Source of the DNA: Bacteroidetes bacterium SB0662_bin_6
GTDB lineage: Bacteria > Bacteroidota > Rhodothermia > Rhodothermales > VXPQ01
Length of the DNA stretch: 64,000 bases
Direction: 5' to 3'
Assembly (NCBI GenBank): GCA_009839485.1
Contig: VXPQ01000047.1
Location: forward strand, 79,696-143,695
Positions 1-64,000 of the stretch are shown piece by piece; positions within the stretch are counted from its first letter, which is position 1; each line of letters starts with the position of its first letter. Under the pieces are notes generated by a model. It did not search any database and had not been told where the DNA came from. It saw nothing but the letters and a program-made list of their open reading frames with translations. A program made the translations under genes and the position numbers.

Positions 1-710
1 CAAGGCAAAATCCAATCTGGATGGCCACATGGCCGGTGAACGATCCGGCCCGGCAGGGACCGCCGGAGCAGTACGGCGTGACCGTGAGCAGGGACGGGGG
101 CGAGACGTTCGAGCAGATGCTCCTTGGCGAAAAAGTCCACGATTTTGCCTTTCGGGGAAGCAGGACGGTGTATGTCGCCGGGGAAAACGGATTGTTCGTT
201 ACGCACGACGGCGGGGTGACCTGGCGAACGATTCGCCGTTTTCGGGATGCCGAGGACCCCGATCGGATCGTGCGCCCGGACCTCTCCGTGTATTCCGTGG
301 CCACGACGGACGCGGCGCTGTGGGTGGGTACATCGGACGGGCTCATGAAGAGCACGGACGGCGGGAACACCTGGCGCATTTATCGAACCGATGTGCCGTT
401 GCACCCGGATACGCCAACCGATGACCAGCCGGATGTGGATACCTATGCGTATCCGAATCCGTTTTCGCCTGCCAACGACCGGTTCGTTCGCATCCGGTAC
501 GATTCGGACGGGGGCGCCGATCGCATTCGCATATTTGACTTTCGGATGAACCTCGTGCGCGAACTGGCCGCAAACGACGGCGCCGGAGGCGAGCGTGAAG
601 TCACATGGGACGGAGCCGACCACAACGGATTCCGGGTGGCGAACGGGGTGTATTTCTATGCCGTAGTCGGCGGACAGGCCGCGCACGGGAAAATCCAGGT
701 GCTCGAATGA
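1..710 (+). CDS. Secreted Asp-box repeat protein with T9SS-type C-terminal domain (5' partial)
   Basis: This is the 3' end of a longer gene. The frame is open to the left edge before the first ATG at 21, so the true start lies outside the window. Three Asp-box motifs (SRDGGETF, THDGGVTW, STDGGNTW) mark it as a BNR/sialidase-fold beta-propeller fragment. The last 85 or so residues contain YPNPF and end in a FlgD-like, T9SS type A sorting-like beta domain (GVYFYAVV...). From the family, such proteins are exported and anchored at the cell surface; the enzymatic or binding role is unknown. Its TGA overlaps the next gene's ATG (ATGA at 707-710), so it is probably translated together with the PorV-like gene downstream. 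Confidence 0.8.
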   Translation, partial: RQNPIWMATWPVNDPARQGPPEQYGVTVSRDGGETFEQMLLGEKVHDFAFRGSRTVYVAGENGLFVTHDGGVTWRTIRRFRDAEDPDRIVRPDLSVYSVATTDAALWVGTSDGLMKSTDGGNTWRIYRTDVPLHPDTPTDDQPDVDTYAYPNPFSPANDRFVRIRYDSDGGADRIRIFDFRMNLVRELAANDGAGGEREVTWDGADHNGFRVANGVYFYAVVGGQAAHGKIQVLE

Positions 711-1744
711 CCGCAGCAATGGCGCATAAGACGATCCGTTGCCTCCTCGGATTGCTGGTCCTGATGCCAGCGGCCAACGCATGGGGGCAGTCGGCGGGGG
801 CCTTTTCGAGAATGGGCTTTGGCGCCCGCGGCATGGCGCTGGGGAATGCGCTCGCCGCAGACGCGCGCGGCGATGCTTCTCCCTATTATAATCCGGCCCT
901 TGCGCCGCAAGCCACAGGACAGCATATCATGGCGTCGGCGGCTATCATGCGTTTCGACAGGGAGATGCAGTTTGTACAATTCTCGACGCCCATCCAGCCG
1001 AGTGCCGGACTTGCCGCCGGGCTTATCCATGCCGGGGTGTCCGATATCGACGGGAGGGACGCCAGCGGGTACCACACGCAAACATATTCGACCGATGAAT
1101 TTGCGTTTTTTCTGGCGTTCGGCACGCATCTCGGCCAACGTGTGTCGCTGGGTGTCGGCCTGCAACTTTTCCGCACCGATCTTTTCGACGAGATCGAGCC
1201 GGTTAACAGTATTGGCATTGACGCCGGGGTGACGGTGGACGTGACCGACCGTTTGCGCCTTGCGTTCGTTACGGACGATCTGCTGGCCCGCTATTCCTGG
1301 GATTCTTCCGGTCTGTACGGAGCGGAGGGCGGCACGACGTCCGACCGGTTTCCCCTGCGTTTGCGCGTGGGCGCCTCGTACAGTATGATGGGGGATCGTT
1401 TGCAGTTGCTTGCCGAATACGAGTCCCGCATTTCGGATCTGGAATACCGGGTCCGCAGTATGCAACGTGTCGGCCCCGTGCCGTTCGAAGCGTTCGAGGA
1501 GCGCCGGGCGACCTTGCACGAGGCCGGTGTGCGCGCCGGCGTCGAGTACGAACTCTCGGAGATTCTGGTGCTTCGCGGCGGCATAGACCGTATCGGCAAT
1601 GCCCTCTCGGGGAACACGCCATCCGCCGGATTTGAAATCGAACAACCGGTAGGTGGCCTTGCTGTTCGAGTCGAGTACGGCCTGTTGCTCGAGCCGCACG
1701 GTACGGGCCTGCTGCACCTGATTACGCTCCGGATGCTACTGTGA
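707..1744 (+). CDS. PorV/PorQ-like outer-membrane protein
   Basis: A protein of 345 residues with a hydrophobic N-terminal signal (CLLGLLVLMPAANAWGQ) followed by the SRMGFGARGMALGNA...YYNPAL pattern typical of the PorV/PorQ (UPF0164) group. The rest alternates like an outer-membrane beta-barrel. In known type IX secretion systems PorV carries cargo to the surface attachment complex; which role this copy has is inference. The start at 707 was chosen because it overlaps the upstream stop as ATGA; an in-frame ATG at 719 is the alternative. The frame is open further upstream to 605, but that part is in the upstream gene and not signal-like. A second PorV-like gene follows directly. Confidence 0.78.
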   Translation: MTAAMAHKTIRCLLGLLVLMPAANAWGQSAGAFSRMGFGARGMALGNALAADARGDASPYYNPALAPQATGQHIMASAAIMRFDREMQFVQFSTPIQPSAGLAAGLIHAGVSDIDGRDASGYHTQTYSTDEFAFFLAFGTHLGQRVSLGVGLQLFRTDLFDEIEPVNSIGIDAGVTVDVTDRLRLAFVTDDLLARYSWDSSGLYGAEGGTTSDRFPLRLRVGASYSMMGDRLQLLAEYESRISDLEYRVRSMQRVGPVPFEAFEERRATLHEAGVRAGVEYELSEILVLRGGIDRIGNALSGNTPSAGFEIEQPVGGLAVRVEYGLLLEPHGTGLLHLITLRMLL

Positions 1745-1761
1745 GGATACAGGATACTCTT

Positions 1762-2682
1762 ATGAAAACGCGCTTGTGCATGCTGGGAATGCTTGCGTTT
1801 TTTGCTGCATGGCCGGCGGCGGCGCAGCAGGAAGGCGGGTTTGCGTTTCTGCGTAATGGAATAAATGCCGAGGCGGGCGCCATGGGAGATGCGCAAGTTG
1901 CATGGAGCCGCGATGCATTCAGCACGTTCTGGAATCCGGCCGGTCTGGCCGCGGCCGAACGCAATACGGCCTCGTTGTCTTATTATGCCTGGGTGCTCGG
2001 CACCGGGACGTATGCGGCGGCCTCGCGTTTGGGCCTGGGTGAAAACGGGGCCGTAGGGTTATTTGTTACGGCGATGGAAAGCGGCAACCTCGAGGCGCGC
2101 TCCGGGCCGGGCGAGCCGGAAGGTTTTTTCAGTGTGCAATTCGTCAGCAGCGGGGCATCGTATGGGCGGCGATTCGGGCGTTTTCGGGCCGGCGTGACGG
2201 CCAAGTATCTGCTTGAGCGCATTTTTACGAATTCTTCCCAGGGATATGCCTTCGATTTTGGCGTACAGGCGGACCTGCCCGGGGAGGTGCAGTTCGGCGC
2301 CGCATTGCAGAACATAGGCAGGATGTCGAAACTGGAGACGCAGGCCACCCGGTTGCCGGAAGTACTGCGTGCCGGCGTAGCGGCACACCCCTTTCATGTG
2401 CGGCTCCAGGAAGACGACGCTACGCTGGCCCGGCTGTTCGCCACCGTGGAAGTATCGCATTTTTTTGAGATGCAGCGCACGCAACTCCATGTGGGCTTAG
2501 GGGCGGAGGTTTTCGAAATGTTGACGCTGCGGGGGGGATACATTACGAACGACGATCTTCGGGGGCCTTCTTTGGGGATAGGTCTGGATATAGACAAGGC
2601 GCTCGTTGATTACGCCTATGTGGCGTTCGAGAGCGGGTATCAGGGGCCGGGGCATATCATGACGCTGACCTACCAGTGGTAG
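1762..2682 (+). CDS. PorV/PorQ-like outer-membrane protein, second copy
   Basis: About 306 residues with a signal peptide (MKTRLCMLGMLAFFAAWPAAAQ), then GAMGDAQVAW...FWNPAGLA, the same N-terminal signature as the preceding gene, and a barrel ending in an aromatic residue (TYQW). It belongs to the PorV/PorQ family by pattern. The ATG at 1762 has AGGA seven bases upstream. A GTG at 1741 overlapping the previous stop as GTGA is also possible and would add seven residues. It forms a three-gene run with a T9SS-type cargo and another PorV-like protein, which suggests a shared export or assembly job. It ends 50 bases before a convergent protease gene. Confidence 0.75.
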   Translation: MKTRLCMLGMLAFFAAWPAAAQQEGGFAFLRNGINAEAGAMGDAQVAWSRDAFSTFWNPAGLAAAERNTASLSYYAWVLGTGTYAAASRLGLGENGAVGLFVTAMESGNLEARSGPGEPEGFFSVQFVSSGASYGRRFGRFRAGVTAKYLLERIFTNSSQGYAFDFGVQADLPGEVQFGAALQNIGRMSKLETQATRLPEVLRAGVAAHPFHVRLQEDDATLARLFATVEVSHFFEMQRTQLHVGLGAEVFEMLTLRGGYITNDDLRGPSLGIGLDIDKALVDYAYVAFESGYQGPGHIMTLTYQW

Positions 2683-2709
2683 GCGGCGGTGAGGTATCTG
2701 CACCACCGT

Positions 2710-2735
2710 GCGGGACGATCCCGCCAGTGTTTTAA
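2710..2735. terminator. Possible bidirectional terminator between convergent genes
   Basis: GCGGGA-CGA-TCCCGC forms a six-pair hairpin at 2710-2724, followed by CAGTGTTTT on the plus strand. It sits in the 49-base gap between the PorV-like gene and the convergent CPBP gene. The T-run is weak. Confidence 0.4.
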
Positions 2736-3514
2736 TGTATGCCCAATACTTTACCCAATGCCTCCGGTCCAATTCCGGTTACGTCGGAGCGGACGCGCAG
2801 CGTGCACCAGAAGTCGAGCACGATCATCTGTGCGGCATGGATCGGGACGGCGATCCAGAATGATCGGCAACGCCACACGAGGGCCCCAAGGGCTATGCCG
2901 CCGACAAGGGAAAGCACGGTTTCCGGCAGCGGTTTGTCGAGGTGCAGCAAGGTGAACGGGATAGCCTGAATGAAGATCGCATAGGCTCCGAACGTATGCG
3001 CTGTCCCGAAAAGCATGAACCCTCGCCAGAGATACTCCCAGCCGATCCAGTATAAGAGGAAGCACGTTTCGTAGATCAGAAAAATCGTCCAGTCCGTTTC
3101 CGCGGGGCCATAATGGGGATACTGCGCCTGAAAGGCCGGACTCGCCGAAAGGAACCATGTGCCTGCAATGACCACCGGAAGATAGCCGGCCATAGCCAAC
3201 CCTGCGAACTTCCAGTCGCCCCGCCCCAGCCCCGCGTCTCGCGCAGATTGCCGAAACAGACCGCACAGGATGGCAAGCGGGAGCACGAATCCGGTGATGC
3301 CTTGTACGAGAAACCGCCATATCCAGGCGAGGAGTCCGGTGTGCTCAGCCGGGAAAATCCCGCTCAGGGTATCGTAAAAGAACCGGCGGCTCCCGACCGC
3401 GTCCTGCAGGATAACGAGGGCTGCGACCGCCGCCAGCACGGTGACCGTCCGGCGGTCGAGGCGCCCGAGGGCTGTCGCCAGACGATCCGTTTCCAGTCGG
3501 ATCCAGGTGCGCAT
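2732..3514 (-). CDS. CPBP-family intramembrane metalloprotease
   Basis: A multi-pass membrane protein of about 260 residues related to the CAAX protease/bacteriocin-processing (CPBP, Abi) family. Visible family motifs are WEYLWRGF (E-x3-R, motif 1), FTLLH (motif 2) and HAAQM near the C-terminus (motif 3), all in or next to hydrophobic segments. The substrate is unknown. The start at 3514 (MRTWIRLETDR) was chosen because the longer open frame upstream (to 3658) reads as non-signal, Arg-rich sequence. It is convergent with the PorV-like operon and divergent from bioY. Confidence 0.75.
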   Translation of the reverse strand: MRTWIRLETDRLATALGRLDRRTVTVLAAVAALVILQDAVGSRRFFYDTLSGIFPAEHTGLLAWIWRFLVQGITGFVLPLAILCGLFRQSARDAGLGRGDWKFAGLAMAGYLPVVIAGTWFLSASPAFQAQYPHYGPAETDWTIFLIYETCFLLYWIGWEYLWRGFMLFGTAHTFGAYAIFIQAIPFTLLHLDKPLPETVLSLVGGIALGALVWRCRSFWIAVPIHAAQMIVLDFWCTLRVRSDVTGIGPEALGKVLGIH

Positions 3515-3828
3515 GGCGGCAGGGAAAGTCAGCGGAGACGGGCGGCAACGGGAATGAGCGCCCCGGATGCAGAAACCGGTGGGCAGCCGCCCGAAAGGTA
3601 CGGTTTGCTTTTCGAATACGTCTGAACCCAAACGTTTACCTTTTCCGGAACGTTCCACAAGGGATCATGCCCGGAGTCTCTCACCCCTCTGAACTTTGCG
3701 GACTTAGCGCCCGCCCTTCGGGTTCCGCCGGTCACGGCGTCACTCTTCGTTGCTCGTCGCTCATTTGGAACCACCAAACTTCACTCCTCGCGCCTTGATT
3801 GACGCCGTGCCTGACGGAACAGAGCATT

Positions 3829-3853
3829 GCTGCATAGGGTTAGCAGGCCCTAA
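3829..3853 (+). repeat. GCTGCAT...TTAACAGGCCCTA dispersed motif, copy 1
   Basis: Reads GCTGCATAGGG then TTAGCAGGCCCTAA. Related copies lie at 6523-6547 and 43663-43687, and a partial one at 39779-39792. It ends where the first base of a GAGTATCC-type motif begins, 55 bases before bioY. Confidence 0.5.
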
Positions 3854-3866
3854 TCAGAGTATTCCA
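3851..3866 (+). repeat. GAGTATCC-type dispersed motif (degenerate copy)
   Basis: TAATCAGAGTATTCCA, one insertion or substitution away from the AATCAGAGTATCCTTAA form seen at several other intergenic sites. Confidence 0.35.
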
Positions 3867-3908
3867 GGATATTTGCGTCCCTTACCTTTTTAACCGGTCT
3901 CTGTTTTC

Positions 3909-4496
3909 ATGCTGCTACGACTGCACGCGCCCGCCCCTTCGCTGATCGACGCCCTTCGGGAAGAACGAGCCTCTACCCTTGTGCAGGCGCTTGGGGTCGT
4001 CGGTTTTGCCCTGCTTACCGCCGCCGGGGCCCAGGTCCGCATCTACTTGTGGGAGGTTCCTTTCACGCTCCAGACGGTGTTCGTATTCGGCAGCGGCCTT
4101 TTCCTGGGCGCTCGTAACGGGATGTTCGCACAACTCCTGTATCTCGTAATGGGGCTTTTTGCGCCGGTGTTTGCGGGGGACGGATACGGACTTTCGTATA
4201 TGCTGGGGGCGGTGAGCGCGGGGTATCTGGTGGGATATCCGCTGGCGGCGCTCGCAGTGGGCCGCCTTTCGAGGCGGTGGAATACGCTGACGGGCAGCGC
4301 GCTGGCGATGCTCGTCGGGTCGGTGGTGTTCTTTGCCACGGGCGTTATCTGGCTGCATTACGCCGCCGATCATGCCACCTGGATGGAGTCCATTGACAAG
4401 GGCTTCCTGCGTTTCATTCCTGCGGATCTTGCTAAAGTGGCCTTTGTCGCTCTGATCTACTCCGGAACGCGGCGTCTGGGCGAGCGGGGAGCATAG
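3909..4496 (+). CDS. bioY: Biotin transporter substrate-binding subunit BioY
   Basis: A hydrophobic protein of 195 residues matching the BioY S-component of ECF biotin importers. The family hallmark region is clear: GAQVRIYLWEVPFTLQT followed by a GxxLGxRxGxxxQLLYLxxG stretch, then an APVFAGDGYG loop and a GYLVGYPLAAL helix. BioY binds biotin in the membrane and works alone or with the EcfA/A'/T energising module; no ATPase or EcfT gene lies next to it, so it either acts alone or uses modules encoded elsewhere. The start ATG at 3909 sits 15 bases after a CCTTTTTAACC stretch. The next gene begins 29 bases after its stop. Confidence 0.9.
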   Translation: MLLRLHAPAPSLIDALREERASTLVQALGVVGFALLTAAGAQVRIYLWEVPFTLQTVFVFGSGLFLGARNGMFAQLLYLVMGLFAPVFAGDGYGLSYMLGAVSAGYLVGYPLAALAVGRLSRRWNTLTGSALAMLVGSVVFFATGVIWLHYAADHATWMESIDKGFLRFIPADLAKVAFVALIYSGTRRLGERGA

Positions 4497-4525
4497 ACCG
4501 TTGCAGCACATGCCTGACGGTTTCC

Positions 4526-5689
4526 ATGATGCGATCTGCCATTGTCGGGCTGGCCGTAGCCTTTCTTCCGGGGTTTGCCCCTGTGCAGGCGCAGCCCGGC
4601 GGATCCATTTTCGACGATCCGGTCGTACGGACCGAAGTGAGCGAAGGGCTGGATCGTCTGTATAACATGGAATTCGAGGCAGCGGCCCGCCGCTTCGAAC
4701 ACATCGCGCAGCGTTATCCGGAACATCCTGGCGGTCCTTTTCTGGAGGCGCTCAACGTATGGTGGAAAATTCTTCCCGACCTTTCCGACGAGACGCATGA
4801 CGCTGCGTTTTATGCGGCGATGGAGGAAGTCATCGAACGCTCGGACCGCCTCCTCAAGCAAGACCCGGATGCTTTTGACGCCATGTTCTTCAAGGGCGCC
4901 GCACTGGGATTCCGGGGGCGGCTCCGGTCGAATCGCGGGGAATGGCTCAAGGCGGCCCGGGATGGCCTGCGGGCGATGGATTACGTCCTGGACGTGGTGA
5001 AACGGGAACCGGATGTGGCCGATTATGCTTTTGGCAAGGGGATGTACGACTATTATGCGGTGGCTATTCCGGAAAAATACCCGCTCCTGAAGCCGCTGAT
5101 GATCTTTTTTCCGGACGGGGACCGGGAGCGAGGTATCGAATCGCTCCGGCGTACGGTGCGCGACGGGCAGTTTATCCGTACCGAAGCGGCCTATTTCCTG
5201 TTGCAGATCTATTATCTGTTCGAAAACGATTTCGGGCAAAGCATAGAATATGCGACCTGGTTGCGCGAGCGGTATCCCGGAAATTCTTTTTTTCATACGA
5301 TAGAGGGGCGCATCTATGCCCGGTGGGGGAGGTGGCGGCACGCCATTCCCGTTTTCGAGGAGGTTTATGCGCGTCATACGGCCGGGCAGACAGGATATAA
5401 TGCATCGCTGGCCGGGCAGGCCCTTTTTTTCATGGCGCGAGGCCGCATGGCCTATGGCGAGTACGAGGCGGCGCTCCCGCATCTTGATGCCTTGCAGGAA
5501 CCCGCAATACGTGAAGCAGTGGATTACCCGTTCATCACGATGGGACGGCTCTACGCGGGCATGGCCCATGATGCACTCGGGCGGCGCGATCAGGCGGTGG
5601 CTTCCTACCGGGAGGCATTGACCACGAAAGACTGGTCCAATGCACACGAACGAGCAAGGCGGTATCTTGAAATGCCCTATGGACAGTAG
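4526..5689 (+). CDS. Exported tetratricopeptide-repeat protein
   Basis: 387 residues with an N-terminal signal (AIVGLAVAFLPGFAPVQAQ) followed by alpha-helical repeats of TPR character. Clear units are MEFEAAARRFEHIAQRYPEHP near residue 50, a DFGQSIEYATWLRERYPGNS unit in the middle, and a final ALGRRDQAVASYREAL unit near residue 360. It is likely periplasmic or outer-membrane associated. The overall shape resembles the TTC39/Iml2-like TPR group, but I do not recognise a specific function. It starts with ATGATG, 29 bases after bioY, and rsmA follows 15 bases after its stop, so the three genes are probably co-transcribed. Confidence 0.7.
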   Translation: MMRSAIVGLAVAFLPGFAPVQAQPGGSIFDDPVVRTEVSEGLDRLYNMEFEAAARRFEHIAQRYPEHPGGPFLEALNVWWKILPDLSDETHDAAFYAAMEEVIERSDRLLKQDPDAFDAMFFKGAALGFRGRLRSNRGEWLKAARDGLRAMDYVLDVVKREPDVADYAFGKGMYDYYAVAIPEKYPLLKPLMIFFPDGDRERGIESLRRTVRDGQFIRTEAAYFLLQIYYLFENDFGQSIEYATWLRERYPGNSFFHTIEGRIYARWGRWRHAIPVFEEVYARHTAGQTGYNASLAGQALFFMARGRMAYGEYEAALPHLDALQEPAIREAVDYPFITMGRLYAGMAHDALGRRDQAVASYREALTTKDWSNAHERARRYLEMPYGQ

Positions 5690-5704
5690 CGCCGGACCTT
5701 ATCC

Positions 5705-6490
5705 ATGTCCATTTTCCCCAGAAGATCGCTCGGACAACATTTTCTTCGCGATCCGAATGTGGCGCGCAAAATCGTAGCTGCGCTGCAGGCTCCGGAGGAG
5801 GCGCATGTGGTGGAAATCGGGCCGGGCGAGGGGGCGCTCACGGGTTTTCTTCAGGATCGGTTCGCCACGTTTACCGCTATCGAGATAGATCGGCGCGCCG
5901 CTGCGTTCCTGCAGGATGCACGCCCGGAAATCGATGTGCGGCAGATGGATGTGCTGGACGTGGATTGGCGGGCGCTTGCCGGGGAAAAAGGCGCCCCGAT
6001 TTGTGTGGCGGGTAACCTCCCGTACCATATCACGAGTCCCATCCTGTTCAACCTGCTCGATGCGCGCGATGTCTTGCAGGAGATCGTTGTGATGATGCAG
6101 CGGGAGGTTGCCGAGCGCCTTGTGGCGGTTCCCCGGACCAAAGCGTACGGCATCCTGAGCGTGCTGTGTCAGGCGCTTGCGCATCCCGAAATCCTGTTCA
6201 GGGTATCTCCCCATGTGTTTTACCCGCGCCCTGCCGTAACCAGCGCCGTGGTACGGTTGACGTTCTCGGGGAAAGAGGACGCGCCCGAGGGGGTGGATAT
6301 GCCGTTTTTTCGCAGCGTGGTTCGGACCGCCTTCAACCGCCGCCGGAAAACGCTGCGCAACGGGCTCGAACGCTGGACAAGGGGAGCGATGGGCATTACG
6401 CTTCCCGACGGGCTGGGTGCGCGGAGGCCCGAGGAACTGACCCCGGAAGAGTTTGTCGCTCTTGCACGTTATCTTAAGGCGCGCACATAG
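5705..6490 (+). CDS. rsmA: 16S rRNA dimethyladenosine transferase RsmA (KsgA)
   Basis: Methylates two adjacent adenines near the 3' end of 16S rRNA (A1518 and A1519 in E. coli numbering) during small-subunit assembly, using S-adenosylmethionine. The 261-residue protein has the family N-terminus SLGQHFLRDPNVARKI, the SAM-binding motif VVEIGPGEGALT, the acidic ribose-binding step EID, and the catalytic NLPYHITSPI motif near residue 103. The C-terminal helical domain contains TAFNRRRKTLRN, the usual rRNA-contacting segment. Length is normal for the family. It lies close behind the TPR gene and before mgtE. Confidence 0.95.
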   Translation: MSIFPRRSLGQHFLRDPNVARKIVAALQAPEEAHVVEIGPGEGALTGFLQDRFATFTAIEIDRRAAAFLQDARPEIDVRQMDVLDVDWRALAGEKGAPICVAGNLPYHITSPILFNLLDARDVLQEIVVMMQREVAERLVAVPRTKAYGILSVLCQALAHPEILFRVSPHVFYPRPAVTSAVVRLTFSGKEDAPEGVDMPFFRSVVRTAFNRRRKTLRNGLERWTRGAMGITLPDGLGARRPEELTPEEFVALARYLKART

Positions 6491-6522
6491 TGTCAGAAGC
6501 CTTGCTTGCAGGGTGGAGCGCC

Positions 6523-6547
6523 GCTGCATGGTATTAACAGGCCCTAA
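6523..6547 (+). repeat. GCTGCAT...TTAACAGGCCCTA dispersed motif, copy 2
   Basis: GCTGCATGGTA then TTAACAGGCCCTAA, preceded by GAGCGCC exactly as in the copy at 43663. It ends 22 bases before mgtE and runs into TAACCTTTAACC, so it may overlap the mgtE promoter or leader. Confidence 0.5.
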
Positions 6548-6569
6548 CCTTTAACCGTTTGCGCACCGC

Positions 6570-7967
6570 ATGGAGTATTCTTTCGATACCTTTCGGGACG
6601 AAGAGCTCCCCGCACATCTTCCCGGGATCGACGACGATCTGGCAGAGCGTCTTGAGGACCTGCTGGAATTCGGCGATCGCGAGGAGGTCGTGCGTATAGC
6701 GGCCAGTTTGTACCCGGCCGATCTTGCCCGGTTACTGAATTATCTTCCTGCCGGAGAACGCGAGACCCTGTTCGGATGGTTGCCGAGCGAACAGGCCGGA
6801 CTGGTACTGGCCGAACTCGACGAAGAGTTTCGCATGCGGCTTCTTGAAGAAACGTCCCCGGAGCGGCTGACGGAACTTCTGGGCCATCTCGAAACGGACG
6901 ATGTGACGGATGTACTGGCGGATTTGCCGGAAGAAGTAGCCTCCAAAGTGTTGCCCTTGCTGGATCGCAGTGAGGAAGTCCGGTCGTTGCTCCACTACGA
7001 CGAAGAGTCCGCCGGGGGCATCATGGGTACGGAGTTCGTCATCGTACCCGAAACGTGGACTGTGGCGGAAGCGACGGAGGAAGTGCGGCGCAATGCAGAA
7101 ACCGTCGAGGCGGTGTTTGCCGTGTTCGTGAGCGATGCGCAGGGGACATTGCAGGGCGTTGTTTCCCTGAAGAATCTGCTGCTGACGCTTGCGGACACGC
7201 CCGTAGCCGACATCATGGACGGGGATGTCATCACGGTAACCCCCGAAATCGATCAGGAAGAAGTAGCGCGTATCATGCAGCGGTACGATCTCGTATCGCT
7301 TCCCGTGGTGGACGAAGACGGCAGGATGCTGGGCCGGATCACGATCGATGACATTGTGGATGTTATTCGGGACGAGGCGGAGGAAGATATTCAGCGTATG
7401 AGCGGTATGTCGGGCAGCGAAGAGCCTTCCGACTCCGTGTTCCGGGTGATTCGCGGGCGGTTGCCCTGGCTGCTTATCGGTATGGTGGGCGCCGGCCTGT
7501 CGGGCCTCGTCATCGGACGATTCGAACATGCCCTCGAACAGGCGGTCATACTGGCCACATTCATTCCCATCGTAATGGCCATGGCCGGCAATGCGGGCAT
7601 TCAAAGTTCGGCCATTGTGGTGCAGGGGCTGGCCAGCGGGGAGCTGTGGGCAAGCGATGTGGCGCGCCGCCTCGGCAAGGAATTGAGCGTGTCGCTCCTG
7701 AACGGGCTGGCGCTGGCGCTCATTCTCGGGGCTGTGGTGATGGCGCTGCCTATCGGCGGCGCGACGCTCGAATTGCTTGCGCTTACGGCGTCCCTTTCCA
7801 TGCTTACCGTGATCGTGCTCGCCACGATTATTGGCGCCACGGTGCCTTTGCTGCTCCACCGCATGAACATAGACCCGGCGCTTGCCACCGGTCCGTTTAT
7901 CACCACAAGCAACGACATTCTCGGCCTGGGTGTGTTCTTTCTGCTGGCGACGCTGATCTATTTGTGA
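6570..7967 (+). CDS. mgtE: Magnesium transporter MgtE
   Basis: Mg2+-gated Mg2+ channel of the inner membrane. At 465 residues it has the standard order: an acidic cytoplasmic N domain of MgtE repeats (residues 30-150, with ADVLADLPEEVASKVLPLLD-like units), a tandem CBS domain (about 160-290, IMGTEFVIVPETWTV... and SLPVVDEDGRMLGRIT), a connecting helix, then five transmembrane helices from about residue 295. The pore-lining helix carries GPFITTSNDILGL, where the Asp of ND is the ion-selecting residue in the family. It is separated from rsmA by about 80 bases that contain a dispersed repeat. Confidence 0.95.
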   Translation: MEYSFDTFRDEELPAHLPGIDDDLAERLEDLLEFGDREEVVRIAASLYPADLARLLNYLPAGERETLFGWLPSEQAGLVLAELDEEFRMRLLEETSPERLTELLGHLETDDVTDVLADLPEEVASKVLPLLDRSEEVRSLLHYDEESAGGIMGTEFVIVPETWTVAEATEEVRRNAETVEAVFAVFVSDAQGTLQGVVSLKNLLLTLADTPVADIMDGDVITVTPEIDQEEVARIMQRYDLVSLPVVDEDGRMLGRITIDDIVDVIRDEAEEDIQRMSGMSGSEEPSDSVFRVIRGRLPWLLIGMVGAGLSGLVIGRFEHALEQAVILATFIPIVMAMAGNAGIQSSAIVVQGLASGELWASDVARRLGKELSVSLLNGLALALILGAVVMALPIGGATLELLALTASLSMLTVIVLATIIGATVPLLLHRMNIDPALATGPFITTSNDILGLGVFFLLATLIYL

Positions 7968-8013
7968 GGGGCAGGCACCGCGCCTGACCGTACCGTGCGG
8001 CACAAGCAGGATT

Positions 8014-8412
8014 TTACCAGAGGCAACTCACCGGGTACTGGTGGATGGCAGAGTCTGGCGTAAGAATCGTTGCGTTTTCGTTGAGGGCCGACGCCACCAG
8101 CCAACGGTCGAAGGGGTCTCTGTGATGATTCGGTAACTCGGTAGCACGGTAGATATCAAACCGACTCAACGACAGACACGTTAATCCCCAGACGGCTATT
8201 TGTTTTTCCAGCCAGTGCCGCGGAGGGTCGGGAATATCGAGTTTTCCGGATTGCCACTTGAGCGCCAGTTCGATTGCGGAGACATCGCTCAGCAACAACG
8301 GAGTTTGAGCGGTTTCAATGGCCTCTTTTGCAGTTTCTGATATCCGCTTTGGATCCGTGCACAGCCAGATTAACGTGCATGTGTCCAGGATGTACGAAGT
8401 CAAAGTCCCCAT
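8014..8412 (-). CDS. vapC: VapC-type PIN-domain toxin
   Basis: A 132-residue PIN-domain ribonuclease, the toxin of a type II toxin-antitoxin pair. It shows the acidic metal-binding residues in order: ILDTCTLIWL near the N-terminus, the SAIELALKW Glu, and the HHRDPFDRWLVA segment with two Asp. Members of the family cleave tRNA or rRNA sites; the target here cannot be read from sequence. The first 13 bases overlap the end of the antitoxin gene, so it is translated after the antitoxin. The closest relatives by pattern are the VapC proteins paired with Phd/YefM-type antitoxins. Confidence 0.88.
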   Translation of the reverse strand: MGTLTSYILDTCTLIWLCTDPKRISETAKEAIETAQTPLLLSDVSAIELALKWQSGKLDIPDPPRHWLEKQIAVWGLTCLSLSRFDIYRATELPNHHRDPFDRWLVASALNENATILTPDSAIHQYPVSCLW

Positions 8413-8639
8413 TCCGCCAGTTCCTCGTCTGTCATCGGATCAAATGCGTCCGGGTCATAGCGTACGGGAGCGGATGTGACGGTACCCACTTTCGGTCGCT
8501 GAAACACGGGCGATTCAATGGCTGTCAGCTTGGCGACCGGTGTCTTGCCGTTCAAAATAATTATGGTTTCGCCTTGCTGGACTTCCTTCAGCATTCGGGA
8601 CAAATGCGTTTTTGCTTCATGCGTGGTTGCGGTTTTCAT
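8400..8639 (-). CDS. Phd/YefM-type antitoxin
   Basis: A 79-residue antitoxin: the N-terminal MKTATTHEAKTHLSRMLKEV is the DNA-binding, dimerising part typical of the Phd/YefM family, followed by GETIIILNGKTPVAKL. The acidic C-terminal tail (DPMTDEELAEWGL) is the part expected to block the toxin. The ATG at 8639 was chosen because it matches the family N-terminus; the open frame extends 11 codons further. It lies 42 bases downstream of the -10 element and 48 bases downstream of a 22-bp palindrome, consistent with the autoregulation usual for such modules. Confidence 0.88.
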   Translation of the reverse strand: MKTATTHEAKTHLSRMLKEVQQGETIIILNGKTPVAKLTAIESPVFQRPKVGTVTSAPVRYDPDAFDPMTDEELAEWGL

Positions 8640-8680
8640 GACATGTACGGTTTTTGATCCAATTACCGACAAGGGTACGC

Positions 8681-8709
8681 AATATATGACTTGGTCATGA
8701 CTAAGTCAA
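8681..8709 (-). promoter_or_regulatory. vapBC promoter with overlapping 22-bp palindromic operator
   Basis: On the minus strand TTGACT (8709-8704), a 17-base spacer and TATATT (8686-8681) form a near-consensus sigma70-type promoter. The spacer and -35 coincide with the palindrome TGACTTGGTCATGACTAAGTCA (8687-8708), in which 20 of 22 positions are symmetric. Binding of the antitoxin or toxin-antitoxin complex there would block the promoter; this role is inferred from known modules. Confidence 0.72.
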
Positions 8710-8729
8710 TAAAATATGCCACAAAAAAT

Positions 8730-8788
8730 GGGATACTCTAATTAAGTCCGCGAAGCGCTGATCGAAGCGATTTTGATCGGAGTATCCC
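8730..8788. repeat. Inverted-repeat unit with GAGTATCCC ends, between vapBC and ccmE
   Basis: GGGATACTC (8730-8738) and GAGTATCCC (8780-8788) are a perfect 9-bp inverted repeat with a 41-base loop. The right 38 bases (8751-8788, CGAAGCGCTGATCGAAGCG...) match 12053-12092 with few differences, so this is a member of a dispersed family. It may also act as a transcription boundary downstream of ccmE. Confidence 0.6.
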
Positions 8789-8811
8789 AAGATCCGATCC
8801 TCCGTTTCCTT

Positions 8812-9201
8812 CTACGAAGCCGCTGCCTGAAATTCGGCGCCGTCGTTGTATTTCGAGGGGCACTTGACGAGGATGTGCCGCGCTACGAAGATGTCCCCCT
8901 CTGTGGAGCCCTGTACGACCAGCCGTTCGGCGTCTTCGAAATTGGCCGGCTTGGGATTGGGATAATGGACCATGCGCACATGGCCTTTTTCGTCCTGCAT
9001 ATGGAAACTGAAGACGTTCCGGTCGCGGTCGTATGCATACCGTTCCGACTCCACCCATGTCCCGACCACATGCGCTTCCACGCCCGTTTCTTCGGCTTCG
9101 GCGAAATCCATGTATCCCCCGACCTGTTGCCCGAAGTTGAGGAACAACAGGGCGCCGAAGCCAAGCATCAGCACGAGGCCTATGATTGTTTTGGGTTTCA
9201 T
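8812..9201 (-). CDS. ccmE: Cytochrome c maturation heme chaperone CcmE, CxxxY variant
   Basis: Periplasmic, membrane-anchored heme chaperone that receives heme from CcmC and passes it on for attachment to cytochromes c. About 129 residues: a cytoplasmic start (MKPKTIIG), one membrane helix (LVLMLGFGALLFLNFG), then an OB-fold domain (VVGTWVESERYAYDRDRNVFSF..., VVQGSTEGDIFVARHILVKC). In classical CcmE the heme is bound by a His in HxxxY; here the aligned segment is CPSKY, i.e. CxxxY, the form described from some deltaproteobacteria and archaea. The start at 9201 is preferred to 9237 because the membrane anchor should be near the N-terminus. It is last in the murB-ccmBCDE run. Confidence 0.88.
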   Translation of the reverse strand: MKPKTIIGLVLMLGFGALLFLNFGQQVGGYMDFAEAEETGVEAHVVGTWVESERYAYDRDRNVFSFHMQDEKGHVRMVHYPNPKPANFEDAERLVVQGSTEGDIFVARHILVKCPSKYNDGAEFQAAAS

Positions 9202-9273
9202 GCGGGTGTTGTCGGGAGAGAAAGGGTGCTCGTGCAAGGATGCAGGGGCGGTGGTATACGTAATGCCACGATG

Positions 9274-9540
9274 CTACGGCGAAGCGTCTTCGTCTGAAAT
9301 GCGCGCATCCAGTTTCCGTTCCAGCCGGTCGATTTTGCGGTCGGTCCGGTATATGAATGCCGCGAGCCCGATCCAGATGATGAGCACCACCGCCAGGACC
9401 ACATAGAGTTTGTCCTGAGCCAGCATGGTTCGCTCCAGGGCATCCGGTTGCTGCACCGGCACTTCCTGCGCAGTCCATACGGAATCGTACGGTGTGGCGC
9501 CGTACGTCGTATCCGCTTCCTGAATGGAGTGAATGATCAT
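9274..9540 (-). CDS. ccmD: CcmD-like small membrane protein
   Basis: 88 residues with one hydrophobic helix (LYVVLAVVLIIWIGLAAFIY) followed by a basic, coiled segment (RTDRKIDRLERKLDARI). That arrangement, and its position between ccmC and ccmE with a 4-base overlap (ATGA on the minus strand) onto ccmC, match CcmD, which helps release heme-loaded CcmE from CcmABC. Sequence conservation in CcmD is poor in general, so the call rests on architecture and place. The N-terminal 45 residues are longer than in a typical CcmD. Confidence 0.7.
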   Translation of the reverse strand: MIIHSIQEADTTYGATPYDSVWTAQEVPVQQPDALERTMLAQDKLYVVLAVVLIIWIGLAAFIYRTDRKIDRLERKLDARISDEDASP

Positions 9541-10232
9541 GGTTTGGGGATATCGTCGGCTCGTTCGTTGAGGGCGGTCAGGCGGACTCGTTGCGTGTAA
9601 AAGACCCAGAAGAGCCCGATGAAACCGATCACCGCCGCGTAAAAGACCACGCGCATGATCGGATGGGTAATGTCACTGAAGGCAGGGTTGCCCTCCGCGC
9701 CGGGGTGCAGGCTTTCCATCTGGCGGGGAAGCACGTACAGGAGAAACGGGACGCAGGCGGCCGCGAACAGATTATATACGGCGGCGATGCGCGCCCGCTT
9801 TTCAGGTTCTTCCACGCTTGCGCGAAGGGTGAAGTAGGCCCCGTAAATCAGCAACTGTACGGCGGCCATCGTTTGCTTGGGATCGAAATTCCACCAGATA
9901 CCTTGCCCGACGTACCAGGTAAAGCGCGCCCATACGATGCCGGTGGCCAGACCGAGTATACCGAATACGGCGCCGACCCGGGCGGCTTCCAGCGCCCGCA
10001 CATCGCGTACGTGGTCACGGGACGAAAGGTATCGGGCCGAGTGCCATGCCGATACGAAGAAGGCCGCCATCATCGTGAACCACATCGGCACATGGAAATA
10101 CAGGTTCCGCGCCGTGTGCTCCAGAATATTGATTCGGGGAATATCCAGCAGAAATCCGCCCAGCAAGACCAGGGCCAGCCATGCCAGGACGATGTTGCGG
10201 ATACGCTTGTATGTTTTCCCTGAAGCAGCCAT
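9537..10232 (-). CDS. ccmC: Heme handling protein CcmC (CcsA family)
   Basis: Inner-membrane protein of 231 residues with six hydrophobic segments that delivers heme to CcmE in system I cytochrome c maturation. It shows the family's tryptophan-rich periplasmic motif as GQGIWWNFDPKQT near residue 115, and histidines in conserved positions before and after it (YFHVPMWF near residue 47; LHPGAEG near residue 175), which in the family act as heme ligands. It overlaps ccmD by four bases and lies 48 bases after ccmB. Confidence 0.9.
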   Translation of the reverse strand: MAASGKTYKRIRNIVLAWLALVLLGGFLLDIPRINILEHTARNLYFHVPMWFTMMAAFFVSAWHSARYLSSRDHVRDVRALEAARVGAVFGILGLATGIVWARFTWYVGQGIWWNFDPKQTMAAVQLLIYGAYFTLRASVEEPEKRARIAAVYNLFAAACVPFLLYVLPRQMESLHPGAEGNPAFSDITHPIMRVVFYAAVIGFIGLFWVFYTQRVRLTALNERADDIPKP

Positions 10233-10280
10233 GAAACGGAAAGTACAGTACGGAAAGAGGTACGCAAATGACGCACACCG

Positions 10281-10967
10281 TCAATCGTTCCAGACGAAAT
10301 CGAAGAGCAGCACGGCGGCGGTAATAACCACCCCGGCGAATGCCGCCAGCGTAGTCAGGGCTTCGCCGCTGGCGCTCCATCCGAAGCCGCCTTCGAGGGC
10401 ATGGCGCGTGGCCGCCACCACCGACATGAGCAAAGGTACGAGCAGGGGAAAAAGCAACACCGGGAGCAGCGGCCCTCGTGTTGCGGCCCGGGCGATCAAC
10501 GCGGCAAGGAGGGTCGTCGCCCCGGCGAGCCCCAGTGAACCGAGTAAAATCGTACTTGCGAGCAAGCCGCTGTGCGCCACCTGGATGTTCAGGAGCACGA
10601 TCATGGTAAAGACCGCCACGGCTTCCAATACAAGGATCAGCAGGAAATTGAACAGGAGTTTTCCTGCATAGACCATGCTGGCGCGGGTGTGCAACCGCAG
10701 GAGGAGCACGGTACCACGATCTTCTTCACTCACGAACGATCTTCCAAGGCCGATGGAAGCCGCAAAAAGAATCACAATCCACAGGAGTCCCGACTGGATG
10801 CGGGGAGAGAGGGGTTCCTGGCCCGTGGCGAACAGGATGAGCAGGATCGCGGCGGGGACGAACATCAGCAGCATCCCTACCGCATAGCGGCTTCGCAGTT
10901 CGAGACGCAGGTCCTTCTCGAAAACGGCCCACGCTCCGGCAAACCAAACTGTAAAGGATTGTTTCAT
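10281..10967 (-). CDS. ccmB: Heme exporter permease CcmB
   Basis: 228-residue integral membrane subunit of the CcmAB ABC transporter of cytochrome c maturation. It starts with a cytoplasmic stretch rich in charged residues (FEKDLRLELRSRYAVG) and has about six transmembrane segments; the FVSEEDRGTVLLLRLHTRA loop is typical of CcmB. The partner ATPase CcmA is not in this window, which is unusual since ccmA commonly sits next to ccmB. Its ATG overlaps the murB stop (ATGA), so the two are translationally coupled. Confidence 0.88.
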   Translation of the reverse strand: MKQSFTVWFAGAWAVFEKDLRLELRSRYAVGMLLMFVPAAILLILFATGQEPLSPRIQSGLLWIVILFAASIGLGRSFVSEEDRGTVLLLRLHTRASMVYAGKLLFNFLLILVLEAVAVFTMIVLLNIQVAHSGLLASTILLGSLGLAGATTLLAALIARAATRGPLLPVLLFPLLVPLLMSVVAATRHALEGGFGWSASGEALTTLAAFAGVVITAAVLLFDFVWND

Positions 10968-12004
10968 GACAGCGGGGGCCGGGGAGCGCCGATATGTGCT
11001 ATATCTTCCTGTGGGGTATACGGCAGTGCATCCGGTCTATTCTCGAATTCGCCAATGAACGCAATTTCCGTCTCGAGCAGATAGCCCGTGTTGCGCGCCA
11101 CCACTTCCTGTATGTATCGGATCAGGGCGATTACATCGGCGGCTCTGCCCCCGCCCCGGTTGACCATGATATTGGCGTGCCGGTGCGTGACTTCGATGCC
11201 TCCGATACGCGTTCCCTTGAGGCCGGCCTCGTCGATGAGCCGTCCCGCCCCGATTCCCTCTATTTTCTTGAAAATGGAACCCACGCTGGGCTCCGTATCC
11301 AGCGGGGGATGCCGGGCGCTGCGCCATTCGAGGTTCGCCGCCATGATTTCTTTCATCCGCGTCCGATCCCCCGGCTCCAGCCGGAACGTGGCCGAAAGCA
11401 CGATATCTTCACGGTCATGCAGTATCGAGTAGTCGTAGCCGAAGTTAAAATACTCCACGCCGACCGTACGGCGGTCGCTTTCTTCGGTCAGAATGTCCGC
11501 CTCCTCCAGCACTTCCTCGATGAACATGGTGCGCTCCCGCTTGGGGGGCGGCGCCAGGAAGTGCAGGTTTTGCCAGAGTGCGCCTCCCACGGTGGACGGA
11601 ATGCCGACATAGTGTTCCAGCCCGGAGAGGCCGGCTTCCACGGCCGCCTCGATTACGTCCGGATACATGATCGCTCCGGACTCCACCCATAGCCGGTGCG
11701 TGTCGGGATTTATCGTCATCCGGTCCGCCGTATTGTAGATGACGACTCCGCGTACGCCGCGGTCGCTCACCAGGATATTCGCGCCTCGTCCGAGAAGGAA
11801 ATACGGAACGCCGCATGCCCGGACCGTGGTAATGGCTCGAACGAGTTCCTCCACCGTCCGCGCCTCGTAGAACAGATCCGCTGCTCCACCAATCCGGAAC
11901 GTGGTGTAGGGGGCCAGTTCGACCTGCCGCAGAAGGCGTTCCGCTCCCAGCGCATGTTCCAGCGCAGCATAGTCCGGATCCGGCAAATAAGGCGCCTTCG
12001 TCAT
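10964..12004 (-). CDS. murB: UDP-N-acetylenolpyruvoylglucosamine reductase MurB
   Basis: FAD enzyme that reduces UDP-GlcNAc-enolpyruvate to UDP-MurNAc in peptidoglycan synthesis, in the cytoplasm. 346 residues with the N-terminal FAD-binding part (PYTTFRIGGAADLFYEA, LLGRGANILVSDRGVRG) and C-terminal SVGSIFKKIEGIGAGRLID, which contains the conserved Ser of the active site. The Tyr-containing insertion of type I enzymes appears present (VGVEYFNFGYDYS). The ribosome binding site AAGGA just before the ATG is part of a dispersed GGATAC motif (TTAAGGATACTATG). It leads the ccmBCDE genes. Confidence 0.93.
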   Translation of the reverse strand: MTKAPYLPDPDYAALEHALGAERLLRQVELAPYTTFRIGGAADLFYEARTVEELVRAITTVRACGVPYFLLGRGANILVSDRGVRGVVIYNTADRMTINPDTHRLWVESGAIMYPDVIEAAVEAGLSGLEHYVGIPSTVGGALWQNLHFLAPPPKRERTMFIEEVLEEADILTEESDRRTVGVEYFNFGYDYSILHDREDIVLSATFRLEPGDRTRMKEIMAANLEWRSARHPPLDTEPSVGSIFKKIEGIGAGRLIDEAGLKGTRIGGIEVTHRHANIMVNRGGGRAADVIALIRYIQEVVARNTGYLLETEIAFIGEFENRPDALPYTPQEDIAHIGAPRPPLS

Positions 12005-12052
12005 AGTATCCTTAATTTCAACGATGGAATCATGACGTCCTGTCCTTGCGAA

Positions 12053-12096
12053 CGTGAAGCGCTGAGCGAAGTGGTTTTGATCAGAGTATCCTTAAA
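12053..12096 (+). repeat. GAGTATCC-type repeat between murB and the MGMT-like gene
   Basis: CGTGAAGCGCTGAGCGAAGTG and then GTTTTGATCAGAGTATCCTTAA, matching the right half of the unit at 8730-8788. A shorter copy of the same ending (AGTATCCTTAA, 12005-12015) overlaps the murB start region in the opposite sense. Confidence 0.55.
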
Positions 12097-12123
12097 AATC
12101 GGTGGGAGAACGGTGTACGGCCT

Positions 12124-12471
12124 ATGAGCGTCTCCCGGGAAAACGATTTCTTCGAACGGGTCTGGGCCGTGGTGGACCGGATCCCTTGCGGTAAAGTTAC
12201 GACCTACGGGCATATCGCAGGATATCTCGGTGCGCGTTCCGCTGCCCGCACGGTCGGCTGGGCCCTGGGTGCGGCGGCGGGCGCCATGCTTCCTTGCCAC
12301 CGCGTCGTCAACCGCTTCGGCACCCTGACCGGCAAAATGCGTTTTGGAGGACCGCATGTCATGGAAGAACGTCTGCGTGCCGAGGGAGTGACCTTCGACG
12401 AGGATGGATGTGTCGTGCTGGAAGCGCATCTGTGGGATCCGTCCGAGGAATCAGAGTATCCTCAATCATGA
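12124..12471 (+). CDS. Alkyltransferase-like protein of the MGMT family with Cys retained
   Basis: A 115-residue protein consisting only of the C-terminal DNA-binding/active-site domain of O6-alkylguanine-DNA alkyltransferases: VVDRIPCGKVTTYGHIAGYLG, ARTVGWALGAA, then LPCHRVVNRFGTLTGK. Proteins of this short length are usually alkyltransferase-like (ATL) repair flags, in which the PCHR cysteine is replaced by Trp or Ala. Here the Cys is present, so direct dealkylation is possible. It is isolated, and its end overlaps the convergent aroA gene by six bases. Confidence 0.85.
   Translation: MSVSRENDFFERVWAVVDRIPCGKVTTYGHIAGYLGARSAARTVGWALGAAAGAMLPCHRVVNRFGTLTGKMRFGGPHVMEERLRAEGVTFDEDGCVVLEAHLWDPSEESEYPQS
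12449..12465 (+). repeat. GAGTATCC-type dispersed motif inside the end of the MGMT-like gene
   Basis: AATCAGAGTATCCTCAA encodes the last residues (EESEYPQ) of the MGMT-like protein and reaches the convergent stop of aroA. This is the only copy seen inside a reading frame. Confidence 0.4.
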
Positions 12472-13812
12472 AGCCACCGAGGCAAGCGTTTCCCAATAGT
12501 TCGGGAACGACACCGCCGCGCAGGAAGCACCCTCGATGATCGTTTCTCCGTCCGCCATCAGCCCGGCCACGGCCATGGCCATGGCCACCCGGTGATCGTG
12601 CCGGCTTTCCACGATGTTTCCGTGCAGGGCGGTGGGGCCTTCCACGGCCAATCCGTCGTCGAATTCTTCCACGGTGGCGCCCAGCCTTCGCAGGTTCTCC
12701 GCCATTGCGCCGATGCGGTCCGTTTCCTTGAAACGCAGTTCGCGCGCGTCCCGTATTTCGGTCCGGCCCGTCGCCAGGGCGCCCGCCACCGCAAGGATCG
12801 GGATTTCGTCGATCAGGAGAGGGATGCGCGCTCCGTCCACGCGTACGCCCCGAAGCGGGGAAGCCTCGATGTGGAGGTCGCCCACCGGTTCCCCGCCGGA
12901 TTCCTCCCGGTTGGCTATGCGGGTACGGGCGCCCATTTCCTCAAGCACTCCGAGGAGCGCGCTGCGCGTGGGGTTCAGCCCGACTTTTCTCAAAAGCATG
13001 GCGCCCTGAGGCGCTACGGCCCCGGCGACCATGAAAAAGGCGGCGGCGGAGAAATCGTTCGGCACGAGCCAGGTGCGGGCCGGCACGGACGGGTTTCCCC
13101 CGACGGAAATATGCCGGACACCTTCTGCCTCGCGCGGCGCCAGATTCAGCATGCGCTCGGTGTGGTCGCGCGACCGCAGGGTTTCAATGACCGTGGTCCG
13201 CCCTTTGGCCCGGAGGCCTGCCAGAAGTACGCAGGATTTTACCTGCGCCGAGGGCATCGGGAGGCGGTATTCCATGCCATGCAGCCGGGGCCCGCGCTCG
13301 ATACGCATGGGGGCGCAGCCGGCCTGCAAGGTGATTCGCGCACCCATCTGCCGGAGTGGCTTTGCCACACGTTCCATGGGGCGGCTCCGAAGGGATGCGT
13401 CGCCTGTGAGCACACTGTCGAAATCCTGTCCGGCGAGGAGGCCGGCAATAAGGCGCATCGTGGTGCCCGAGTTGCCGCAGTCCAGAGGGGCGTCGGGTGC
13501 GGAGAAACCGCCGAGCCCCTTGCCGTGCACCAGGATGTCTTCCCCGTCCTTTTCTATAACGATACCTAACTGCCGGAGGCAACCAAGGGTCGATTGCGGA
13601 TCGGCGGACGAGGGGAAATTGACCAGCCGGGAGGTTCCGTCGCCGATGGCTGCAAGCAGCGCGGCCCGTTGTGCGATCGACTTGTCGGGCGGCGGATCGA
13701 CGATACCGTCCACTTGTATACACCGCGTCACCACAGCCCGGTCGCTTGCCTTGTCGTATCGGATGTTCACGAAGCGGGAATCGTACGGATTGCCTTGAAA
13801 AAACGAGCGCAT
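12466..13812 (-). CDS. aroA: 3-phosphoshikimate 1-carboxyvinyltransferase (EPSP synthase) AroA
   Basis: Sixth step of the shikimate pathway: transfers enolpyruvyl from PEP to shikimate-3-phosphate. The protein has the expected sequence landmarks: PPPDKSIAQRAALLAAI near the start, LDCGNSGTTMRLIAGLLAG (PEP-binding), RPMERVAKPLRQMGA, SAQVKSCVLLAGL, DFSAAAFFMVAGA, DEIPILAVAGALATGRTEIRDARELRFKETDRI, and HDHRVAMAMAVAG near the C-terminus. The start is uncertain: ATG at 13812 gives 448 residues, and GTG codons at 13734 or 13731 would give the usual short N-terminus. It is divergent from tatA. aroK is also in the window but 25 kb away. Confidence 0.93.
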   Translation of the reverse strand: MRSFFQGNPYDSRFVNIRYDKASDRAVVTRCIQVDGIVDPPPDKSIAQRAALLAAIGDGTSRLVNFPSSADPQSTLGCLRQLGIVIEKDGEDILVHGKGLGGFSAPDAPLDCGNSGTTMRLIAGLLAGQDFDSVLTGDASLRSRPMERVAKPLRQMGARITLQAGCAPMRIERGPRLHGMEYRLPMPSAQVKSCVLLAGLRAKGRTTVIETLRSRDHTERMLNLAPREAEGVRHISVGGNPSVPARTWLVPNDFSAAAFFMVAGAVAPQGAMLLRKVGLNPTRSALLGVLEEMGARTRIANREESGGEPVGDLHIEASPLRGVRVDGARIPLLIDEIPILAVAGALATGRTEIRDARELRFKETDRIGAMAENLRRLGATVEEFDDGLAVEGPTALHGNIVESRHDHRVAMAMAVAGLMADGETIIEGASCAAVSFPNYWETLASVAS

Positions 13813-13999
13813 CTCTGGAAAGCGGGGCGTGGTTGCATGTTCCAGTCCGGTTTTACGGGGGCCGTCCGTGTTTCGGACACGCGATGCTGCCTGCCCGGAA
13901 CCCCGCATATACCCCTTCGTTTACCGGTACAAGCCGTATTGTTGCCGTTACGGGGCCGTTCTGCTATTCTGCTATCGTTCACAAAAAAGAGGGTTGGTC

Positions 14000-14338
14000 A
14001 TGGGTCTGGGAACGCCGGAAATCATTCTGATCGCTTTGGCTTTGCTCCTCATATTCGGCGCCAAGCGCATCCCGGAAATTGCCCGCGGGCTCGGCAAGGG
14101 CATGCGGGAGTTCAAGGATGCCACCAAGGATATCCAGCGTGAACTCACCGTGGATATAGATGACCGGAAGACCACCTACCGTCCCCAGCCGCCTCCTCAG
14201 GCTGCGCCGCAACCCCAGGCTCCTCCTGCCCAACCGCCCGCCGAGCAACCGCCGGCCCAGCCTGCGCAAGCCGCCCCGGCGCCGGATGCCGCTGCTTCCG
14301 GGCCCACCCAGGCTCCCGATCAGCCCCCTCAAAGTTGA
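14000..14338 (+). CDS. tatA: Sec-independent translocase subunit TatA
   Basis: 112 residues with the TatA/E layout: a short N-terminal membrane helix (GTPEIILIALALLLIFG), the FGAKRIPEIARGLGKGMREFKDA hinge and amphipathic helix, and a long, low-complexity tail made almost only of Pro, Gln and Ala. TatA forms the size-adapting pore for folded proteins with twin-arginine signals. The tail is longer than in E. coli TatA. tatC is not adjacent. The ATG at 14000 is preferred since it places the helix at the N-terminus. Confidence 0.92.
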   Translation: MGLGTPEIILIALALLLIFGAKRIPEIARGLGKGMREFKDATKDIQRELTVDIDDRKTTYRPQPPPQAAPQPQAPPAQPPAEQPPAQPAQAAPAPDAAASGPTQAPDQPPQS

Positions 14339-14339
14339 T

Positions 14340-14369
14340 TGCGCCGCTGCGGCGGTTTGTTGTTTGCCG
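14340..14369 (+). terminator. Possible terminator after tatA
   Basis: CGCCG-CTG-CGGCG forms a short GC-rich hairpin directly after the tatA stop, followed by GTTTGTTGTTT. The T-tract is interrupted, so it may be weak or inactive. Confidence 0.35.
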
Positions 14370-14420
14370 CATACCGGATTTACTCGTCTGCACTGAACGC
14401 TTTACCCTGCCGCTCGTCCG

Positions 14421-15971
14421 ATGACTCCATTTGCGGACGCCCGGAAAGCTTTACGGAACGGAGAGACCGATTGCGAACGATTGGTCTCTTCTTTTTTTGC
14501 GCGCATTCGGGCGCAAAACGATCGGGTCAACGCCTTCGTTTCGGTGGATGAGCAGGATGCCCTTGCACAGGCTCGCCACCTTGACCGGTTGACGGGCGCC
14601 GGCCCGGAGTTGCCTCTGAAGGGCATGGTTATGGGCATCAAGGACGTGATCTGTATGAAGGGGCGGCCTGCCACCTGTTCGTCCCGTATGCTCGAGCATT
14701 TCGAGTCGCTGTATGACGCCACGGTCATCGAACGCCTGCGGGCCGCGGGTGCGATTTTCGTCGGGAAAACGAACTGTGACGAGTTTGCGATGGGTTCATC
14801 CAACGAGACCTCGTATTTCGGTCCGGTCAGAAATCCGGCGAACCCCGACTACATTCCCGGCGGCTCTTCCGGAGGGTCCGCCGCCGCCGTCGCGGCCGGG
14901 ATGTGCCATATGGCGCTGGGCACCGATACGGGCGGATCCATTCGCCAGCCTGCGGCGCATTGCGGAGTGGTTGGTCTGAAACCTACCTACGGGCGCGTGT
15001 CCCGGTATGGCCTGGTGGCCTTTGCTTCTTCCTTCGATTGCATGGGGCCGATCGGGCAATGCGTGGAAGACTGCGCGCTTCTCCTGAACCATATGGCGGG
15101 GCAGGACGAACGGGATTCCACCAGTGCGCCGATGGACGTGCCCGACTACACGCAATCGCTTACAGGGGATATCCGGGGCATGCGTATCGGATTGCCGAAA
15201 GAGTACTTTGCCGACGGACTCGATGCGGGGATACGGGGGATGATCGAGGAATGCGTACGCGGTCTCGAACGCGAGGGCGCTGTGGTGCAGGATGTGTCGC
15301 TGCCTCGTACAGAGTACGGCATCGCTACGTATTACATTCTGACCACCGCCGAAGCCTCCAGCAATCTGGCCCGGTATGACGGCATCCGGTATGGTCACCG
15401 CGCATCGCTCGACGAGCTCCTTGAAACCATGCAAAACGAGCGGGAGGAACTGGCATTGGCCATGGAAACTGCTTCCGGGGCAGATGTAGAAGCGCTTAAG
15501 GATCGCCTGGAGGATGACCCCATGCTTCACCGTTTTTATATGGCTTCCCGGACGGAGGGCTTCGGGGATGAGGTCAAGCGGCGGATCATGCTTGGCGCCT
15601 ACGTGCTCTCTTCCGGATACTACGAGGCCTATTATGCGAAAGGACAGCAGGTACGGACCCTGATTCGGAACGATTTCGATACGGTCTTCAAGCAAGTGGA
15701 TGCACTCATTGCGCCGGCAACGCCCACGCCCCCTTTCCGCATCGGCAGTAAGACGGATGATCCTATGGCCATGTATCTCAGCGACATTTACACGGTAACC
15801 GCCAACCTTGCGGGGATTCCCGGCCTGGTCGTACCCCTCGGTTTGCACCCGGAAGCGCCCCATTTGCCCGTGGGTATGCAGATCCTGGGGCCGCACTTCG
15901 GCGAAGAGACGATATTCCGTGCCGGGGACATGGTAGAGCGGTTGTACGGGAGGACGCCGGGCCGGGCGTGA
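14421..15971 (+). CDS. gatA: Asp-tRNA(Asn)/Glu-tRNA(Gln) amidotransferase subunit A
   Basis: Amidase subunit of GatCAB, which makes Gln-tRNA or Asn-tRNA by amidating the misacylated precursor, using ammonia released from glutamine. The 516-residue protein carries the Ser-Ser-Lys amidase triad in context: [10 protein letters not shown] (Lys), [15 protein letters not shown] (Ser cis) and [16 protein letters not shown] (nucleophile). The C-terminal [25 protein letters not shown] is typical of GatA. gatB and gatC are not in the neighbourhood, which is common. It lies 80 bases after tatA. Confidence 0.95.
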
Positions 15972-16325
15972 CAGGGCATATGATCAGGACAGGGCGCGTC
16001 TTCCTGCGCCGGCGCCGCAATCTTCCGAATCTTCGCCGATTCTGCGCCGGGATAGTCCGTATCTTTAAGAAATCTCTGATTAAATCCGGCAGAAACATAG
16101 ACCTTGGAGCGCGCAACAAGACCATCCAACGCCGAACCGCAAAATCGCAACCGAGAACAGGGACCTTGGGATGCGCATTCGAACAAAACATAGGGCCCGG
16201 GATATCCTGCAAGCTCGCGGCCAACCGCACGTTTATGTTTTGAGAGAAGGCGCGTCCCAAGGTCCTCGCCCATGCGGATTTAATCTTGGGTGCGTTCCGG
16301 TTTTTCGTTTCTTATTCCGACCGTT
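15972..16325. other. 354-base intergenic region between gatA and sucD
   Basis: No gene of its own. About 208 bases (16078-16285) are copy A of the structured dispersed element described below. The first 100 bases are GC-rich without a feature I can name; the last 40 form the sucD leader. Confidence 0.55.
16078..16285 (+). repeat. Structured dispersed element, copy A
   Basis: Bounded by the inverted sequence GATTAAATCCG / CGGATTTAATC. Inside it GGACCTTGGGATGCGC (16161-16176) pairs with GCGCGTCCCAAGGTCC (16250-16265) with one G-U pair, and an inner CAAAACAT/ATGTTTTG pair is also seen. It is the same element as 31824-31978 (same direction) and 38988-39190 (opposite direction). It ends 40 bases before sucD. 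Confidence 0.8.
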
Positions 16326-17201
16326 ATGGCGATTCTCGTCGATAAAAACACCCGTTTGCTTGTCCAGGGATTCACAGGTTCCGAGGGCACGTTCCATTCC
16401 GAGCACATGCTCGAGTACGGCACGGCGCTTGTAGCCGGCGTGACGCCCGGCAAGGGTGGCCGTACGCATCTCGGCAAGCCGGTGTTCAACACCGTGGCCG
16501 AGGCGGTTGCCCGGGAAGGGGCGAACACGTCCGTGATTTTCGTACCTCCTCCGTTTGCTGCGGATGCGATTCTGGAGGCGGCGGAAGCCGGTATACAGGT
16601 TATCGTGTGTATCACGGAAGGCATTCCCATAGAGGATATGATCCCGGTTTTTCACTATGTGCAGCGCAAGGGCGCACGCCTCATCGGCCCGAATTGTCCG
16701 GGAGCCCTGACGCCCGATCAGGCCAAAGTCGGCATCATGCCGGCGATGATTTTCAGGGAAGGATCCGTGGGGGTGGTGTCTCGCTCCGGCACCCTGACGT
16801 ACGAAGCGGTAGATCAGCTTACCCGGCAGGACCTTGGCCAGAGTACGGCGGTGGGCATCGGCGGGGATCCTGTCATCGGGACGAATTTCGTGGATGTCCT
16901 TCGGTTGTTCGAGGAAGATGACGACACCGAGAGCGTGGTAATGATTGGCGAAATCGGCGGTACGGCGGAAGAAGAAGCCGCGGCCTTCGTTCGAGACCAT
17001 ATGACGAAGCCCGTCTTCGGATTCATTGCGGGTCGGACGGCGCCTCCCGGACGCCGGATGGGACATGCCGGCGCCATCGTTTCCGGGGGCAAGGGTACGG
17101 CGGAAGAAAAGATTGCTGCGCTGGAAGAAGCCGGAGTAGTGGTGATCGAGAATCCGGCGGTGATCGGCGAGACGGTGAAGGATCGGTTGACTACCGTGTA
17201 A
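16326..17201 (+). CDS. sucD: Succinyl-CoA ligase (ADP-forming) alpha subunit SucD
   Basis: Alpha subunit of the TCA-cycle enzyme that makes ATP (or GTP) from succinyl-CoA. 291 residues: N-terminal CoA-binding Rossmann domain ([41 protein letters not shown]) and ligase domain with [38 protein letters not shown] and the active-site histidine in [17 protein letters not shown]. The start MAILVDKNT at 16326 matches the family; an upstream in-frame ATG at 16290 would add 12 unusual residues. The beta subunit gene sucC is not adjacent. engB follows after 26 bases. Confidence 0.95.
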
Positions 17202-17227
17202 ATCAGACCATTCAGGCGAGGCGCCCC

Positions 17228-17824
17228 TTGCATATTCGGGAAATTACGTTCGTCAAGGGATCGGCGTCCTGGAGCGGACTCCCTTCGGACGGGCGGCCCG
17301 AAGTCGCGTTCGCCGGCCGCTCGAACGTAGGCAAGAGTTCTCTGTTGAATGCGCTTGCAGGCCGCCGGGGGCTGGCCCGGACGAGCGGGACGCCGGGCAA
17401 GACCAGGGAATTCAATTATTACCTTGTCAACGAAAGCCTGTACTTCGTGGACCTTCCGGGCTTCGGCTATGCGAAAACCTCAAAGCAGGAGCGTGCGCGT
17501 TGGGCCCGGCTCATCGAGCGCTACATTGCGGAACGCGATATGCTGCGCCTGATCGTTCACCTTGTGGACAGCCGGCACGAGTTAGGCGAACTCGACAGGA
17601 ATTTTATCGGGTTGATGCGTGGGGGGGGCGTGCCCTACGCCATGGCACTTACGAAGTGCGACAAACTTTCCGGTAATGATCGTGTGAAGACGGAACACCG
17701 TATGCACGAGGCGCTTTCGACGTTCGGACTGGAAATCCCGGTTTTTCTGACCTCATCGAAGACAAAACGGGGCCTGCCCGCCTTGTCGGAATGGATCGGG
17801 ACGATGGCAACCATGGAACCATGA
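17228..17824 (+). CDS. engB: Ribosome biogenesis GTPase EngB (YsxC/YihA)
   Basis: Small TrmE-Era-type GTPase needed for assembly of the large ribosomal subunit. 198 residues with all G motifs visible: GRSNVGKSSLLNAL (G1), TSGTPGKTREFNYY (G2), VDLPGFGYAK (G3), TKCDKL (G4) and TSSKTKRG (G5). The first in-frame start that fits the family N-terminus (HIREITFVKGS) is a TTG at 17228, so this gene probably starts with TTG. Its stop overlaps the serA start as ATGA. Confidence 0.94.
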   Translation: MHIREITFVKGSASWSGLPSDGRPEVAFAGRSNVGKSSLLNALAGRRGLARTSGTPGKTREFNYYLVNESLYFVDLPGFGYAKTSKQERARWARLIERYIAERDMLRLIVHLVDSRHELGELDRNFIGLMRGGGVPYAMALTKCDKLSGNDRVKTEHRMHEALSTFGLEIPVFLTSSKTKRGLPALSEWIGTMATMEP

Positions 17825-19419
17825 CGGAAATAAAGATGAAGGTGCTCATCACCGATGCGGTCGATCCGATCTGCATCGACATGCTGGAAGCCCGGGGCAT
17901 TACACCCGATGTCCGGTTGAAGCAATCCGGAGAGGCGTTGCGGGAAGCGGCTGCAGAGGCGGACGGCTGGATCATTCGCAGCGGCACCACGATCACGGCG
18001 GACCTTATCGAAGCTGCGGGCAACCTGAGGGTGATAGGACGCGCCGGGGTCGGGGTGGACAATATTGATCTTTCCGCCGCTACCCGCCGGGGCGTACTTG
18101 TGATCAATGCGCCTTCCGGCAATACGATCTCGACCGCCGAGCACACCTGCGCCCTGTTGCTTTCCATGGCCCGCCGCGTGCCTCAGGCGAATCGCTCTAT
18201 TGCGGAGGGCAGGTGGGATCGCAAGGCGTTCACCGGGTCGGAAGTGTACGAAAAGACCCTCGGCGTCGTGGGTTTGGGTCAAATCGGACGGGAAGTGGCT
18301 GTGCGCATGGCCGGTTTTGGCATGAAACTGATCGGGTACGACCCGGTGCTGTCTCGGGAGGCTGCCGAGCGTCTTGGGGTACGTCTTGTGGATATGGAGG
18401 AGTTATTGGCCGGGAGTGACTTCATTACCGTACATACGCCCCTGAACGACGCCACCCGCGGCCTGCTGCGTAAGGAAACGTTTGCGCAGTGCCGCAGGGG
18501 GGTATGTATTGTCAATTGCGCCCGGGGAGGCATTGTCGAGGAAAAGGACCTGCTTGCCGCGCTGGATAGCGGACAAGTGGGGGGCGTGGCGCTGGACGTG
18601 TATTCCACAGAGCCGCCGCCCGTTGAACTGCAAGCATTGCTCAGGCATCCGAAAGTCATCGCTACCCCCCACATCGCGGCTTCGACGGAAGAAGCCCAGG
18701 AAAAAGTCGCCGTGCAGATTACCGAGCAGGTCATTCGCGCGTTATGCGGCGAGGCGGTGCACACGCCTGTCAACGCGCTGGCTATCAAGATGGCTGCGCA
18801 ACCGGATGTGCAACCCTATTTGAGCCTGTCCGATCGTCTTGGCCAGTTGATCGGCCAGTTGGGGGGCGCGCGTATCCGCGGGATTACCGTGGGGTGCCGG
18901 GGGGATGTCCCGCGCCGTTATTCCGAAGTGCTGACGGTGGCCGCCGTACGCGGGATTCTGTCGAAGTGGGTCCCGGAACCCGTGAATCTGATCAATGCGC
19001 CGTTTCTTGCGGAGGATATGGGGATCCATGTGACGGAAGCACGGGACACCGCGCCCGGCGGGTACACGAATCTGTTGCAGATCGGTCTGGAAACGGACGA
19101 TGGCCGCCGCACGGTGGCGGGTACGATCTTCGACCGCGAGGAACAGCGTCTGGTCCGCATTGACAACTACTGGCTGGAGATCAAGCCGGAAGGCCACATG
19201 ATCGTATACAGGAATGTGGACCGGCCCGGCATGTTGGCGGCAGTGGGGAGCATCCTGGCCCGCAACGATATCAACATCGGCGCCCTGGCGCTGGGGCGGG
19301 CCGGCAAGGGAGAAATTGCCCTGACGGCGGTTACCGTGGACGAGGTGGTTCCGGCAACGGTAGTCAGGGAGATCGCGGCGCTGGACGGTATCGAGGATGT
19401 GCGCAGCGTAGATGTATGA
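17821..19419 (+). CDS. serA: D-3-phosphoglycerate dehydrogenase SerA
   Basis: First enzyme of serine synthesis. About 532 residues, the long type: N-terminal substrate domain (KVLITDAVDPICIDMLEARG), NAD-binding domain with VVGLGQIGREVA, catalytic Arg in INCARGGIVEEKDL, Glu in STEPPP and His in TPHIAASTEEAQ. An intervening ASB-like domain (about residues 315-455) follows, then a C-terminal ACT domain (VDRPGMLAAVGSILARNDINIGALALGR), which in the family binds serine for feedback control. The start at 17821 overlaps the engB stop (ATGA); ATG at 17836 is the alternative. A hairpin with T-run follows its stop. Confidence 0.95.
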   Translation: MTEIKMKVLITDAVDPICIDMLEARGITPDVRLKQSGEALREAAAEADGWIIRSGTTITADLIEAAGNLRVIGRAGVGVDNIDLSAATRRGVLVINAPSGNTISTAEHTCALLLSMARRVPQANRSIAEGRWDRKAFTGSEVYEKTLGVVGLGQIGREVAVRMAGFGMKLIGYDPVLSREAAERLGVRLVDMEELLAGSDFITVHTPLNDATRGLLRKETFAQCRRGVCIVNCARGGIVEEKDLLAALDSGQVGGVALDVYSTEPPPVELQALLRHPKVIATPHIAASTEEAQEKVAVQITEQVIRALCGEAVHTPVNALAIKMAAQPDVQPYLSLSDRLGQLIGQLGGARIRGITVGCRGDVPRRYSEVLTVAAVRGILSKWVPEPVNLINAPFLAEDMGIHVTEARDTAPGGYTNLLQIGLETDDGRRTVAGTIFDREEQRLVRIDNYWLEIKPEGHMIVYRNVDRPGMLAAVGSILARNDINIGALALGRAGKGEIALTAVTVDEVVPATVVREIAALDGIEDVRSVDV

Positions 19420-19420
19420 G

Positions 19421-19465
19421 ATATACGCAATATTGCTTTAATGGGGGCGTATGTAAAGTTTTTTC
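19421..19465 (+). terminator. Probable terminator after serA
   Basis: ATATACGC (19421-19428) can pair with GCGTATGT (19447-19454) through eight pairs including one G-U, with an 18-base loop, followed by AAAG and six T. It begins one base after the serA stop. Confidence 0.45.
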
Positions 19466-19482
19466 AATATTGGAAACATTAC

Positions 19483-19513
19483 TTGACAACTTGGTAACAA
19501 TGTCCTAACCTTA
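19483..19513 (+). promoter_or_regulatory. Possible promoter of the TonB-receptor locus
   Basis: TTGACA (19483-19488), 17 bases, then TAACCT (19506-19511). The same stretch reads as TTG, 20 bases, TAACCTTA, which is near the Bacteroidota -33/-7 layout (TAnnTTTG). It lies about 130 bases before the start codon. Confidence 0.42.
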
Positions 19514-19566
19514 TACATTCTAAGGCGTCACTGCGACGAACAACCGATTTTCATTCATACCGGACG

Positions 19567-19607
19567 GCAATGCCGGGCATGGGCTCCCTGAAAGTGCCCG
19601 GTATTGC
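19567..19607 (+). promoter_or_regulatory. Strong hairpin in the TonB-receptor 5' leader
   Basis: GCAATGCCGGGCA (19567-19579) pairs with TGCCCGGTATTGC (19595-19607): 13 pairs with one G-U, and a 15-base loop. The ribosome binding site AGGAGG (19628-19633) lies outside it, 20 bases further down. It could regulate or protect the mRNA. Confidence 0.6.
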
Positions 19608-19639
19608 AGGCACACACCATACAAATCAGGAGGTAGCAC

Positions 19640-22600
19640 ATGTTGCGCAGGTGCGTTACTACTGTACTCGTTCTGCTCGTCATGCCCGTTGCAGCGCTGG
19701 CGCAAAACACGGGCAAGCTCTCCGGCGTCATCACCGATGCATCTACGGGTGAACCGCTGCCCGGGGCGAATGTCGTGCTGGGAGGCACCCTGCTCGGTAG
19801 CGCTTCGGATTTAGATGGAAACTACTTCATCATCGGCGTGCCCGTGGGGGCGTATGACGTTACGGCGTCCTTCGTAGGGTATCAGGCCCAGACCATCCAG
19901 CAGGTGGAGATCAATGCCGGCTACACGCGGGAATTGAACTTCAGTCTCGCACCCGGGGCCGAGCTGGAGGAAATTGTGGTCGAGTACGAACGACCGATTA
20001 TCCAGAAGGACGCGATCGGCGCCCCGCGCGTGGTGAACAGCGACGAGTTGGTGTTGCTTCCGATTCGGGGCGTCGCCAATGTGGCCTCGCTGCAGAGCGG
20101 GGTGGTCTCGTCGGAAGGCACGGAGCTTTTCGTACGCGGGGGTCGTGAGCAGGAACTCACGTATTACGTGGATGGGGTCCGGATATCGGGGCAGCAGGCC
20201 CTGCCGCGCGTGGCCATCTCGGAACAGGAAATGCTGATCGGGACCATTCCGGCCAAGTACGGCGATGCGCAAGGGGGCGTGGTGTCGGTTACGACGAAGA
20301 GCGGCGCCGACCAGTTTTTCGGCACGGTGGGGGCCTATACTTCTCAGGGGCTCGACAGTTACGGTCACAGTCTCGGCGAGATTTCGCTGGGCGGCCCGAT
20401 CGTTCCCGGCCGTGTAAGTTTCTTTGCAACGGGTCAGTATGTCCGCCAGGACGATAACGACCCGTACGGCGTATCCACCTATCAGCTTACGGACGATCAG
20501 CTTGCCGAACTCCATGCCAATCCGCAGGTGGTGCGCGCAACCAACGCCGCCGGAGACTCCTTGTATCTGCCCTTCCCCTGGCAGACCGCCCAGGCGGCTG
20601 TCGACAACGGGGAGCCGCTTACGCCGGACTCGCTGGCGGTTCTTCTGAGCATTCCCGAGGGATATACCCTTCATCCGGGGATCATCAATGCGCCGGACAC
20701 GTACCGCCGGGAAGATTTTACGCTGGAGCCGAGCAAAAACAGTCCTTTCAGAGAAACGATCGTAACCGGCAATGTCTCGATCCAGCCTACGCAGACCGTC
20801 ACGCTGCGCGTGGGCGGCTCGTACGAAACACAAAAGTCGGAGTCGCTCAGCTATTTCCGGCATGTGTTCAACCCTGATATCTTTTATCATAACGAGCAGG
20901 ATACATGGCGGGTTTACGGCAGTCTGCGCCAGCGTTTCGCCTCGAATTTCTTCTACCAGATCGACGCGGCGTATCAGGATTACAACTATACCCTGTACCC
21001 CAACGGATTTTCCGATAATGTGGAAGACGCCTTTTCCTACGGAGATATCGATCCCGGGAACGAGTATCTGGACCTTGCCCGCCGCTATTTCGCCGCGCGC
21101 GCCGACGGGTATGGGCCGCTTTATACCAGAGACGGCACTTCGGGTGTAGGCCAGGCCGTGGGCATTGCTTTTTCGCTGCCGGGCAATCCGTTGGCTACGT
21201 TCCAGAAGCAGGACCGGAAAGCATTCCAGATCTCGGGGAACGCCACGGCGCAGATCGGCCTGCACCAGTTGGAGTTCGGCGGCGAGTACCGCACGTTCAC
21301 GGAGCGCTGGTACAGTGTGGGCGGTTTCGGCTTGTCCCGTTACGCCCAGGACGACAATTGCGAGCAGGTAGCCTGCTACGCCAACTACAGCGATTTGCCG
21401 TTCGACGCCTTCCGGGCGCGGACCTCCTATTACGGGTACGATTTCCGCGGGCTGAACGAAGTGGATGACCAGGACATCCAGGGGTATTTCGACCGGACGA
21501 ACCTCAATATCGCGCCGTACCAGCCGATCTACTACGGCGGATATCTTCAGGACAAGATCGAGTACCGCGACCTCATCCTGAATCTTGGCGTACGCATGGA
21601 GGTGTTCGACAACAACGCACCCGTGCTGAAGGACATTTATGCGCCGCGTCCCATTGTCCGCGCGGGTTCGGTATCCGGCACGCCTTCGGGCATCGATCCG
21701 GACGATGCGGTCTACTTTAACGATGCAGGCGATGTGGTCGGCTACCGGGATACGGACGGAAATTTCTTCGACGTGGAAGGTGCACGGGTGGATGCCCTTG
21801 ACATTGTGAGTGATCTGTCCGGTCAGGTCGAGCCGACCGACGAACCTATTTCCACCGCGTTCGAGGATTATACGCCGCAGGCTTCGTTCATGCCGCGCAT
21901 CGGGGTCAGCTTCCCGGTGACCGACCGGGCCGTGTTCTTTGCGTCCTTCAACATAACCAGCCAGCGTCCCACGGAGCGTGCGTTTACGACCTTCCGGTCC
22001 TACGAGGAAATCACGACGCAGAATTCCCGTACGTCGAATCCCAAGCTGAAGCCGGAGCGGACCACCCAGTACGAGTTGGGATTCCGGCAGCGGTTGGGCA
22101 CCAGCACGGCGCTCACGATCTCCGGGTTCTACCGGACGCAGGAAAACAAGATCAGCAACCGTCGTTTGATCGGGGGTTTCCCGTCCTACGGCACGTATCT
22201 GAATGCGGATTTTACCACGACCAAGGGTGTCGAATTCGGCTTCGACTTGCGCCGGACCCGTAATCTCTCGGTGAACGCGAATTACACGCTGGCGTTTGCG
22301 CAGGGCACCGGATCGGACGCCGGCGCCACTTCGGTGATTGTCTGGCGCGGTTCGGTGTTTCCGAACACCATTGCTCCGGCGGATTTCGACCAGCGGCATA
22401 CGTTGAATGCGTCGGTCGACTATCGCTTTGGTGAGGGCGAGGGGCCGGGGATGGGCGGCAGCCGCCTGCTGGAGAATACGGGCCTGAACATCCTGTTCCG
22501 GTATGGCAGCGGCATGGCGTACACGGCCCTGGCCGGCTCGTCGTTCAACGTGAGCGATAGCTTCACCGACGATGCGATAGGCTCGATCAACTCGGCGCGC

Positions 22601-22936
22601 CTCCCGTCCACTACCCGTATCGATGTGCGCCTGGACCGGCGCTTCCAGGTAGGCAATGCTTCGCTGACCGCCTATCTGATCGTGCTCAATCTGCTGGACA
22701 CGCAGAATGTACTGGCGGTTTTCCGGGCTACGGGCCTGCCCAACACCGATGGCTATCTGATGACGGATGGCGGTCGCGGATATCTTGCCACCCAGCCGGA
22801 TCCCGCTTCCGCAGCGTTTCTGTACAACGCGTACATCGGAGGCCCGGTGAACGTAGGGAGCAGGCACACGTCGGCTTCCAGCCTGATGTACAGCCAACCC
22901 CGACGGTTCCGACTGGGATTTGCACTCAACTTTTAA
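19640..22936 (+). CDS. SusC-like TonB-dependent outer-membrane receptor
   Basis: 1098 residues. Signal peptide (LVLLVMPVAALAQ), then a CarboxypepD_reg-like domain (GKLSGVITDASTGEPLPGANVVLGGT..., residues 25-100), a plug domain (about 120-240, including ELFVRGGREQELTYYVDGVRI and AKYGDAQGGVVSVTTKSG) and a long beta-barrel that ends in Phe (FRLGFALNF), as outer-membrane proteins do. It should import a large substrate with TonB/ExbBD energy; the substrate is unknown and there is no SusD-like lipoprotein next to it. Start ATG 19640 has AGGAGG six bases upstream, a strong site. It leads a locus with a secreted 1175-residue protein and a PorV-like protein. Confidence 0.93.
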   Translation: MLRRCVTTVLVLLVMPVAALAQNTGKLSGVITDASTGEPLPGANVVLGGTLLGSASDLDGNYFIIGVPVGAYDVTASFVGYQAQTIQQVEINAGYTRELNFSLAPGAELEEIVVEYERPIIQKDAIGAPRVVNSDELVLLPIRGVANVASLQSGVVSSEGTELFVRGGREQELTYYVDGVRISGQQALPRVAISEQEMLIGTIPAKYGDAQGGVVSVTTKSGADQFFGTVGAYTSQGLDSYGHSLGEISLGGPIVPGRVSFFATGQYVRQDDNDPYGVSTYQLTDDQLAELHANPQVVRATNAAGDSLYLPFPWQTAQAAVDNGEPLTPDSLAVLLSIPEGYTLHPGIINAPDTYRREDFTLEPSKNSPFRETIVTGNVSIQPTQTVTLRVGGSYETQKSESLSYFRHVFNPDIFYHNEQDTWRVYGSLRQRFASNFFYQIDAAYQDYNYTLYPNGFSDNVEDAFSYGDIDPGNEYLDLARRYFAARADGYGPLYTRDGTSGVGQAVGIAFSLPGNPLATFQKQDRKAFQISGNATAQIGLHQLEFGGEYRTFTERWYSVGGFGLSRYAQDDNCEQVACYANYSDLPFDAFRARTSYYGYDFRGLNEVDDQDIQGYFDRTNLNIAPYQPIYYGGYLQDKIEYRDLILNLGVRMEVFDNNAPVLKDIYAPRPIVRAGSVSGTPSGIDPDDAVYFNDAGDVVGYRDTDGNFFDVEGARVDALDIVSDLSGQVEPTDEPISTAFEDYTPQASFMPRIGVSFPVTDRAVFFASFNITSQRPTERAFTTFRSYEEITTQNSRTSNPKLKPERTTQYELGFRQRLGTSTALTISGFYRTQENKISNRRLIGGFPSYGTYLNADFTTTKGVEFGFDLRRTRNLSVNANYTLAFAQGTGSDAGATSVIVWRGSVFPNTIAPADFDQRHTLNASVDYRFGEGEGPGMGGSRLLENTGLNILFRYGSGMAYTALAGSSFNVSDSFTDDAIGSINSARLPSTTRIDVRLDRRFQVGNASLTAYLIVLNLLDTQNVLAVFRATGLPNTDGYLMTDGGRGYLATQPDPASAAFLYNAYIGGPVNVGSRHTSASSLMYSQPRRFRLGFALNF

Positions 22937-22953
22937 CGTGATCAGGGATGCAT

Positions 22954-22976
22954 GGCGGGGGGTGGTACCCTCCGCC
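22954..22976 (+). other. Intercistronic hairpin between receptor and secreted protein
   Basis: GGCGGGGGGT-GGT-ACCCTCCGCC: ten pairs with one G-U and a three-base loop, 17 bases after the receptor stop and without a T-run. It is more likely a processing, stabilising or attenuating element than a full terminator. Confidence 0.55.
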
Positions 22977-23022
22977 AGCGCCTGATGAGGGAATTACCCC
23001 GAATGCAACGCCTCATACACTC

Positions 23023-26000
23023 ATGAAGCAGCTTACACGATACCTGACGCTGATTTTCGCCGTGTGCCTGATTCCTGCGTCCAGCGCCTTTGCAGACAAG
23101 GATAAGGACGACAAGGACAAGAAGGCACGGGAAGGTGAGCCTTCCGTTGCGCTCCGAACCAGCAGTTCGGGCCCCGATCCCGGGCAATGCACGGCGGGTC
23201 TGGCGCAAAAGGACCTTGACGTCAACAATGTTCGCGTCCGTCTTTTCAATATCGGGAGTATCGCCTACGGCAACGGTGCGGAACACGAATACTACGTGCC
23301 CCAGGCCTCCGGACATTCCCCCATTTATGCGATGGGTATCTGGATGGGCGGCATGGTGGGGGACGAACTGCGCACGGCCGGCGCCACGTACAACAATTTT
23401 GAGTTCTGGCCGGGCCCCCTGGGTGCGGACGGTCGCCCGGTGAATCCGAACGATTGTTCGGCGTACGACCGTCTGTACAAGGTGAGCCGGAGCGATGTTC
23501 AGAACTACGAGGCGACGGGGCAGGCTTCCGCGGACCTTGCGGACTGGCCGTACGATCTGGGCGCGCCGGTCATAGACGGGGACGGCACGGAAGGGAACTA
23601 CAACCTTGCCGGGGGCGACCGCCCCGATCTGATCGGGGATCAGGCGGTGTGGTGGGTCATGAACGATGTGGGCAACACGCACCGCAACACGCAGGCTGCG
23701 CCTATCGGCGTGGAAGTGAAGGTGCATGCGTTCGCATTCAACCGCGCGGATGCGCTCGGCAACACGACGTTCTTCAAGTACAACGTGACGTACAAGGGCA
23801 GCGAGCCGCTCACCGATACGTTCTTCTCCATTTTCTCCGATCCCGATCTGGGGGATGCCGGGGACGACTTCGTGGGAGTGGACACGACGCTCAGTCTCGG
23901 CTACGTGTATAACGATACCCCGACGGACAATATATACGGCCCGGCGCCTGCAGCAGGCTACGACTTCTTTCAGGGACCCATTTCGGAGGCCGGCGATACG
24001 CTGGGCGTCACCAGTTTCATGTATTTCATCAATGGCGGCCCGGCGGGCACGGAGGACCCGCACCTTTCTCAGGAAATATACAATGTACAACGGGGTTTCT
24101 GGAAAGGTGGACAGCCGCTTACGGCCAACGGAAACGGTTTTCAGACGGGCGGCCCGGAAACTATCACCAAGTTTGCCTATCCGGGCGATCCGGTAACGGG
24201 CGCCTTCTGGAGCGAAGTGAACAACGATGGCAACGGGAGCCGCAATCAATCGGGCGACCGTCGCCTTGTGGTGTCCACAGGTCCATTTACGGTGCGGCCG
24301 GGCGACAGCCAGGACGTCGTGTTCGGGGTCGTGTTTGCGCAGGGTGCGGATAATCTGAGTTCGATATCGGCGCTCCGGGGCGCGGACGTGCTGGCGCAGT
24401 CGGCCTACGACGCGGGATTCAACATTCCTTCGCCCCCGCCTCCGCCCCCTTTGTGTAACCCCAATTCGTCCAATGCCCAGTTGCACCCGGGATCGGGCAA
24501 TTGCCTGTACGCTTCGGAACTGGACGGGCAGGCGCATCTCGTGTGGGGATATCCGTCCACAAGTGAGAATTATCTGGGCGCGTTCGACGCCACCGATCCG
24601 TTTCTTGCGGACCTGGACTTTGACGACAAGACGTACACGTTCGAAGGCTTCAACATCTACCGGTATCCGACGTCCTCGTTCGCTCCGGAGCAACGCGAGC
24701 ATGTCATGACGTTCGACCTCGTGAACGGGGTTATGAAGGTAACCGATCCGGTGTTCGACAGCGATGTAGGCGATTTTCTTCAGCAGGTATCCGCCCGGGG
24801 GGTCGACAACGGGATACAGTATCACTTCCCCTTGCCGAATCTGACGAACTACACGGACTACTACTACGGGGTGTCGGCGTATGCCTACAGCCCGCACTCC
24901 ACGCCGCGTATTCTCGAGAGTCCTCCGACGAACATTACGATTCGTCCCTCTCGTATCGCTTCCACGCAAGGGGGTTCGTCGCTGGGCAGCGGCACCACCG
25001 ATGCCGATTCCTCGGCGGTGGCGGTGACGCAGAGCGGCCAGGGCGTGGTGACATGGCGCATCGTGGATCCGGCACAGGTGACGGGTTCGAACTACCTGGT
25101 GGAGTTCATTCCGCTGGACGATGTGGAAGGTCCGGGCGGCGTTTCCGGCGCCGGCAAACTGGCGTACAGCATTGTGCGCGAATCCGACGGGAAGGTGATC
25201 ATCGACGGAGCCGATTATTTTGCGCGCACGGGCGAAGAGACGCCGCAGGCGCAGAACGTACTGGCGTTCGATGGGCTGACGGTATCGATCGATGCTCCGC
25301 CGCCTGCGTTCGATGCGTTCCAGGTGACAGCGAATGCGGCGGGGCCGCTTTCACCGCCTGCCTGGGCTGCCGCGAACTGGCCCGGATTTCCCGGTCCGGC
25401 GGGTGTTCCCGTACCGAGTTCGGTAGGTCTTCCCGGCCAGCAGTCCACGATCGACAGCATATTCGGCTGGTTCATTCACACATGGCCGAACGGCTCGCGG
25501 GCGAGTTATGCTGCGTTCCTGGGGCGCACGCTTCAGTACACGGGCGGTTTTGGCGCGTCGTTCAACGGGATCGGCCATATCGTTCCGAACGACGTGGAGG
25601 TACGTTTCACGGGCAACGGCAAGGCATGGATCAAGCCGGGCTGGGCGGATACGCAGGCAGGCAAAGTGGTAGACGTGCCGTTCGAGTGGTGGAATACAGG
25701 CACGAGTCCGGATGCTTCGGACGATGTGCGCCTGATTCCGTTTTTGTATGACTACAACGACGATGGCGTGTGGGGCATTCAGTACGACGCCATCGATCCG
25801 ACGGCCGATCCGGGCTGGGCGGACCACGAGGTGTCGGGCGCGGGCAACGATCCCTGGACGGAGCCGGTGTATGTGATGCATCCGACGAACGCTACGCCGG
25901 GTCAGCAGGGCTATGAGGATGCGTTCGCGAAGTACGAGGAGTTGGGCGCGGGCGCGCTGGATGCCGGATGTTCGGACTGGTGGCAACCTCCGGGTGTTGC

Positions 26001-26550
26001 GGCTATACCGGAGTGCGACGCGTGGACTTATATGTCTCGTACGGTGTTCGTATTCTGGAACGGCGGGGATGTGACGGCTGCTACGGGTCCTCAGGATTAC
26101 GTACAGGCATCGCCGGAGATTGGTACGGTGTTTCAGATCAAGACGACGAAGCCTCACCAGCCGGGGGATGTATTTCGTATCGAGACGGCGGGCATGGGCC
26201 GTGCGACGGGCGATGCGGGGGTACTGGAGGCGTCGGTTGAAGACATCGGCATCGTGCCGAACCCGTACCGTGGTCGTTCGGCATACGAGACGGGCAACGA
26301 GGATCGCCGCGCCCGTTTCACGAACCTGCCGCAGACAGCCACGATTCGCGTCTACACGGTAGCCGGCACGCTGATTCGTACGTTGTACAAGGACGGTCCG
26401 AGCACGTCATTGGACTGGAACCTTACGACGGACAGCAACTTGCCGGTAGCCAGCGGCATGTACTTCATTCATATCGACGTTCCGGGCGTCGGAGAGAAGG
26501 TCATGAAGTTCGGGGTCATTAACCGGGAAACGAACATCAACATCTTCTAA
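23023..26550 (+). CDS. Large secreted protein with T9SS/FlgD-like C-terminal domain
   Basis: 1175 residues. A signal peptide (LTLIFAVCLIPASSAFA) is followed by a highly charged DKDKDDKDKK stretch. The body is Gly/Asp/Asn-rich and includes a Pro run (SPPPPPPLCN) near residue 475; I recognise no enzyme in it. The last 100 residues contain VPNPYRGRSAYE and end as TIRVYTVAGTLIRTLYKDG... SGMYFIHIDVPG, a FlgD-like/T9SS type A-like sorting domain. It is probably surface-attached or released. The ATG at 23023 places the signal at the N-terminus; the frame is open to 22948. It lies 86 bases after the receptor and 43 before a PorV-like gene, so it may be the receptor's surface partner. Confidence 0.8.
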   Translation: MKQLTRYLTLIFAVCLIPASSAFADKDKDDKDKKAREGEPSVALRTSSSGPDPGQCTAGLAQKDLDVNNVRVRLFNIGSIAYGNGAEHEYYVPQASGHSPIYAMGIWMGGMVGDELRTAGATYNNFEFWPGPLGADGRPVNPNDCSAYDRLYKVSRSDVQNYEATGQASADLADWPYDLGAPVIDGDGTEGNYNLAGGDRPDLIGDQAVWWVMNDVGNTHRNTQAAPIGVEVKVHAFAFNRADALGNTTFFKYNVTYKGSEPLTDTFFSIFSDPDLGDAGDDFVGVDTTLSLGYVYNDTPTDNIYGPAPAAGYDFFQGPISEAGDTLGVTSFMYFINGGPAGTEDPHLSQEIYNVQRGFWKGGQPLTANGNGFQTGGPETITKFAYPGDPVTGAFWSEVNNDGNGSRNQSGDRRLVVSTGPFTVRPGDSQDVVFGVVFAQGADNLSSISALRGADVLAQSAYDAGFNIPSPPPPPPLCNPNSSNAQLHPGSGNCLYASELDGQAHLVWGYPSTSENYLGAFDATDPFLADLDFDDKTYTFEGFNIYRYPTSSFAPEQREHVMTFDLVNGVMKVTDPVFDSDVGDFLQQVSARGVDNGIQYHFPLPNLTNYTDYYYGVSAYAYSPHSTPRILESPPTNITIRPSRIASTQGGSSLGSGTTDADSSAVAVTQSGQGVVTWRIVDPAQVTGSNYLVEFIPLDDVEGPGGVSGAGKLAYSIVRESDGKVIIDGADYFARTGEETPQAQNVLAFDGLTVSIDAPPPAFDAFQVTANAAGPLSPPAWAAANWPGFPGPAGVPVPSSVGLPGQQSTIDSIFGWFIHTWPNGSRASYAAFLGRTLQYTGGFGASFNGIGHIVPNDVEVRFTGNGKAWIKPGWADTQAGKVVDVPFEWWNTGTSPDASDDVRLIPFLYDYNDDGVWGIQYDAIDPTADPGWADHEVSGAGNDPWTEPVYVMHPTNATPGQQGYEDAFAKYEELGAGALDAGCSDWWQPPGVAAIPECDAWTYMSRTVFVFWNGGDVTAATGPQDYVQASPEIGTVFQIKTTKPHQPGDVFRIETAGMGRATGDAGVLEASVEDIGIVPNPYRGRSAYETGNEDRRARFTNLPQTATIRVYTVAGTLIRTLYKDGPSTSLDWNLTTDSNLPVASGMYFIHIDVPGVGEKVMKFGVINRETNINIF

Positions 26551-26593
26551 CCGAACCGATCACATTCGAACTCGAGACCAAAGGCTTACAACC

Positions 26594-27631
26594 ATGAAAA
26601 AGCAATATCGACACCTTATCGTCGTGTTGGCCCTCCTGCCGGGACTCGTTGCGTTCGAGGCCCTGGGGCAAAGCAACGAACGGTTCGGGACCGCCGCGCT
26701 GTCGGAGTTGACGGTGCCGGTTACTCCGCGAACCATTGCGCTTGGCTCTACCCTGACCGGTGGTATGAACGGGGCCTCGGGTGTGGAGGCGCTTATCTCC
26801 AACCCGGCGGCGATTCTGGTCAATCCGAGCACGACGGCTATGTTCAGCCGCATGAACTATGTGGCGGATGTAGGCGTCAACTACTTCGGGGTGACTCAGC
26901 GATTCGGAGCAAGTAACATCGGGCTTACTGTCACGAACTGGGACTACGGGGATATCCCTGAGACGACCGTAGAGAATCCCGAGATCGATCCGAACAATAC
27001 CTGGTCGGCCGCCACGATTGCAGTGGGACTCACGTACGGGCGCCAGTTGACGGATCGTATCGCAGCGGGGATTACCTTCAAGGGACTCAGCCAGCGCATT
27101 GACGATATCGATGCCCGCACCGTGGCGCTCGATGCCGGAATGACCTACATCGTCGGCGAGTCGGGGCTGCGTTTCGGCGTTAGCCTGCGCAACTTCGGAC
27201 CGCAGTTCAGTTTCGATGGCGTGGGCCTTCAGGATCCTATCATTACGGCGAGCCCCGCCGGGACGTATGAAGTGCCGGGCGAAATCCGGGATGTGCGCTC
27301 GGAGTTGCCCTCCATGCTGAATTTTGGCGCCGTGTATGAGAGCAATCTCAGTAGTGATCTGACTGCTACGGTTCTGGCGAATTTCCGGTCGAATTCGTAC
27401 GACGTGAACCAGTATGCGGGGGGACTCGAGTTAGCTTTTCAGGGGTTGCTCTTCATGCGTGCCGGTCTGGATGTATCCAGTGAGCAGGAACTGGTGCATT
27501 GGGCGGAATGGAATGTGGGGGCCGGTCTTGTGCTTCCGATCGGTCCAAGCCGGTTGATGGTTGATTATGCGTACCGTCCTTCCAAGGTGTTTAACAGCGT
27601 CAACGTTTTTGCTGCGTCGTTCACGCTCTGA
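26594..27631 (+). CDS. PorV/PorQ-like outer-membrane protein, third copy
   Basis: 345 residues with a signal peptide (HLIVVLALLPGLVAFEALGQ), the family pattern TVPVTPRTIALGSTLTG...EALISNPAAI, and a barrel-like remainder ending in FAASFTL. The family includes PorV, the cargo shuttle of type IX secretion. Lying last in a run with a TonB receptor and a T9SS-type cargo, it may serve that cargo; this is inference. AAGG-rich sequence precedes the ATG. A strong terminator follows. Confidence 0.78.
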   Translation: MKKQYRHLIVVLALLPGLVAFEALGQSNERFGTAALSELTVPVTPRTIALGSTLTGGMNGASGVEALISNPAAILVNPSTTAMFSRMNYVADVGVNYFGVTQRFGASNIGLTVTNWDYGDIPETTVENPEIDPNNTWSAATIAVGLTYGRQLTDRIAAGITFKGLSQRIDDIDARTVALDAGMTYIVGESGLRFGVSLRNFGPQFSFDGVGLQDPIITASPAGTYEVPGEIRDVRSELPSMLNFGAVYESNLSSDLTATVLANFRSNSYDVNQYAGGLELAFQGLLFMRAGLDVSSEQELVHWAEWNVGAGLVLPIGPSRLMVDYAYRPSKVFNSVNVFAASFTL

Positions 27632-27654
27632 ACGGAACACTGTTTTCATGGTTG

Positions 27655-27690
27655 AAAAGGGGCAGGCCGCCGGTGCGGTCTGCCCCTTTT
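27655..27690. terminator. Strong rho-independent terminator after the TonB-receptor locus
   Basis: AAAAGGGGCAGGCCGC (27655-27670) pairs with GCGGTCTGCCCCTTTT (27675-27690) over 16 pairs with a CGGT loop; the T-run is part of the stem, so it can work in both directions. It closes the three-gene locus 24 bases after the PorV-like stop. Confidence 0.88.
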
Positions 27691-27715
27691 GTCATTGGGC
27701 CGTTTATTAACGACG

Positions 27716-29893
27716 ATGCGCTGCTTCATCATTTTTCTGCCGGTCGTGCTCGCATGGGGTGTGTTTACCTCCGGATGCGGCTCTGGCGCGCCGGACGGGC
27801 GGGATGCCGCGCAGGATGCGGAAGATGCCGCGGATGGGGAAATTCGTTTTCGAAATCTGTCCGCCGAATTTACGGGGGACGAAGCCTGTTTCGACTGTCA
27901 TGAAGAACAGTACCGGGGGTTTCAGGAGCACGGGATGGCGAATTCGTTCTATCCCATGCGTTCCGCCGCGGTGGTCGAGGATTTTACCGGCGTAACGGTG
28001 CAGGACCCGAACCGGGGACTCTTTTATCGTCCGTACCGGGAGGGAGATCGTTTTTGGCTCGAAGAATTCAGGAGAGGGGCGGATGGAAGCAAAACGCATA
28101 GCCTGGTTCGTGAAATAGAGTACGTGGTTGGTAGCGGCACCGCTGCGCGTACGTACCTGGTAGAAGAGGGGGGGCGCTATTTCGAACTGCCCCTTACGTG
28201 GTATACCCAGGGAGAGAAGTGGGACCTCAGCCCCGGATACGAGGTGTCCAATTCCCGCTTTGACCGGCTTATTCCGGATCGCTGCATGGCCTGCCACAAC
28301 AGCTATCCGCACTCGACGCCGTTTGCGGAAGGAAAATACGAGGAAGTGCCGTATGGCATCGGATGCGAGCGGTGCCACGGTCCCGGTTCCGTGCATGTGG
28401 AGGCCCGGCTTGCTTCCCCGGAACCGGCAGGCGATATCGATGAGACGATCGTCAACCCCGCGCATCTTTCTCTCGAACGCCGCCTGGATGTGTGCCAGCA
28501 ATGCCACTTGCATACGACGGTATCGATGCTTCGGGACGGGCGCACAGCCTATGATTACCGCCCCTCCCGTCCGCTTTCCGAACACATGACGTTTTATGTG
28601 TCCGATACACCGGATTCGGGGGATGAAATTGACGCCATCTCCCATGCGGATTTAATGAAGAAGAGCGCATGTTTTATCGAGACGCAGACCTGGGAAAAGC
28701 CCATGGATTGCATGACCTGCCACAATCCGCACGAGGCATTCCGGCTGGCCGGGCCCGATTATTTCAATGCTACCTGTATGACCTGCCACGATACGGCGGC
28801 CCTGCAGGCTGCGTTGCCTTCGGAGGCTTCGCGTGCCGTGCATACGGAAGACGCTCATTGTTTTTCATGCCATATGCCGAAGGCGGCCGTTGAGGGAACG
28901 CCGCATACCTCGTTTACGGATCATCGTATTCGCGTAGTGCGGGAACGGGAGGAGGATGCTGCATCTGATGTAGCATCGAGCGGCGAGGCGCCGGTCGAAC
29001 GCATTCGGCTACGTCCCTATTATGCCGTGGACGATTCGACAGACGCTTATGCCGGCATGGCCTATGTCATCCGGGGATTGCAGCAACAGGATACGACGGC
29101 GCTCCGGCATGGCGTGACGTTGCTCGGCGCCACGGCGGGAGCGTTCGGCGAAGCGCAGTATCTTCTCGGGTACGGGCACATGCAACTTGGAGAGATGGAG
29201 CGCGCCGTGGAGCCGCTGGAGCGGGCGGTGGCCCTGGAATCCAAACCGGAGCGGCTGAATGCTTTGGCGCAAACGTACGAGCGACTGGGGCGCGAAGGAA
29301 CGGCGATTCGGGATTTGTACGAGCAGGCGCTGGCTACCCAGCCTGCACTGGCGAGTGTGCGCGTCAATTACGGACGCTATCTGGAGACCCGGGGCGAACT
29401 GACGGCGGCGGTTGCACAGTACCAGGCGGCTATTGCCGAGTATCCATGGCTGGAGGCTGCTCATTTCAATCTTGGAACGGCCCGGCTGCGGCAGGGGGAT
29501 CGAATCGGCGCCGAACGGTCTCTCCGCGAGGCGGTTCTTCTTAATCCGGATGGCGGGCAGGCATTGGGGAATCTGGGGCTATTGCTTGCAGGAAGCGGGC
29601 GGCCGGAAGAGGCGCGCACCTTTTTTGAGCAGGCGGTGCGTGCAGAGCCGGAAAACCCCGTGGCCTTCGGTAATCTTGGCGCGCTGCATTTGAATGAAGG
29701 CCGCCCGGATATTGCCGTACGGTTGTTTTCGAGAGCCGTGGAACTCGATCCGTCGTACGTCGACGGGTTGGTCAATCTGGCGCTGGCCTGGTACCTGCAA
29801 GGGGAGGACGACCGGGCGCGCATGTATGCGGAGCGGGCCCTGCGTCTGGCGCCGAATCACCCGCAAGCCCGGCAAATCCTGGATGCGGTGTGA
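27716..29893 (+). CDS. Seven-heme cytochrome c fused to TPR repeats
   Basis: About 725 residues. An N-terminal export signal ends in SGCGSG, possibly a lipobox. Seven CxxCH sites follow: CFDCH (residue 58), CMACH (190), CERCH (218), CQQCH (259), CMTCH (332), CMTCH (355) and CFSCH (381). This cytochrome c554-like part is followed, from about residue 450, by TPR units (GEMERAVEPLERAVALES, NLGTARLRQGDRIGAERSLREAVLLNPDG, NEGRPDIAVRLFSRAVELDPS). It is likely an exported electron carrier or redox enzyme with a protein-binding tail; the substrate is unknown. The ATG at 27716 is favoured over 27689 for the signal. The ccm genes at 8.8-11 kb could mature it. Confidence 0.87.
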   Translation: MRCFIIFLPVVLAWGVFTSGCGSGAPDGRDAAQDAEDAADGEIRFRNLSAEFTGDEACFDCHEEQYRGFQEHGMANSFYPMRSAAVVEDFTGVTVQDPNRGLFYRPYREGDRFWLEEFRRGADGSKTHSLVREIEYVVGSGTAARTYLVEEGGRYFELPLTWYTQGEKWDLSPGYEVSNSRFDRLIPDRCMACHNSYPHSTPFAEGKYEEVPYGIGCERCHGPGSVHVEARLASPEPAGDIDETIVNPAHLSLERRLDVCQQCHLHTTVSMLRDGRTAYDYRPSRPLSEHMTFYVSDTPDSGDEIDAISHADLMKKSACFIETQTWEKPMDCMTCHNPHEAFRLAGPDYFNATCMTCHDTAALQAALPSEASRAVHTEDAHCFSCHMPKAAVEGTPHTSFTDHRIRVVREREEDAASDVASSGEAPVERIRLRPYYAVDDSTDAYAGMAYVIRGLQQQDTTALRHGVTLLGATAGAFGEAQYLLGYGHMQLGEMERAVEPLERAVALESKPERLNALAQTYERLGREGTAIRDLYEQALATQPALASVRVNYGRYLETRGELTAAVAQYQAAIAEYPWLEAAHFNLGTARLRQGDRIGAERSLREAVLLNPDGGQALGNLGLLLAGSGRPEEARTFFEQAVRAEPENPVAFGNLGALHLNEGRPDIAVRLFSRAVELDPSYVDGLVNLALAWYLQGEDDRARMYAERALRLAPNHPQARQILDAV

Positions 29894-30026
29894 TTGCAGG
29901 GAGATGCGTTTGTTTTCGGTCGGGCGCGAACGGACGTAACAAGTTTGCTATGCTCTCCGTATAACAGGCGGGGCCCTCTACCCTTTTCGCCAGCGCAGTT
30001 CGGGAAGTAGCCCGACAACCGGCAGC

Positions 30027-31031
30027 TTATTCCGCCGTAATCCAGTGGCGCTTCTCAAAATCGACGGGCTCGAATTCCCGGCCTGCGATATGGCGCATGA
30101 TCTGCTGTGCATGGACCCGCCCGTTTTCGATGAACCACCGGCCTGTTCGGCGTCCTCCGCATACGGTGCCCGCGATGTACACGCCTTTGCGCGTGGTTTC
30201 AAACGATTGTGGATCGAAGATCGGGGTATCCCATTCGTCCGCGGCGGTTTCGATGCCGACGGTCTCCAGAAACGAGTAGTCGGGATGATAGCCTGTGAGT
30301 GCGAGGACGTAGTCGTTTCCGATCTCGTCCACACCCTCCGGTCCTTCGATGACGAGAGATGATTCTCTGATTTCCCGAACGACGGTTTCGAACCGGGCTG
30401 TGATCGCGCCCTGTTTGATTCGGTTTTCGAGGTCGGGCTTGATCCAGTATTTGATCCTGTTTGAAAGTTCTGTCCCCCGCACAAGGAGGGTGACGTGCGC
30501 GCCATGCCGGCTACAGTCCAATGCAGCCTTTGCTGCCGAATTACGCGCTCCGATCACGGCCACACGCTGCCCGAAATAGGGATAGGGTTCCTTGTAGTAA
30601 TGGGTTACTTTCGGTAAATCTTCTCCCGGGACATGCAGCAGGTTCGGATAGTCGAAGAAACCGGTCGCGATGACCACGCGCCGGGCAGCTATGACGTCCT
30701 TGTCCGTGACGACCCGGAAGGCATCGCATTCCCCGTCTATCCCTCGGACGCGTTCGTACAGGCGCAGGTCGATGTTTTCGTTTTGCGCCACGCGGCGATA
30801 GTACTCGATGGCCTCTTCGCGAAGCGGCTTGTTCCCATGTACGGGGAAAGGATGTCCCCCGATCTCAATGAGTTCGGGAGTCGAGAAGAACTCCATCTTC
30901 ACGGGATAACCGACGAGGGACTGTACGACGGTCCCTTTCTCCACGATCACGGCACGGAGACCTTCGCGCTGGGCCCGGATGGCACAGGCCAGCCCGACGG
31001 GGCCGGCGCCGACGATAACCACGTCCGTCAT
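30027..31031 (-). CDS. ypdA: YpdA-family NADPH-dependent flavin reductase (putative bacillithiol disulfide reductase)
   Basis: 334 residues of the thioredoxin-reductase-like fold. FAD-binding DVVIVGAGPVGLACAIRAQ at the N-terminus, ATGFFDYPN, NAD(P)-binding VAVIGARNSAAKAALDCSRHGA near residue 170, and ALTGYHPDYSFLETVGIE near the C-terminus, all typical of YpdA/Bdr, which reduces bacillithiol disulfide in the cytoplasm. The family lacks the CxxC pair of thioredoxin reductase, and none is seen here. It fits an organism that uses bacillithiol rather than glutathione. It follows tadA on the same strand. Confidence 0.88.
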   Translation of the reverse strand: MTDVVIVGAGPVGLACAIRAQREGLRAVIVEKGTVVQSLVGYPVKMEFFSTPELIEIGGHPFPVHGNKPLREEAIEYYRRVAQNENIDLRLYERVRGIDGECDAFRVVTDKDVIAARRVVIATGFFDYPNLLHVPGEDLPKVTHYYKEPYPYFGQRVAVIGARNSAAKAALDCSRHGAHVTLLVRGTELSNRIKYWIKPDLENRIKQGAITARFETVVREIRESSLVIEGPEGVDEIGNDYVLALTGYHPDYSFLETVGIETAADEWDTPIFDPQSFETTRKGVYIAGTVCGGRRTGRWFIENGRVHAQQIMRHIAGREFEPVDFEKRHWITAE

Positions 31032-31056
31032 GGCGCGTACACAGGGGATTCAGGGG

Positions 31057-31533
31057 TTACAGGGCAATACGGCGTTTCCGAAAGAAAGCCTGCATGAGTT
31101 CGGCGGCGCGTTCTCCTTCGACGCCCGATACGACCTCCATCTGGTGATTGAGCCGCTTATCTCTTGGGATGTCGTACAGGGTCGAGGCACTGCCGGCTTT
31201 TTCATCGAAGGCTCCAAACACGAGCCGATCGATGCGTGCCCACACGAGTGCTCCGGCGCACATGGGGCAGGGTTCAAGGGTTACGTAGAGCGTGCATCCA
31301 CGAAGGATTTTAGCTCCGAGGGTTTCACATGCCGCCGTAAGAGCGATCATTTCCGCGTGGGCGGTTGGATCCTGGAGGCGCTCGACCATGTTGCGGCCTC
31401 GCCCCACAATCTCGCCGGCATGTACTACGACGGCGCCCACAGGCACCTCATCCTCGTCCCAGGCTGTCTCAGCTTCCCTGAGAGCGAGTTGCATCCATTT
31501 TTTATCCGGTTCCAGGAAGTCGGACAGGCTCAT
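31057..31533 (-). CDS. tadA: tRNA-specific adenosine deaminase TadA
   Basis: Converts the wobble adenosine of tRNA-Arg(ACG) to inosine. 158 residues with the zinc-binding deaminase signature: PTAHAEMIAL (His ligand and catalytic Glu) and LEPCPMCAGALVWARI (two Cys ligands). The start at 31533 (MSLSDFLEPDKKWMQLALREA) fits the family; the open frame goes on upstream into Ser-rich sequence. A small membrane protein gene precedes it by 28 bases. Confidence 0.93.
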   Translation of the reverse strand: MSLSDFLEPDKKWMQLALREAETAWDEDEVPVGAVVVHAGEIVGRGRNMVERLQDPTAHAEMIALTAACETLGAKILRGCTLYVTLEPCPMCAGALVWARIDRLVFGAFDEKAGSASTLYDIPRDKRLNHQMEVVSGVEGERAAELMQAFFRKRRIAL

Positions 31534-31561
31534 ACGGACAGGCTCATGAGAACCGGCAGGA

Positions 31562-31747
31562 TCAACGCCGGCGTCGGAGGGCGTCGATGAACCGGAGAAT
31601 GATGGCGATGACGAGAAGGACAAGCAACACCGGCAGCACAACCCGACCAATGGCCGCGCCTACCTTTAGAATGACGCTGAGCACGCCCCCTGCCACGATC
31701 AGTACGATGACGACCGCAATCCACCTTAACAGTTTCTGGATGTCCAT
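31562..31747 (-). CDS. Small two-helix membrane protein
   Basis: 61 residues: MDIQKLLRW, two hydrophobic segments (IAVVIVLIVAGGVLSVILKVG and VVLPVLLVLLVIAIILRFI), and a basic end (DALRRRR). I do not recognise a family. The start at 31747 was chosen because upstream of it the frame runs through repeat sequence. Position 28 bases ahead of tadA suggests co-transcription. A GGATACTC motif lies 10-27 bases before its start. Confidence 0.6.
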   Translation of the reverse strand: MDIQKLLRWIAVVIVLIVAGGVLSVILKVGAAIGRVVLPVLLVLLVIAIILRFIDALRRRR

Positions 31748-31756
31748 ATCGTCCGT

Positions 31757-31774
31757 AATAAGAGTATCCTTAAT
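31757..31774 (+). repeat. GAGTATCC-type dispersed motif
   Basis: AATAAGAGTATCCTTAAT. In the sense of the downstream small gene (minus strand) it reads TTAAGGATACTCTT. Confidence 0.45.
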
Positions 31775-31823
31775 ATAAGGCGAGGACAAGGTTATTACAT
31801 CGGCCAGGCAGTTTGTTCGTGTT

Positions 31824-31978
31824 TCGCCACCGAGAACAGGGACCTTGGGACGCGCATTCGAACAAAACACCGGGCCTGGGATATCCTGCAAACTCGCGGC
31901 CAACCGCACGTTTATGTTTTGAGAGAAGGCGTCTCCCAAGGTCCTCGCCCATGCGGATTTAATCAGAGGTTCCTATAG
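31824..31978 (+). repeat. Structured dispersed element, copy B (5'-shortened)
   Basis: Matches copy A from CCGAGAACAGGGACC onward, and ends CGGATTTAATCAGAGGTTCCTATAG as copy C does. It lacks the outer 50 bases found on the other side of copies A and C. The outer arms are GGACCTTGGGACGCGC (31840-31855) and a right arm with two changes (GTCTCCCAAGGTCC). Confidence 0.78.
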
Positions 31979-32010
31979 ACTATATTGGACTATAATAGGT
32001 TGGCGTGGTC

Positions 32011-32028
32011 TTAATCGGAGTATCCTTA
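32011..32028 (+). repeat. GAGTATCC-type dispersed motif
   Basis: TTAATCGGAGTATCCTTA directly before the glyQS stop region, 30 bases after copy B of the structured element. Its TTAATC-GGAG-CCT core is similar to the end of that element. Confidence 0.45.
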
Positions 32029-32031
32029 GCG

Positions 32032-33468
32032 TTACGTAGATCGTGACCAACTCCGCATCCGGTCCTTCAGATAGTCTGCCGCATTGTTTTTCGGGATGCG
32101 CTCCTGGATCATGGAATCCCGATCCCGGATGGTAACGGTGCCCGTCTCCATGGTTTCGCCATCGACGGTGATACAGAACGGCGTCCCGGCTTCGTCCATC
32201 CGCCGGTACCGCTTCCCGATGGATCCGCTATCGTCATAGAATGCATTGAAATGTCCGCGTAGATCGGCGGCGAGGGCCTGGGCCGTTTCAGGCATCCCGT
32301 CCCGTTTGACCAGCGGGAAAACAGCGGCCTTTACAGGGGCCACTTCGGGATGAAACTTCATGACGATGCGTTCTTCGTCTTCGACACGCTCCTCTTCGTA
32401 TGCCTCGCACAGCAACATCAGAATGGTGCGGTCCAGCCCGGCCGAGGTTTCGACGACATACGGGATGTATTTTTCCTTCCGATGCGGATCGAAATACTCC
32501 ATCTTCTTGCCGGAGAATTCCTGGTGGCGTTTCAGATCGAAGTCGGTACGCGAGTGAATACCTTCAATTTCCTGCCATCCCATGGGGAAGGCGTACTGCA
32601 CATCGAAGGCTGCATCGGCATAGTGCGCTAACTTTTCGTGTTCATGCCAGCGCAAATGCTCCGGACGGATACCATTGTCTATGTGCCACTGCATTCGTTT
32701 GGCCCGCCACTCCTCGAAATACTCCATTTGTGTGCCGGGACGGACGAAATACTGCATTTCCATCTGCTCGAATTCGCGCATCCGGAAAATGAATCGGCGG
32801 GCGACGATCTCGTTGCGAAAGGCCTTTCCGATTTGCGCAATGCCGAACGGGACCTGCTGCCGGGCCGTTTCCTGCGCCAGGCGGAAATTCACGAAGATCC
32901 CCTGGGCTGTTTCGGGGCGAAGGTAGATTTTGGTCTCGTCATCGACGACCGCGCCGGCATGCGTTTCGAACATCAGGTTGAATTGCCGTACCTCGGTCCA
33001 GTCGAAGGCGCCGGAGTCAGGCCCCCGAATCTCTTCGTCGAGAATGATCCGATGGAGTTCCTTCGGCATATCGTCGCTATGCAGTGCTGCGACAAAGCGG
33101 GTCCGTAATTCGCCTGCCTGTTTCTCCTTGCCGGAAGCCTCCAGTTTCCCGATGTGCCGCTCGATCAGCTCATCGGCCCGGTACCTGCGCTTCGATGCCT
33201 TGTCGTCGATCATGGGATCATGGAAGGCGTCTACATGCCCGGACGCTTTCCAAACGGTCGGATGCATGAGAATAGCTGCGTCGAGCCCTTCGATATTGTC
33301 GTGCCGGTACACCATCTCCCGCCACCACCGCTCCGTGACGTTGCGCTTCAATTCGACGCCCAGTGGACCATAATCGTATGTGGCGCCGAGGCCGCCGTAA
33401 ACATCCGAAGACGGGAAGATGAATCCGCGGCGCTTGGAAAGGGAAACGATTTTTTCCAGAAGGTCCAT
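32032..33468 (-). CDS. glyQS: Glycyl-tRNA synthetase, dimeric type
   Basis: Class II synthetase that charges tRNA-Gly. 478 residues as one chain (the alpha2 type, not the bacterial GlyQ+GlyS tetramer). Landmarks: SLSKRRGFIFPSSDVYGGLGATYDYGPLG at the N-terminus, LRPETAQGIFVNF, FGIAQIGKAFRNEI (motif 2) and FRMREFEQMEMQYF. The C-terminal anticodon-binding domain begins near residue 370 (APVKAAVFPLVKRDG) and ends with ITVDGETMETGTVTIRDRDSM. A GAGAATAAACG stretch precedes the ATG. Confidence 0.95.
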   Translation of the reverse strand: MDLLEKIVSLSKRRGFIFPSSDVYGGLGATYDYGPLGVELKRNVTERWWREMVYRHDNIEGLDAAILMHPTVWKASGHVDAFHDPMIDDKASKRRYRADELIERHIGKLEASGKEKQAGELRTRFVAALHSDDMPKELHRIILDEEIRGPDSGAFDWTEVRQFNLMFETHAGAVVDDETKIYLRPETAQGIFVNFRLAQETARQQVPFGIAQIGKAFRNEIVARRFIFRMREFEQMEMQYFVRPGTQMEYFEEWRAKRMQWHIDNGIRPEHLRWHEHEKLAHYADAAFDVQYAFPMGWQEIEGIHSRTDFDLKRHQEFSGKKMEYFDPHRKEKYIPYVVETSAGLDRTILMLLCEAYEEERVEDEERIVMKFHPEVAPVKAAVFPLVKRDGMPETAQALAADLRGHFNAFYDDSGSIGKRYRRMDEAGTPFCITVDGETMETGTVTIRDRDSMIQERIPKNNAADYLKDRMRSWSRST

Positions 33469-33593
33469 AGGAGAATAAACGAATACGGGGGAACGTCCGG
33501 GTAATACCGGAATGCGGGGCTCATACCGGGGAAGGCGCCGGTATGATTCCGCAAGCGGTTGAAAACCGTATGAGGGGTTGCCGAAGGAAGCGT

Positions 33594-34343
33594 CTACAAC
33601 AATTGACGTTCCGCCATGGAAGTGTATCCGTTTCCAGCGACAATGAGGTGATCGTGAATGGGAATGCCCATCATTTTGCCGGCGGCCACCAGTTGCCGGG
33701 TGATCCTGATATCTTCCTGACTGGGTTCCGGGTTACCTGACGGGTGGTTGTGTACGCAGATCACCGAAGCGGCATTTTCAAGGACGGCTTGCTGGAAAAC
33801 GGCCCTCGGTTCGACAATGCTGGCCGCAAGCCCCCCTTCGCTCACCCGAACGTCTCCTATAATGATGTTCGCCGTGTTGAGCAAAACGAGCTCGAACACT
33901 TCCGTACGCATATCACGCAATTTCGGTACGTAGACGGCTGCCACGTCATCGGGCGAACATACCTGTATTTCCTTTCGATCGGTTTGCTGCGCTTCGACGC
34001 GTCGGCCAATCTCGAACGCGGCCGCGAGTTGGGCTGCCTTGGCCGGACCGATCCCTGCGACGCGCATCATTTCCCGCATATCCCGGCGGGAAAGGTCACG
34101 CAGTGTACCGAACGTATGCAGCAGCGTACGCCCAAGCTGAATGGCCGACACGGAACCGGAACGGGTATGCGTACCTGATCTAAACACCACCCCGATCAAT
34201 TCGGCATCCGACAGCGCATCGGTATGTCCGCTCAGAAGGCGCTCGCTCGGGCGTTCTTCTTCCGCCCAGTTGCGAATGGGTACCCGGTATTGAATTTCCG
34301 GATCCGAAACAGGATCGATCCGGGCAAGAGGATTCAGGGCCAT
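33594..34343 (-). CDS. radC: RadC-family JAB/MPN domain protein
   Basis: 249 residues: an N-terminal helix-hairpin-helix region (ELIGVVFRSG..., MMRVAGIGPAKAAQLAAAFE) and a C-terminal MPN/JAB domain with the metal motif VHNHPSGNPEPSQEDIRIT (HxHPSG...D), as in RadC. The historical link to DNA repair is weak; the biochemical role is unsettled. Full length and all motif residues are present. It is 88 bases downstream of rho on the same strand. Confidence 0.92.
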   Translation of the reverse strand: MALNPLARIDPVSDPEIQYRVPIRNWAEEERPSERLLSGHTDALSDAELIGVVFRSGTHTRSGSVSAIQLGRTLLHTFGTLRDLSRRDMREMMRVAGIGPAKAAQLAAAFEIGRRVEAQQTDRKEIQVCSPDDVAAVYVPKLRDMRTEVFELVLLNTANIIIGDVRVSEGGLAASIVEPRAVFQQAVLENAASVICVHNHPSGNPEPSQEDIRITRQLVAAGKMMGIPIHDHLIVAGNGYTSMAERQLL

Positions 34344-34430
34344 GCGAGAAGCCGATCGAAGAGGGGCAAAGAGATCCTATAGACCCCGCAAGGCGGAAAA
34401 TATAACCCCCATACCCCTCCGTACGTTGGC

Positions 34431-35552
34431 TTATCCGTATCCTTCGCTCGGAACCAATTCGTTGAGCAGGTGCGCGTTGGTGGGGGATTGTTGGAGATGG
34501 CGAATCAGCGCTTGCATGGCTTCGATAGGAGGCCGCGAATTGAGTGCCCGGAACAGCCTGTGATGCTGATCTATTGCATCTCCAATAAGTCGTTCTTCGT
34601 TGCGTGTGCCGCTTTTGCGCAGGTTGATGGCCGGGAAAATGCGTTTGTCGGCCATTTCCCGGTCAAGCACGATCTCCGAATTGCCCGTTCCCTTGAATTC
34701 TTCGAAAATAACGTCGTCCATACGGCTGCCTGTCTCGATAAGCGCCGTAGCCACGATGGTGAGTGATCCTCCATCCTCGATGTTGCGGGCAGAGCCGAAT
34801 ATCCGCCGGGGGATCTGCAATGCCTTCGCGTCCAGGCCGCCGGAAAGCGTGCGTCCGCTTCCGGACAGGTACAAGTTGAATGTTCGGCCCAGTCTCGTCA
34901 ATGAATCGAGCAGGAGCACCACATCCTTTCCCATTTCCACGAGGCGCCGGGCATATTCGAGCGCCAGGGTGGAGACACGCACATGATTATCTTCTTCCCT
35001 GTCATTCGAGGAGGCGAATACTTGCGCTGCCGTGGCCCGCTTGAAGTCGGTCACTTCCTCGGGGCGCTCATCGACCAGCAGCGCCACCAACGCTACGTCC
35101 GGGTGATTCTGCGTAATAGCGGCGGCCATTTTCTTCAGCAGGATCGTTTTGCCAGTTCGGGGCGGCGCCACGATCAAGGCGCGTTGTCCCTTGCCGATGG
35201 GGGACACGAGGTCCACGACGCGCATGGAAATGTCCCCGGGCGCTGTAACCAGTTCCAGTTTCTCATCCGGGTAGATGGTTTGTCCGGCGTCGAAATCGGG
35301 TATCTCGGCCCAGGCTTCGGGCGGCATGCCCATCACGCTGTCGATTCGGGCTACCTGCAAAGCGCCTTTTCGCCCCGGCCGCAGGGTACCTGTCATGAGG
35401 CATCCGTCCCGAAGGTGAAATTTTCGCACCAGTGGCGGCGATGTAAAGGGGTCGCTGTTTCCTTTCGGCAAATCCGGGCGAAAGGTCCGGATGAAACCGA
35501 ATTTTTTGTCCCCGATCATTTCGAGGAGACCTTCAAAGCGTTTTTCCGACAT
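34431..35552 (-). CDS. rho: Transcription termination factor Rho (short form)
   Basis: Hexameric RNA helicase that ends transcription. 373 residues, shorter than the usual 420: it begins with the cold-shock-like RNA-binding domain (FEGLLEMIGDKKFGFIRTF, LRDGCLMTGTLR) and has no clear N-terminal helical Rho_N domain. The motor is intact: PIGKGQRALIVAPPRTGKT (Walker A), VALLVDERPEEVTDF, DVVLLLDSLTRLGRTFN (Walker B), the Q-loop with SGGLDAKAL, and R-loop FKGTGNSEIVLDR. The ATG at 35552 is the first in frame. It is divergent from the hydrolase gene across 270 bases. Confidence 0.93.
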   Translation of the reverse strand: MSEKRFEGLLEMIGDKKFGFIRTFRPDLPKGNSDPFTSPPLVRKFHLRDGCLMTGTLRPGRKGALQVARIDSVMGMPPEAWAEIPDFDAGQTIYPDEKLELVTAPGDISMRVVDLVSPIGKGQRALIVAPPRTGKTILLKKMAAAITQNHPDVALVALLVDERPEEVTDFKRATAAQVFASSNDREEDNHVRVSTLALEYARRLVEMGKDVVLLLDSLTRLGRTFNLYLSGSGRTLSGGLDAKALQIPRRIFGSARNIEDGGSLTIVATALIETGSRMDDVIFEEFKGTGNSEIVLDREMADKRIFPAINLRKSGTRNEERLIGDAIDQHHRLFRALNSRPPIEAMQALIRHLQQSPTNAHLLNELVPSEGYG

Positions 35553-35825
35553 GAAATTCAGTCAGTTGACGAGGGAAGTATACCCAGCGCATTGCATGCA
35601 ACCACCCTGTCCGCCAACAATAATTCGATGCAGGGTAGGGAACGCGCGCGACGCGCTTCGTACATTTAATACCGCATACGCCATGCGGCGGGAAACCGAT
35701 AGATGAAAAGCTCGACGAATGATTCGACGAACGATCGCAACCCGGTTTCCAGGGCGTGCGGCCCGAAAAACGGAAAACCCGGAGTAAAGATGGGATGTAC
35801 AGAACTCCAACATCATAGCAGGGCA

Positions 35826-36674
35826 ATGAGTTCCGAATCGTCATCGCAAGCACAAAACGGCGCCGAGGCCCCCGGGTCGTACGGAGCGGAAAGGCTGAGT
35901 CGCATCATGACGGGCAGCGCATCGGCCCCCCCGGTTCTCCTTCTTCACGGATGGGGAAGCAGCGCGGACCATATGGCCTCGATAGCCCAGGACCTTGCTT
36001 CGGATTACCGGGTAATGAACGTTGACCTTCCCGGGCACGGTCATTCGCCCACCCCCACTGAGGTGATAGGGATACCGGAGCATGCTGCCCTTATCAAGGA
36101 AATCATCGATACGCACATCGGGGAGCCGGTTACGATAGTGGGGCACTCCAACGGAGGTCGGATTGCACTCTACATGGCTTCGCATCCACTCTATAAACCA
36201 CTCATCCGTCATCTGGTACTTGTCAGCCCCTCGGGTGTCACGCCGGAACGGTCCGTCGGGTACTATGTCCGGCGAACCATCGCAAGTTTGCTCAAGGCCC
36301 CCTTCCGACTTGTGCCCGAGCCGCTTCGTGCCCACGGACTCGACTGGCTAAGGCACTCGCTCGCGTGGCGGGCGCTTGGATCGTCGGATTACCGCGCCGT
36401 CGAAGGCATCATGCGCAGCGTATTTGTTCGCATGGTGACCTGTCATCTCGATGAGCATGTACAGGAAATCGAGGTCCCTGTACTACTTTTTCGAGGCGAT
36501 CGGGATACGGCTATATCACAACGGCAGATGGAATATCTTGTAGACGCCATCCCCGATGCGGGCCTTGTAGTACTCGAAAATGCGGGGCACTACGGCTACA
36601 TGGACGACTTCGCCACGTTCATTGCCGCAACCCGCCACTTTCTGAAAAACAGCCTGCTGAAAAAGCCTGCTTAA
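35826..36674 (+). CDS. Alpha/beta-hydrolase
   Basis: About 282 residues with a complete alpha/beta-hydrolase core: the oxyanion region PVLLLHGWGSSADHM, DLPGHGHSP, the nucleophile elbow IVGHSNGGRIA (Ser in GHSNGG), the Asp in LFRGDRDTAIS and His in NAGHYGYMDD. The substrate is unknown; it resembles soluble esterase/hydrolase members rather than haloalkane dehalogenases. The start is uncertain: ATG at 35826 fits the domain, while ATGs at 35790 and 35703 would add a polar tail. It is 57 bases ahead of a membrane-anchored Mur ligase, so both may act on the same envelope molecule. Confidence 0.82.
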   Translation: MSSESSSQAQNGAEAPGSYGAERLSRIMTGSASAPPVLLLHGWGSSADHMASIAQDLASDYRVMNVDLPGHGHSPTPTEVIGIPEHAALIKEIIDTHIGEPVTIVGHSNGGRIALYMASHPLYKPLIRHLVLVSPSGVTPERSVGYYVRRTIASLLKAPFRLVPEPLRAHGLDWLRHSLAWRALGSSDYRAVEGIMRSVFVRMVTCHLDEHVQEIEVPVLLFRGDRDTAISQRQMEYLVDAIPDAGLVVLENAGHYGYMDDFATFIAATRHFLKNSLLKKPA

Positions 36675-36731
36675 GACAGCCTGCCGAAAACCGGTTTGCT
36701 GCCAAACACCTGACGCCGCACCGGGTTCCCC

Positions 36732-38354
36732 ATGTTCATCATCGCGTTTCTTACTGTCGTTACGACCCTGTTCGCGGGATGGCGCGCGGCGCGGCGGCTG
36801 CGCTATTTTCTGCATGTCTTCCAGTTACACGGCTACAAGTCCGGAGAATTCCGTGCCTGGGTTGTCCATCGTTTTCGTACGCTCGTATTCCGTCTCTCAC
36901 ACAAACTTGCACTTGCAGAGTTGGTTCTCGTAGCCATCGCTGCCGCTTTTTTCGCTCCGTTTCCTGTCGCCGCTGTGGCGTTGCCTCTCTGGGCGGTTAC
37001 CTTCGCCTCCTCGCGCCGCTACCGGAGCGACCGCGAGAAAAAACCCCTGAAGTATACCAACCGGATGCAACGCCTGCTGGCGACCGCTGCCTTGCTGGCG
37101 ATTCTGCCCATTGCAGGGGGATTATCTATCTGGCTCCGGGGCGATCTCGCCGACCTTATCTGGTATCTGGCGGGCCTGTTTCTGGCGGATTTCCTGGCGC
37201 CTGCCTGGGTGCTTGCCGCCGCCGCCCTGATGCATCCTGTGGAACGACGTATTCGCGAGGGTTTCAAGCGGCAGGCCCGCCGCCGGCTTGGCAGACGGTC
37301 CGACCTGAAGATCGTTGCCGTTACCGGGTCTTACGGGAAAACGAGCACCAAGAACATCATCGGAAATATTCTTGGACTGCGTTACCAGACCCTCATTACT
37401 CCCGGTTCCTACAATACGCCCATGGGTCTTTGCCTCGTCGTGAATAACATGCTGCGGGCGGAGCATCAGGTCCTCGTGCTTGAAATGGGTATCCGTCACC
37501 CCGGCGATATGGACGAACTGTGTGGTCTGGTTCGGCCCCATATCGGCGTAGTGACGTCAATCGGGATTGCGCATCTGGAAAGCATGGGAACCATCGACCG
37601 TATTGCGGACGAAAAAGCCCGCATGATCGCCAACATGGATGCGGAGGGTGTGGCTGTTCTTAACATGGACGATGATCGGGTGGCGGCGATGACGGAGCAG
37701 GCCCGCGGCCGGATATGGCGCATTTCCGCACAGGGACATCCGGGGGGCGATCTTGCGGCCTTCGATATCCGGTACGACCATCGCGGAACGTCCTTTCTTG
37801 TGCGCGACAGGAACGGAACGGAGCAGCGTTTCCGGACCCGGCTTCTCGGAGCGCACAACGTAACCAACATTCTTCTGGCGCTGGCGGTCGGATGCGGGAT
37901 GGGGTTGCGCTTGCGCCAGATGACGCACGTCGTGGAGCAGATCGAACCTGTTCCGCACCGGCTTCAGTTGCGCCGGGAAGGCCCGGTGACCATCATCGAC
38001 GACGCCTTCAACGCCAATCCGGTCGGCGCGCTGAACGCCGTGGAGATACTTGGAACGTTCCGCTCGGGGCGTCGCATCATCGTAACGCCCGGCATGATTG
38101 AACTTGGCGAGCGGCAACACGAAGAAAACCGCTTGCTGGGCGAGCATATCGCCGATCATGCGGATCTTGCGCTGCTCGTGGGTCGCAAGCAAACGACCCC
38201 CATCAGGGAGGGACTACAGGCCAAAAATTTCCCGGCGGAAAATCTGCACGTCTTCGATGCCTTGCGGGATGCCCAGGCCTTTCTTGCATCGTTCCTCCGC
38301 GAAGGAGATGTCGTGCTCTACGAGAACGATCTGCCGGATCAGTACGACGAATAG
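36732..38354 (+). CDS. Membrane-anchored Mur ligase (MurF-like)
   Basis: 540 residues. The first 180 hold about five hydrophobic segments (MFIIAFLTVVTTLFAGW; LALAELVLVAIAAAFFA; LLATAALLAILPIAGGL; LIWYLAGLFLADFLAPAWVL). Then comes a complete Mur-ligase: Walker A IVAVTGSYGKTSTKNI near residue 198, VLEMGIRHPGDMDEL, the hinge LGAHNVTNILLALAVG, and IIDDAFNANPVGALNAVEIL near residue 423, all MurF-like. Ordinary MurF is soluble, so this protein may add an amino acid or peptide to a lipid-linked or surface acceptor. Whether the cell has another MurF cannot be seen. It is followed by rnhB after 14 bases. Confidence 0.85.
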   Translation: MFIIAFLTVVTTLFAGWRAARRLRYFLHVFQLHGYKSGEFRAWVVHRFRTLVFRLSHKLALAELVLVAIAAAFFAPFPVAAVALPLWAVTFASSRRYRSDREKKPLKYTNRMQRLLATAALLAILPIAGGLSIWLRGDLADLIWYLAGLFLADFLAPAWVLAAAALMHPVERRIREGFKRQARRRLGRRSDLKIVAVTGSYGKTSTKNIIGNILGLRYQTLITPGSYNTPMGLCLVVNNMLRAEHQVLVLEMGIRHPGDMDELCGLVRPHIGVVTSIGIAHLESMGTIDRIADEKARMIANMDAEGVAVLNMDDDRVAAMTEQARGRIWRISAQGHPGGDLAAFDIRYDHRGTSFLVRDRNGTEQRFRTRLLGAHNVTNILLALAVGCGMGLRLRQMTHVVEQIEPVPHRLQLRREGPVTIIDDAFNANPVGALNAVEILGTFRSGRRIIVTPGMIELGERQHEENRLLGEHIADHADLALLVGRKQTTPIREGLQAKNFPAENLHVFDALRDAQAFLASFLREGDVVLYENDLPDQYDE

Positions 38355-38368
38355 CTGCCGGTATTGCT

Positions 38369-38980
38369 ATGGTTGCACAGTCCAGGCTTCCTTCGCAGCG
38401 CTTCGAGTACACGCTCCGGCAACAAGGCTACGAACGCCTTGCCGGCGTAGATGAAGCAGGGCGAGGATGTCTGGCGGGTCCGGTCGTCGCTGCTGCCGTG
38501 ATTCTTGCTCCCGACGTACACCTTCCGGATCTGACCGACAGCAAACTTCTCTCGCCTGCCATGCGCGAAAAGCTGGCCCGATCTATCCGGGCAAGTGCGT
38601 CAGGCATCGGCGTCGGCCTGTGTTCGCCCCAGGAAATCGATCGTCTGAATATCCTGTGGGCGGCTATGGAGGCCATGCGGCGCGCGGTTTCGAACCTGGC
38701 CCCCGAACCGGACTACCTGCTGATCGACGGGAACCGGTGTTTTCCCGATGCAAGGCAGCCCTTCGAAACGATCGTACAAGGGGACCGCCGGTGCCGTGTG
38801 ATTGCAGCGGCATCCGTGATTGCGAAGGTGGAGCGCGATCGCCTGATGCACAGGCTGCATGATGACTATCCCGCCTATGCGTGGAAGGCGAATGCAGGGT
38901 ATCCTACAAAGCAGCACTATGCGGCGCTTGCCCGGCACGGCCCGACCCCGCACCACCGCCGTTCGTTCCGGCTGGCCTGA
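38369..38980 (+). CDS. rnhB: Ribonuclease HII
   Basis: Cleaves RNA in RNA-DNA hybrids, including single ribonucleotides in DNA. 203 residues with the DEAGRG catalytic motif (AGVDEAGRGCLAGPVVAAAVIL), the third Asp in PDYLLIDG and the fourth in VIAAASVIAKVERDRLM. It ends with GYPTKQHYAALARHGPTPHHRRSFR, typical of the family. It runs on from the Mur ligase and converges with aroK, with copy C of the structured element between them. Confidence 0.95.
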   Translation: MVAQSRLPSQRFEYTLRQQGYERLAGVDEAGRGCLAGPVVAAAVILAPDVHLPDLTDSKLLSPAMREKLARSIRASASGIGVGLCSPQEIDRLNILWAAMEAMRRAVSNLAPEPDYLLIDGNRCFPDARQPFETIVQGDRRCRVIAAASVIAKVERDRLMHRLHDDYPAYAWKANAGYPTKQHYAALARHGPTPHHRRSFRLA

Positions 38981-38987
38981 AGGAACA

Positions 38988-39190
38988 CTATAGGAACCTC
39001 TGATTAAATCCGCATGGGCGAGGACCTTGGGACGCGCCTTTTCTCAAAACATAAACGTGCGGTTGGCCGCGAGTTTGCAGGATATCCCGGGCCCGATGTT
39101 TTGTTCGAATGCGCGTCCCAAGGTCCCTTTTCCCGGTTGCGATTTTGCGGTTCGGCGTTGGATGGTCTTGTTGCCGCGCTCCAGGACCTA
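38988..39190 (-). repeat. Structured dispersed element, copy C
   Basis: Full-length copy in the opposite direction to A and B, filling the gap between the convergent rnhB and aroK genes. Outer arms GGACCTTGGGACGCGC (39022-39037) and GCGCGTCCCAAGGTCC (39111-39126) are a perfect 16-bp inverted repeat; inner arms CAAAACAT (39045-39052) and ATGTTTTG (39096-39103) extend it. It starts CTATAGGAACCTCTGATTAA, the reverse of the end of copy B. It may also act as a terminator here. Confidence 0.8.
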
Positions 39191-39199
39191 AGCCGGCTC

Positions 39200-39748
39200 T
39201 TACTTCCCGCCTTGCTTTTCCAGCGCTTTCATAGCTGCTGAGACATTGTTATCCACAGGTCCCATCTCCACATCCAGCACGATGTCAGCCTGTTCGTAGA
39301 ACGATTCCCTTTGCGCCAGCAAGGCCGCGATACGTTTACGCAGGGAGGCTCCGGACAGGGGGCGGCCTTGCTCATGCAGCATGGGCCGGGATGCGGCCCG
39401 TTTTTCAAGTCGATCCGCCAGATGCCGGGGCGTCATGCGGAGATAGATCAGGCACCCCTGTGCCTTTACGAAACGCAGGTTTTCTACCCGGCTGACCGCA
39501 CCGCCTCCAAGCGCAATGACAACCCGCTCGACGTGCGATACCGTGTGTAAGTGCTCGGCTTCGAGGCGCCGGAACGCTTCTTCTCCCTGATTGGCAAAAA
39601 TGGTCTGCACCGTGCTGCCCGCCGCCCGCTCGATATTTCGATCCAGATCGACAAAGTTATACCCAAGCCGGTCCGCGAGGCGAGGTCCGAGGGTGCTCTT
39701 GCCGCTCCCCATAAAACCCGTCAGATAGATGCGCGTAGGAACGGTCAT
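39200..39748 (-). CDS. aroK: Shikimate kinase AroK
   Basis: Phosphorylates shikimate at the 3-OH, the step before AroA. 182 residues: Walker A IYLTGFMGSGKSTLGPRLA, shikimate-binding FVDLDRNIERAAG, FRRLEAEHL, IALGGGAV (Walker B-like/substrate loop) and the lid SRPMLHEQGR. The GGK tail is polar. The end is ten bases from copy C of the repeat. aroA is elsewhere in the window, so the pathway genes are scattered. Confidence 0.94.
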   Translation of the reverse strand: MTVPTRIYLTGFMGSGKSTLGPRLADRLGYNFVDLDRNIERAAGSTVQTIFANQGEEAFRRLEAEHLHTVSHVERVVIALGGGAVSRVENLRFVKAQGCLIYLRMTPRHLADRLEKRAASRPMLHEQGRPLSGASLRKRIAALLAQRESFYEQADIVLDVEMGPVDNNVSAAMKALEKQGGK

Positions 39749-39758
39749 CGGGAATGTT

Positions 39759-39775
39759 CCGGGAATATATCCCGG
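39759..39775. promoter_or_regulatory. Short dyad near the aroK start
   Basis: CCGGGA-ATATA-TCCCGG: six-base arms with a five-base centre, 11 bases upstream of the aroK ATG. It could be an operator or leader hairpin; no matching regulator is seen. Confidence 0.35.
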
Positions 39776-39778
39776 TCT

Positions 39779-39792
39779 GTTTTAACAGGCCC
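39779..39792 (+). repeat. Partial TTAACAGGCCCT motif
   Basis: GTTTTAACAGGCCC followed by TGG; only the right half of the GCTGCAT...TTAACAGGCCCTA motif is present. Confidence 0.3.
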
Positions 39793-39856
39793 TGGGGGAA
39801 AGACTCCCCGGCGCAGGTGTGGGGTAATACCGGCGGCGCCACCGAACGATTCCTGA

Positions 39857-39876
39857 GGTAGACCGTCCGGTCTACC
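39857..39876. promoter_or_regulatory. Perfect 9+2+9 dyad between aroK and truA (NemR-box-like)
   Basis: GGTAGACCG-TC-CGGTCTACC: nine-base arms, perfect. The core TAGACC-N4-GGTCTA equals the NemR-type TetR-family operator consensus known from enterobacteria. It lies between two divergent genes, 61 bases from the truA start. No TetR gene is in the window, so the regulator is unknown. Confidence 0.55.
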
Positions 39877-39936
39877 GGCGGCGCGTCCTGACCGGCGCGT
39901 GCAAAATACGATATCCGCCGATGCGACGCGCATACG

Positions 39937-40686
39937 ATGCCTGTATACCGCATGACGATAGAATACGACGGCGCGCCTTTTTCCGGATGGCAAATCCAGC
40001 CGGGCAGGCCGACGGTGCAAGGCGCGCTCGAGAAGGCGCTCGCCACAGTCTTGCGCACCCCGACAGGGATTGTCGGGGCAGGTCGCACCGACGCCGGCGT
40101 ACATGCCCGGGGGCAGGTTGCCCATTTTCTTGTGGATACCTCTCCGGGCGAGGTCCACATAGATACGCACCGCCTTCTCGCTTCCCTGAACGGTCTGCTT
40201 CCCGACGCCATCGCTGTCCGCACGCTCACCATGGCTCCCGACGGCTTTCATGCCCGCTACGATGCCCGCCTCCGGCGCTACCGCTACTACATCGCCACCG
40301 GATTCCGCGCGCTGGATCGGCATATGCGCGTACATATCCGACCGGAACCGGACTTTGCGCGCATGCAGGCCGCTGCCGATACCCTCCTCGGCGAACACGA
40401 TTTCGATACGTTCTGTCTTACGCAGTCGGAAGCAAAGAACCGTGTTTGCACCCTGCACGAGGCGCGCTGGACGCACGAATCAGACGACGGGGACGCCTGT
40501 TTCGAGATAACGGGAAACCGGTTCCTGCACGGTATGGTGCGCGCGCTGGTGGGAACGCTGCTGGAGATAGGGCACGGCAAGCGTCCCGTAGAAGATATGG
40601 CGCGCCTTCTTGCCCGGAAAGATCGTCGCGCCGCCGGGCCCTCGGCGCCTGCCCATGGGCTTGTGCTCGAAGAAGTGGTGTATTAA
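39937..40686 (+). CDS. truA: tRNA pseudouridine(38-40) synthase TruA
   Basis: Makes pseudouridine at positions 38-40 of the anticodon arm. 249 residues with the family signature [17 protein letters not shown] (catalytic Asp), N-terminal [29 protein letters not shown], and C-terminal [26 protein letters not shown]. Length is normal. The end is 15 bases from the convergent dipeptidase gene. Confidence 0.95.
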
Positions 40687-40701
40687 AAAATTTCTGCTCC
40701 T

Positions 40702-41946
40702 TTATTCCTGCCCGGTATCCTGCATCGCACGCGCCACCTGTTCCACATCGGACCAGACGCGCAGTGCATTTTCGCCCAATATCTTCCGGATATCTTCGTC
40801 GCTATACCCTTCCTTGAGCAAGTGGTAGATCAGGTTCGGATACATGGAGACATCCTGCATGCCGGCCGGTAGCGCAAAAACGCCGTCGAAATCTGATCCG
40901 AGCCCTACATGATCGATGCTCGTCAGCGCAACGACATGGTTGATCTGCGCCACAATGTCTTCGACCGAGCCGACCGGGTGCGCCTTACGATACTCCTCGA
41001 AACGGCGTACGTATGCTTCCGAATCTTGCTCATAGCCGGCGGTCTCTAATTCCTGTCCAATGGCTGCCCGGACAGAGTCCCCCTCCGCATCGTATTCCGC
41101 GCGCAGGAATGTCGATCCGAAGACGACCATAATGACTCCGCCGTTTTCGGCGAGGCGCCGGATCATGGCGTCGCCCATATTGCGCTCCCATCCAGGCGTA
41201 AAATGCCGGGGGGAAGAGTGACTTGCCAGAGCGGGCGCTTCGGTGATTTCCATCGCATCGTAGAATGCTTCGTCGGAGACATGCGAGATATCGACAATGA
41301 TTCCCAGCCGGTTCATTTCACGAACCGCTTCTTTACCCAAATCGCTCAGGCCATCATGAACCCGGGTCGAGTCGTAGGACGAATCGCTGAGTTGATTGAC
41401 GCGAGAATGCGTCAGTGTGATGTATCGAATACCCCGCTCATGGAAATATTGCAGGCGTGTAAGGTCATCGCCGATGGGGGCGCCGTTTTCCATACCCATC
41501 GGTAGCGAGATACGTCCTGCCTCGAAGTTGGCCCGGATATCCGCCACGGACCGGGCAAAGGCAAACTTGTCCGGCCACTGCTCGACAAATCCTTCTACCA
41601 TGTCGATCAGCGAATCCGCCTTTTCCGCGGCTCCGCCGGTTTCCTGATAGACCGCCGGGATGTAGATCGACATGAACGGAGCGTCGAGACCGCCCGCTAT
41701 GGCCTTCGGATAGTCGAAGTCTCCGCCGAAGGTTTCTTCGGAAATATTTTCATGGAACGCATCAAGCCGGTACGGCACATCGATATGGCCATCCACGATG
41801 AGGAGGGCATGCGCCAGCGAGTCGGCGCGGGCGCGCAGAGCATCGTCATCGGGTGCGGCGGGAGTTGAGGGAGTTCCGGGGTTGCACCCGGACAATATGT
41901 TCATGGCGGCAAGCAGGATACAGAACAGGACAGGGAAACTGCGCAT
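40702..41946 (-). CDS. Lipoprotein M19-family dipeptidase
   Basis: Zinc membrane-dipeptidase family (renal dipeptidase-like). About 414 residues from the ATG at 41946: a lipoprotein signal (FPVLFCILLAAMNILSGC, lipobox LSGC) and the M19 metal sites VDGHIDVP (HxD), GMENGAP (bridging Glu), DISHVSDEAF and ASHSSPRHF (His), and LGSDFDG (Asp). It should be anchored in a membrane facing the periplasm and cleave dipeptides, perhaps from peptidoglycan turnover, which would fit its place after mpl. The open frame extends to 42069 but that part is not signal-like. Confidence 0.88.
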   Translation of the reverse strand: MRSFPVLFCILLAAMNILSGCNPGTPSTPAAPDDDALRARADSLAHALLIVDGHIDVPYRLDAFHENISEETFGGDFDYPKAIAGGLDAPFMSIYIPAVYQETGGAAEKADSLIDMVEGFVEQWPDKFAFARSVADIRANFEAGRISLPMGMENGAPIGDDLTRLQYFHERGIRYITLTHSRVNQLSDSSYDSTRVHDGLSDLGKEAVREMNRLGIIVDISHVSDEAFYDAMEITEAPALASHSSPRHFTPGWERNMGDAMIRRLAENGGVIMVVFGSTFLRAEYDAEGDSVRAAIGQELETAGYEQDSEAYVRRFEEYRKAHPVGSVEDIVAQINHVVALTSIDHVGLGSDFDGVFALPAGMQDVSMYPNLIYHLLKEGYSDEDIRKILGENALRVWSDVEQVARAMQDTGQE

Positions 41947-42040
41947 GAAGGTCTTCGGATTGGCCTGGGTTGTTTGCGGGAATGCGTAGAATACGATATA
42001 TCTCCGGTTATTGCGCCCCGTATGTCTTTTTACGCCCACA

Positions 42041-43534
42041 TCATCCGGGCTTCGCAGCTGCCGGCTCACGCTTCCTGAGTGCTGTGATCAGGCGGCTATG
42101 GAGTCCGTCGAAGCTGCCGTTGCTCATGATCAGCGCCACATCTCCCGAGCGCAGTGTGTCCAGAAGCGGGGGAAGGAGGCGCTCCGCATTGGGTCGGATA
42201 GTTGCAGCGACGCCGCGGGCTTTGAGGATATCGCCGACGCTTTCCGCATCCAGCAGATCAGCTGCCCTGTCGTTGTGACGTACCGGTGGAGCGCTTATAA
42301 ACACGGCGTCTGCCCGGTCGAAGGCCTGTCCGTACGGTTCTTCGAATATCTTTCGACGGCTTGAGTTGGAACGCGGCTCGAAAACGGCCACGATGCGGCG
42401 GTCGGGCCATCGTTCGGCGGTTGCGCGGACCGTTTCGCTTACCGCCGTGGGATGGTGTGCAAAGTCGTCCACTACAAGGACACCGTTTGCCTCGCCCAGC
42501 ACTTCCTGACGGCGTTTCATTCCGGGAAAAGAGGCGAATCCCTCCGAGATCTGTGTGGGGGTGATGCCTTCGTCCAGCGCAATTGCACAGACGGCCAGCG
42601 CATTGAGCAGGTTATGTCGCCCGCTCATGGGCAAAAAAACATCCGTCTGTTCCCGGCCATGCAACAGCAGCGTAAATCGCTGCCCACCGGGAGCGGGGCG
42701 TACGTTTCCGGCGGCGATCTCCTCGTTTGCGAAGCCGATGCAGGCTACGCGAGCCCGGGTATAGTCTGCCAGCGCCCGTACTTCAGGATCGTTCCCGTTC
42801 AATACAAGAAGCCCCTCGGGGTCGACCAGGCCCGCGAATTCCCGGAATGCTTCGCGATAATCCTGCCAGGTATCGTAGAGGTCTGCATGATCGAATTCCA
42901 GTGACGTGATGACGGCGCTGGCAGGCCGGTAGTGCATCATCTTCGGACGCTTGTCGAAGTAGGCGCTGTCATACTCATCGCCCTCGATGACAAAATGAGG
43001 GCCGGCGCCGACGCCGCACGAAGGGCCGCCGTTTGCGGGCAATCCGCCTACGAGGAAGCCCGGGTCCGCCCCGGCGGCCTGCAGGATATGGACAAGCATG
43101 CCGGTGGTGGTCGTCTTGCCGTGCGTGCCGGCAATAACCAGCGGCTTCCGATCATTCAGGAAGAAGTGTGCGATGGCTTCGGGCAGGGACAACTGGGTGA
43201 GGCCCTGTTCCCTGGCGTACGATGCTTCCGGATGGGTCGGGGTGCAGGCGTTGCCCACGATCACCAGATCCGGGGGCGGATCCAGATGCTTTGCATCGTA
43301 TCCTTCGAGCATGATAATGCCCGCCTCCGCAATCCGCGTGCTCATGGGCGGGTAATAGTGCTCGTCGGTTCCCTGCACCGCATGCCCCGCGTCCTGGAGA
43401 AGTCCGGCGAGGGATCCCATGCCGGTACCGCAAATCCCGATGAGGTGTACGCTTGTTATTTCATCCGGTGCGGGAGGAGCGGGCCGATCGAATATGCGAA
43501 GATGTGCATCGGCGAAGTCGCTTAACCGTTTCAT
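42041..43534 (-). CDS. mpl: UDP-N-acetylmuramate:L-Ala-gamma-D-Glu-meso-DAP ligase Mpl
   Basis: Recycling ligase that attaches the tripeptide recovered from old peptidoglycan to UDP-MurNAc. 497 residues, MurC-like: VHLIGICGTGMGSLAGLLQDAGHAVQG at the N-terminus, IAGTHGKTTTTGMLVHILQ (Walker A), EGDEYDSAYFDKRPKMMHYRP (the Mpl-specific stretch after the Walker region), SGRHNLLNALAVCAIA, and VDDFAHHPTAVSETV. The DAFFDK/DSAYFDKR segment separates Mpl from MurC. It precedes the M19 dipeptidase gene on the same strand, 94 bases apart, and could work with it in cell-wall recycling. Confidence 0.92.
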   Translation of the reverse strand: MKRLSDFADAHLRIFDRPAPPAPDEITSVHLIGICGTGMGSLAGLLQDAGHAVQGTDEHYYPPMSTRIAEAGIIMLEGYDAKHLDPPPDLVIVGNACTPTHPEASYAREQGLTQLSLPEAIAHFFLNDRKPLVIAGTHGKTTTTGMLVHILQAAGADPGFLVGGLPANGGPSCGVGAGPHFVIEGDEYDSAYFDKRPKMMHYRPASAVITSLEFDHADLYDTWQDYREAFREFAGLVDPEGLLVLNGNDPEVRALADYTRARVACIGFANEEIAAGNVRPAPGGQRFTLLLHGREQTDVFLPMSGRHNLLNALAVCAIALDEGITPTQISEGFASFPGMKRRQEVLGEANGVLVVDDFAHHPTAVSETVRATAERWPDRRIVAVFEPRSNSSRRKIFEEPYGQAFDRADAVFISAPPVRHNDRAADLLDAESVGDILKARGVAATIRPNAERLLPPLLDTLRSGDVALIMSNGSFDGLHSRLITALRKREPAAAKPG

Positions 43535-43662
43535 GCGTCGCTACCGGCTCTTCCGGCACATCGGCTCCATATTTCATGCGGCGTTGCCGCTCTCTTATGT
43601 GGCTGGGGCACACTGCGCTCGCGGCGCCTGGCCTGGCAGGAAAATAGGCCCCGCAGAGCGCC

Positions 43663-43687
43663 GCTGCATAGTGTTAACAAGACCCTA
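43663..43687 (+). repeat. GCTGCAT...TTAACAAGACCCTA dispersed motif, copy 3
   Basis: GCTGCATAGTG then TTAACAAGACCCTA, preceded by GAGCGCC as at 6523. It lies between the RND gene and mpl and touches the RND stop, opposite in sense to these genes. Confidence 0.45.
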
Positions 43688-46600
43688 GTCCTTTTCGCTG
43701 CCGGCTTCCTGTTTGCGTCCGAAGATGCTCCTGAGCCTGTTTGCGAGCGAATCGAACGTCGAATACATCACGGGTACGATGACGAGGGTCAGGAACGTAG
43801 CGAAGACCAGTCCGCTGATGATCGCCGTGCCCATCGGGCCCCAGAACTGCGTATTCTCGGAGCCGAACTGGAAATTGGGGCGCCATTCCGTCAGCAGCCC
43901 CACGAAATCGATGTTGATCCCGAACGTGAGCGGAATAAGGCCCAGTATCGTCGTCAATGCGGTCAGGAGAACCGGTCGCAGGCGCGTGGCGCCGCCTTCG
44001 ATAATGGCAGCGTGTTTGTCCATCCCCCGATCTCGCAACTGCATGATGTAATCGACCAGAACGATATTGTTGTTCACGACAATGCCGGCCAGTGAAATAA
44101 TGCCGATGAACGTGAACAGCCCGAACGGTGTGCGTGTAAGGATGAGACCCAGCAGCACCCCGATCAGGGAGAATCCTACGGCCAGCATGATGATGAAGGG
44201 CACCGTCACTCTATTGAACTGCGCCACCATGATCATAAAAATGAGCGATACGGCAACCAGCAACACCGTGGTCAGGAAAGCAAATGATTCTTCCTGCTCT
44301 TCGCTTTCGCCGGTATAGGTCATCGCGTACCCGACCGGCAGGTTCGCTTCGTATTCGGTCAGATACCTCTGCACGCTTGCAAGTACCTGCGGGCCGGGTA
44401 TGCCTGGCGCGGCGCTTCCCGTCACCGTAGATACGCGCTGCTGGTCGAGGCGTGTAACAGACCCGAGGCCGCTGCCCACATCGAAGTCCGCCACGGCAGT
44501 GACAGGGATCTGGTTGCCTTCGTGAAGGACCGTAAGGTTCTTGATGCTCTCCAGACCGGCCCGGTCGGCTTCCCGAAGCCGTACCGTGATGTCGTATTCG
44601 TCTTCGCCTGTACGGAATTTACCTGCTTCGACCCCGTTGATCGCTGCGCGGATCGTAGTGGCGATGTTGCTGGTGTTCAATCCAAAACGGGCAGCCCGCT
44701 CCCGGTCGATATGAACCTGCATTTCAGGACGCCCTTCATTCAGGTCGTCGCTTACGTCCACAAGTCCCTGAATTTCGCCGCTTTCCACTCCCTCCACAAG
44801 CATCTGGCGCACTTCGTGGGTGATTTGGCGGATCATTGCGAAATCTTCCCCGGAAATTTCAATATTGACAGGCAGGCCGGTTGGGGGTCCCAACTGGCTT
44901 TGCTCGACCGTAATGTCCGTTCCGGGAATGCCTTGCAGCCGGTCGCGGATCTTCGAAAGCGTCTCGGTGCTTGCTTCCTCGCGATCCGCATAGTCCGCAA
45001 GATTCAGTGTGACCCGGGAAACTTCCGAACTTTGCGCTCCTCCTCCGAACATAGCGTCACCGCCTACCCCGACGTTGACCAGAACGCTTTTAAGATTGGC
45101 TTCCGATTCGGGCGTATTGTCGAGCAGGTTCAGGATACGGTCGTGTGCAGTGGCTGCTATATTATTACTGGCGTCCACATTGGTGCCGAGCGCCCCCTCC
45201 AGGGTGACCCATACCTGACGGGGGTCATTTTCCGGAAAGAACTCGATCCCGGTAGGCGCCAGCTGGAACACCGTAAAGATGCTTATAAAGGCGCCCATGG
45301 CGCCGGTCAGCAGACGCGCCCGGTTGTCTGTAAGCAGCAGTATTTTGCGTTTGCGGCGATTGAAAATCGCTCCGAGCAGGCCTGTGCCGCAAATGATGGC
45401 AGGCAACGCCATAAGATTGACGATGACGAAGAAAGGAATTTCCTGCGGACCCAGCCTGATGAGAAACAGGATCACCAGCATGACGCCGCCGAAGATGAGA
45501 CCTGCGCGTACGCTTTTCCAGCCGCCGAGAAATATGCTTTCGAGGCAATGCAGCATAGTGCCGAGTATCCCAAGCAATAGGAAGATGATCCCCGGTATCA
45601 TAAGGAGCAGGGCGGGTCCGGACAGCCCTCCCGCCACGGGGCTTCCCACGCCCGCCAGCAAGCCGCTTCCGATCAACAGAACGAATCCGGCGGTCAGGGA
45701 AGCAAGCGCCCCGGTGTTGCGCAGCCAGGGTCGGCGAACGTTGTAATCCCGGTAAAGCATCCAGGTAAGGAGCGATCGATAGGTCGTTATGATGCGCGGC
45801 AGGAGTTTTTGCGCGAAATAATCGCCGATCGGCTTGAAGCATTTTGCATGGATCCATATTACCGCCGGGATGGCGATGGCGAATACGACCAGCATCTTGT
45901 AATTGGCAAGGCCCATCAGCACCGCGAGCAGGAGCAGGACCAGTAGGCTACCGAGTCGAGTGCTTCTCCGGGATTTTTTACGCTCTTCCGATTCAAGCCG
46001 CACAAAAATACCCGTGATTACCGGGTTGATGATCAGCGCCACGAAGAGGGAGGCCGAAAGCGTGACAATGAGCGTAAGCGGCATGTTACGCATGAATTCG
46101 CCGATGATACCCGGCCAGAACAGCATGGGTACGAAGGCGGCGACCGTAGTGGCCGTGGAAGCGACGACCGGCCCGCCGACTTCGGCGGTGCCGCGCCGCG
46201 CCGCCTCGAACCGCGAATACCCCATTTCCCTGTATCGGTAGATGTTTTCCACGATGACTACGGCGTTGTCCACGAGCATGCCGAGGGCAATGATCAGACT
46301 GAACAGGATAATGAAGTTCAGTGTGTAGCCGAATGCCTGGAAAATGATGAACGAAAGGAACATGGAAAGGGGTATGGCGACGCCGACCAGGGTCGCGGTG
46401 CGCACGCCGAGGAAGAACAACAGTACGGCCACTACGAAAATGAGGCCGCTGATGATATTGTTTTCCAGATCATCGATCATGTTCTGGACATCCTCACTTT
46501 GATCGCCGGTGATGAGGATGCGCGTGCCCTGCGGGAATGCGAATTCGTCTACCGTCGCCTGAACGGCTTTCGCCGTCAGGATGATGTTTTCCCCGGATCG

Positions 46601-47506
46601 TTTCTTGACATTCAGGCTGATCACTTGCAGAATATCCTGATCATCCGTCCGCACGAGATCGCCATCGTCCGTTTCGGTGCGGAAGAGCTGGAGGCGAGCG
46701 TACGATGCCCGGTCCTTGAAACCGAAATCGACATCGGCGACATCACGTACGTAGATGGGTTGTCCTCCAGGCGCCTCGATGACAATGTTTTCGATCTCGT
46801 CGGGGATGTCGAACGTACCGTCGACACGAACCAGATAGTTCAGACGGTCGACATCCACCGATCCGCCCGGCATGTTGGTATTTTCCGCACGGATGGCGTC
46901 CACGATATCCATGAACGCGAGGTTGTATCCCTGAAGTGCATTCAGGTCCACATCTATTTGCACCTCTCTCTCGAGACCACCCACTACATCCACTTCAAGA
47001 ACTTCCTGAATGGTTTCAATCTCGTCTTCGAGATTTTCCGCTACTTCCTTGAGTTGCGACAGCGAGTAATTTGCCGCCAGATTGACCGTCATGATGGGAA
47101 ATTCATCGAAGTCGATCTCGCTGATAATGGGCTCCTCTATTTCACTGGGTAGCGTAGGCCGGGCTACGTCCACTTTATCGCGCACCTTCTGATAGGCGTC
47201 GTCCAGGGAAACGTCCGGGTTGAATTCCACGATGATGGTGGATACGCCCTGAGTGGATGTGGAACGAATTTCCTTGATGCCGTTGATTGCCTGCACCTCG
47301 CGTTCGACAGGCTGCGTGATCAGGGATTCCACATCGTCGGGACTCGCCCCGGGATATAGCAATGTGACGATAATTTGCGGAATCTCGATGGATGGCGCGG
47401 CTTCCTTCGGAATCGTTACATAGCTGTACAGGCCGCCGATGGCGATGATTGCTGTCAGGACGACAATGCTCGTACGATACTTGATCGAGATGTTAGTGAT
47501 TTTCAT
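43685..47506 (-). CDS. RND efflux pump permease with extra membrane insertion
   Basis: Inner-membrane pump of the resistance-nodulation-division type, 1273 residues against about 1040 usually. Both halves are present: N-terminal periplasmic porter (AAPSIEIPQIIVTLLYPGASPDDVESLITQPVE), TM4 GMLVDNAVVIVENIYRYRE, and second half VLLGLILTRTPFGLFTFIGIISLAGIVVNNNIVLVDYIM. The proton-relay Asp pair of AcrB reads Asp-Asn here, and the TM10 Lys is an Asn. Between residues about 500 and 750 there are roughly six additional hydrophobic segments not found in AcrB. It is third in the tolC-adaptor-pump operon; the substrate cannot be inferred. Confidence 0.9.
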   Translation of the reverse strand: MKITNISIKYRTSIVVLTAIIAIGGLYSYVTIPKEAAPSIEIPQIIVTLLYPGASPDDVESLITQPVEREVQAINGIKEIRSTSTQGVSTIIVEFNPDVSLDDAYQKVRDKVDVARPTLPSEIEEPIISEIDFDEFPIMTVNLAANYSLSQLKEVAENLEDEIETIQEVLEVDVVGGLEREVQIDVDLNALQGYNLAFMDIVDAIRAENTNMPGGSVDVDRLNYLVRVDGTFDIPDEIENIVIEAPGGQPIYVRDVADVDFGFKDRASYARLQLFRTETDDGDLVRTDDQDILQVISLNVKKRSGENIILTAKAVQATVDEFAFPQGTRILITGDQSEDVQNMIDDLENNIISGLIFVVAVLLFFLGVRTATLVGVAIPLSMFLSFIIFQAFGYTLNFIILFSLIIALGMLVDNAVVIVENIYRYREMGYSRFEAARRGTAEVGGPVVASTATTVAAFVPMLFWPGIIGEFMRNMPLTLIVTLSASLFVALIINPVITGIFVRLESEERKKSRRSTRLGSLLVLLLLAVLMGLANYKMLVVFAIAIPAVIWIHAKCFKPIGDYFAQKLLPRIITTYRSLLTWMLYRDYNVRRPWLRNTGALASLTAGFVLLIGSGLLAGVGSPVAGGLSGPALLLMIPGIIFLLLGILGTMLHCLESIFLGGWKSVRAGLIFGGVMLVILFLIRLGPQEIPFFVIVNLMALPAIICGTGLLGAIFNRRKRKILLLTDNRARLLTGAMGAFISIFTVFQLAPTGIEFFPENDPRQVWVTLEGALGTNVDASNNIAATAHDRILNLLDNTPESEANLKSVLVNVGVGGDAMFGGGAQSSEVSRVTLNLADYADREEASTETLSKIRDRLQGIPGTDITVEQSQLGPPTGLPVNIEISGEDFAMIRQITHEVRQMLVEGVESGEIQGLVDVSDDLNEGRPEMQVHIDRERAARFGLNTSNIATTIRAAINGVEAGKFRTGEDEYDITVRLREADRAGLESIKNLTVLHEGNQIPVTAVADFDVGSGLGSVTRLDQQRVSTVTGSAAPGIPGPQVLASVQRYLTEYEANLPVGYAMTYTGESEEQEESFAFLTTVLLVAVSLIFMIMVAQFNRVTVPFIIMLAVGFSLIGVLLGLILTRTPFGLFTFIGIISLAGIVVNNNIVLVDYIMQLRDRGMDKHAAIIEGGATRLRPVLLTALTTILGLIPLTFGINIDFVGLLTEWRPNFQFGSENTQFWGPMGTAIISGLVFATFLTLVIVPVMYSTFDSLANRLRSIFGRKQEAGSEKD

Positions 47507-47566
47507 AACTCGATAGGTAGCGTTTGGAGATCGGACCGGCGGGGGGAAATACGCGCCGCAGATCCT

Positions 47567-48775
47567 TTACCGGTCCATCGGTACTTCCGGCTGCTCTATA
47601 GACATTTCCCGAGATGTGGAATGCCGGGTTGCTATCTCGATCCTGTCTCCGTCGGTGACTCTCGATTGTCCGAGAACGATCACTTCGTCGCCGGGCTGAA
47701 GGTTCGTGGCCACGACGTATGCTCCAAAATCAGGTCCCGGCACGAAATTCCGCTGTACCGCAGTCGGTATTCCATCCCGGTTCTCGATCAGGTAGGCAAT
47801 GTGACCGTTCTCGGTACGGATGACTGCGGCGCGCGGCACAACCAGCGCATTCTCGATCGTCTCCCGCGTGACCTCGACGCGCGCCACCATTTCCGGCTTG
47901 ATGGTCCCGTCCGGATTGTTGATAACGATCTCGATCGGGAAGGTCCGGCTTTGCGGATCGACGGCGCGTCCGACGAACGATACCAGTCCTTCGATGCGGT
48001 TGCCCCGGTATGCCTCGAAACTGACGTGAACGGGAGTGCCGGGCAGGATGTCCGCGGCATACCGCTCGGGTACGCCCGAAACGACTTTGACGCGGCGGGT
48101 ATTGATGAGGCGAGCCACCGTCATCCCGGGCGTGACCTGTTCGCCGGGTTCGACAAAGTGTTCTTCGACCGTACCGTCGAACGGCGCCACGATCCGGGTT
48201 TGCGCCAGCGTGGTACGGGCTTGTTCCAGGGCGGCTTCGGCCTGCGCAAGGTTCGCTCTGGATTGATTGTACTGCGCCTGTACGCTTTCCCACTCGATGG
48301 CGCTGATGACCGAGTCAGCGAAGAGGGGCTCGTTGCGTGTCAGGTTTTCCCGGGCAAGCCTGAATTGCGCCTCGGCGGCTTCGACGATAGCGCTGGCTTG
48401 CGAAACAGCCGATTCCGGCACCGAAGGATTGATTTGAGCGACAGTCCCCTCGTTGCGGACGTAGGTTCCGAGGGGTTCGACCGTGACTACCGTGCCGCTT
48501 GTTTGCGCCGATAAACGTGCGTCATCGAAGGCTTCGACCGATCCGGTGAGCTGAATGATATCCCGAAATACGGTGGGTTCGAGCACAAGGGTTTCCACGC
48601 GGATTGCACGTCCTTCTTCAACCACGGCGGGTGCGCTCCGGGCGCCATTCGGGGGTTCTGTTCCACAGCCCGTAAGGAGCATCGCGGCGCAGATAGCACA
48701 CAGCCCTGTAGCAAGGATATTCCGCACAAGACCGCTGTGCCTGGGGGGCCGGGATCGATAGTCGGACGGAGTCAT
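47567..48775 (-). CDS. RND periplasmic adaptor (membrane-fusion) lipoprotein
   Basis: About 402 residues. A lipoprotein signal ends in LLTGC (GLCAICAAMLLTGC); then come the AcrA-like lipoyl/coiled-coil hairpin (ARLSAQTSGTVVTV, AEAQFRLARENLTRNEPLF..., LAQAEAALEQARTTLAQTRIVAPFDGTVEEHFVEPGEQV), and beta-barrel/membrane-proximal domains (RVKVVSGVPERYAADILPG). It joins the pump to the TolC-like channel. The ATG at 48775 was chosen for the signal peptide. Gaps are 20 bases to the tolC-like stop and 60 to the pump gene. Confidence 0.92.
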   Translation of the reverse strand: MTPSDYRSRPPRHSGLVRNILATGLCAICAAMLLTGCGTEPPNGARSAPAVVEEGRAIRVETLVLEPTVFRDIIQLTGSVEAFDDARLSAQTSGTVVTVEPLGTYVRNEGTVAQINPSVPESAVSQASAIVEAAEAQFRLARENLTRNEPLFADSVISAIEWESVQAQYNQSRANLAQAEAALEQARTTLAQTRIVAPFDGTVEEHFVEPGEQVTPGMTVARLINTRRVKVVSGVPERYAADILPGTPVHVSFEAYRGNRIEGLVSFVGRAVDPQSRTFPIEIVINNPDGTIKPEMVARVEVTRETIENALVVPRAAVIRTENGHIAYLIENRDGIPTAVQRNFVPGPDFGAYVVATNLQPGDEVIVLGQSRVTDGDRIEIATRHSTSREMSIEQPEVPMDR

Positions 48776-48795
48776 GAGATCCAATAAAGGAGAGG

Positions 48796-50403
48796 TTATT
48801 TGCTCGTAAGGCGAGGCTCCGCGGCATTCCATTGCGTCATGCCCATGGACGTTTCCAGAGCGCTCTGGGCTAAAAGATAGTCGTACAGGGCGCGGAGTCG
48901 GTTGAGACGACTCTGGTCCAACTGCTCGGAAGCGTTGCGTTCCTCGACCGGTGAGGCGATGCCTTCCGCGAGCCGGGCCCGCGCGTATTCGTAATTCAGT
49001 TCTGCTCGCTGAACGTTTTGTTCCTGGGCCAGAATCCGTTGCTGCGCGGCTTCGAGATCCCGCAATGCCCCCTGTACCTCCATGCGTATCTGTTGCCGGG
49101 TCTGGTCATATTGCAGTTCGGCCTGATGCAACGCAATGCTTCGTTGTTGCACCCGGGCCCCCGTGCGAAATCCGTTGAAAATGTTCCAGGTGAGCCGTAC
49201 GCCGGCGCTTATGGCGGGATTCCAGTAGCTCTGCGAGAAAAAATCAATGGACTCGCGGCGGTAGATGAAGTCATCCCGGTTCTCCGTAACGATGCGCGTC
49301 CGATCATCCGGCACCCGGCCTATGTAACTGACACTGGCGACGGCGCTGAGTTGCGGCATATACTGTGTCATGGCCAAACGGCGGTCCACTCGCTGCAACT
49401 CGATCGCAAGGCGCGCCTGTTCGAGGTCCGGTCGATGCGCCAGCGCCATGTCGACGGCGTTTTCCGCCGACACGGTCAGGAAGCGGCCCCGCTCTTCGGT
49501 TTCCAGATTGCCTCGCAGCCGTATCGGCTGATCAACCGGAATACCAATCCGCATCTTGAGATTGTCGATTGCTTGTGCTGCGAGGCCGGCGGCCTCGACT
49601 TGTTGCGTTTCAAGATTGGCAAGCTCGACCTCCGCCGTCAGGCGCTGGAATTTCGGCGCCAGACCCTGGCTCACTCGCCGGATCGTTTCGTCGAGCGTGA
49701 GCTGCGTGCGCTCAACACTCATACGAACGACTTCCACCTGTTTCAGGGATAGCAGCGCCTGATAGAATGTCTCACGCACCTCGTGGAGAACGATTTGCCG
49801 CTGCCGGTTCAGGACTTCGTCGGTCAGATCTTTGTAATATCTTGCCCCCCGGATTCCGACAAAGACATCGGCAGAGAAAATCGTTTGGCTGAGGGAGATA
49901 CTGTTCAGAAATTCGTTGGGCACCGCAAAGGGATTGGTGTCTCCTCCAAAACCGGCCCCGATAGCATCCAGTCCACTCTCCTGCCGATCTATGAATTCGT
50001 CGAAATCAATGGGCGCAGTTTCTGTATCCGTGTCTGTGCGCGCCCGTTCATTGAACGATAACCAGTCAATAAAACCGAACGAACTGAACAATCCTCCCGC
50101 TTCCGAACCTGCAAAGGGATTGGCGCTTTTCAGGTTGCGCGTATAACTGGACGTTACGTCGATAAGAGGCCATGCTTCGCCCCAGGCTTCGCGAACCTGC
50201 GCGGAAGCCTGCTCGACATTAAGGCGCTCGAGCCGCATCGCATAGTTATGAACCAGGGCAATCTGGATCGCTTCGTCAAGCGTCAGCGTGAGAGGCTCTT
50301 GCGCGCCCTCGACAGTAGTCTGCGCGAGGGTTGTTGAGGCAGGCGTCAGGCTGCCAGCGAGCAGGACGCCCGCGATCAGGATAGGGAGGCGAATATTGGC
50401 CAT
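48796..50403 (-). CDS. TolC-like outer-membrane efflux channel
   Basis: About 535 residues with a signal peptide (LPILIAGVLLAGSLTPASTTLAQ) and two outer-membrane efflux protein (OEP) repeats: LTLTLDEAIQIALVHNYAMRLERLNVEQA at the start, and ENAVDMALAHRPDLEQARLAIELQRVDRRLAMTQYMPQ in the second half, with long coiled helices (QQIRMEVQGALRDLEAAQQRI). It is the exit duct of the efflux system encoded downstream and the first gene of that operon. The frame is open to 50463, but ATG 50403 fits the signal. Confidence 0.92.
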   Translation of the reverse strand: MANIRLPILIAGVLLAGSLTPASTTLAQTTVEGAQEPLTLTLDEAIQIALVHNYAMRLERLNVEQASAQVREAWGEAWPLIDVTSSYTRNLKSANPFAGSEAGGLFSSFGFIDWLSFNERARTDTDTETAPIDFDEFIDRQESGLDAIGAGFGGDTNPFAVPNEFLNSISLSQTIFSADVFVGIRGARYYKDLTDEVLNRQRQIVLHEVRETFYQALLSLKQVEVVRMSVERTQLTLDETIRRVSQGLAPKFQRLTAEVELANLETQQVEAAGLAAQAIDNLKMRIGIPVDQPIRLRGNLETEERGRFLTVSAENAVDMALAHRPDLEQARLAIELQRVDRRLAMTQYMPQLSAVASVSYIGRVPDDRTRIVTENRDDFIYRRESIDFFSQSYWNPAISAGVRLTWNIFNGFRTGARVQQRSIALHQAELQYDQTRQQIRMEVQGALRDLEAAQQRILAQEQNVQRAELNYEYARARLAEGIASPVEERNASEQLDQSRLNRLRALYDYLLAQSALETSMGMTQWNAAEPRLTSK

Positions 50404-50555
50404 GGCCTTGCAAAGGGTCGCCTCATGGTCGGCCCAGATGTCGGAAAAAACCGATTCCAACAAGAGGGTACGTGGCGATTATGGTAGGGTTTCGGAAAAA
50501 AGGATGAAGAAAAAATCAGAAGGGATAAAAGGGCGGTTTTTTTCGGCACGTTGAT

Positions 50556-51632
50556 TCAATAGTAGTCCTCAAGCCGGTGCGCATGCAGGTAATCCACAAT
50601 GTTTTTAACCTGTTGGGCGCTTTCCCGGTTGCAGATCAGCAGGGCGTCTTCCGTATCGACCACAATCGTGTCGTGCATGCCTATCAGCACGACGAGTCGC
50701 TGGTTGGCGTCAATCAGGCATCTGCTCGAGTCGTTCAGAATCACGTTCCCATTGAGCGTATTACCCTGTTTGTCTTTTTTGCGAAGCGTATACACCGCTG
50801 CCCAGTCGCCGACGTCACTCCAACCGAATGAGGCGGGCACCACAAACACCTTGTCTGCCCGCTCCATGACCCCGTAATCGATCGAAATAGTGGGGCTTTT
50901 AGCATAAGCTTCCGAGACAGCCTTGGTTTCCTGTGCGGTACCGAGCGCATCCCGTACGGGTTCGAAGGCCCGAAAGACCTTGGGCAGATGGTGTTGTATA
51001 GCGTTCAGGATAGAATCGGCGCGCCACACAAAAATCCCGCTGTTCCAGAGAAAATCCCCCGAATCCAGAAAGCGTTCGGCGGTTTCGATGTCGGGTTTCT
51101 CGGCAAAGGTCCGGACAGGAAGGGCCTCCGGCGTTTTCAGGTCACGATCGACGTGCCCTTCGTATTGCACGTACCCGTATCCTGTCTCCGGATGGGTAGG
51201 TTCGATACCGATCGTAACGAGGGTATCCTTTTCTTTTGCCTTGCCGATAGCGGTGCGGAGCGCCTTGTGAAACCGCCTGGAGTTACGGATGACATGGTCG
51301 GCCGGCAAGGCGATCATGATGGCGTCGGGGTCCCGCGCAAGCAATTGTATGGCGGCAAGGGCAATGCATGGCCCCGTGTTGCGTCCGACAGGCTCGGCAA
51401 GGATGTTTTCCGCGGGAACGGTGGGAAGTTGTTCCTGTGTCTGATCGACGTACCGGCGGTGCGTGACGACAAAAACGTTCTCGTCCGGGATGATGCCTCG
51501 CAAGCGGGACATGGTGCTGCGGATCAGTGTATCTCCGCCGTGAATCGCCAGAAATTGCTTGGGATTGTTCTCGCGGCTTTGCGGCCAGAATCGACTACCG
51601 ATTCCGCCCGCCATGATTACGGCATATGCCAT
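50556..51632 (-). CDS. manC: Mannose-1-phosphate guanylyltransferase
   Basis: Makes GDP-mannose from mannose-1-phosphate and GTP. 358 residues: nucleotide-binding AVIMAGGIGSRFWPQSRENNPKQFL, AEPVGRNTGPCIALAA, LPADHVI, ETGYGYVQYE, FAEKPDIETAERFL, and GIFVWRADSIL. This is the short type with only the transferase domain, no phosphomannose isomerase fused. It supplies GDP-mannose to the Gmd and Fcl enzymes encoded nearby. It is divergent from fcl with 167 bases between them that contain a 14-bp inverted repeat. Confidence 0.93.
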   Translation of the reverse strand: MAYAVIMAGGIGSRFWPQSRENNPKQFLAIHGGDTLIRSTMSRLRGIIPDENVFVVTHRRYVDQTQEQLPTVPAENILAEPVGRNTGPCIALAAIQLLARDPDAIMIALPADHVIRNSRRFHKALRTAIGKAKEKDTLVTIGIEPTHPETGYGYVQYEGHVDRDLKTPEALPVRTFAEKPDIETAERFLDSGDFLWNSGIFVWRADSILNAIQHHLPKVFRAFEPVRDALGTAQETKAVSEAYAKSPTISIDYGVMERADKVFVVPASFGWSDVGDWAAVYTLRKKDKQGNTLNGNVILNDSSRCLIDANQRLVVLIGMHDTIVVDTEDALLICNRESAQQVKNIVDYLHAHRLEDYY

Positions 51633-51680
51633 ATCCGGATGAAAGTGAGCTATGGAAGGAAGGGATAAGGAACCGCGTTA

Positions 51681-51735
51681 GCAGGTATTATGCGGGATTT
51701 TGGGAGCAAGTCGGGCTTCTGCGCATAATACCTGC
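51681..51735. promoter_or_regulatory. Perfect 14-bp inverted repeat between manC and fcl
   Basis: GCAGGTATTATGCG (51681-51694) and CGCATAATACCTGC (51722-51735) with 27 bases between. It is centred about 76 bases from the manC start and 92 from the fcl start. A shared operator or a leader hairpin are the plain readings. Confidence 0.65.
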
Positions 51736-51799
51736 AGCGTATGATGTTCCGGAATCAGGATGCCCAATTGGTAATGCACAGCAATCAATCGTTTGGATC

Positions 51800-52780
51800 A
51801 TGTCTTTGAACGATGCTGGAGTTCCTGTTTTCGTCGCAGGCCACCGTGGTCTGGTCGGTTCGGCGGTTGTACGCCGTCTTCAGTCCGAGGGCTGTCACCG
51901 GTTGTTGCTGCGTACGCGCGACGAACTCGATTTGCTCGATCAAGAGGCTGTTGATGTGTTTTTCGAGCAGGAGCGCCCGGGCTTTGTGATACTTGCAGCC
52001 GCGGTGGTCGGCGGCATTCTGGCGAACGATCAATATCCCGCGGATTTTATCTCCGACAACATTGCCATTCAGTCGAATGTGATTCGTTCTGCACACAAAT
52101 ACGGCGTACGGCGGCTTGTTTTTCTTGGAAGTTCATGCATTTATCCGAAGCATGCCCCACAACCCATGCCCGAGAAATGCATACTGACGGGACCTCTTGA
52201 ACCCACAAATCAATGGTACGCAGTGGCGAAAATCGCCGGCGCCAGAACATGCGAAGCGTATCGGAAGCAATACGGGGATGATTTCGTTACGTTAATGCCG
52301 ACGAATTTATACGGCCCGAATGATAATTTCGATCCGGAGACGTCACACGTTCCGGCGGCTTTATTGCGAAGATTTCACGAGGCAAAGCGCGTTGGAGCCC
52401 CGGATGCGCCAGTGACGCTGTGGGGGACCGGGACGCCGCGCCGCGAATTCATGTATGTGGACGATCTGGCGGATGCGATTCTCTACGTATTGGGCCTGTC
52501 GGCGGACAAGTTGTATGCAACGGCAAGCGACGGCATGCTTAACGTAGGCGTTGGGGAGGATATCTCTATCACAGAATTGGCCGAAATCATCCGGGGCGTG
52601 GTGGGTAGCGAAAGCGCTATACGCTACGACCCGACCCGACCGGACGGTACGCCGCGTAAACTCATGGATGTTTCCCGGATGAAGAATCTTGGCTGGAGTG
52701 CCCGGACTCCTATACGGGAGGGGTTTTCGAAAACATATGCCTGGTATCTGGCCAATGAATTGAAAGAAGTGGAAGCGTGA
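51800..52780 (+). CDS. fcl: GDP-L-fucose synthase
   Basis: Epimerase-reductase that turns GDP-4-keto-6-deoxymannose into GDP-L-fucose. 326 residues, SDR fold: VFVAGHRGLVGSAVVRRL, AAAVVGGILANDQYPADFI, SSCIYPKHAPQPM and NQWYAVAKIAGARTCEAY (Tyr-x3-Lys), then MPTNLYGPNDNFDPETSHVPAALLRRFHEAK and GTGTPRREFMYVDDLADA, a near-complete family fingerprint. ATG 51800 fits the family; the frame is open to 51626. The substrate is made by Gmd, encoded 4 kb downstream. Its stop overlaps the next gene's GTG as GTGA. Confidence 0.94.
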   Translation: MSLNDAGVPVFVAGHRGLVGSAVVRRLQSEGCHRLLLRTRDELDLLDQEAVDVFFEQERPGFVILAAAVVGGILANDQYPADFISDNIAIQSNVIRSAHKYGVRRLVFLGSSCIYPKHAPQPMPEKCILTGPLEPTNQWYAVAKIAGARTCEAYRKQYGDDFVTLMPTNLYGPNDNFDPETSHVPAALLRRFHEAKRVGAPDAPVTLWGTGTPRREFMYVDDLADAILYVLGLSADKLYATASDGMLNVGVGEDISITELAEIIRGVVGSESAIRYDPTRPDGTPRKLMDVSRMKNLGWSARTPIREGFSKTYAWYLANELKEVEA

Positions 52781-53628
52781 TTCGCATTAAGCACATACCC
52801 TGTTTATTTTTGCCGGTCCTTGTGTGTATGAGTAGTGCATGCGCCATGTCGGAAGAAGAGCCCGAGCCTCTTCCCGAGTTACGCGTTTGCGAAATAGGCG
52901 ATCTGGTATGGAGCGACGAATTCGATGAGGACGGTCTCCCGAACGCCTCGAAGTGGCGCTATGACACAGGGGGCCACGGATGGGGCAATGAGGAATTACA
53001 GTATTACACCTCGGAGCGTTCGGAGAATGTCCGGGTCGAGGATGGCATCCTGATCATCGAGGCGCACAGGGAATCCTGGAGGGGCAGCGAGTACACTTCC
53101 ACCCGTCTGCTTTCAAGGGCGGAATGGACCTACGGCCGGTTCGAGGCCCGCGCCATCCTGCCGTCCGGCAGGGGCACATGGCCCGCCATATGGATGCTGC
53201 CGGATCTGCAAAAATATGGAGGATGGCCCCGGGCCGGCGAGATTGACATCATGGAGCATGTGGGGTTTAACCCGGACCAGGTGCACTCCACGGTGCATAC
53301 GGATGCATACAATCATACGAAGGGCACGCACCGGGGTGCGTCCATCGCAGTACCGACGGCCCGTTCGGAATTCAATGTGTATGCGGTGGAATGGACGCCG
53401 TCGGAGATACGCGGCTATGTCAATGAAACGCAGTATTTTACGTTTGCAAACGAGCGATTGACCAATTCGCAGGCCGATGATCGGCACTGGCCGTTCGATC
53501 ACCCGTTCCATTTGATTTTCAACATTGCCGTGGGCGGTACCTGGGGTGGGCAGCAGGGGGTGGATCCCGACATTTGGCCCCAGCGTCTGCAGGTCGATTA
53601 TGTGCGCGTGTACGGATGCGAATCCTGA
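52777..53628 (+). CDS. Lipoprotein glycoside hydrolase family 16 (beta-glucanase-like)
   Basis: 283 residues. An N-terminal signal ends in a possible lipobox (LVCMSSAC); the catalytic jelly-roll is of the GH16 type with active-site motif GEIDIMEHVG near residue 154 (ExDxxE), and the flanking WSDEFDEDGLPNASKW, GRFEARAILPSGRGTWPAIWMLP, and HLIFNIAVGGTWGGQQG segments. GH16 enzymes cleave beta-1,3 or mixed-linked glucans, agar or carrageenan; the laminarinase type looks nearest, but the substrate is not certain. It starts with GTG at 52777, overlapping the fcl stop. Placement in a sugar-nucleotide cluster suggests a role in trimming the polymer. Confidence 0.9.
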   Translation: MIRIKHIPCLFLPVLVCMSSACAMSEEEPEPLPELRVCEIGDLVWSDEFDEDGLPNASKWRYDTGGHGWGNEELQYYTSERSENVRVEDGILIIEAHRESWRGSEYTSTRLLSRAEWTYGRFEARAILPSGRGTWPAIWMLPDLQKYGGWPRAGEIDIMEHVGFNPDQVHSTVHTDAYNHTKGTHRGASIAVPTARSEFNVYAVEWTPSEIRGYVNETQYFTFANERLTNSQADDRHWPFDHPFHLIFNIAVGGTWGGQQGVDPDIWPQRLQVDYVRVYGCES

Positions 53629-53665
53629 TGCACATGTTCCGGTTTTTCGTTCCCCCTACGTTTTT

Positions 53666-54649
53666 ATGCACAACTTTGCTATCACCGGCGTGGCCGGTTA
53701 TATCGCCCCACGGCATTTGAAAGCCATTAAGGACACGGGCAACCATTTACTGGCCGCCATCGATCCGCACGATTCAGCGGGTATCCTTGATCGGTATTTT
53801 CCGGACGCTGCTTTTTTTACCGAGATAGAGCGATTCGATCGTCATCTCGAAAAACTTCGGCGGGAAAAGGAATCCCGGCAACTGCATTACCTCTCCATCT
53901 GCTCACCGAACCATTTGCATGATGCGCATATTCGTCTTGCCTTGCGGCTGGGCGCCAACGCACTCTGCGAAAAGCCGCTTGTTCTGAAGCCGTCCAATCT
54001 GGATTATTTGCAGAAATTCGAAGAAGAACATCCCGGAACGGTGTATACCGTACTTCAATTGCGCCTGCATCCGGATATTCTGGCCTTGCGTGCACGGCTG
54101 CAACAGCAAACGAATCGGCGGCACAGTGTACGCCTTACCTATGTTACTTCACGCGGCATCTGGTATCGGTATTCATGGAAAGGAGATGACGAAAAGTCCG
54201 GGGGCATCGCGATGAACATCGGGATTCATTTTTTCGATTTGCTGATGTGGTTGTTCGGCGAGGTTGAAGGGCACCGCATTCACGTTATGGAAGCACAGCG
54301 CGCCGGTGGCCTGATGGCGCTGAAGAACGCGGATGTGCAGTGGTTTCTGTCGATAGACGAGCGTGATATACCGGATGAGGTCAGGGGCCTGCAGCGAACG
54401 TACCGGTCCATTGAGGTCGATGGGAAAGAGATTGAGTTTTCCAACCGATTCGATGATCTGCATACGCGTGTGTACGAAGAGACGCTTGCAGGGCACGGTT
54501 TCCGGATTGCAGACATTCGACCTGCGATCGAGTTGGTGGACGCCATCCGTTTGGTCGAGCCCGTAAAGATATTTTCGGGGGATGCACACCCGATGTCTAT
54601 CGGGTTCAAATCGTCGGAATCACGAGAACGAGTACGCCATACGCGGTAA
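53666..54649 (+). CDS. wbpB: Gfo/Idh/MocA oxidoreductase, WbpB/WlbA-like (UDP-GlcNAcA 3-dehydrogenase)
   Basis: 327 residues. NAD-binding FAITGVAGYIAPRHLKAIKDTGN at the start, the LSICSPNHLHDAHIRLALRLGANALCEKPLVL motif with the catalytic Lys, and GGIAMNIGIHFFDLLMWLFGEVEG. The N-terminus to residue 65 (AAIDPHDSAGILDRYFPDAAFFTEIERFDRH) is characteristic of WbpB/WlbA, which oxidises UDP-N-acetylglucosaminuronate at C3 on the way to UDP-2,3-diacetamido sugars. The likely supplier of substrate is the WbpA-like dehydrogenase at 58.3 kb. The aminotransferase and acetyltransferase of that pathway are not in the window. ATG at 53666 was chosen by family match. Confidence 0.87.
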   Translation: MHNFAITGVAGYIAPRHLKAIKDTGNHLLAAIDPHDSAGILDRYFPDAAFFTEIERFDRHLEKLRREKESRQLHYLSICSPNHLHDAHIRLALRLGANALCEKPLVLKPSNLDYLQKFEEEHPGTVYTVLQLRLHPDILALRARLQQQTNRRHSVRLTYVTSRGIWYRYSWKGDDEKSGGIAMNIGIHFFDLLMWLFGEVEGHRIHVMEAQRAGGLMALKNADVQWFLSIDERDIPDEVRGLQRTYRSIEVDGKEIEFSNRFDDLHTRVYEETLAGHGFRIADIRPAIELVDAIRLVEPVKIFSGDAHPMSIGFKSSESRERVRHTR

Positions 54650-54654
54650 ACGTA

Positions 54655-56049
54655 GTGAAACTTGGAGTCATCGGTACGGGGTATGTGGGCCTGGTAACAG
54701 GCACGTGTTTCGCAGAGATGGGCAACGACGTCATTTGTGTCGATGTCGATGCGCAGAAGGTGGCGCAGCTCCGCGCAGGGCGCATTACGATTTTCGAACC
54801 CGGTCTGGAGATCTTTTTTGAACGGAACATTCGCGAGGGGCGTCTTCGCTTTACGCTGGATCTTGAGGAGGCGGTGTACGGATGCGACGTGATTTTTATG
54901 GCCCTCCCGACTCCTCCGAATGAAGACGGCTCCGCTGACCTTTCCTATGTGCTCGGCGTAGCGGCCGATATCGCCGTATTGCTTCGCAAGGCTTCTCCCC
55001 GCGCGTATAAGATCATTGTGAACAAGAGCACGGTGCCGGTCGGGACGGCGGATCGTACACGAGAGACCCTTATAGATGGAGGATTGGCTCCCGGCCTGGA
55101 TTTCGATGTGGTGTCGAACCCGGAGTTTTTGCGCGAAGGCGCTGCGGTGGAGGATTTCATGAAGCCTGATCGTGTGGTGATCGGTACATCGTCCCCCAAG
55201 GCGGCCGAGACGCTGGTTCTGATCTACGAGCCTTTCGTGCGTCAGGGCAATCCCATTATGGTGATGGATGAACGTTCGGCGGAACTGACGAAATATGCGG
55301 CAAATGCTTTTCTTGCGACCAAGATCACGTTTATGAATGAAATTGCGAATCTGTGCGAGCGGGTTGGCGCCAACGTCGATCATATTCGTGCCGGGATTGG
55401 TGCGGACAACCGCATCGGGAAGCACTTTTTGTATGCTGGAATCGGGTTCGGGGGAAGTTGTTTTCCCAAGGACATTCACGCGTTACGTCATACTGCGGAA
55501 GAACATTCGTATGATTTTCGCATCTTGCGCGCAGTGACCCAGGTAAATGAGCGCCAGCGTGGAATCCCCGCAGAGCTCGTGCACACGTATTTTGCAAAAG
55601 ATAAGGATGGACCACCCTCGTCAGGAGAAGCGCTTGCCGGCCGGACGATCGCAGTCTGGGGGCTTTCGTTCAAACCGAATACCGACGATGTGCGCGAGGC
55701 GCCATCGCATGTAGTGATTCGAAAACTGCTTGCCGACGGCGCGCATGTTCGGGCATTCGATCCGGAAGCTATAGATGCCGCCCGGCAAAGCCTGGGCGAT
55801 GCTGTGGAGTACTCGCGGGATATGTACGAGGTGCTTCTGGGCGCCGATGCACTTGTCGTGTGTACCGAATGGCACGAGTTCAGGCGCCCCGATTTCGAAA
55901 GAATGAAGGAATGCATGAAGCAACCGGTCATTTTCGATGGCCGCAACGTCTACGACCCGAAACGCATGGCGGAAATCGGATTCGATTATTTTAGCGTAGG
56001 CAGGCCGCATGTTCCGGTCCGGGATGCAGCCGTCCGGAATGTTTCATGA
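54655..56049 (+). CDS. ugd: UDP-glucose 6-dehydrogenase
   Basis: Oxidises UDP-glucose to UDP-glucuronate with two NAD. 464 residues: KLGVIGTGYVGLVTGTCFAEMGNDVICVDVD, FMALPTPPNEDGSADLSYV, NKSTVPVGT, VSNPEFLREGAAVEDFMKPDRVVIG, the Lys of ELTKYAANAFLATKITFMNEIANLCE, and the catalytic Cys in GIGFGGSCFPKDIHAL. The C-terminal domain (GLSFKPNTDDVREAPS) is complete. It starts with GTG at 54655, six bases after the previous stop. The neighbouring epimerase at 57.2 kb may use its product. Confidence 0.95.
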   Translation: MKLGVIGTGYVGLVTGTCFAEMGNDVICVDVDAQKVAQLRAGRITIFEPGLEIFFERNIREGRLRFTLDLEEAVYGCDVIFMALPTPPNEDGSADLSYVLGVAADIAVLLRKASPRAYKIIVNKSTVPVGTADRTRETLIDGGLAPGLDFDVVSNPEFLREGAAVEDFMKPDRVVIGTSSPKAAETLVLIYEPFVRQGNPIMVMDERSAELTKYAANAFLATKITFMNEIANLCERVGANVDHIRAGIGADNRIGKHFLYAGIGFGGSCFPKDIHALRHTAEEHSYDFRILRAVTQVNERQRGIPAELVHTYFAKDKDGPPSSGEALAGRTIAVWGLSFKPNTDDVREAPSHVVIRKLLADGAHVRAFDPEAIDAARQSLGDAVEYSRDMYEVLLGADALVVCTEWHEFRRPDFERMKECMKQPVIFDGRNVYDPKRMAEIGFDYFSVGRPHVPVRDAAVRNVS

Positions 56050-56097
56050 CGAGCGGGGCCCCGCCGGCTTTCACTTTCCAGTACCAAGCCACAACGT

Positions 56098-57174
56098 ATG
56101 TCTACAGTGAAAAAAGCTCTTATCACGGGCGTTACCGGACAGGACGGCGCGTATCTTGCCGAATTGCTCCTTGAGAAGGGGTACGAGGTGCACGGCCTCC
56201 GGCGACGCCTCAGTCGTCCCAATACGCAGCGAATAGATCACTTGATCAGCGATACGTCCACGCAGTCCGGGGGATTGATTCTGCACCATGGGGATATGGC
56301 GGATTCGACGCGGCTTACCCATATCGTTCGTTCGGTGCAGCCGGACGAGGTTTATAACCTTGCCGCACAGAGCCATGTACAGGTGAGCTTTGAAACGCCG
56401 GAATACACCACGGACGTGGATGCACTGGGGACGCTGCGTTTGCTCGAAGCGATTCGCCTGCTTGGGATGGGGGACCGTGTCCGGTTCTACCAGGCGTCCA
56501 CCTCTGAACTTTTCGGCCAGGTGGCTGAAATGCCCCAGAACGAGAACACGCCGTTTCATCCTCGCAGTCCCTATGGGGTTTCCAAGTTGTATGCCTATTG
56601 GATCACCGTGAATTACCGGGAGGCCTATGGAATGTATGCATGCAACGGCATCCTGTTTAACCATGAGAGCCCGCGGCGCGGCGCGATGTTCGTGACTCGT
56701 AAGGTCACGCAAGCGGCGGCGCGGATTGCGCTCGGCCTTGACGACCGGCTGTATCTCGGCAATCTGGAGGCTCGTCGGGATTGGGGGCATGCGAAAGACT
56801 ATGTGGACGCAATCTGGCGCATTCTTCAGCAGGATGAACCGGAAGACTTTGTGGTGGCCACGGGTAAGGTTCATACAGTGCGGCAGGTGTGTGAAATGGC
56901 CTTTGGTTACACGGGTATCGACCTTCATTGGGAAGGGGAGGGCGTGGAAGAAAAAGGATACGACAGAAAGACCGGCGCTTTGATCGTGGAAGTCGATCCG
57001 CATTTCTTCCGTCCTGCCGAAGTCCATCTTTTGCAGGGGGACGCCTCCAAAGCGCGCAAAAAGCTGGGATGGGTCCCCCGCTACTCGATACAGGAGATGA
57101 TTGAGGAGATGGTGGAGCATGACCTTGCGTTGGTGCGCAAGAATCAGGGAAGTACTGTGGAACAGAGCGGGTAA
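56098..57174 (+). CDS. gmd: GDP-mannose 4,6-dehydratase
   Basis: Converts GDP-mannose to GDP-4-keto-6-deoxymannose. 358 residues with [28 protein letters not shown], the [15 protein letters not shown] nucleotide loop, [35 protein letters not shown], the [20 protein letters not shown] motif (Tyr-x3-Lys), [21 protein letters not shown], and [19 protein letters not shown], which are near-diagnostic. It feeds Fcl (51.8 kb) and takes its substrate from ManC. Confidence 0.96.
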
Positions 57175-57229
57175 AAGGCGCATCGTTTTTTGCGCTGCTG
57201 CACGTATGTCCTGATCACCGGTTTAAAGC

Positions 57230-58204
57230 ATGGGCCATTATCTCGTAACAGGCGCTGCCGGGTTTATTGCATCGAAAGTGGTCGAGTTACTGCTCGACGA
57301 TGGGCATACGGTTACAGGGCTCGATAATCTCAACGATGTGTACGACGTGCGTTTGAAACAATGGCGGCTGCAACGCCTGTGTTGCCCGGCATTCGATTTT
57401 CGCGAACTGGACATATGCGATCGGGAAGCGCTTCGGGAGCAGGTGTTTGAGGGGGCATCTTTTGATGCGGTGATCAATCTGGCTGCACGGGCAGGCGTCA
57501 GACAGTCCGTTGCGGATCCCCATCTGTATATACAGACCAATGTGGAGGGGGCGCTGACGTTATTGGAGTGTTGCAGGACGTTCGGCGTTGGGAAATTTGT
57601 GCAGGCCTCGACATCCGCCGTGTACGGCGCCGCGACGAAAGCGCCTTGCCGGGAAAACCAGCCGACGGATCAGCTTTTGTCTCCTTATGCCGCTTCGAAA
57701 AAGGCAGCGGAGGCCCTGTGCCATACCTATCATTGTCTGCACGACATGGATATCACCGTCTTGCGGTATTTTACAGTGTATGGACCGGCCGGTCGACCGG
57801 ATATGGCACCCCTTCGTTTTGTTCGATGGATTGCGGAGGAACAGCCCCTGACCGTTTACGGAGACGGCAGGCAGTCGCGGGATTTTACGTACGTCGACGA
57901 TGCGGCCCGGGGTACTATTCTGGCTCTTGGGAAGGTGGGATACGAAGTGTTCAACCTCGGTTCCGACCAGCCGGTCGTAATCCTGGATGTTATTCATATG
58001 TTTGAGGAGCTTCTGGGCAAGAAGGCCCATCTTGTTTTTGCAGCCCGGCACAAAGCCGATGTGCCCGCTACCTGGGCGAACATCTCCAAAGCGGGCGCCC
58101 TGCTGGGATGGACTCCGCAGATTGATTTTTCGGAGGGGGCAGGTCGTTTGGCCGCGTGGTATACCGAGCACCGAGACTGGGTGCGGACGATCCGGATGGA
58201 TTAG
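57230..58204 (+). CDS. NAD-dependent sugar-nucleotide epimerase (UDP-glucuronate 4-epimerase-like)
   Basis: 324 residues of the extended SDR family: LVTGAAGFIASKVVELLLDDGHTVTGLDNLNDVYDVRLKQ, NLAARAGVRQSVADPHLYIQTNVEG, QASTSAVYG, SPYAASKKAAEALCHTYH (Tyr-x3-Lys), LRYFTVYGPAGRPDMAP and GRQSRDFTYVDD. The DLND/NDVYDVRLK segment with AARAGVR is the pattern of UDP-glucuronate 4-epimerases, which make UDP-galacturonate; UDP-glucose 4-epimerase is less likely. It would use UDP-glucuronate from Ugd. ATG at 57230 is the first in frame. Confidence 0.87.
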   Translation: MGHYLVTGAAGFIASKVVELLLDDGHTVTGLDNLNDVYDVRLKQWRLQRLCCPAFDFRELDICDREALREQVFEGASFDAVINLAARAGVRQSVADPHLYIQTNVEGALTLLECCRTFGVGKFVQASTSAVYGAATKAPCRENQPTDQLLSPYAASKKAAEALCHTYHCLHDMDITVLRYFTVYGPAGRPDMAPLRFVRWIAEEQPLTVYGDGRQSRDFTYVDDAARGTILALGKVGYEVFNLGSDQPVVILDVIHMFEELLGKKAHLVFAARHKADVPATWANISKAGALLGWTPQIDFSEGAGRLAAWYTEHRDWVRTIRMD

Positions 58205-58273
58205 TGTCCTGCGAGGACATTGCTTATGCCGGCTACCGTATTCCTCGTTCGTTTCACGTTATTGTAACACGGT

Positions 58274-59692
58274 ATGGATAACCAGGCATCGAATGCGGAA
58301 ACGCCCCATTCCGACGCGCCGTTTTTTACAGGCGTTGCCCGTGAACTGGCGGAAAAAATTTCCTCAAAAGAGGCAATTATCGGCGTTGCAGGCTTGGGCT
58401 ATGTGGGGCTTCCGCTCGCGGTCGAATTCGCCGGGCGCGGATTCCGGACGATCGGTATCGACCTGAACCCTGAGCGCGCGCGCCGGATTGCCGCTGGAAA
58501 TCATTTGATGGAAGGGGTTGCCGGGGAGGTATTGCACAGGGTTATTCGGGAAGGAATGTTAGAGGTGTGTACCGATTTCTCGAGAGCCGGTGAAGCGGAT
58601 GTCGTGTTTATCTGTGTGCCTACGCCGATCACTACCGAAAAAAATCCCGAAATGCGGCATATCGAGTCGGCGGCGGGCGCCTTGGGACAGCGCCTTCGTC
58701 CGGGACAGTTGATCGTGTTGAAAAGCACTACGTATCCCGGAACCACCGAAGAATTGGTACAGCCCTTGCTGGAGCAGCGGAGTAAAGAGGCGGTCGGGGC
58801 GGATGATTTTGTCGCAGGCCGCAATTATTTCCTGGCGTTTTCTCCCGAACGAATCGATCCGGGCAACACGCAATTCACCACGGCGAACACCCCGGTCGTG
58901 GTGGGAGGGGTTACCCGGACCTGCACGCAACTGGCTGTGCTGGCCATGGAGCAGGTGTGCGAACAGGTGCACCCGGTTTCTTCGCCCGGAGTGGCCGAGA
59001 TGGAGAAATTGCTGGAAAATATCTTTCGCTCCGTCAACATCGCGCTCCTGAACGAGTTGGCGCAATTGTGTGATCGGATGGGCGACATTTCGATCTGGGA
59101 AGTGGTAGAAGCGGCTGCCACCAAACCCTTCGGATTCTTGCCTTTTTTCCCCGGCCCCGGTCTGGGCGGGCATTGTATTCCCGTGGATCCGCATTACCTG
59201 TCCTGGTTGGCAAGACGCCATGACTTCGAAACGTCCTTTATCACGCTTTCGGCAAGGATCAACGAGACGATGCCGCATTATGTCATGGAGGCGATAATGC
59301 GGGCTATTTCCGGACAGCCTGTACAGTTGCCCGATGCCAGGGTGCTTGTGCTTGGCGTGGCGTTCAAGCGGAATGTTTCGGACACCAGGCACTCGCCGGC
59401 GCTCCGCATTATGGAATTATTGTCCCGGCGCGGCGTGACGCACCTTGCCTATAGTGATCCGTATGTTCCGGAACTTGAGGTACCCGGCACAGGGCTTCAG
59501 CTGAGATCCGTTACACTTACCGAAAAGATGCTCCAGTCGTTCGATGTGGTTGTCATCGTCACGGATCACAGTGCATTTCCTTATGCGGATATCGCCGAAC
59601 AGGCCCGGTGCATTGTGGATACGCGGAACGCCCTGAAGGATATTGTTTGCGACCGGGAGAAAATCATGTTACTGGGAGGAGGGGATTTTTAG
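58274..59692 (+). CDS. wbpA: UDP-N-acetyl-D-glucosamine 6-dehydrogenase (WbpA-like)
   Basis: 472 residues, second nucleotide-sugar 6-dehydrogenase of the cluster. IGVAGLGYVGLPLAVEFAGRGFRTIGIDL near residue 35, FICVPTPITTEKNPEMRHI, VLKSTTYPGTTEEL, AFSPERIDPGN (the SPER motif of the GlcNAc/ManNAc group), VSSPGVAEMEKLLENIFRSVNIALLNELAQLC and PGPGLGGHCIPVDPHYL (catalytic Cys). The overall pattern fits UDP-GlcNAc rather than UDP-Glc. Its product is the substrate of the WbpB-like enzyme upstream. The N-terminal 30 residues are polar and variable. Confidence 0.9.
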   Translation: MDNQASNAETPHSDAPFFTGVARELAEKISSKEAIIGVAGLGYVGLPLAVEFAGRGFRTIGIDLNPERARRIAAGNHLMEGVAGEVLHRVIREGMLEVCTDFSRAGEADVVFICVPTPITTEKNPEMRHIESAAGALGQRLRPGQLIVLKSTTYPGTTEELVQPLLEQRSKEAVGADDFVAGRNYFLAFSPERIDPGNTQFTTANTPVVVGGVTRTCTQLAVLAMEQVCEQVHPVSSPGVAEMEKLLENIFRSVNIALLNELAQLCDRMGDISIWEVVEAAATKPFGFLPFFPGPGLGGHCIPVDPHYLSWLARRHDFETSFITLSARINETMPHYVMEAIMRAISGQPVQLPDARVLVLGVAFKRNVSDTRHSPALRIMELLSRRGVTHLAYSDPYVPELEVPGTGLQLRSVTLTEKMLQSFDVVVIVTDHSAFPYADIAEQARCIVDTRNALKDIVCDREKIMLLGGGDF

Positions 59693-59872
59693 CGGCGTCT
59701 CCGGTTATTTCCAGCAGCGAAAATCGTTCGAAAGAAATTTCGAGGCAGGGGTTATATCTGTGCAGAATGGGTGTCTATGAGCAGAATCAGCGGTCTTATG
59801 ACCTGTGGCCATGACTGCTATTGCTGCCTCATTTGACACGGCGCGTATCGGAGATGTCGCGCATCATCCATC

Positions 59873-62068
59873 ATGCCTGTTCCCATCGTTTTATTTTCTT
59901 TTTTCTGGCTGCTGTTGCCCTTCGCCGCCGGATACGCCCAGACGACCGCTTTTGAAGAGGATTTTACCGGGGCGATCCCGCCAGACGGTCCGACCGGGTG
60001 GACTCTGGGGAGTGGCTGGAAGACCGGTACGACGAGTTCCTCTTCCGATGCAGGGGGTTCAGGGGGAAATAACCTGGAGCATAGGGGCTCGATCGCTGCG
60101 AACGCTGTGACGCCAGGCTTCAGCCTGGGCGGAGCCGGGCTTGCTTCGCTAACGTATTTGATTCGCCGGACCCGTACCTATGATCGCGCCAATCTGCGTG
60201 TAACGGCCTCCATCGATGGCGGGGTCACGTTTCCGATCGTCGTGCTGGGGGCGGGGACTGCTCTGCCGGCGGCAACAGGGGATTACCGCGATATTTCTGT
60301 ACCGTTGCCGTCTTCTGTCCTCGATCAATCCAGTGTAATGCTGCGTTTCGAAGGGCTCGGGGGGGCGGGTAGTTCCGCCAATATCCGTATTGACGATATA
60401 AGCGTGATAGCATACGCCACGACCGGTATCGCCAGCGGTACCTTGCAATTCAGCGAAGGGAGCGGAAGCCTTATATCCGGATCCGGAGGTCACACCATAG
60501 ATGTACCGCTCTCGCTTGATCTGACAGCGCTGCCTGGTGTAAAGGGCATCCAGTTCGATGTGCGCTGGCTGCTTGATCAGCTGCGTCTCGGGGATATCGT
60601 GCGGGGCGACGCGGTGTCCGACAACGTGTCCTGGACTTTGCGATACGATGCATCGGGAAGCGTCCTCAGGGTTGTGTTGCTGGGGCAAGGGTTTGCCGCC
60701 TTGTCATCGGGACGATATGATCCTCTTCTTACGCTGCAACTCCGTGCCGATGCGGTAACTGTTTCCCGGAACGATACGCTTGTCTTGTCGAATGCGGTGG
60801 GAGCGCAAGCGTTATCGGATGGCGCCGATGCGGGTATAGTGGTCGGAGCCGCAAAATATGCGCTCACCGTGCGCCCTCCGGTGCCCGTTTTCAGTGTTTC
60901 TTCATCGGCTTTCGATGTGGGCGATGTTCATGTGGGAGCGTCTGATAGCGTGCTGGTTCGGGTGAAGAACACTGCCGATCAAGCGGATCTGCAGCTGACG
61001 AACACAACGAGCGATAATCCGCTTTTTACGGTGCGTCCGCGTTCCGGTACCGTGGCGCCAGGAGACAGCATGGATGTGTATGCGAGGTTCTCTCCATCGA
61101 GTACGGCTTTTGGGCGACAGCAGACCAGGATTTTTTTCGCACATAACGGGGATAATTCCCCGTCCAGTGTATCGGTAACCGGAAAGGGCCGCGGTGGCCG
61201 CGGCGACGCCGAGGGTGACGGCTCGGTTGATGTCATGGACATTGTGCATGCCATCGACTTCGTACTGGCGCGGCTGGGGGCCACGCCTGTGCAAGTGGCC
61301 GCCGTGGACCTCTTTCCGTTTCCTGCAGGAGATGGCGCACTCGACGTACGCGACCTGACCGTGCTGTCGCAAGCAATTGCGCGGGGTCAGTGGCCCGATA
61401 ACGTGTTGCTTCCGGTGGACACTGTACCGGCAGGTAAAACAGGACACGCCATAGCGCACATGGAACGTATTAACGAGGGGGAAGACAGGTATGTGCTAAG
61501 GCTGCAATACGACACCCCGATGCGGGGCTTTCAGTTTATTGCTTCCTCTCCGGCGCCGGGCGCCTCGGTGTATACTTCTACCGACAGCAGGGTCGTGCTG
61601 GAAAGTGGTTATGACGAGATGAGGGGGGAGGTCCGTATCGTGGGGTATGTTGCGGACGGGGAGGCGCTGGAGGCCGGAGTGATGGATATTGTTCTGTCGA
61701 GTCCGGTGGATTCGCCGCGTTACGCTACTCTGATTGACAAGGCCCGCGACCGGATCGCGGTCCGGGAACGTCCCCCTACATTACTACCCCCCGTTGACTC
61801 CAATCCGGATATGGCTGCACAGCCGCCGTATCCTAATCCATTTTATGCCTGTAGTGACAGAGTGCGTATTCCCTCATTATCTCCTGGCACAGAAGCAGAG
61901 ATCTTCGATATGCTTGGCAGGCGTGTCTTCCGTGCGCGCACTGAACATTCCGGATTTGAATGGGACGGGTGTGATGCGTACGGACAGGGAGTTGCGCCCG
62001 GTCTTTATATTGTTCGCCTGAAGTTTGAAGACAAGACCCGGACCTGGAGGATTATGGCGCTTCGATGA
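59873..62068 (+). CDS. Secreted multidomain protein: cohesin-like, ASH-like, dockerin-like, T9SS C-terminal domain
   Basis: 731 residues. After a signal peptide (PIVLFSFFWLLLPFAAGYAQ) there is a jelly-roll-like part (about 25-185). Then comes a cohesin-like segment (about 188-335, PLSLDLTALPGVKGIQFDVRWLL...), an Ig/ASH-like segment (about 340-440, SSSAFDVGDVHVGASDSVLVRVKN), a dockerin-like pair of Ca-binding loops (about 447-505, EGDGSVDVMDIVHAIDFVL and AGDGALDVRDLTVLSQAI), and finally PYPNPFYACSD...FDMLGRRVFRA...APGLYIVRLKF, a T9SS type A-like domain. The protein is probably a cell-surface scaffold or adhesin; the function is inferred only from domains. A short TCGAAA-GAAA-TTTCGA hairpin lies at 59728-59743 upstream. 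Confidence 0.78.
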   Translation: MPVPIVLFSFFWLLLPFAAGYAQTTAFEEDFTGAIPPDGPTGWTLGSGWKTGTTSSSSDAGGSGGNNLEHRGSIAANAVTPGFSLGGAGLASLTYLIRRTRTYDRANLRVTASIDGGVTFPIVVLGAGTALPAATGDYRDISVPLPSSVLDQSSVMLRFEGLGGAGSSANIRIDDISVIAYATTGIASGTLQFSEGSGSLISGSGGHTIDVPLSLDLTALPGVKGIQFDVRWLLDQLRLGDIVRGDAVSDNVSWTLRYDASGSVLRVVLLGQGFAALSSGRYDPLLTLQLRADAVTVSRNDTLVLSNAVGAQALSDGADAGIVVGAAKYALTVRPPVPVFSVSSSAFDVGDVHVGASDSVLVRVKNTADQADLQLTNTTSDNPLFTVRPRSGTVAPGDSMDVYARFSPSSTAFGRQQTRIFFAHNGDNSPSSVSVTGKGRGGRGDAEGDGSVDVMDIVHAIDFVLARLGATPVQVAAVDLFPFPAGDGALDVRDLTVLSQAIARGQWPDNVLLPVDTVPAGKTGHAIAHMERINEGEDRYVLRLQYDTPMRGFQFIASSPAPGASVYTSTDSRVVLESGYDEMRGEVRIVGYVADGEALEAGVMDIVLSSPVDSPRYATLIDKARDRIAVRERPPTLLPPVDSNPDMAAQPPYPNPFYACSDRVRIPSLSPGTEAEIFDMLGRRVFRARTEHSGFEWDGCDAYGQGVAPGLYIVRLKFEDKTRTWRIMALR

Positions 62069-62170
62069 GCAAGCAACATATTGGGTGTAATTGTCCCCCA
62101 TTGTGTTCCCGCCTGCTTTCATTGTAAAACGACAGTGCCAAACGACAAAATTAGGCAGCAGGTAGTGAAA

Positions 62171-62222
62171 CTATGCTTAACGATGCTTAACTACTGGGAC
62201 TATGTGGGACAACGTGGGACAA
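62171..62222 (+). repeat. Array of 10-base-phased repeats at the Mu-like left end
   Basis: Read in blocks of ten: CTATGCTTAA, CGATGCTTAA, CTACTGGGAC, TATGTGGGAC, AACGTGGGAC, AA. Two ATGCTTAA and three TGGGAC units sit in helical phase, as expected for side-by-side protein binding on one face of the DNA. Confidence 0.6.
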
Positions 62223-62855
62223 GATCCGGCTTTTAGCCAGGATTTTGTTTACGCAAACACTTCCCTGGGGCCCGCCACGTCCCTTAGGGTGAGTGTGTAA
62301 AGCCGCCGAAAAACTGCAGTTTGAAGGTAAATCAGGGCATACGTGCCAGTCTTTTTGCCCAATGCGCTAATTCGCATGCCCCTTTCAGCTTGCAAGCCGC
62401 TTCTGTACGCTCCTTACAGCTTGCCTTCATCTCTTCCGGATTTTCAATGTATGCGGCAGACACGGCCGTGGGTGCTTAACCTCAGCGGCGCGGGAAGCAG
62501 GGTGAATAATTAATTAGTATTTAAACCAAAAACGGCCCCAAAACCCAAAAATCGCAAAAATAACCAACATCTGCCGAAGGTATGCCGAAGTTCTGCCGCC
62601 GCCTCGTGCGCCATAACGGCACGCAGGGTATCCGGGGAGCGCTTGGCCTCCGGCCTCGGTCGATGCGAACTCAACGTGGTTTATAGGCGGCAGGACCTGC
62701 CGGACCGCCCGCCATCCGCTCTTTTCCTCCCGCATGTCTACCGCGCCGGGCGGTTCTTCCCACGCATCACCGATATAACCGATCAGATAAAGCATTTCTG
62801 CTGCGCACTTTCTTCGCCCCGGAGTTGATGCTGTAAGGGGTGTGGTGTATCATCG

Positions 62856-62893
62856 TGACCCCTCGAGCAAGAGCGATTTCCCTCGAGGGGTCA
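62856..62893 (+). promoter_or_regulatory. Perfect 12-bp hairpin over the transposase ribosome binding site
   Basis: TGACCCCTCGAG (62856-62867) and CTCGAGGGGTCA (62882-62893) with a 14-base loop. The second arm contains GAGGGG (62885-62890), a good ribosome binding site seven bases before the ATG at 62898, so pairing would hide it. As DNA it could instead be an operator. Confidence 0.7.
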
Positions 62894-62897
62894 AGTA

Positions 62898-64000
62898 ATG
62901 CGCGAGGTCTATCTGGACGAGGTAACCCCCTTTCCGATCATGCCTGAATTATCAGCCGGACATTGGGTAACGGGACGCGAGATTGCGGGCCTTCCGGGAG
63001 CGCCGGGCGGACACTATGACGTTTCGCGCTGGGCCTACCGCCACGGCGTTGCGCGGCGCAAGCGACGAGGCCGAGGCGGCGGCTACGAATACGCTGTCGG
63101 CACAATGCCGGCAGAGACGCAAAAGGCCTTGCAGAGCGCCCCTATATATGACGAGTCCTTTTCAGGCGACGGGGCGCCTGGCGAGCCGCCCGCAGCAGAG
63201 CCGCTGTCGATGGGGCCGGTAAAAACAGCCCGCCTGGATATTCTCGCCGCACTAACGCGCTGGGAGTTGAATGGTTATCCTACGCTGACCGAGGCGCGCC
63301 GCCGTTTTGTTGCGGCGTACCGGCGCCGCGAGGCGGGTGTTTGGGAGAACACGTACGTCTCTATACCGGACATTTCCATCCGCTCGCTCTACCGCTGGCG
63401 CAAGGATATGCAGGGCGAAAAAGCCAAAGGTTGCGCAGGCAGACCTTCCGGGCTTACTCCTTATATAATGGACGCAGTGCTCACGCAGCTCTACGCGGGC
63501 GGCTCATCGGCTACGATCACGAATATTCATGCGGCTCTTTCGGCACGCTATGGCGATGAGGTGCCGAGCCTTCGTTCGCTCCAGCGCTCTATACGCCAGT
63601 GGCGCGAAAAACATAAGCAGGCGGCAACCTACCTCGACAGCCCCGAGAAGTGGCGCTCGAAGCATCAGGTCGCCTTCGGACGTATGGACGAGGGTGTAAC
63701 AAGAATCAACCAGATATGGGAGCTTGACTCTACGATAGCGGACGTGGCGCTTCGTGCGCCATCGGGCGAGATGCGCCTTCGCCGCTACGCGCTCGTGGGC
63801 GTCATCGACGTATGGAGCCGCCGCGTCATGTACCAGCTTGCGCCGGTAAGCTCATCGGCTGCAATTACACAGCTTCTTCGGCGGGCACTCTTGCAGTGGG
63901 GCGTGCCGGAAAAACTTCGCCTTGACAACGGGCGCGACTACACCTCGGAGCGGGTGGCTCTTCTTGCTACAGCGCTCGCTATCCGTATCGAGCATTGCCG
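62898..64000 (+). CDS. Mu-type (MuA-like) DDE transposase, 3' partial
   Basis: 367 residues are in the window and the frame runs off the right edge. The N-terminus matches the Mu end-binding winged-helix domain: GHWVTGREIAGLPGAPGGHYDVSRWAYRHG, then RRKRRGRGGGYEYAVGTMPAE (residues 22-75). A helical DNA-binding middle part with PDISIRSLYRWRKDM and PSLRSLQRSIRQWREKH (150-240) follows. The integrase-fold core starts near residue 275: NQIWELDSTIADV holds the first catalytic Asp, and LRLDNGRDYTSE the second, near residue 344; the Glu would lie beyond the window. ATG at 62898 follows a ribosome binding site inside a hairpin. It marks a transposable prophage or Mu-type transposon. Confidence 0.9.
   Translation, partial: MREVYLDEVTPFPIMPELSAGHWVTGREIAGLPGAPGGHYDVSRWAYRHGVARRKRRGRGGGYEYAVGTMPAETQKALQSAPIYDESFSGDGAPGEPPAAEPLSMGPVKTARLDILAALTRWELNGYPTLTEARRRFVAAYRRREAGVWENTYVSIPDISIRSLYRWRKDMQGEKAKGCAGRPSGLTPYIMDAVLTQLYAGGSSATITNIHAALSARYGDEVPSLRSLQRSIRQWREKHKQAATYLDSPEKWRSKHQVAFGRMDEGVTRINQIWELDSTIADVALRAPSGEMRLRRYALVGVIDVWSRRVMYQLAPVSSSAAITQLLRRALLQWGVPEKLRLDNGRDYTSERVALLATALAIRIEHC

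Follow-up and report, generated by a model that had tools for sequence, protein, structure and literature searches.

The window, i.e., the whole 64,000-nucleotide stretch of DNA analysed here, contains two adjacent genes on its + strand, separated by 57 bases and followed by the gene of RNase HII. The first gene, abh (positions 35826..36674, +), encodes a 282-residue alpha/beta-hydrolase (Pfam Abhydrolase_1, E 1.1e-27), the partner of the membrane MurF, and its open frame offers a possible earlier start at 35703. The second gene, tmMurF (36732..38354, +), encodes a membrane-embedded MurF-type ligase of 540 amino acids containing the Mur_ligase_M (E 4.6e-43) and Mur_ligase_C (E 1.2e-12) domains. 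A complete hydrolase preceding a Mur ligase had been recognized in a first-pass annotation, and both genes are borne out in position and strand, with the support of Pfam. Judged from sequence conservation, these features are not a matter of chance, since tmMurF is conserved across phyla along its entire length and the catalytic nucleophile, acid and histidine (Ser/Asp/His) of Abh are kept in all 60 of the called neighbours.

Residues 1-189 of tmMurF (36732..37298, +) form a membrane domain of five predicted helices. Hydropathy reveals four peaks (1-19, 64-82, 115-133 and 149-167) and the AF2 model places helices at 2-32, 55-73, 76-92, 110-136, 139-154 and 156-187, with a pLDDT of 95.6 for the membrane domain and 88.7 for the whole model. 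The N-terminal block of about five membrane segments annotated earlier is therefore real, and "about five" appears a fair count for a predicted structure. However, this block had been regarded as an addition to MurF, whereas a Pfam search detected no match in tmMurF to the UDP-MurNAc-binding Mur_ligase N-domain, PF01225; the block replaces UDP-binding domain 1 instead of being added to a soluble MurF. Lys and Arg residues are enriched in segments 20-59, 95-113 and 168-190, all three predicted to face the cytoplasm, and the alignment of tmMurF sequences contains nine invariant membrane-domain residues (Q31, Y35, K103, T109, R111, R114, P169, E171 and A182), the first six of which are placed in predicted cytoplasmic loops. 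Comparison of the membrane domain with the PDB by Foldseek gave nothing significant (best E 1.2), and VIA gave no usable match, the best one being a designed protein (Z 5.4, rmsd 4.0 over 91 residues); such a result does not by itself make the fold a new one.

The catalytic and C-terminal domains (37302..38354, +) comprise the P-loop TGSYGKTS (198-205) and the sequence ENDLPDQY (531-538). In the alignment, the P-loop TGSxGKT and residues E251, H281, K295 and D424 are common to tmMurF and canonical MurF, and the top fold matches (VIA) are MurF crystal structures with Z of 34-36, e.g., PaMurF 4cvm (Z 36.0, rmsd 5.0 over 375 residues). Mur ligases activate an acyl group with ATP and form an amide bond, and the same ATP-dependent chemistry is to be expected of tmMurF from the shared P-loop and catalytic residues, together with the MurF structures as its best fold matches. 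The murF model TIGR01143 scores 243 bits over model positions 69-402 of 418, below its curated cut-off of 288.6. Consistent differences from canonical MurF lie at positions 452-454 (TPG instead of LGD), 466 (N instead of H) and 531-536. At the last of these, the C-terminal KGS motif of canonical MurF, with K531 and S533 in 17/17 rows, is lacking, and ENDLPD occurs in 98/98 membrane-type rows, its presence being part of the criterion by which these rows were selected; the selection dropped none of the called loci, and three uncalled loci carry ENDLPD too. The substitutions T452-P453-G454, N466 and ENDLPD could indicate that another nucleophile is accommodated.

Genome content and alternation with canonical MurF

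The source genome (2.92 Mb, 69 contigs, 95.95% complete) contains six Mur_ligase_M genes, i.e., MurE, MurD, MurC, Mpl, one gene of the FolC type by family resemblance, and tmMurF. The search with TIGR01143 found no MurF in this genome besides tmMurF, and the dcw cluster, whose genes were named from their order and sequence resemblance, reads mraZ-mraW-ftsL-ftsI-murE-mraY-murD-ftsW-murG-murC-ftsQ, with murF absent between murE and mraY. Neither the PF08245, TIGR01143 and PF01225 models nor this reading of the cluster turned up a missed canonical murF. The pair had previously been viewed as a system standing in contrast to a soluble MurF; the genome has no such separate enzyme, and tmMurF occurs instead of canonical MurF, as the only MurF-type ligase. 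As far as genome content goes, tmMurF is thus the sole enzyme for the D-Ala-D-Ala-adding step.

The two types of MurF alternate among related genomes. In the order of the source genome (n = 30, source genome included), 20 genomes have the membrane type only, nine the canonical type only, none both, and one, 77% complete, neither. In an even sample of its phylum (n = 109, genomes at least 95% complete), the corresponding numbers are 26, 82, 0 and 1, and a sample of 119 Bacillota yielded five genomes with the membrane type only, 114 with the canonical type only (one of them as a partial match) and none with both. The even samples of the two phyla add up to 31 membrane only, 196 canonical only, none with both and one with neither. 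Similarly, relatives of Alteribacillus (n = 41) are divided into 25 and 16 genomes, respectively, with none carrying both. Nevertheless, the alternation is not absolute: in a targeted list of 50 genomes, chosen for carrying the membrane type, seven also possess a canonical MurF, so that the module can coexist with MurF. Five Bacteroidales of this list combine the membrane type with a fusion of the MurF-racemase type, and another listed genome (G069) gave no match at the search threshold used. Absences are weaker evidence in this list since many of its genomes are metagenome assemblies. As a separate observation, one genome of the own phylum (G191), although 99% complete, displays no MurF-type match at E 1e-48.

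A scan of genome contigs identified at least 580 confirmed relatives of tmMurF, of which the best 80 were studied; these belong to the Rhodothermota, Balneolota, Bacteroidales, Bacillota, Poribacteria and one bin labelled Thiomargarita, and all 80 loci (L050-L129) carry ENDLPD. In a tree of the catalytic domain (72 sequences; a quick search with SH-aLRT branch support and no bootstrap), 49 membrane-type rows are separated by one branch (SH-aLRT 95) from 17 canonical rows. The Muribaculaceae sequences are nested within the Bacillota, as would be expected for lateral transfer. Since both types are present within the own order, the Bacteroidota and the relatives of Alteribacillus, the swap from MurF to the membrane type probably happened more than once. 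In one Poribacterium (L072), the gene order is ftsI-murE-abh-tmMurF-ddl-mraY-murD-ftsW, where the trio abh-tmMurF-ddl occupies the dcw slot of murF.

tmMurF might instead belong to a separate system modifying a surface polymer or a precursor, as supposed in the first-pass annotation, a true MurF having been overlooked. The coexisting canonical MurF of the seven targeted genomes and the sub-cut-off TIGR01143 score would suit such a system. Yet a second murF is absent from the source genome and from nearly all the others, including single-contig genomes of the own order that are 96-100% complete, and both the linkage to Ddl and the murF slot in L072 speak against it, which makes a separate system very improbable.

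Apart from tmMurF, a second, short MurF-like ligase of about 380 amino acids with a KGSH motif, devoid of both the N-domain and the membrane block, adjoins its own Ddl in G080 (L163:1555-2706). Similar short frames of 368-382 amino acids occur in G237, G257 and G273 and, in Bacillota, beside canonical MurF.

The hydrolase and Ddl as co-inherited partners

Abh lies immediately upstream of tmMurF in 67 of the best 80 loci among the at least 580 relatives, according to an HMM recount that also covers genes lying under antisense frames (e.g., in L079, L115 and L127). Genome-wide, its subfamily is present in 91/92 membrane-type genomes versus 0/25 canonical-only genomes, so that the conservation of the hydrolase neighbour, which the first-pass annotation had made a point to survey, is confirmed. 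The figure of 91/92 combines 48/49 and 44/45 genome handles, from which a handle counted twice (leaving 92/93) and then a genome present under two handles were removed; by coordinates, G006 is the same genome as G035, and G038 the same as G211. One genome (G042) was scored positive on a partial match of 158.7 bits, whereas full-length members all reach at least 245 bits and the best other hydrolase of the canonical-only genomes 142 bits. Abh is located on a different contig from tmMurF in seven Balneolota genomes and in the Thiomargarita bin, eight cases in all, so that hitch-hiking in an operon does not suffice to explain the link. The sole tested membrane-MurF genome without Abh is a Rhodothermus MAG (G030, locus L050); its close relatives G007 and G021 retain Abh near tmMurF, and the case may correspond either to an assembly loss or to a true loss.

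Residues S108, D227 and H255 of Abh are invariant in the 20/20 aligned sequences, and the lid of the family carries a GSxDY motif. Searching for a function among relatives was uninformative, as both the PDB and NCBIfam yielded generic hydrolases, those of NCBIfam far under the cut-offs. A single-frame fusion of Abh with tmMurF, considered for G023, was discarded because the coordinates of the 783- and 435-residue frames correspond to different frames.

The third partner is a dedicated Ddl, whose gene lies immediately downstream of tmMurF in 52 of the best 80 loci among the at least 580 relatives, often in the order abh-tmMurF-ddl. In the source genome it is unlinked to abh-tmMurF and lies outside the window. 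The two-gene system proposed earlier is right about the hydrolase, a co-inherited partner, but it misses this third member. A profile built from module Ddls, whose gap in bit score is hence partly built in, scores at least 430 bits in 41/41 membrane-type genomes, and none of 39 canonical-only genomes reaches this value (maximum 378). As an independent check, a Ddl tree gathers the module Ddls, including that of the source genome, into one clade (SH-aLRT 100), from which even the other Ddl encoded by these organisms is excluded; the Ddl of L075, under the label threshold of 420 bits, is nevertheless a module gene and sits inside this clade. Near the end of the catalytic region, module Ddls display a 4-residue deletion and the signature PGS..FYLWE, where other Ddls have PGFT..SMYP; this region is presumably the site for the second D-Ala.

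In this respect, the Ddl might produce D-Ala-X or a C-terminally altered dipeptide, which tmMurF would attach and Abh would hydrolyse or trim. Such a scheme would account for the deletion and signature of the module Ddl, for the changes in the C-terminal domain of tmMurF (452-454, 466 and 531-536) and for the nearly constant presence of Abh. The equivalents of Tyr216 and Ser150, which mark D-Ala-D-Ala ligases according to PMC7691350, are however kept in 47/48 module Ddls (the remaining one being cut off by a contig end) and in 16/16, respectively, and an altered dipeptide is accordingly unlikely.

Proposed reaction and acceptor

Comparison among genomes shows tmMurF to be the sole MurF-type gene of its genome, to alternate with MurF and to be inherited together with Abh and Ddl. 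From these data and the sequence features, tmMurF is rather likely to be an enzyme of MurF function which, in a module with Abh and Ddl, replaces the canonical soluble MurF. Its reaction would be the ATP-dependent ligation of D-Ala-D-Ala to a MurNAc-tripeptide, as we infer from its likeness to MurF.

With regard to the acceptor, a lipid-linked MurNAc-tripeptide (lipid I or lipid II), to which D-Ala-D-Ala would be added after MraY, has about an even chance of being the substrate. It is favoured by the loss of the UDP-binding domain and by the conserved basic loops at the cytoplasmic face of the membrane. MraY would first transfer the MurNAc-tripeptide to undecaprenyl phosphate, and tmMurF would then act on lipid I or II. 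A substrate on the membrane side, possibly lipid-linked, as already envisaged in the first-pass annotation, remains the most natural reading, but not as part of an extra modification system. A comparable situation is offered by MurT, which lacks a UDP-binding domain and acts on lipid II; the authors of PMC6113224 argue that the pyrophosphate lies at the boundary of the N-terminal and middle domains, and that with lipid II as substrate a UDP domain would run into the membrane. In tmMurF, the membrane helices with their invariant loop residues stand at precisely this position.

It is also possible, at less than an even chance, that tmMurF is an ordinary MurF acting on soluble UDP-MurNAc-tripeptide, the membrane block serving as an anchor near MraY and the loops holding the UDP. 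Its status as sole MurF and the alternation fit such an enzyme equally well, tmMurF precedes ddl and mraY directly in L072, and the invariant basic loops would be able to accommodate either UDP or a lipid pyrophosphate. On the other hand, PF01225 is absent, the 190-residue block is modelled as all-helical with no significant match in the PDB, and invariant Q31, Y35, K103, T109, R111 and R114 would be needless in a mere anchor.

Returning to the lipid-linked acceptor, Abh would, on this face of the membrane too, edit or mature the stem peptide or the lipid-linked substrate, a doubtful assignment. The need for a hydrolase is indeed a point against our main reading, as a simple replacement of MurF does not account for it. 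An altered order of precursor synthesis in whole lineages, in which MraY would operate before a membrane MurF assisted by its own Ddl and by Abh as an all but obligatory serine hydrolase at the membrane face, is put forward tentatively, at somewhat under an even chance.

Comparison with known systems

Canonical MurF (TIGR01143; 4cvm, 1gg4) shares with tmMurF the middle and C-terminal domains, the ATP site, the catalytic residues, the gene link to Ddl, the status of sole MurF-type gene and, in one genome, the dcw slot. It differs by its UDP-binding domain 1, in place of the five-helix membrane domain, and by its terminal KGS motif instead of ENDLPD; in addition, tmMurF scores below the TIGR01143 cut-off, has a hydrolase partner and forms a separate clade. 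Similarly, the canonical ddl-murF pair brings Ddl and MurF functions side by side, whereas in the module the Ddl forms a clade apart and is encoded downstream, abh joins the pair and the ligase is embedded in the membrane. Like the module, MurT/GatD combines a partner gene with a Mur ligase that has no UDP-binding N-domain, and the tmMurF model superimposes on the MurT structure (VIA Z 28.5, rmsd 3.1, 342 aligned). However, the MurT model matches tmMurF weakly (E 3.3e-4), MurT lacks the five-helix membrane domain and does not take the place of MurF, and its partner GatD is a glutamine amidotransferase, whereas the conserved neighbours of tmMurF are abh and ddl. The lipid-linked precursor is the substrate reported for MurT in PMC6113224, and the one proposed for tmMurF. 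A second MurF-type sequence of many Bacteroidota, the MurF-alanine racemase fusion (NF008897), retains the N-domain, unlike tmMurF. Frames of 800-900 amino acids, which we assume from their length to be such fusions, are present alongside canonical MurF or, in the case of five Bacteroidales genomes, alongside tmMurF. Taken on sequence features, tmMurF departs from the defining features of both canonical MurF and MurT, while genome content makes it MurF-like. The parts of the module belong to known superfamilies, and a literature search covering titles and abstract openings, with subscription papers and preprints mostly outside it, found no description of a membrane-embedded MurF or of an abh-tmMurF-ddl trio.

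Textbooks and drug discovery alike take it as universal that four soluble ligases make UDP-MurNAc-pentapeptide. An essential step of the wall peptide, the addition of its last two amino acids, apparently takes place here at the membrane, and this replacement of MurF is met again in distantly related bacterial groups. Should the membrane module stand in for MurF in Rhodothermota, Balneolota, many Bacillota and some Bacteroidales, the substrates met there by MraY, MurG and the flippases, as well as by MurF inhibitors, would be different, and the uncharacterised hydrolase Abh would become a candidate essential cell-wall enzyme. The module offers a directly testable claim on the order of the peptidoglycan precursor steps.

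Three other features of the window deserve mention. An Mpl-like murein peptide ligase is encoded at 42041-43534 (-), about 4 kb from tmMurF (TIGR01081 370 bits, cut-off 388.7), which points to a recycling of tripeptide onto UDP-MurNAc in the source organism. Rho, at 34431-35552 (-), is only 373 amino acids long, matches the Rho models from position 51 and is devoid of the N-terminal part. Finally, a 1028-residue open frame at 19811-22897 (-) is nearly all antisense to a 1098-residue frame at 19640-22936 (+).
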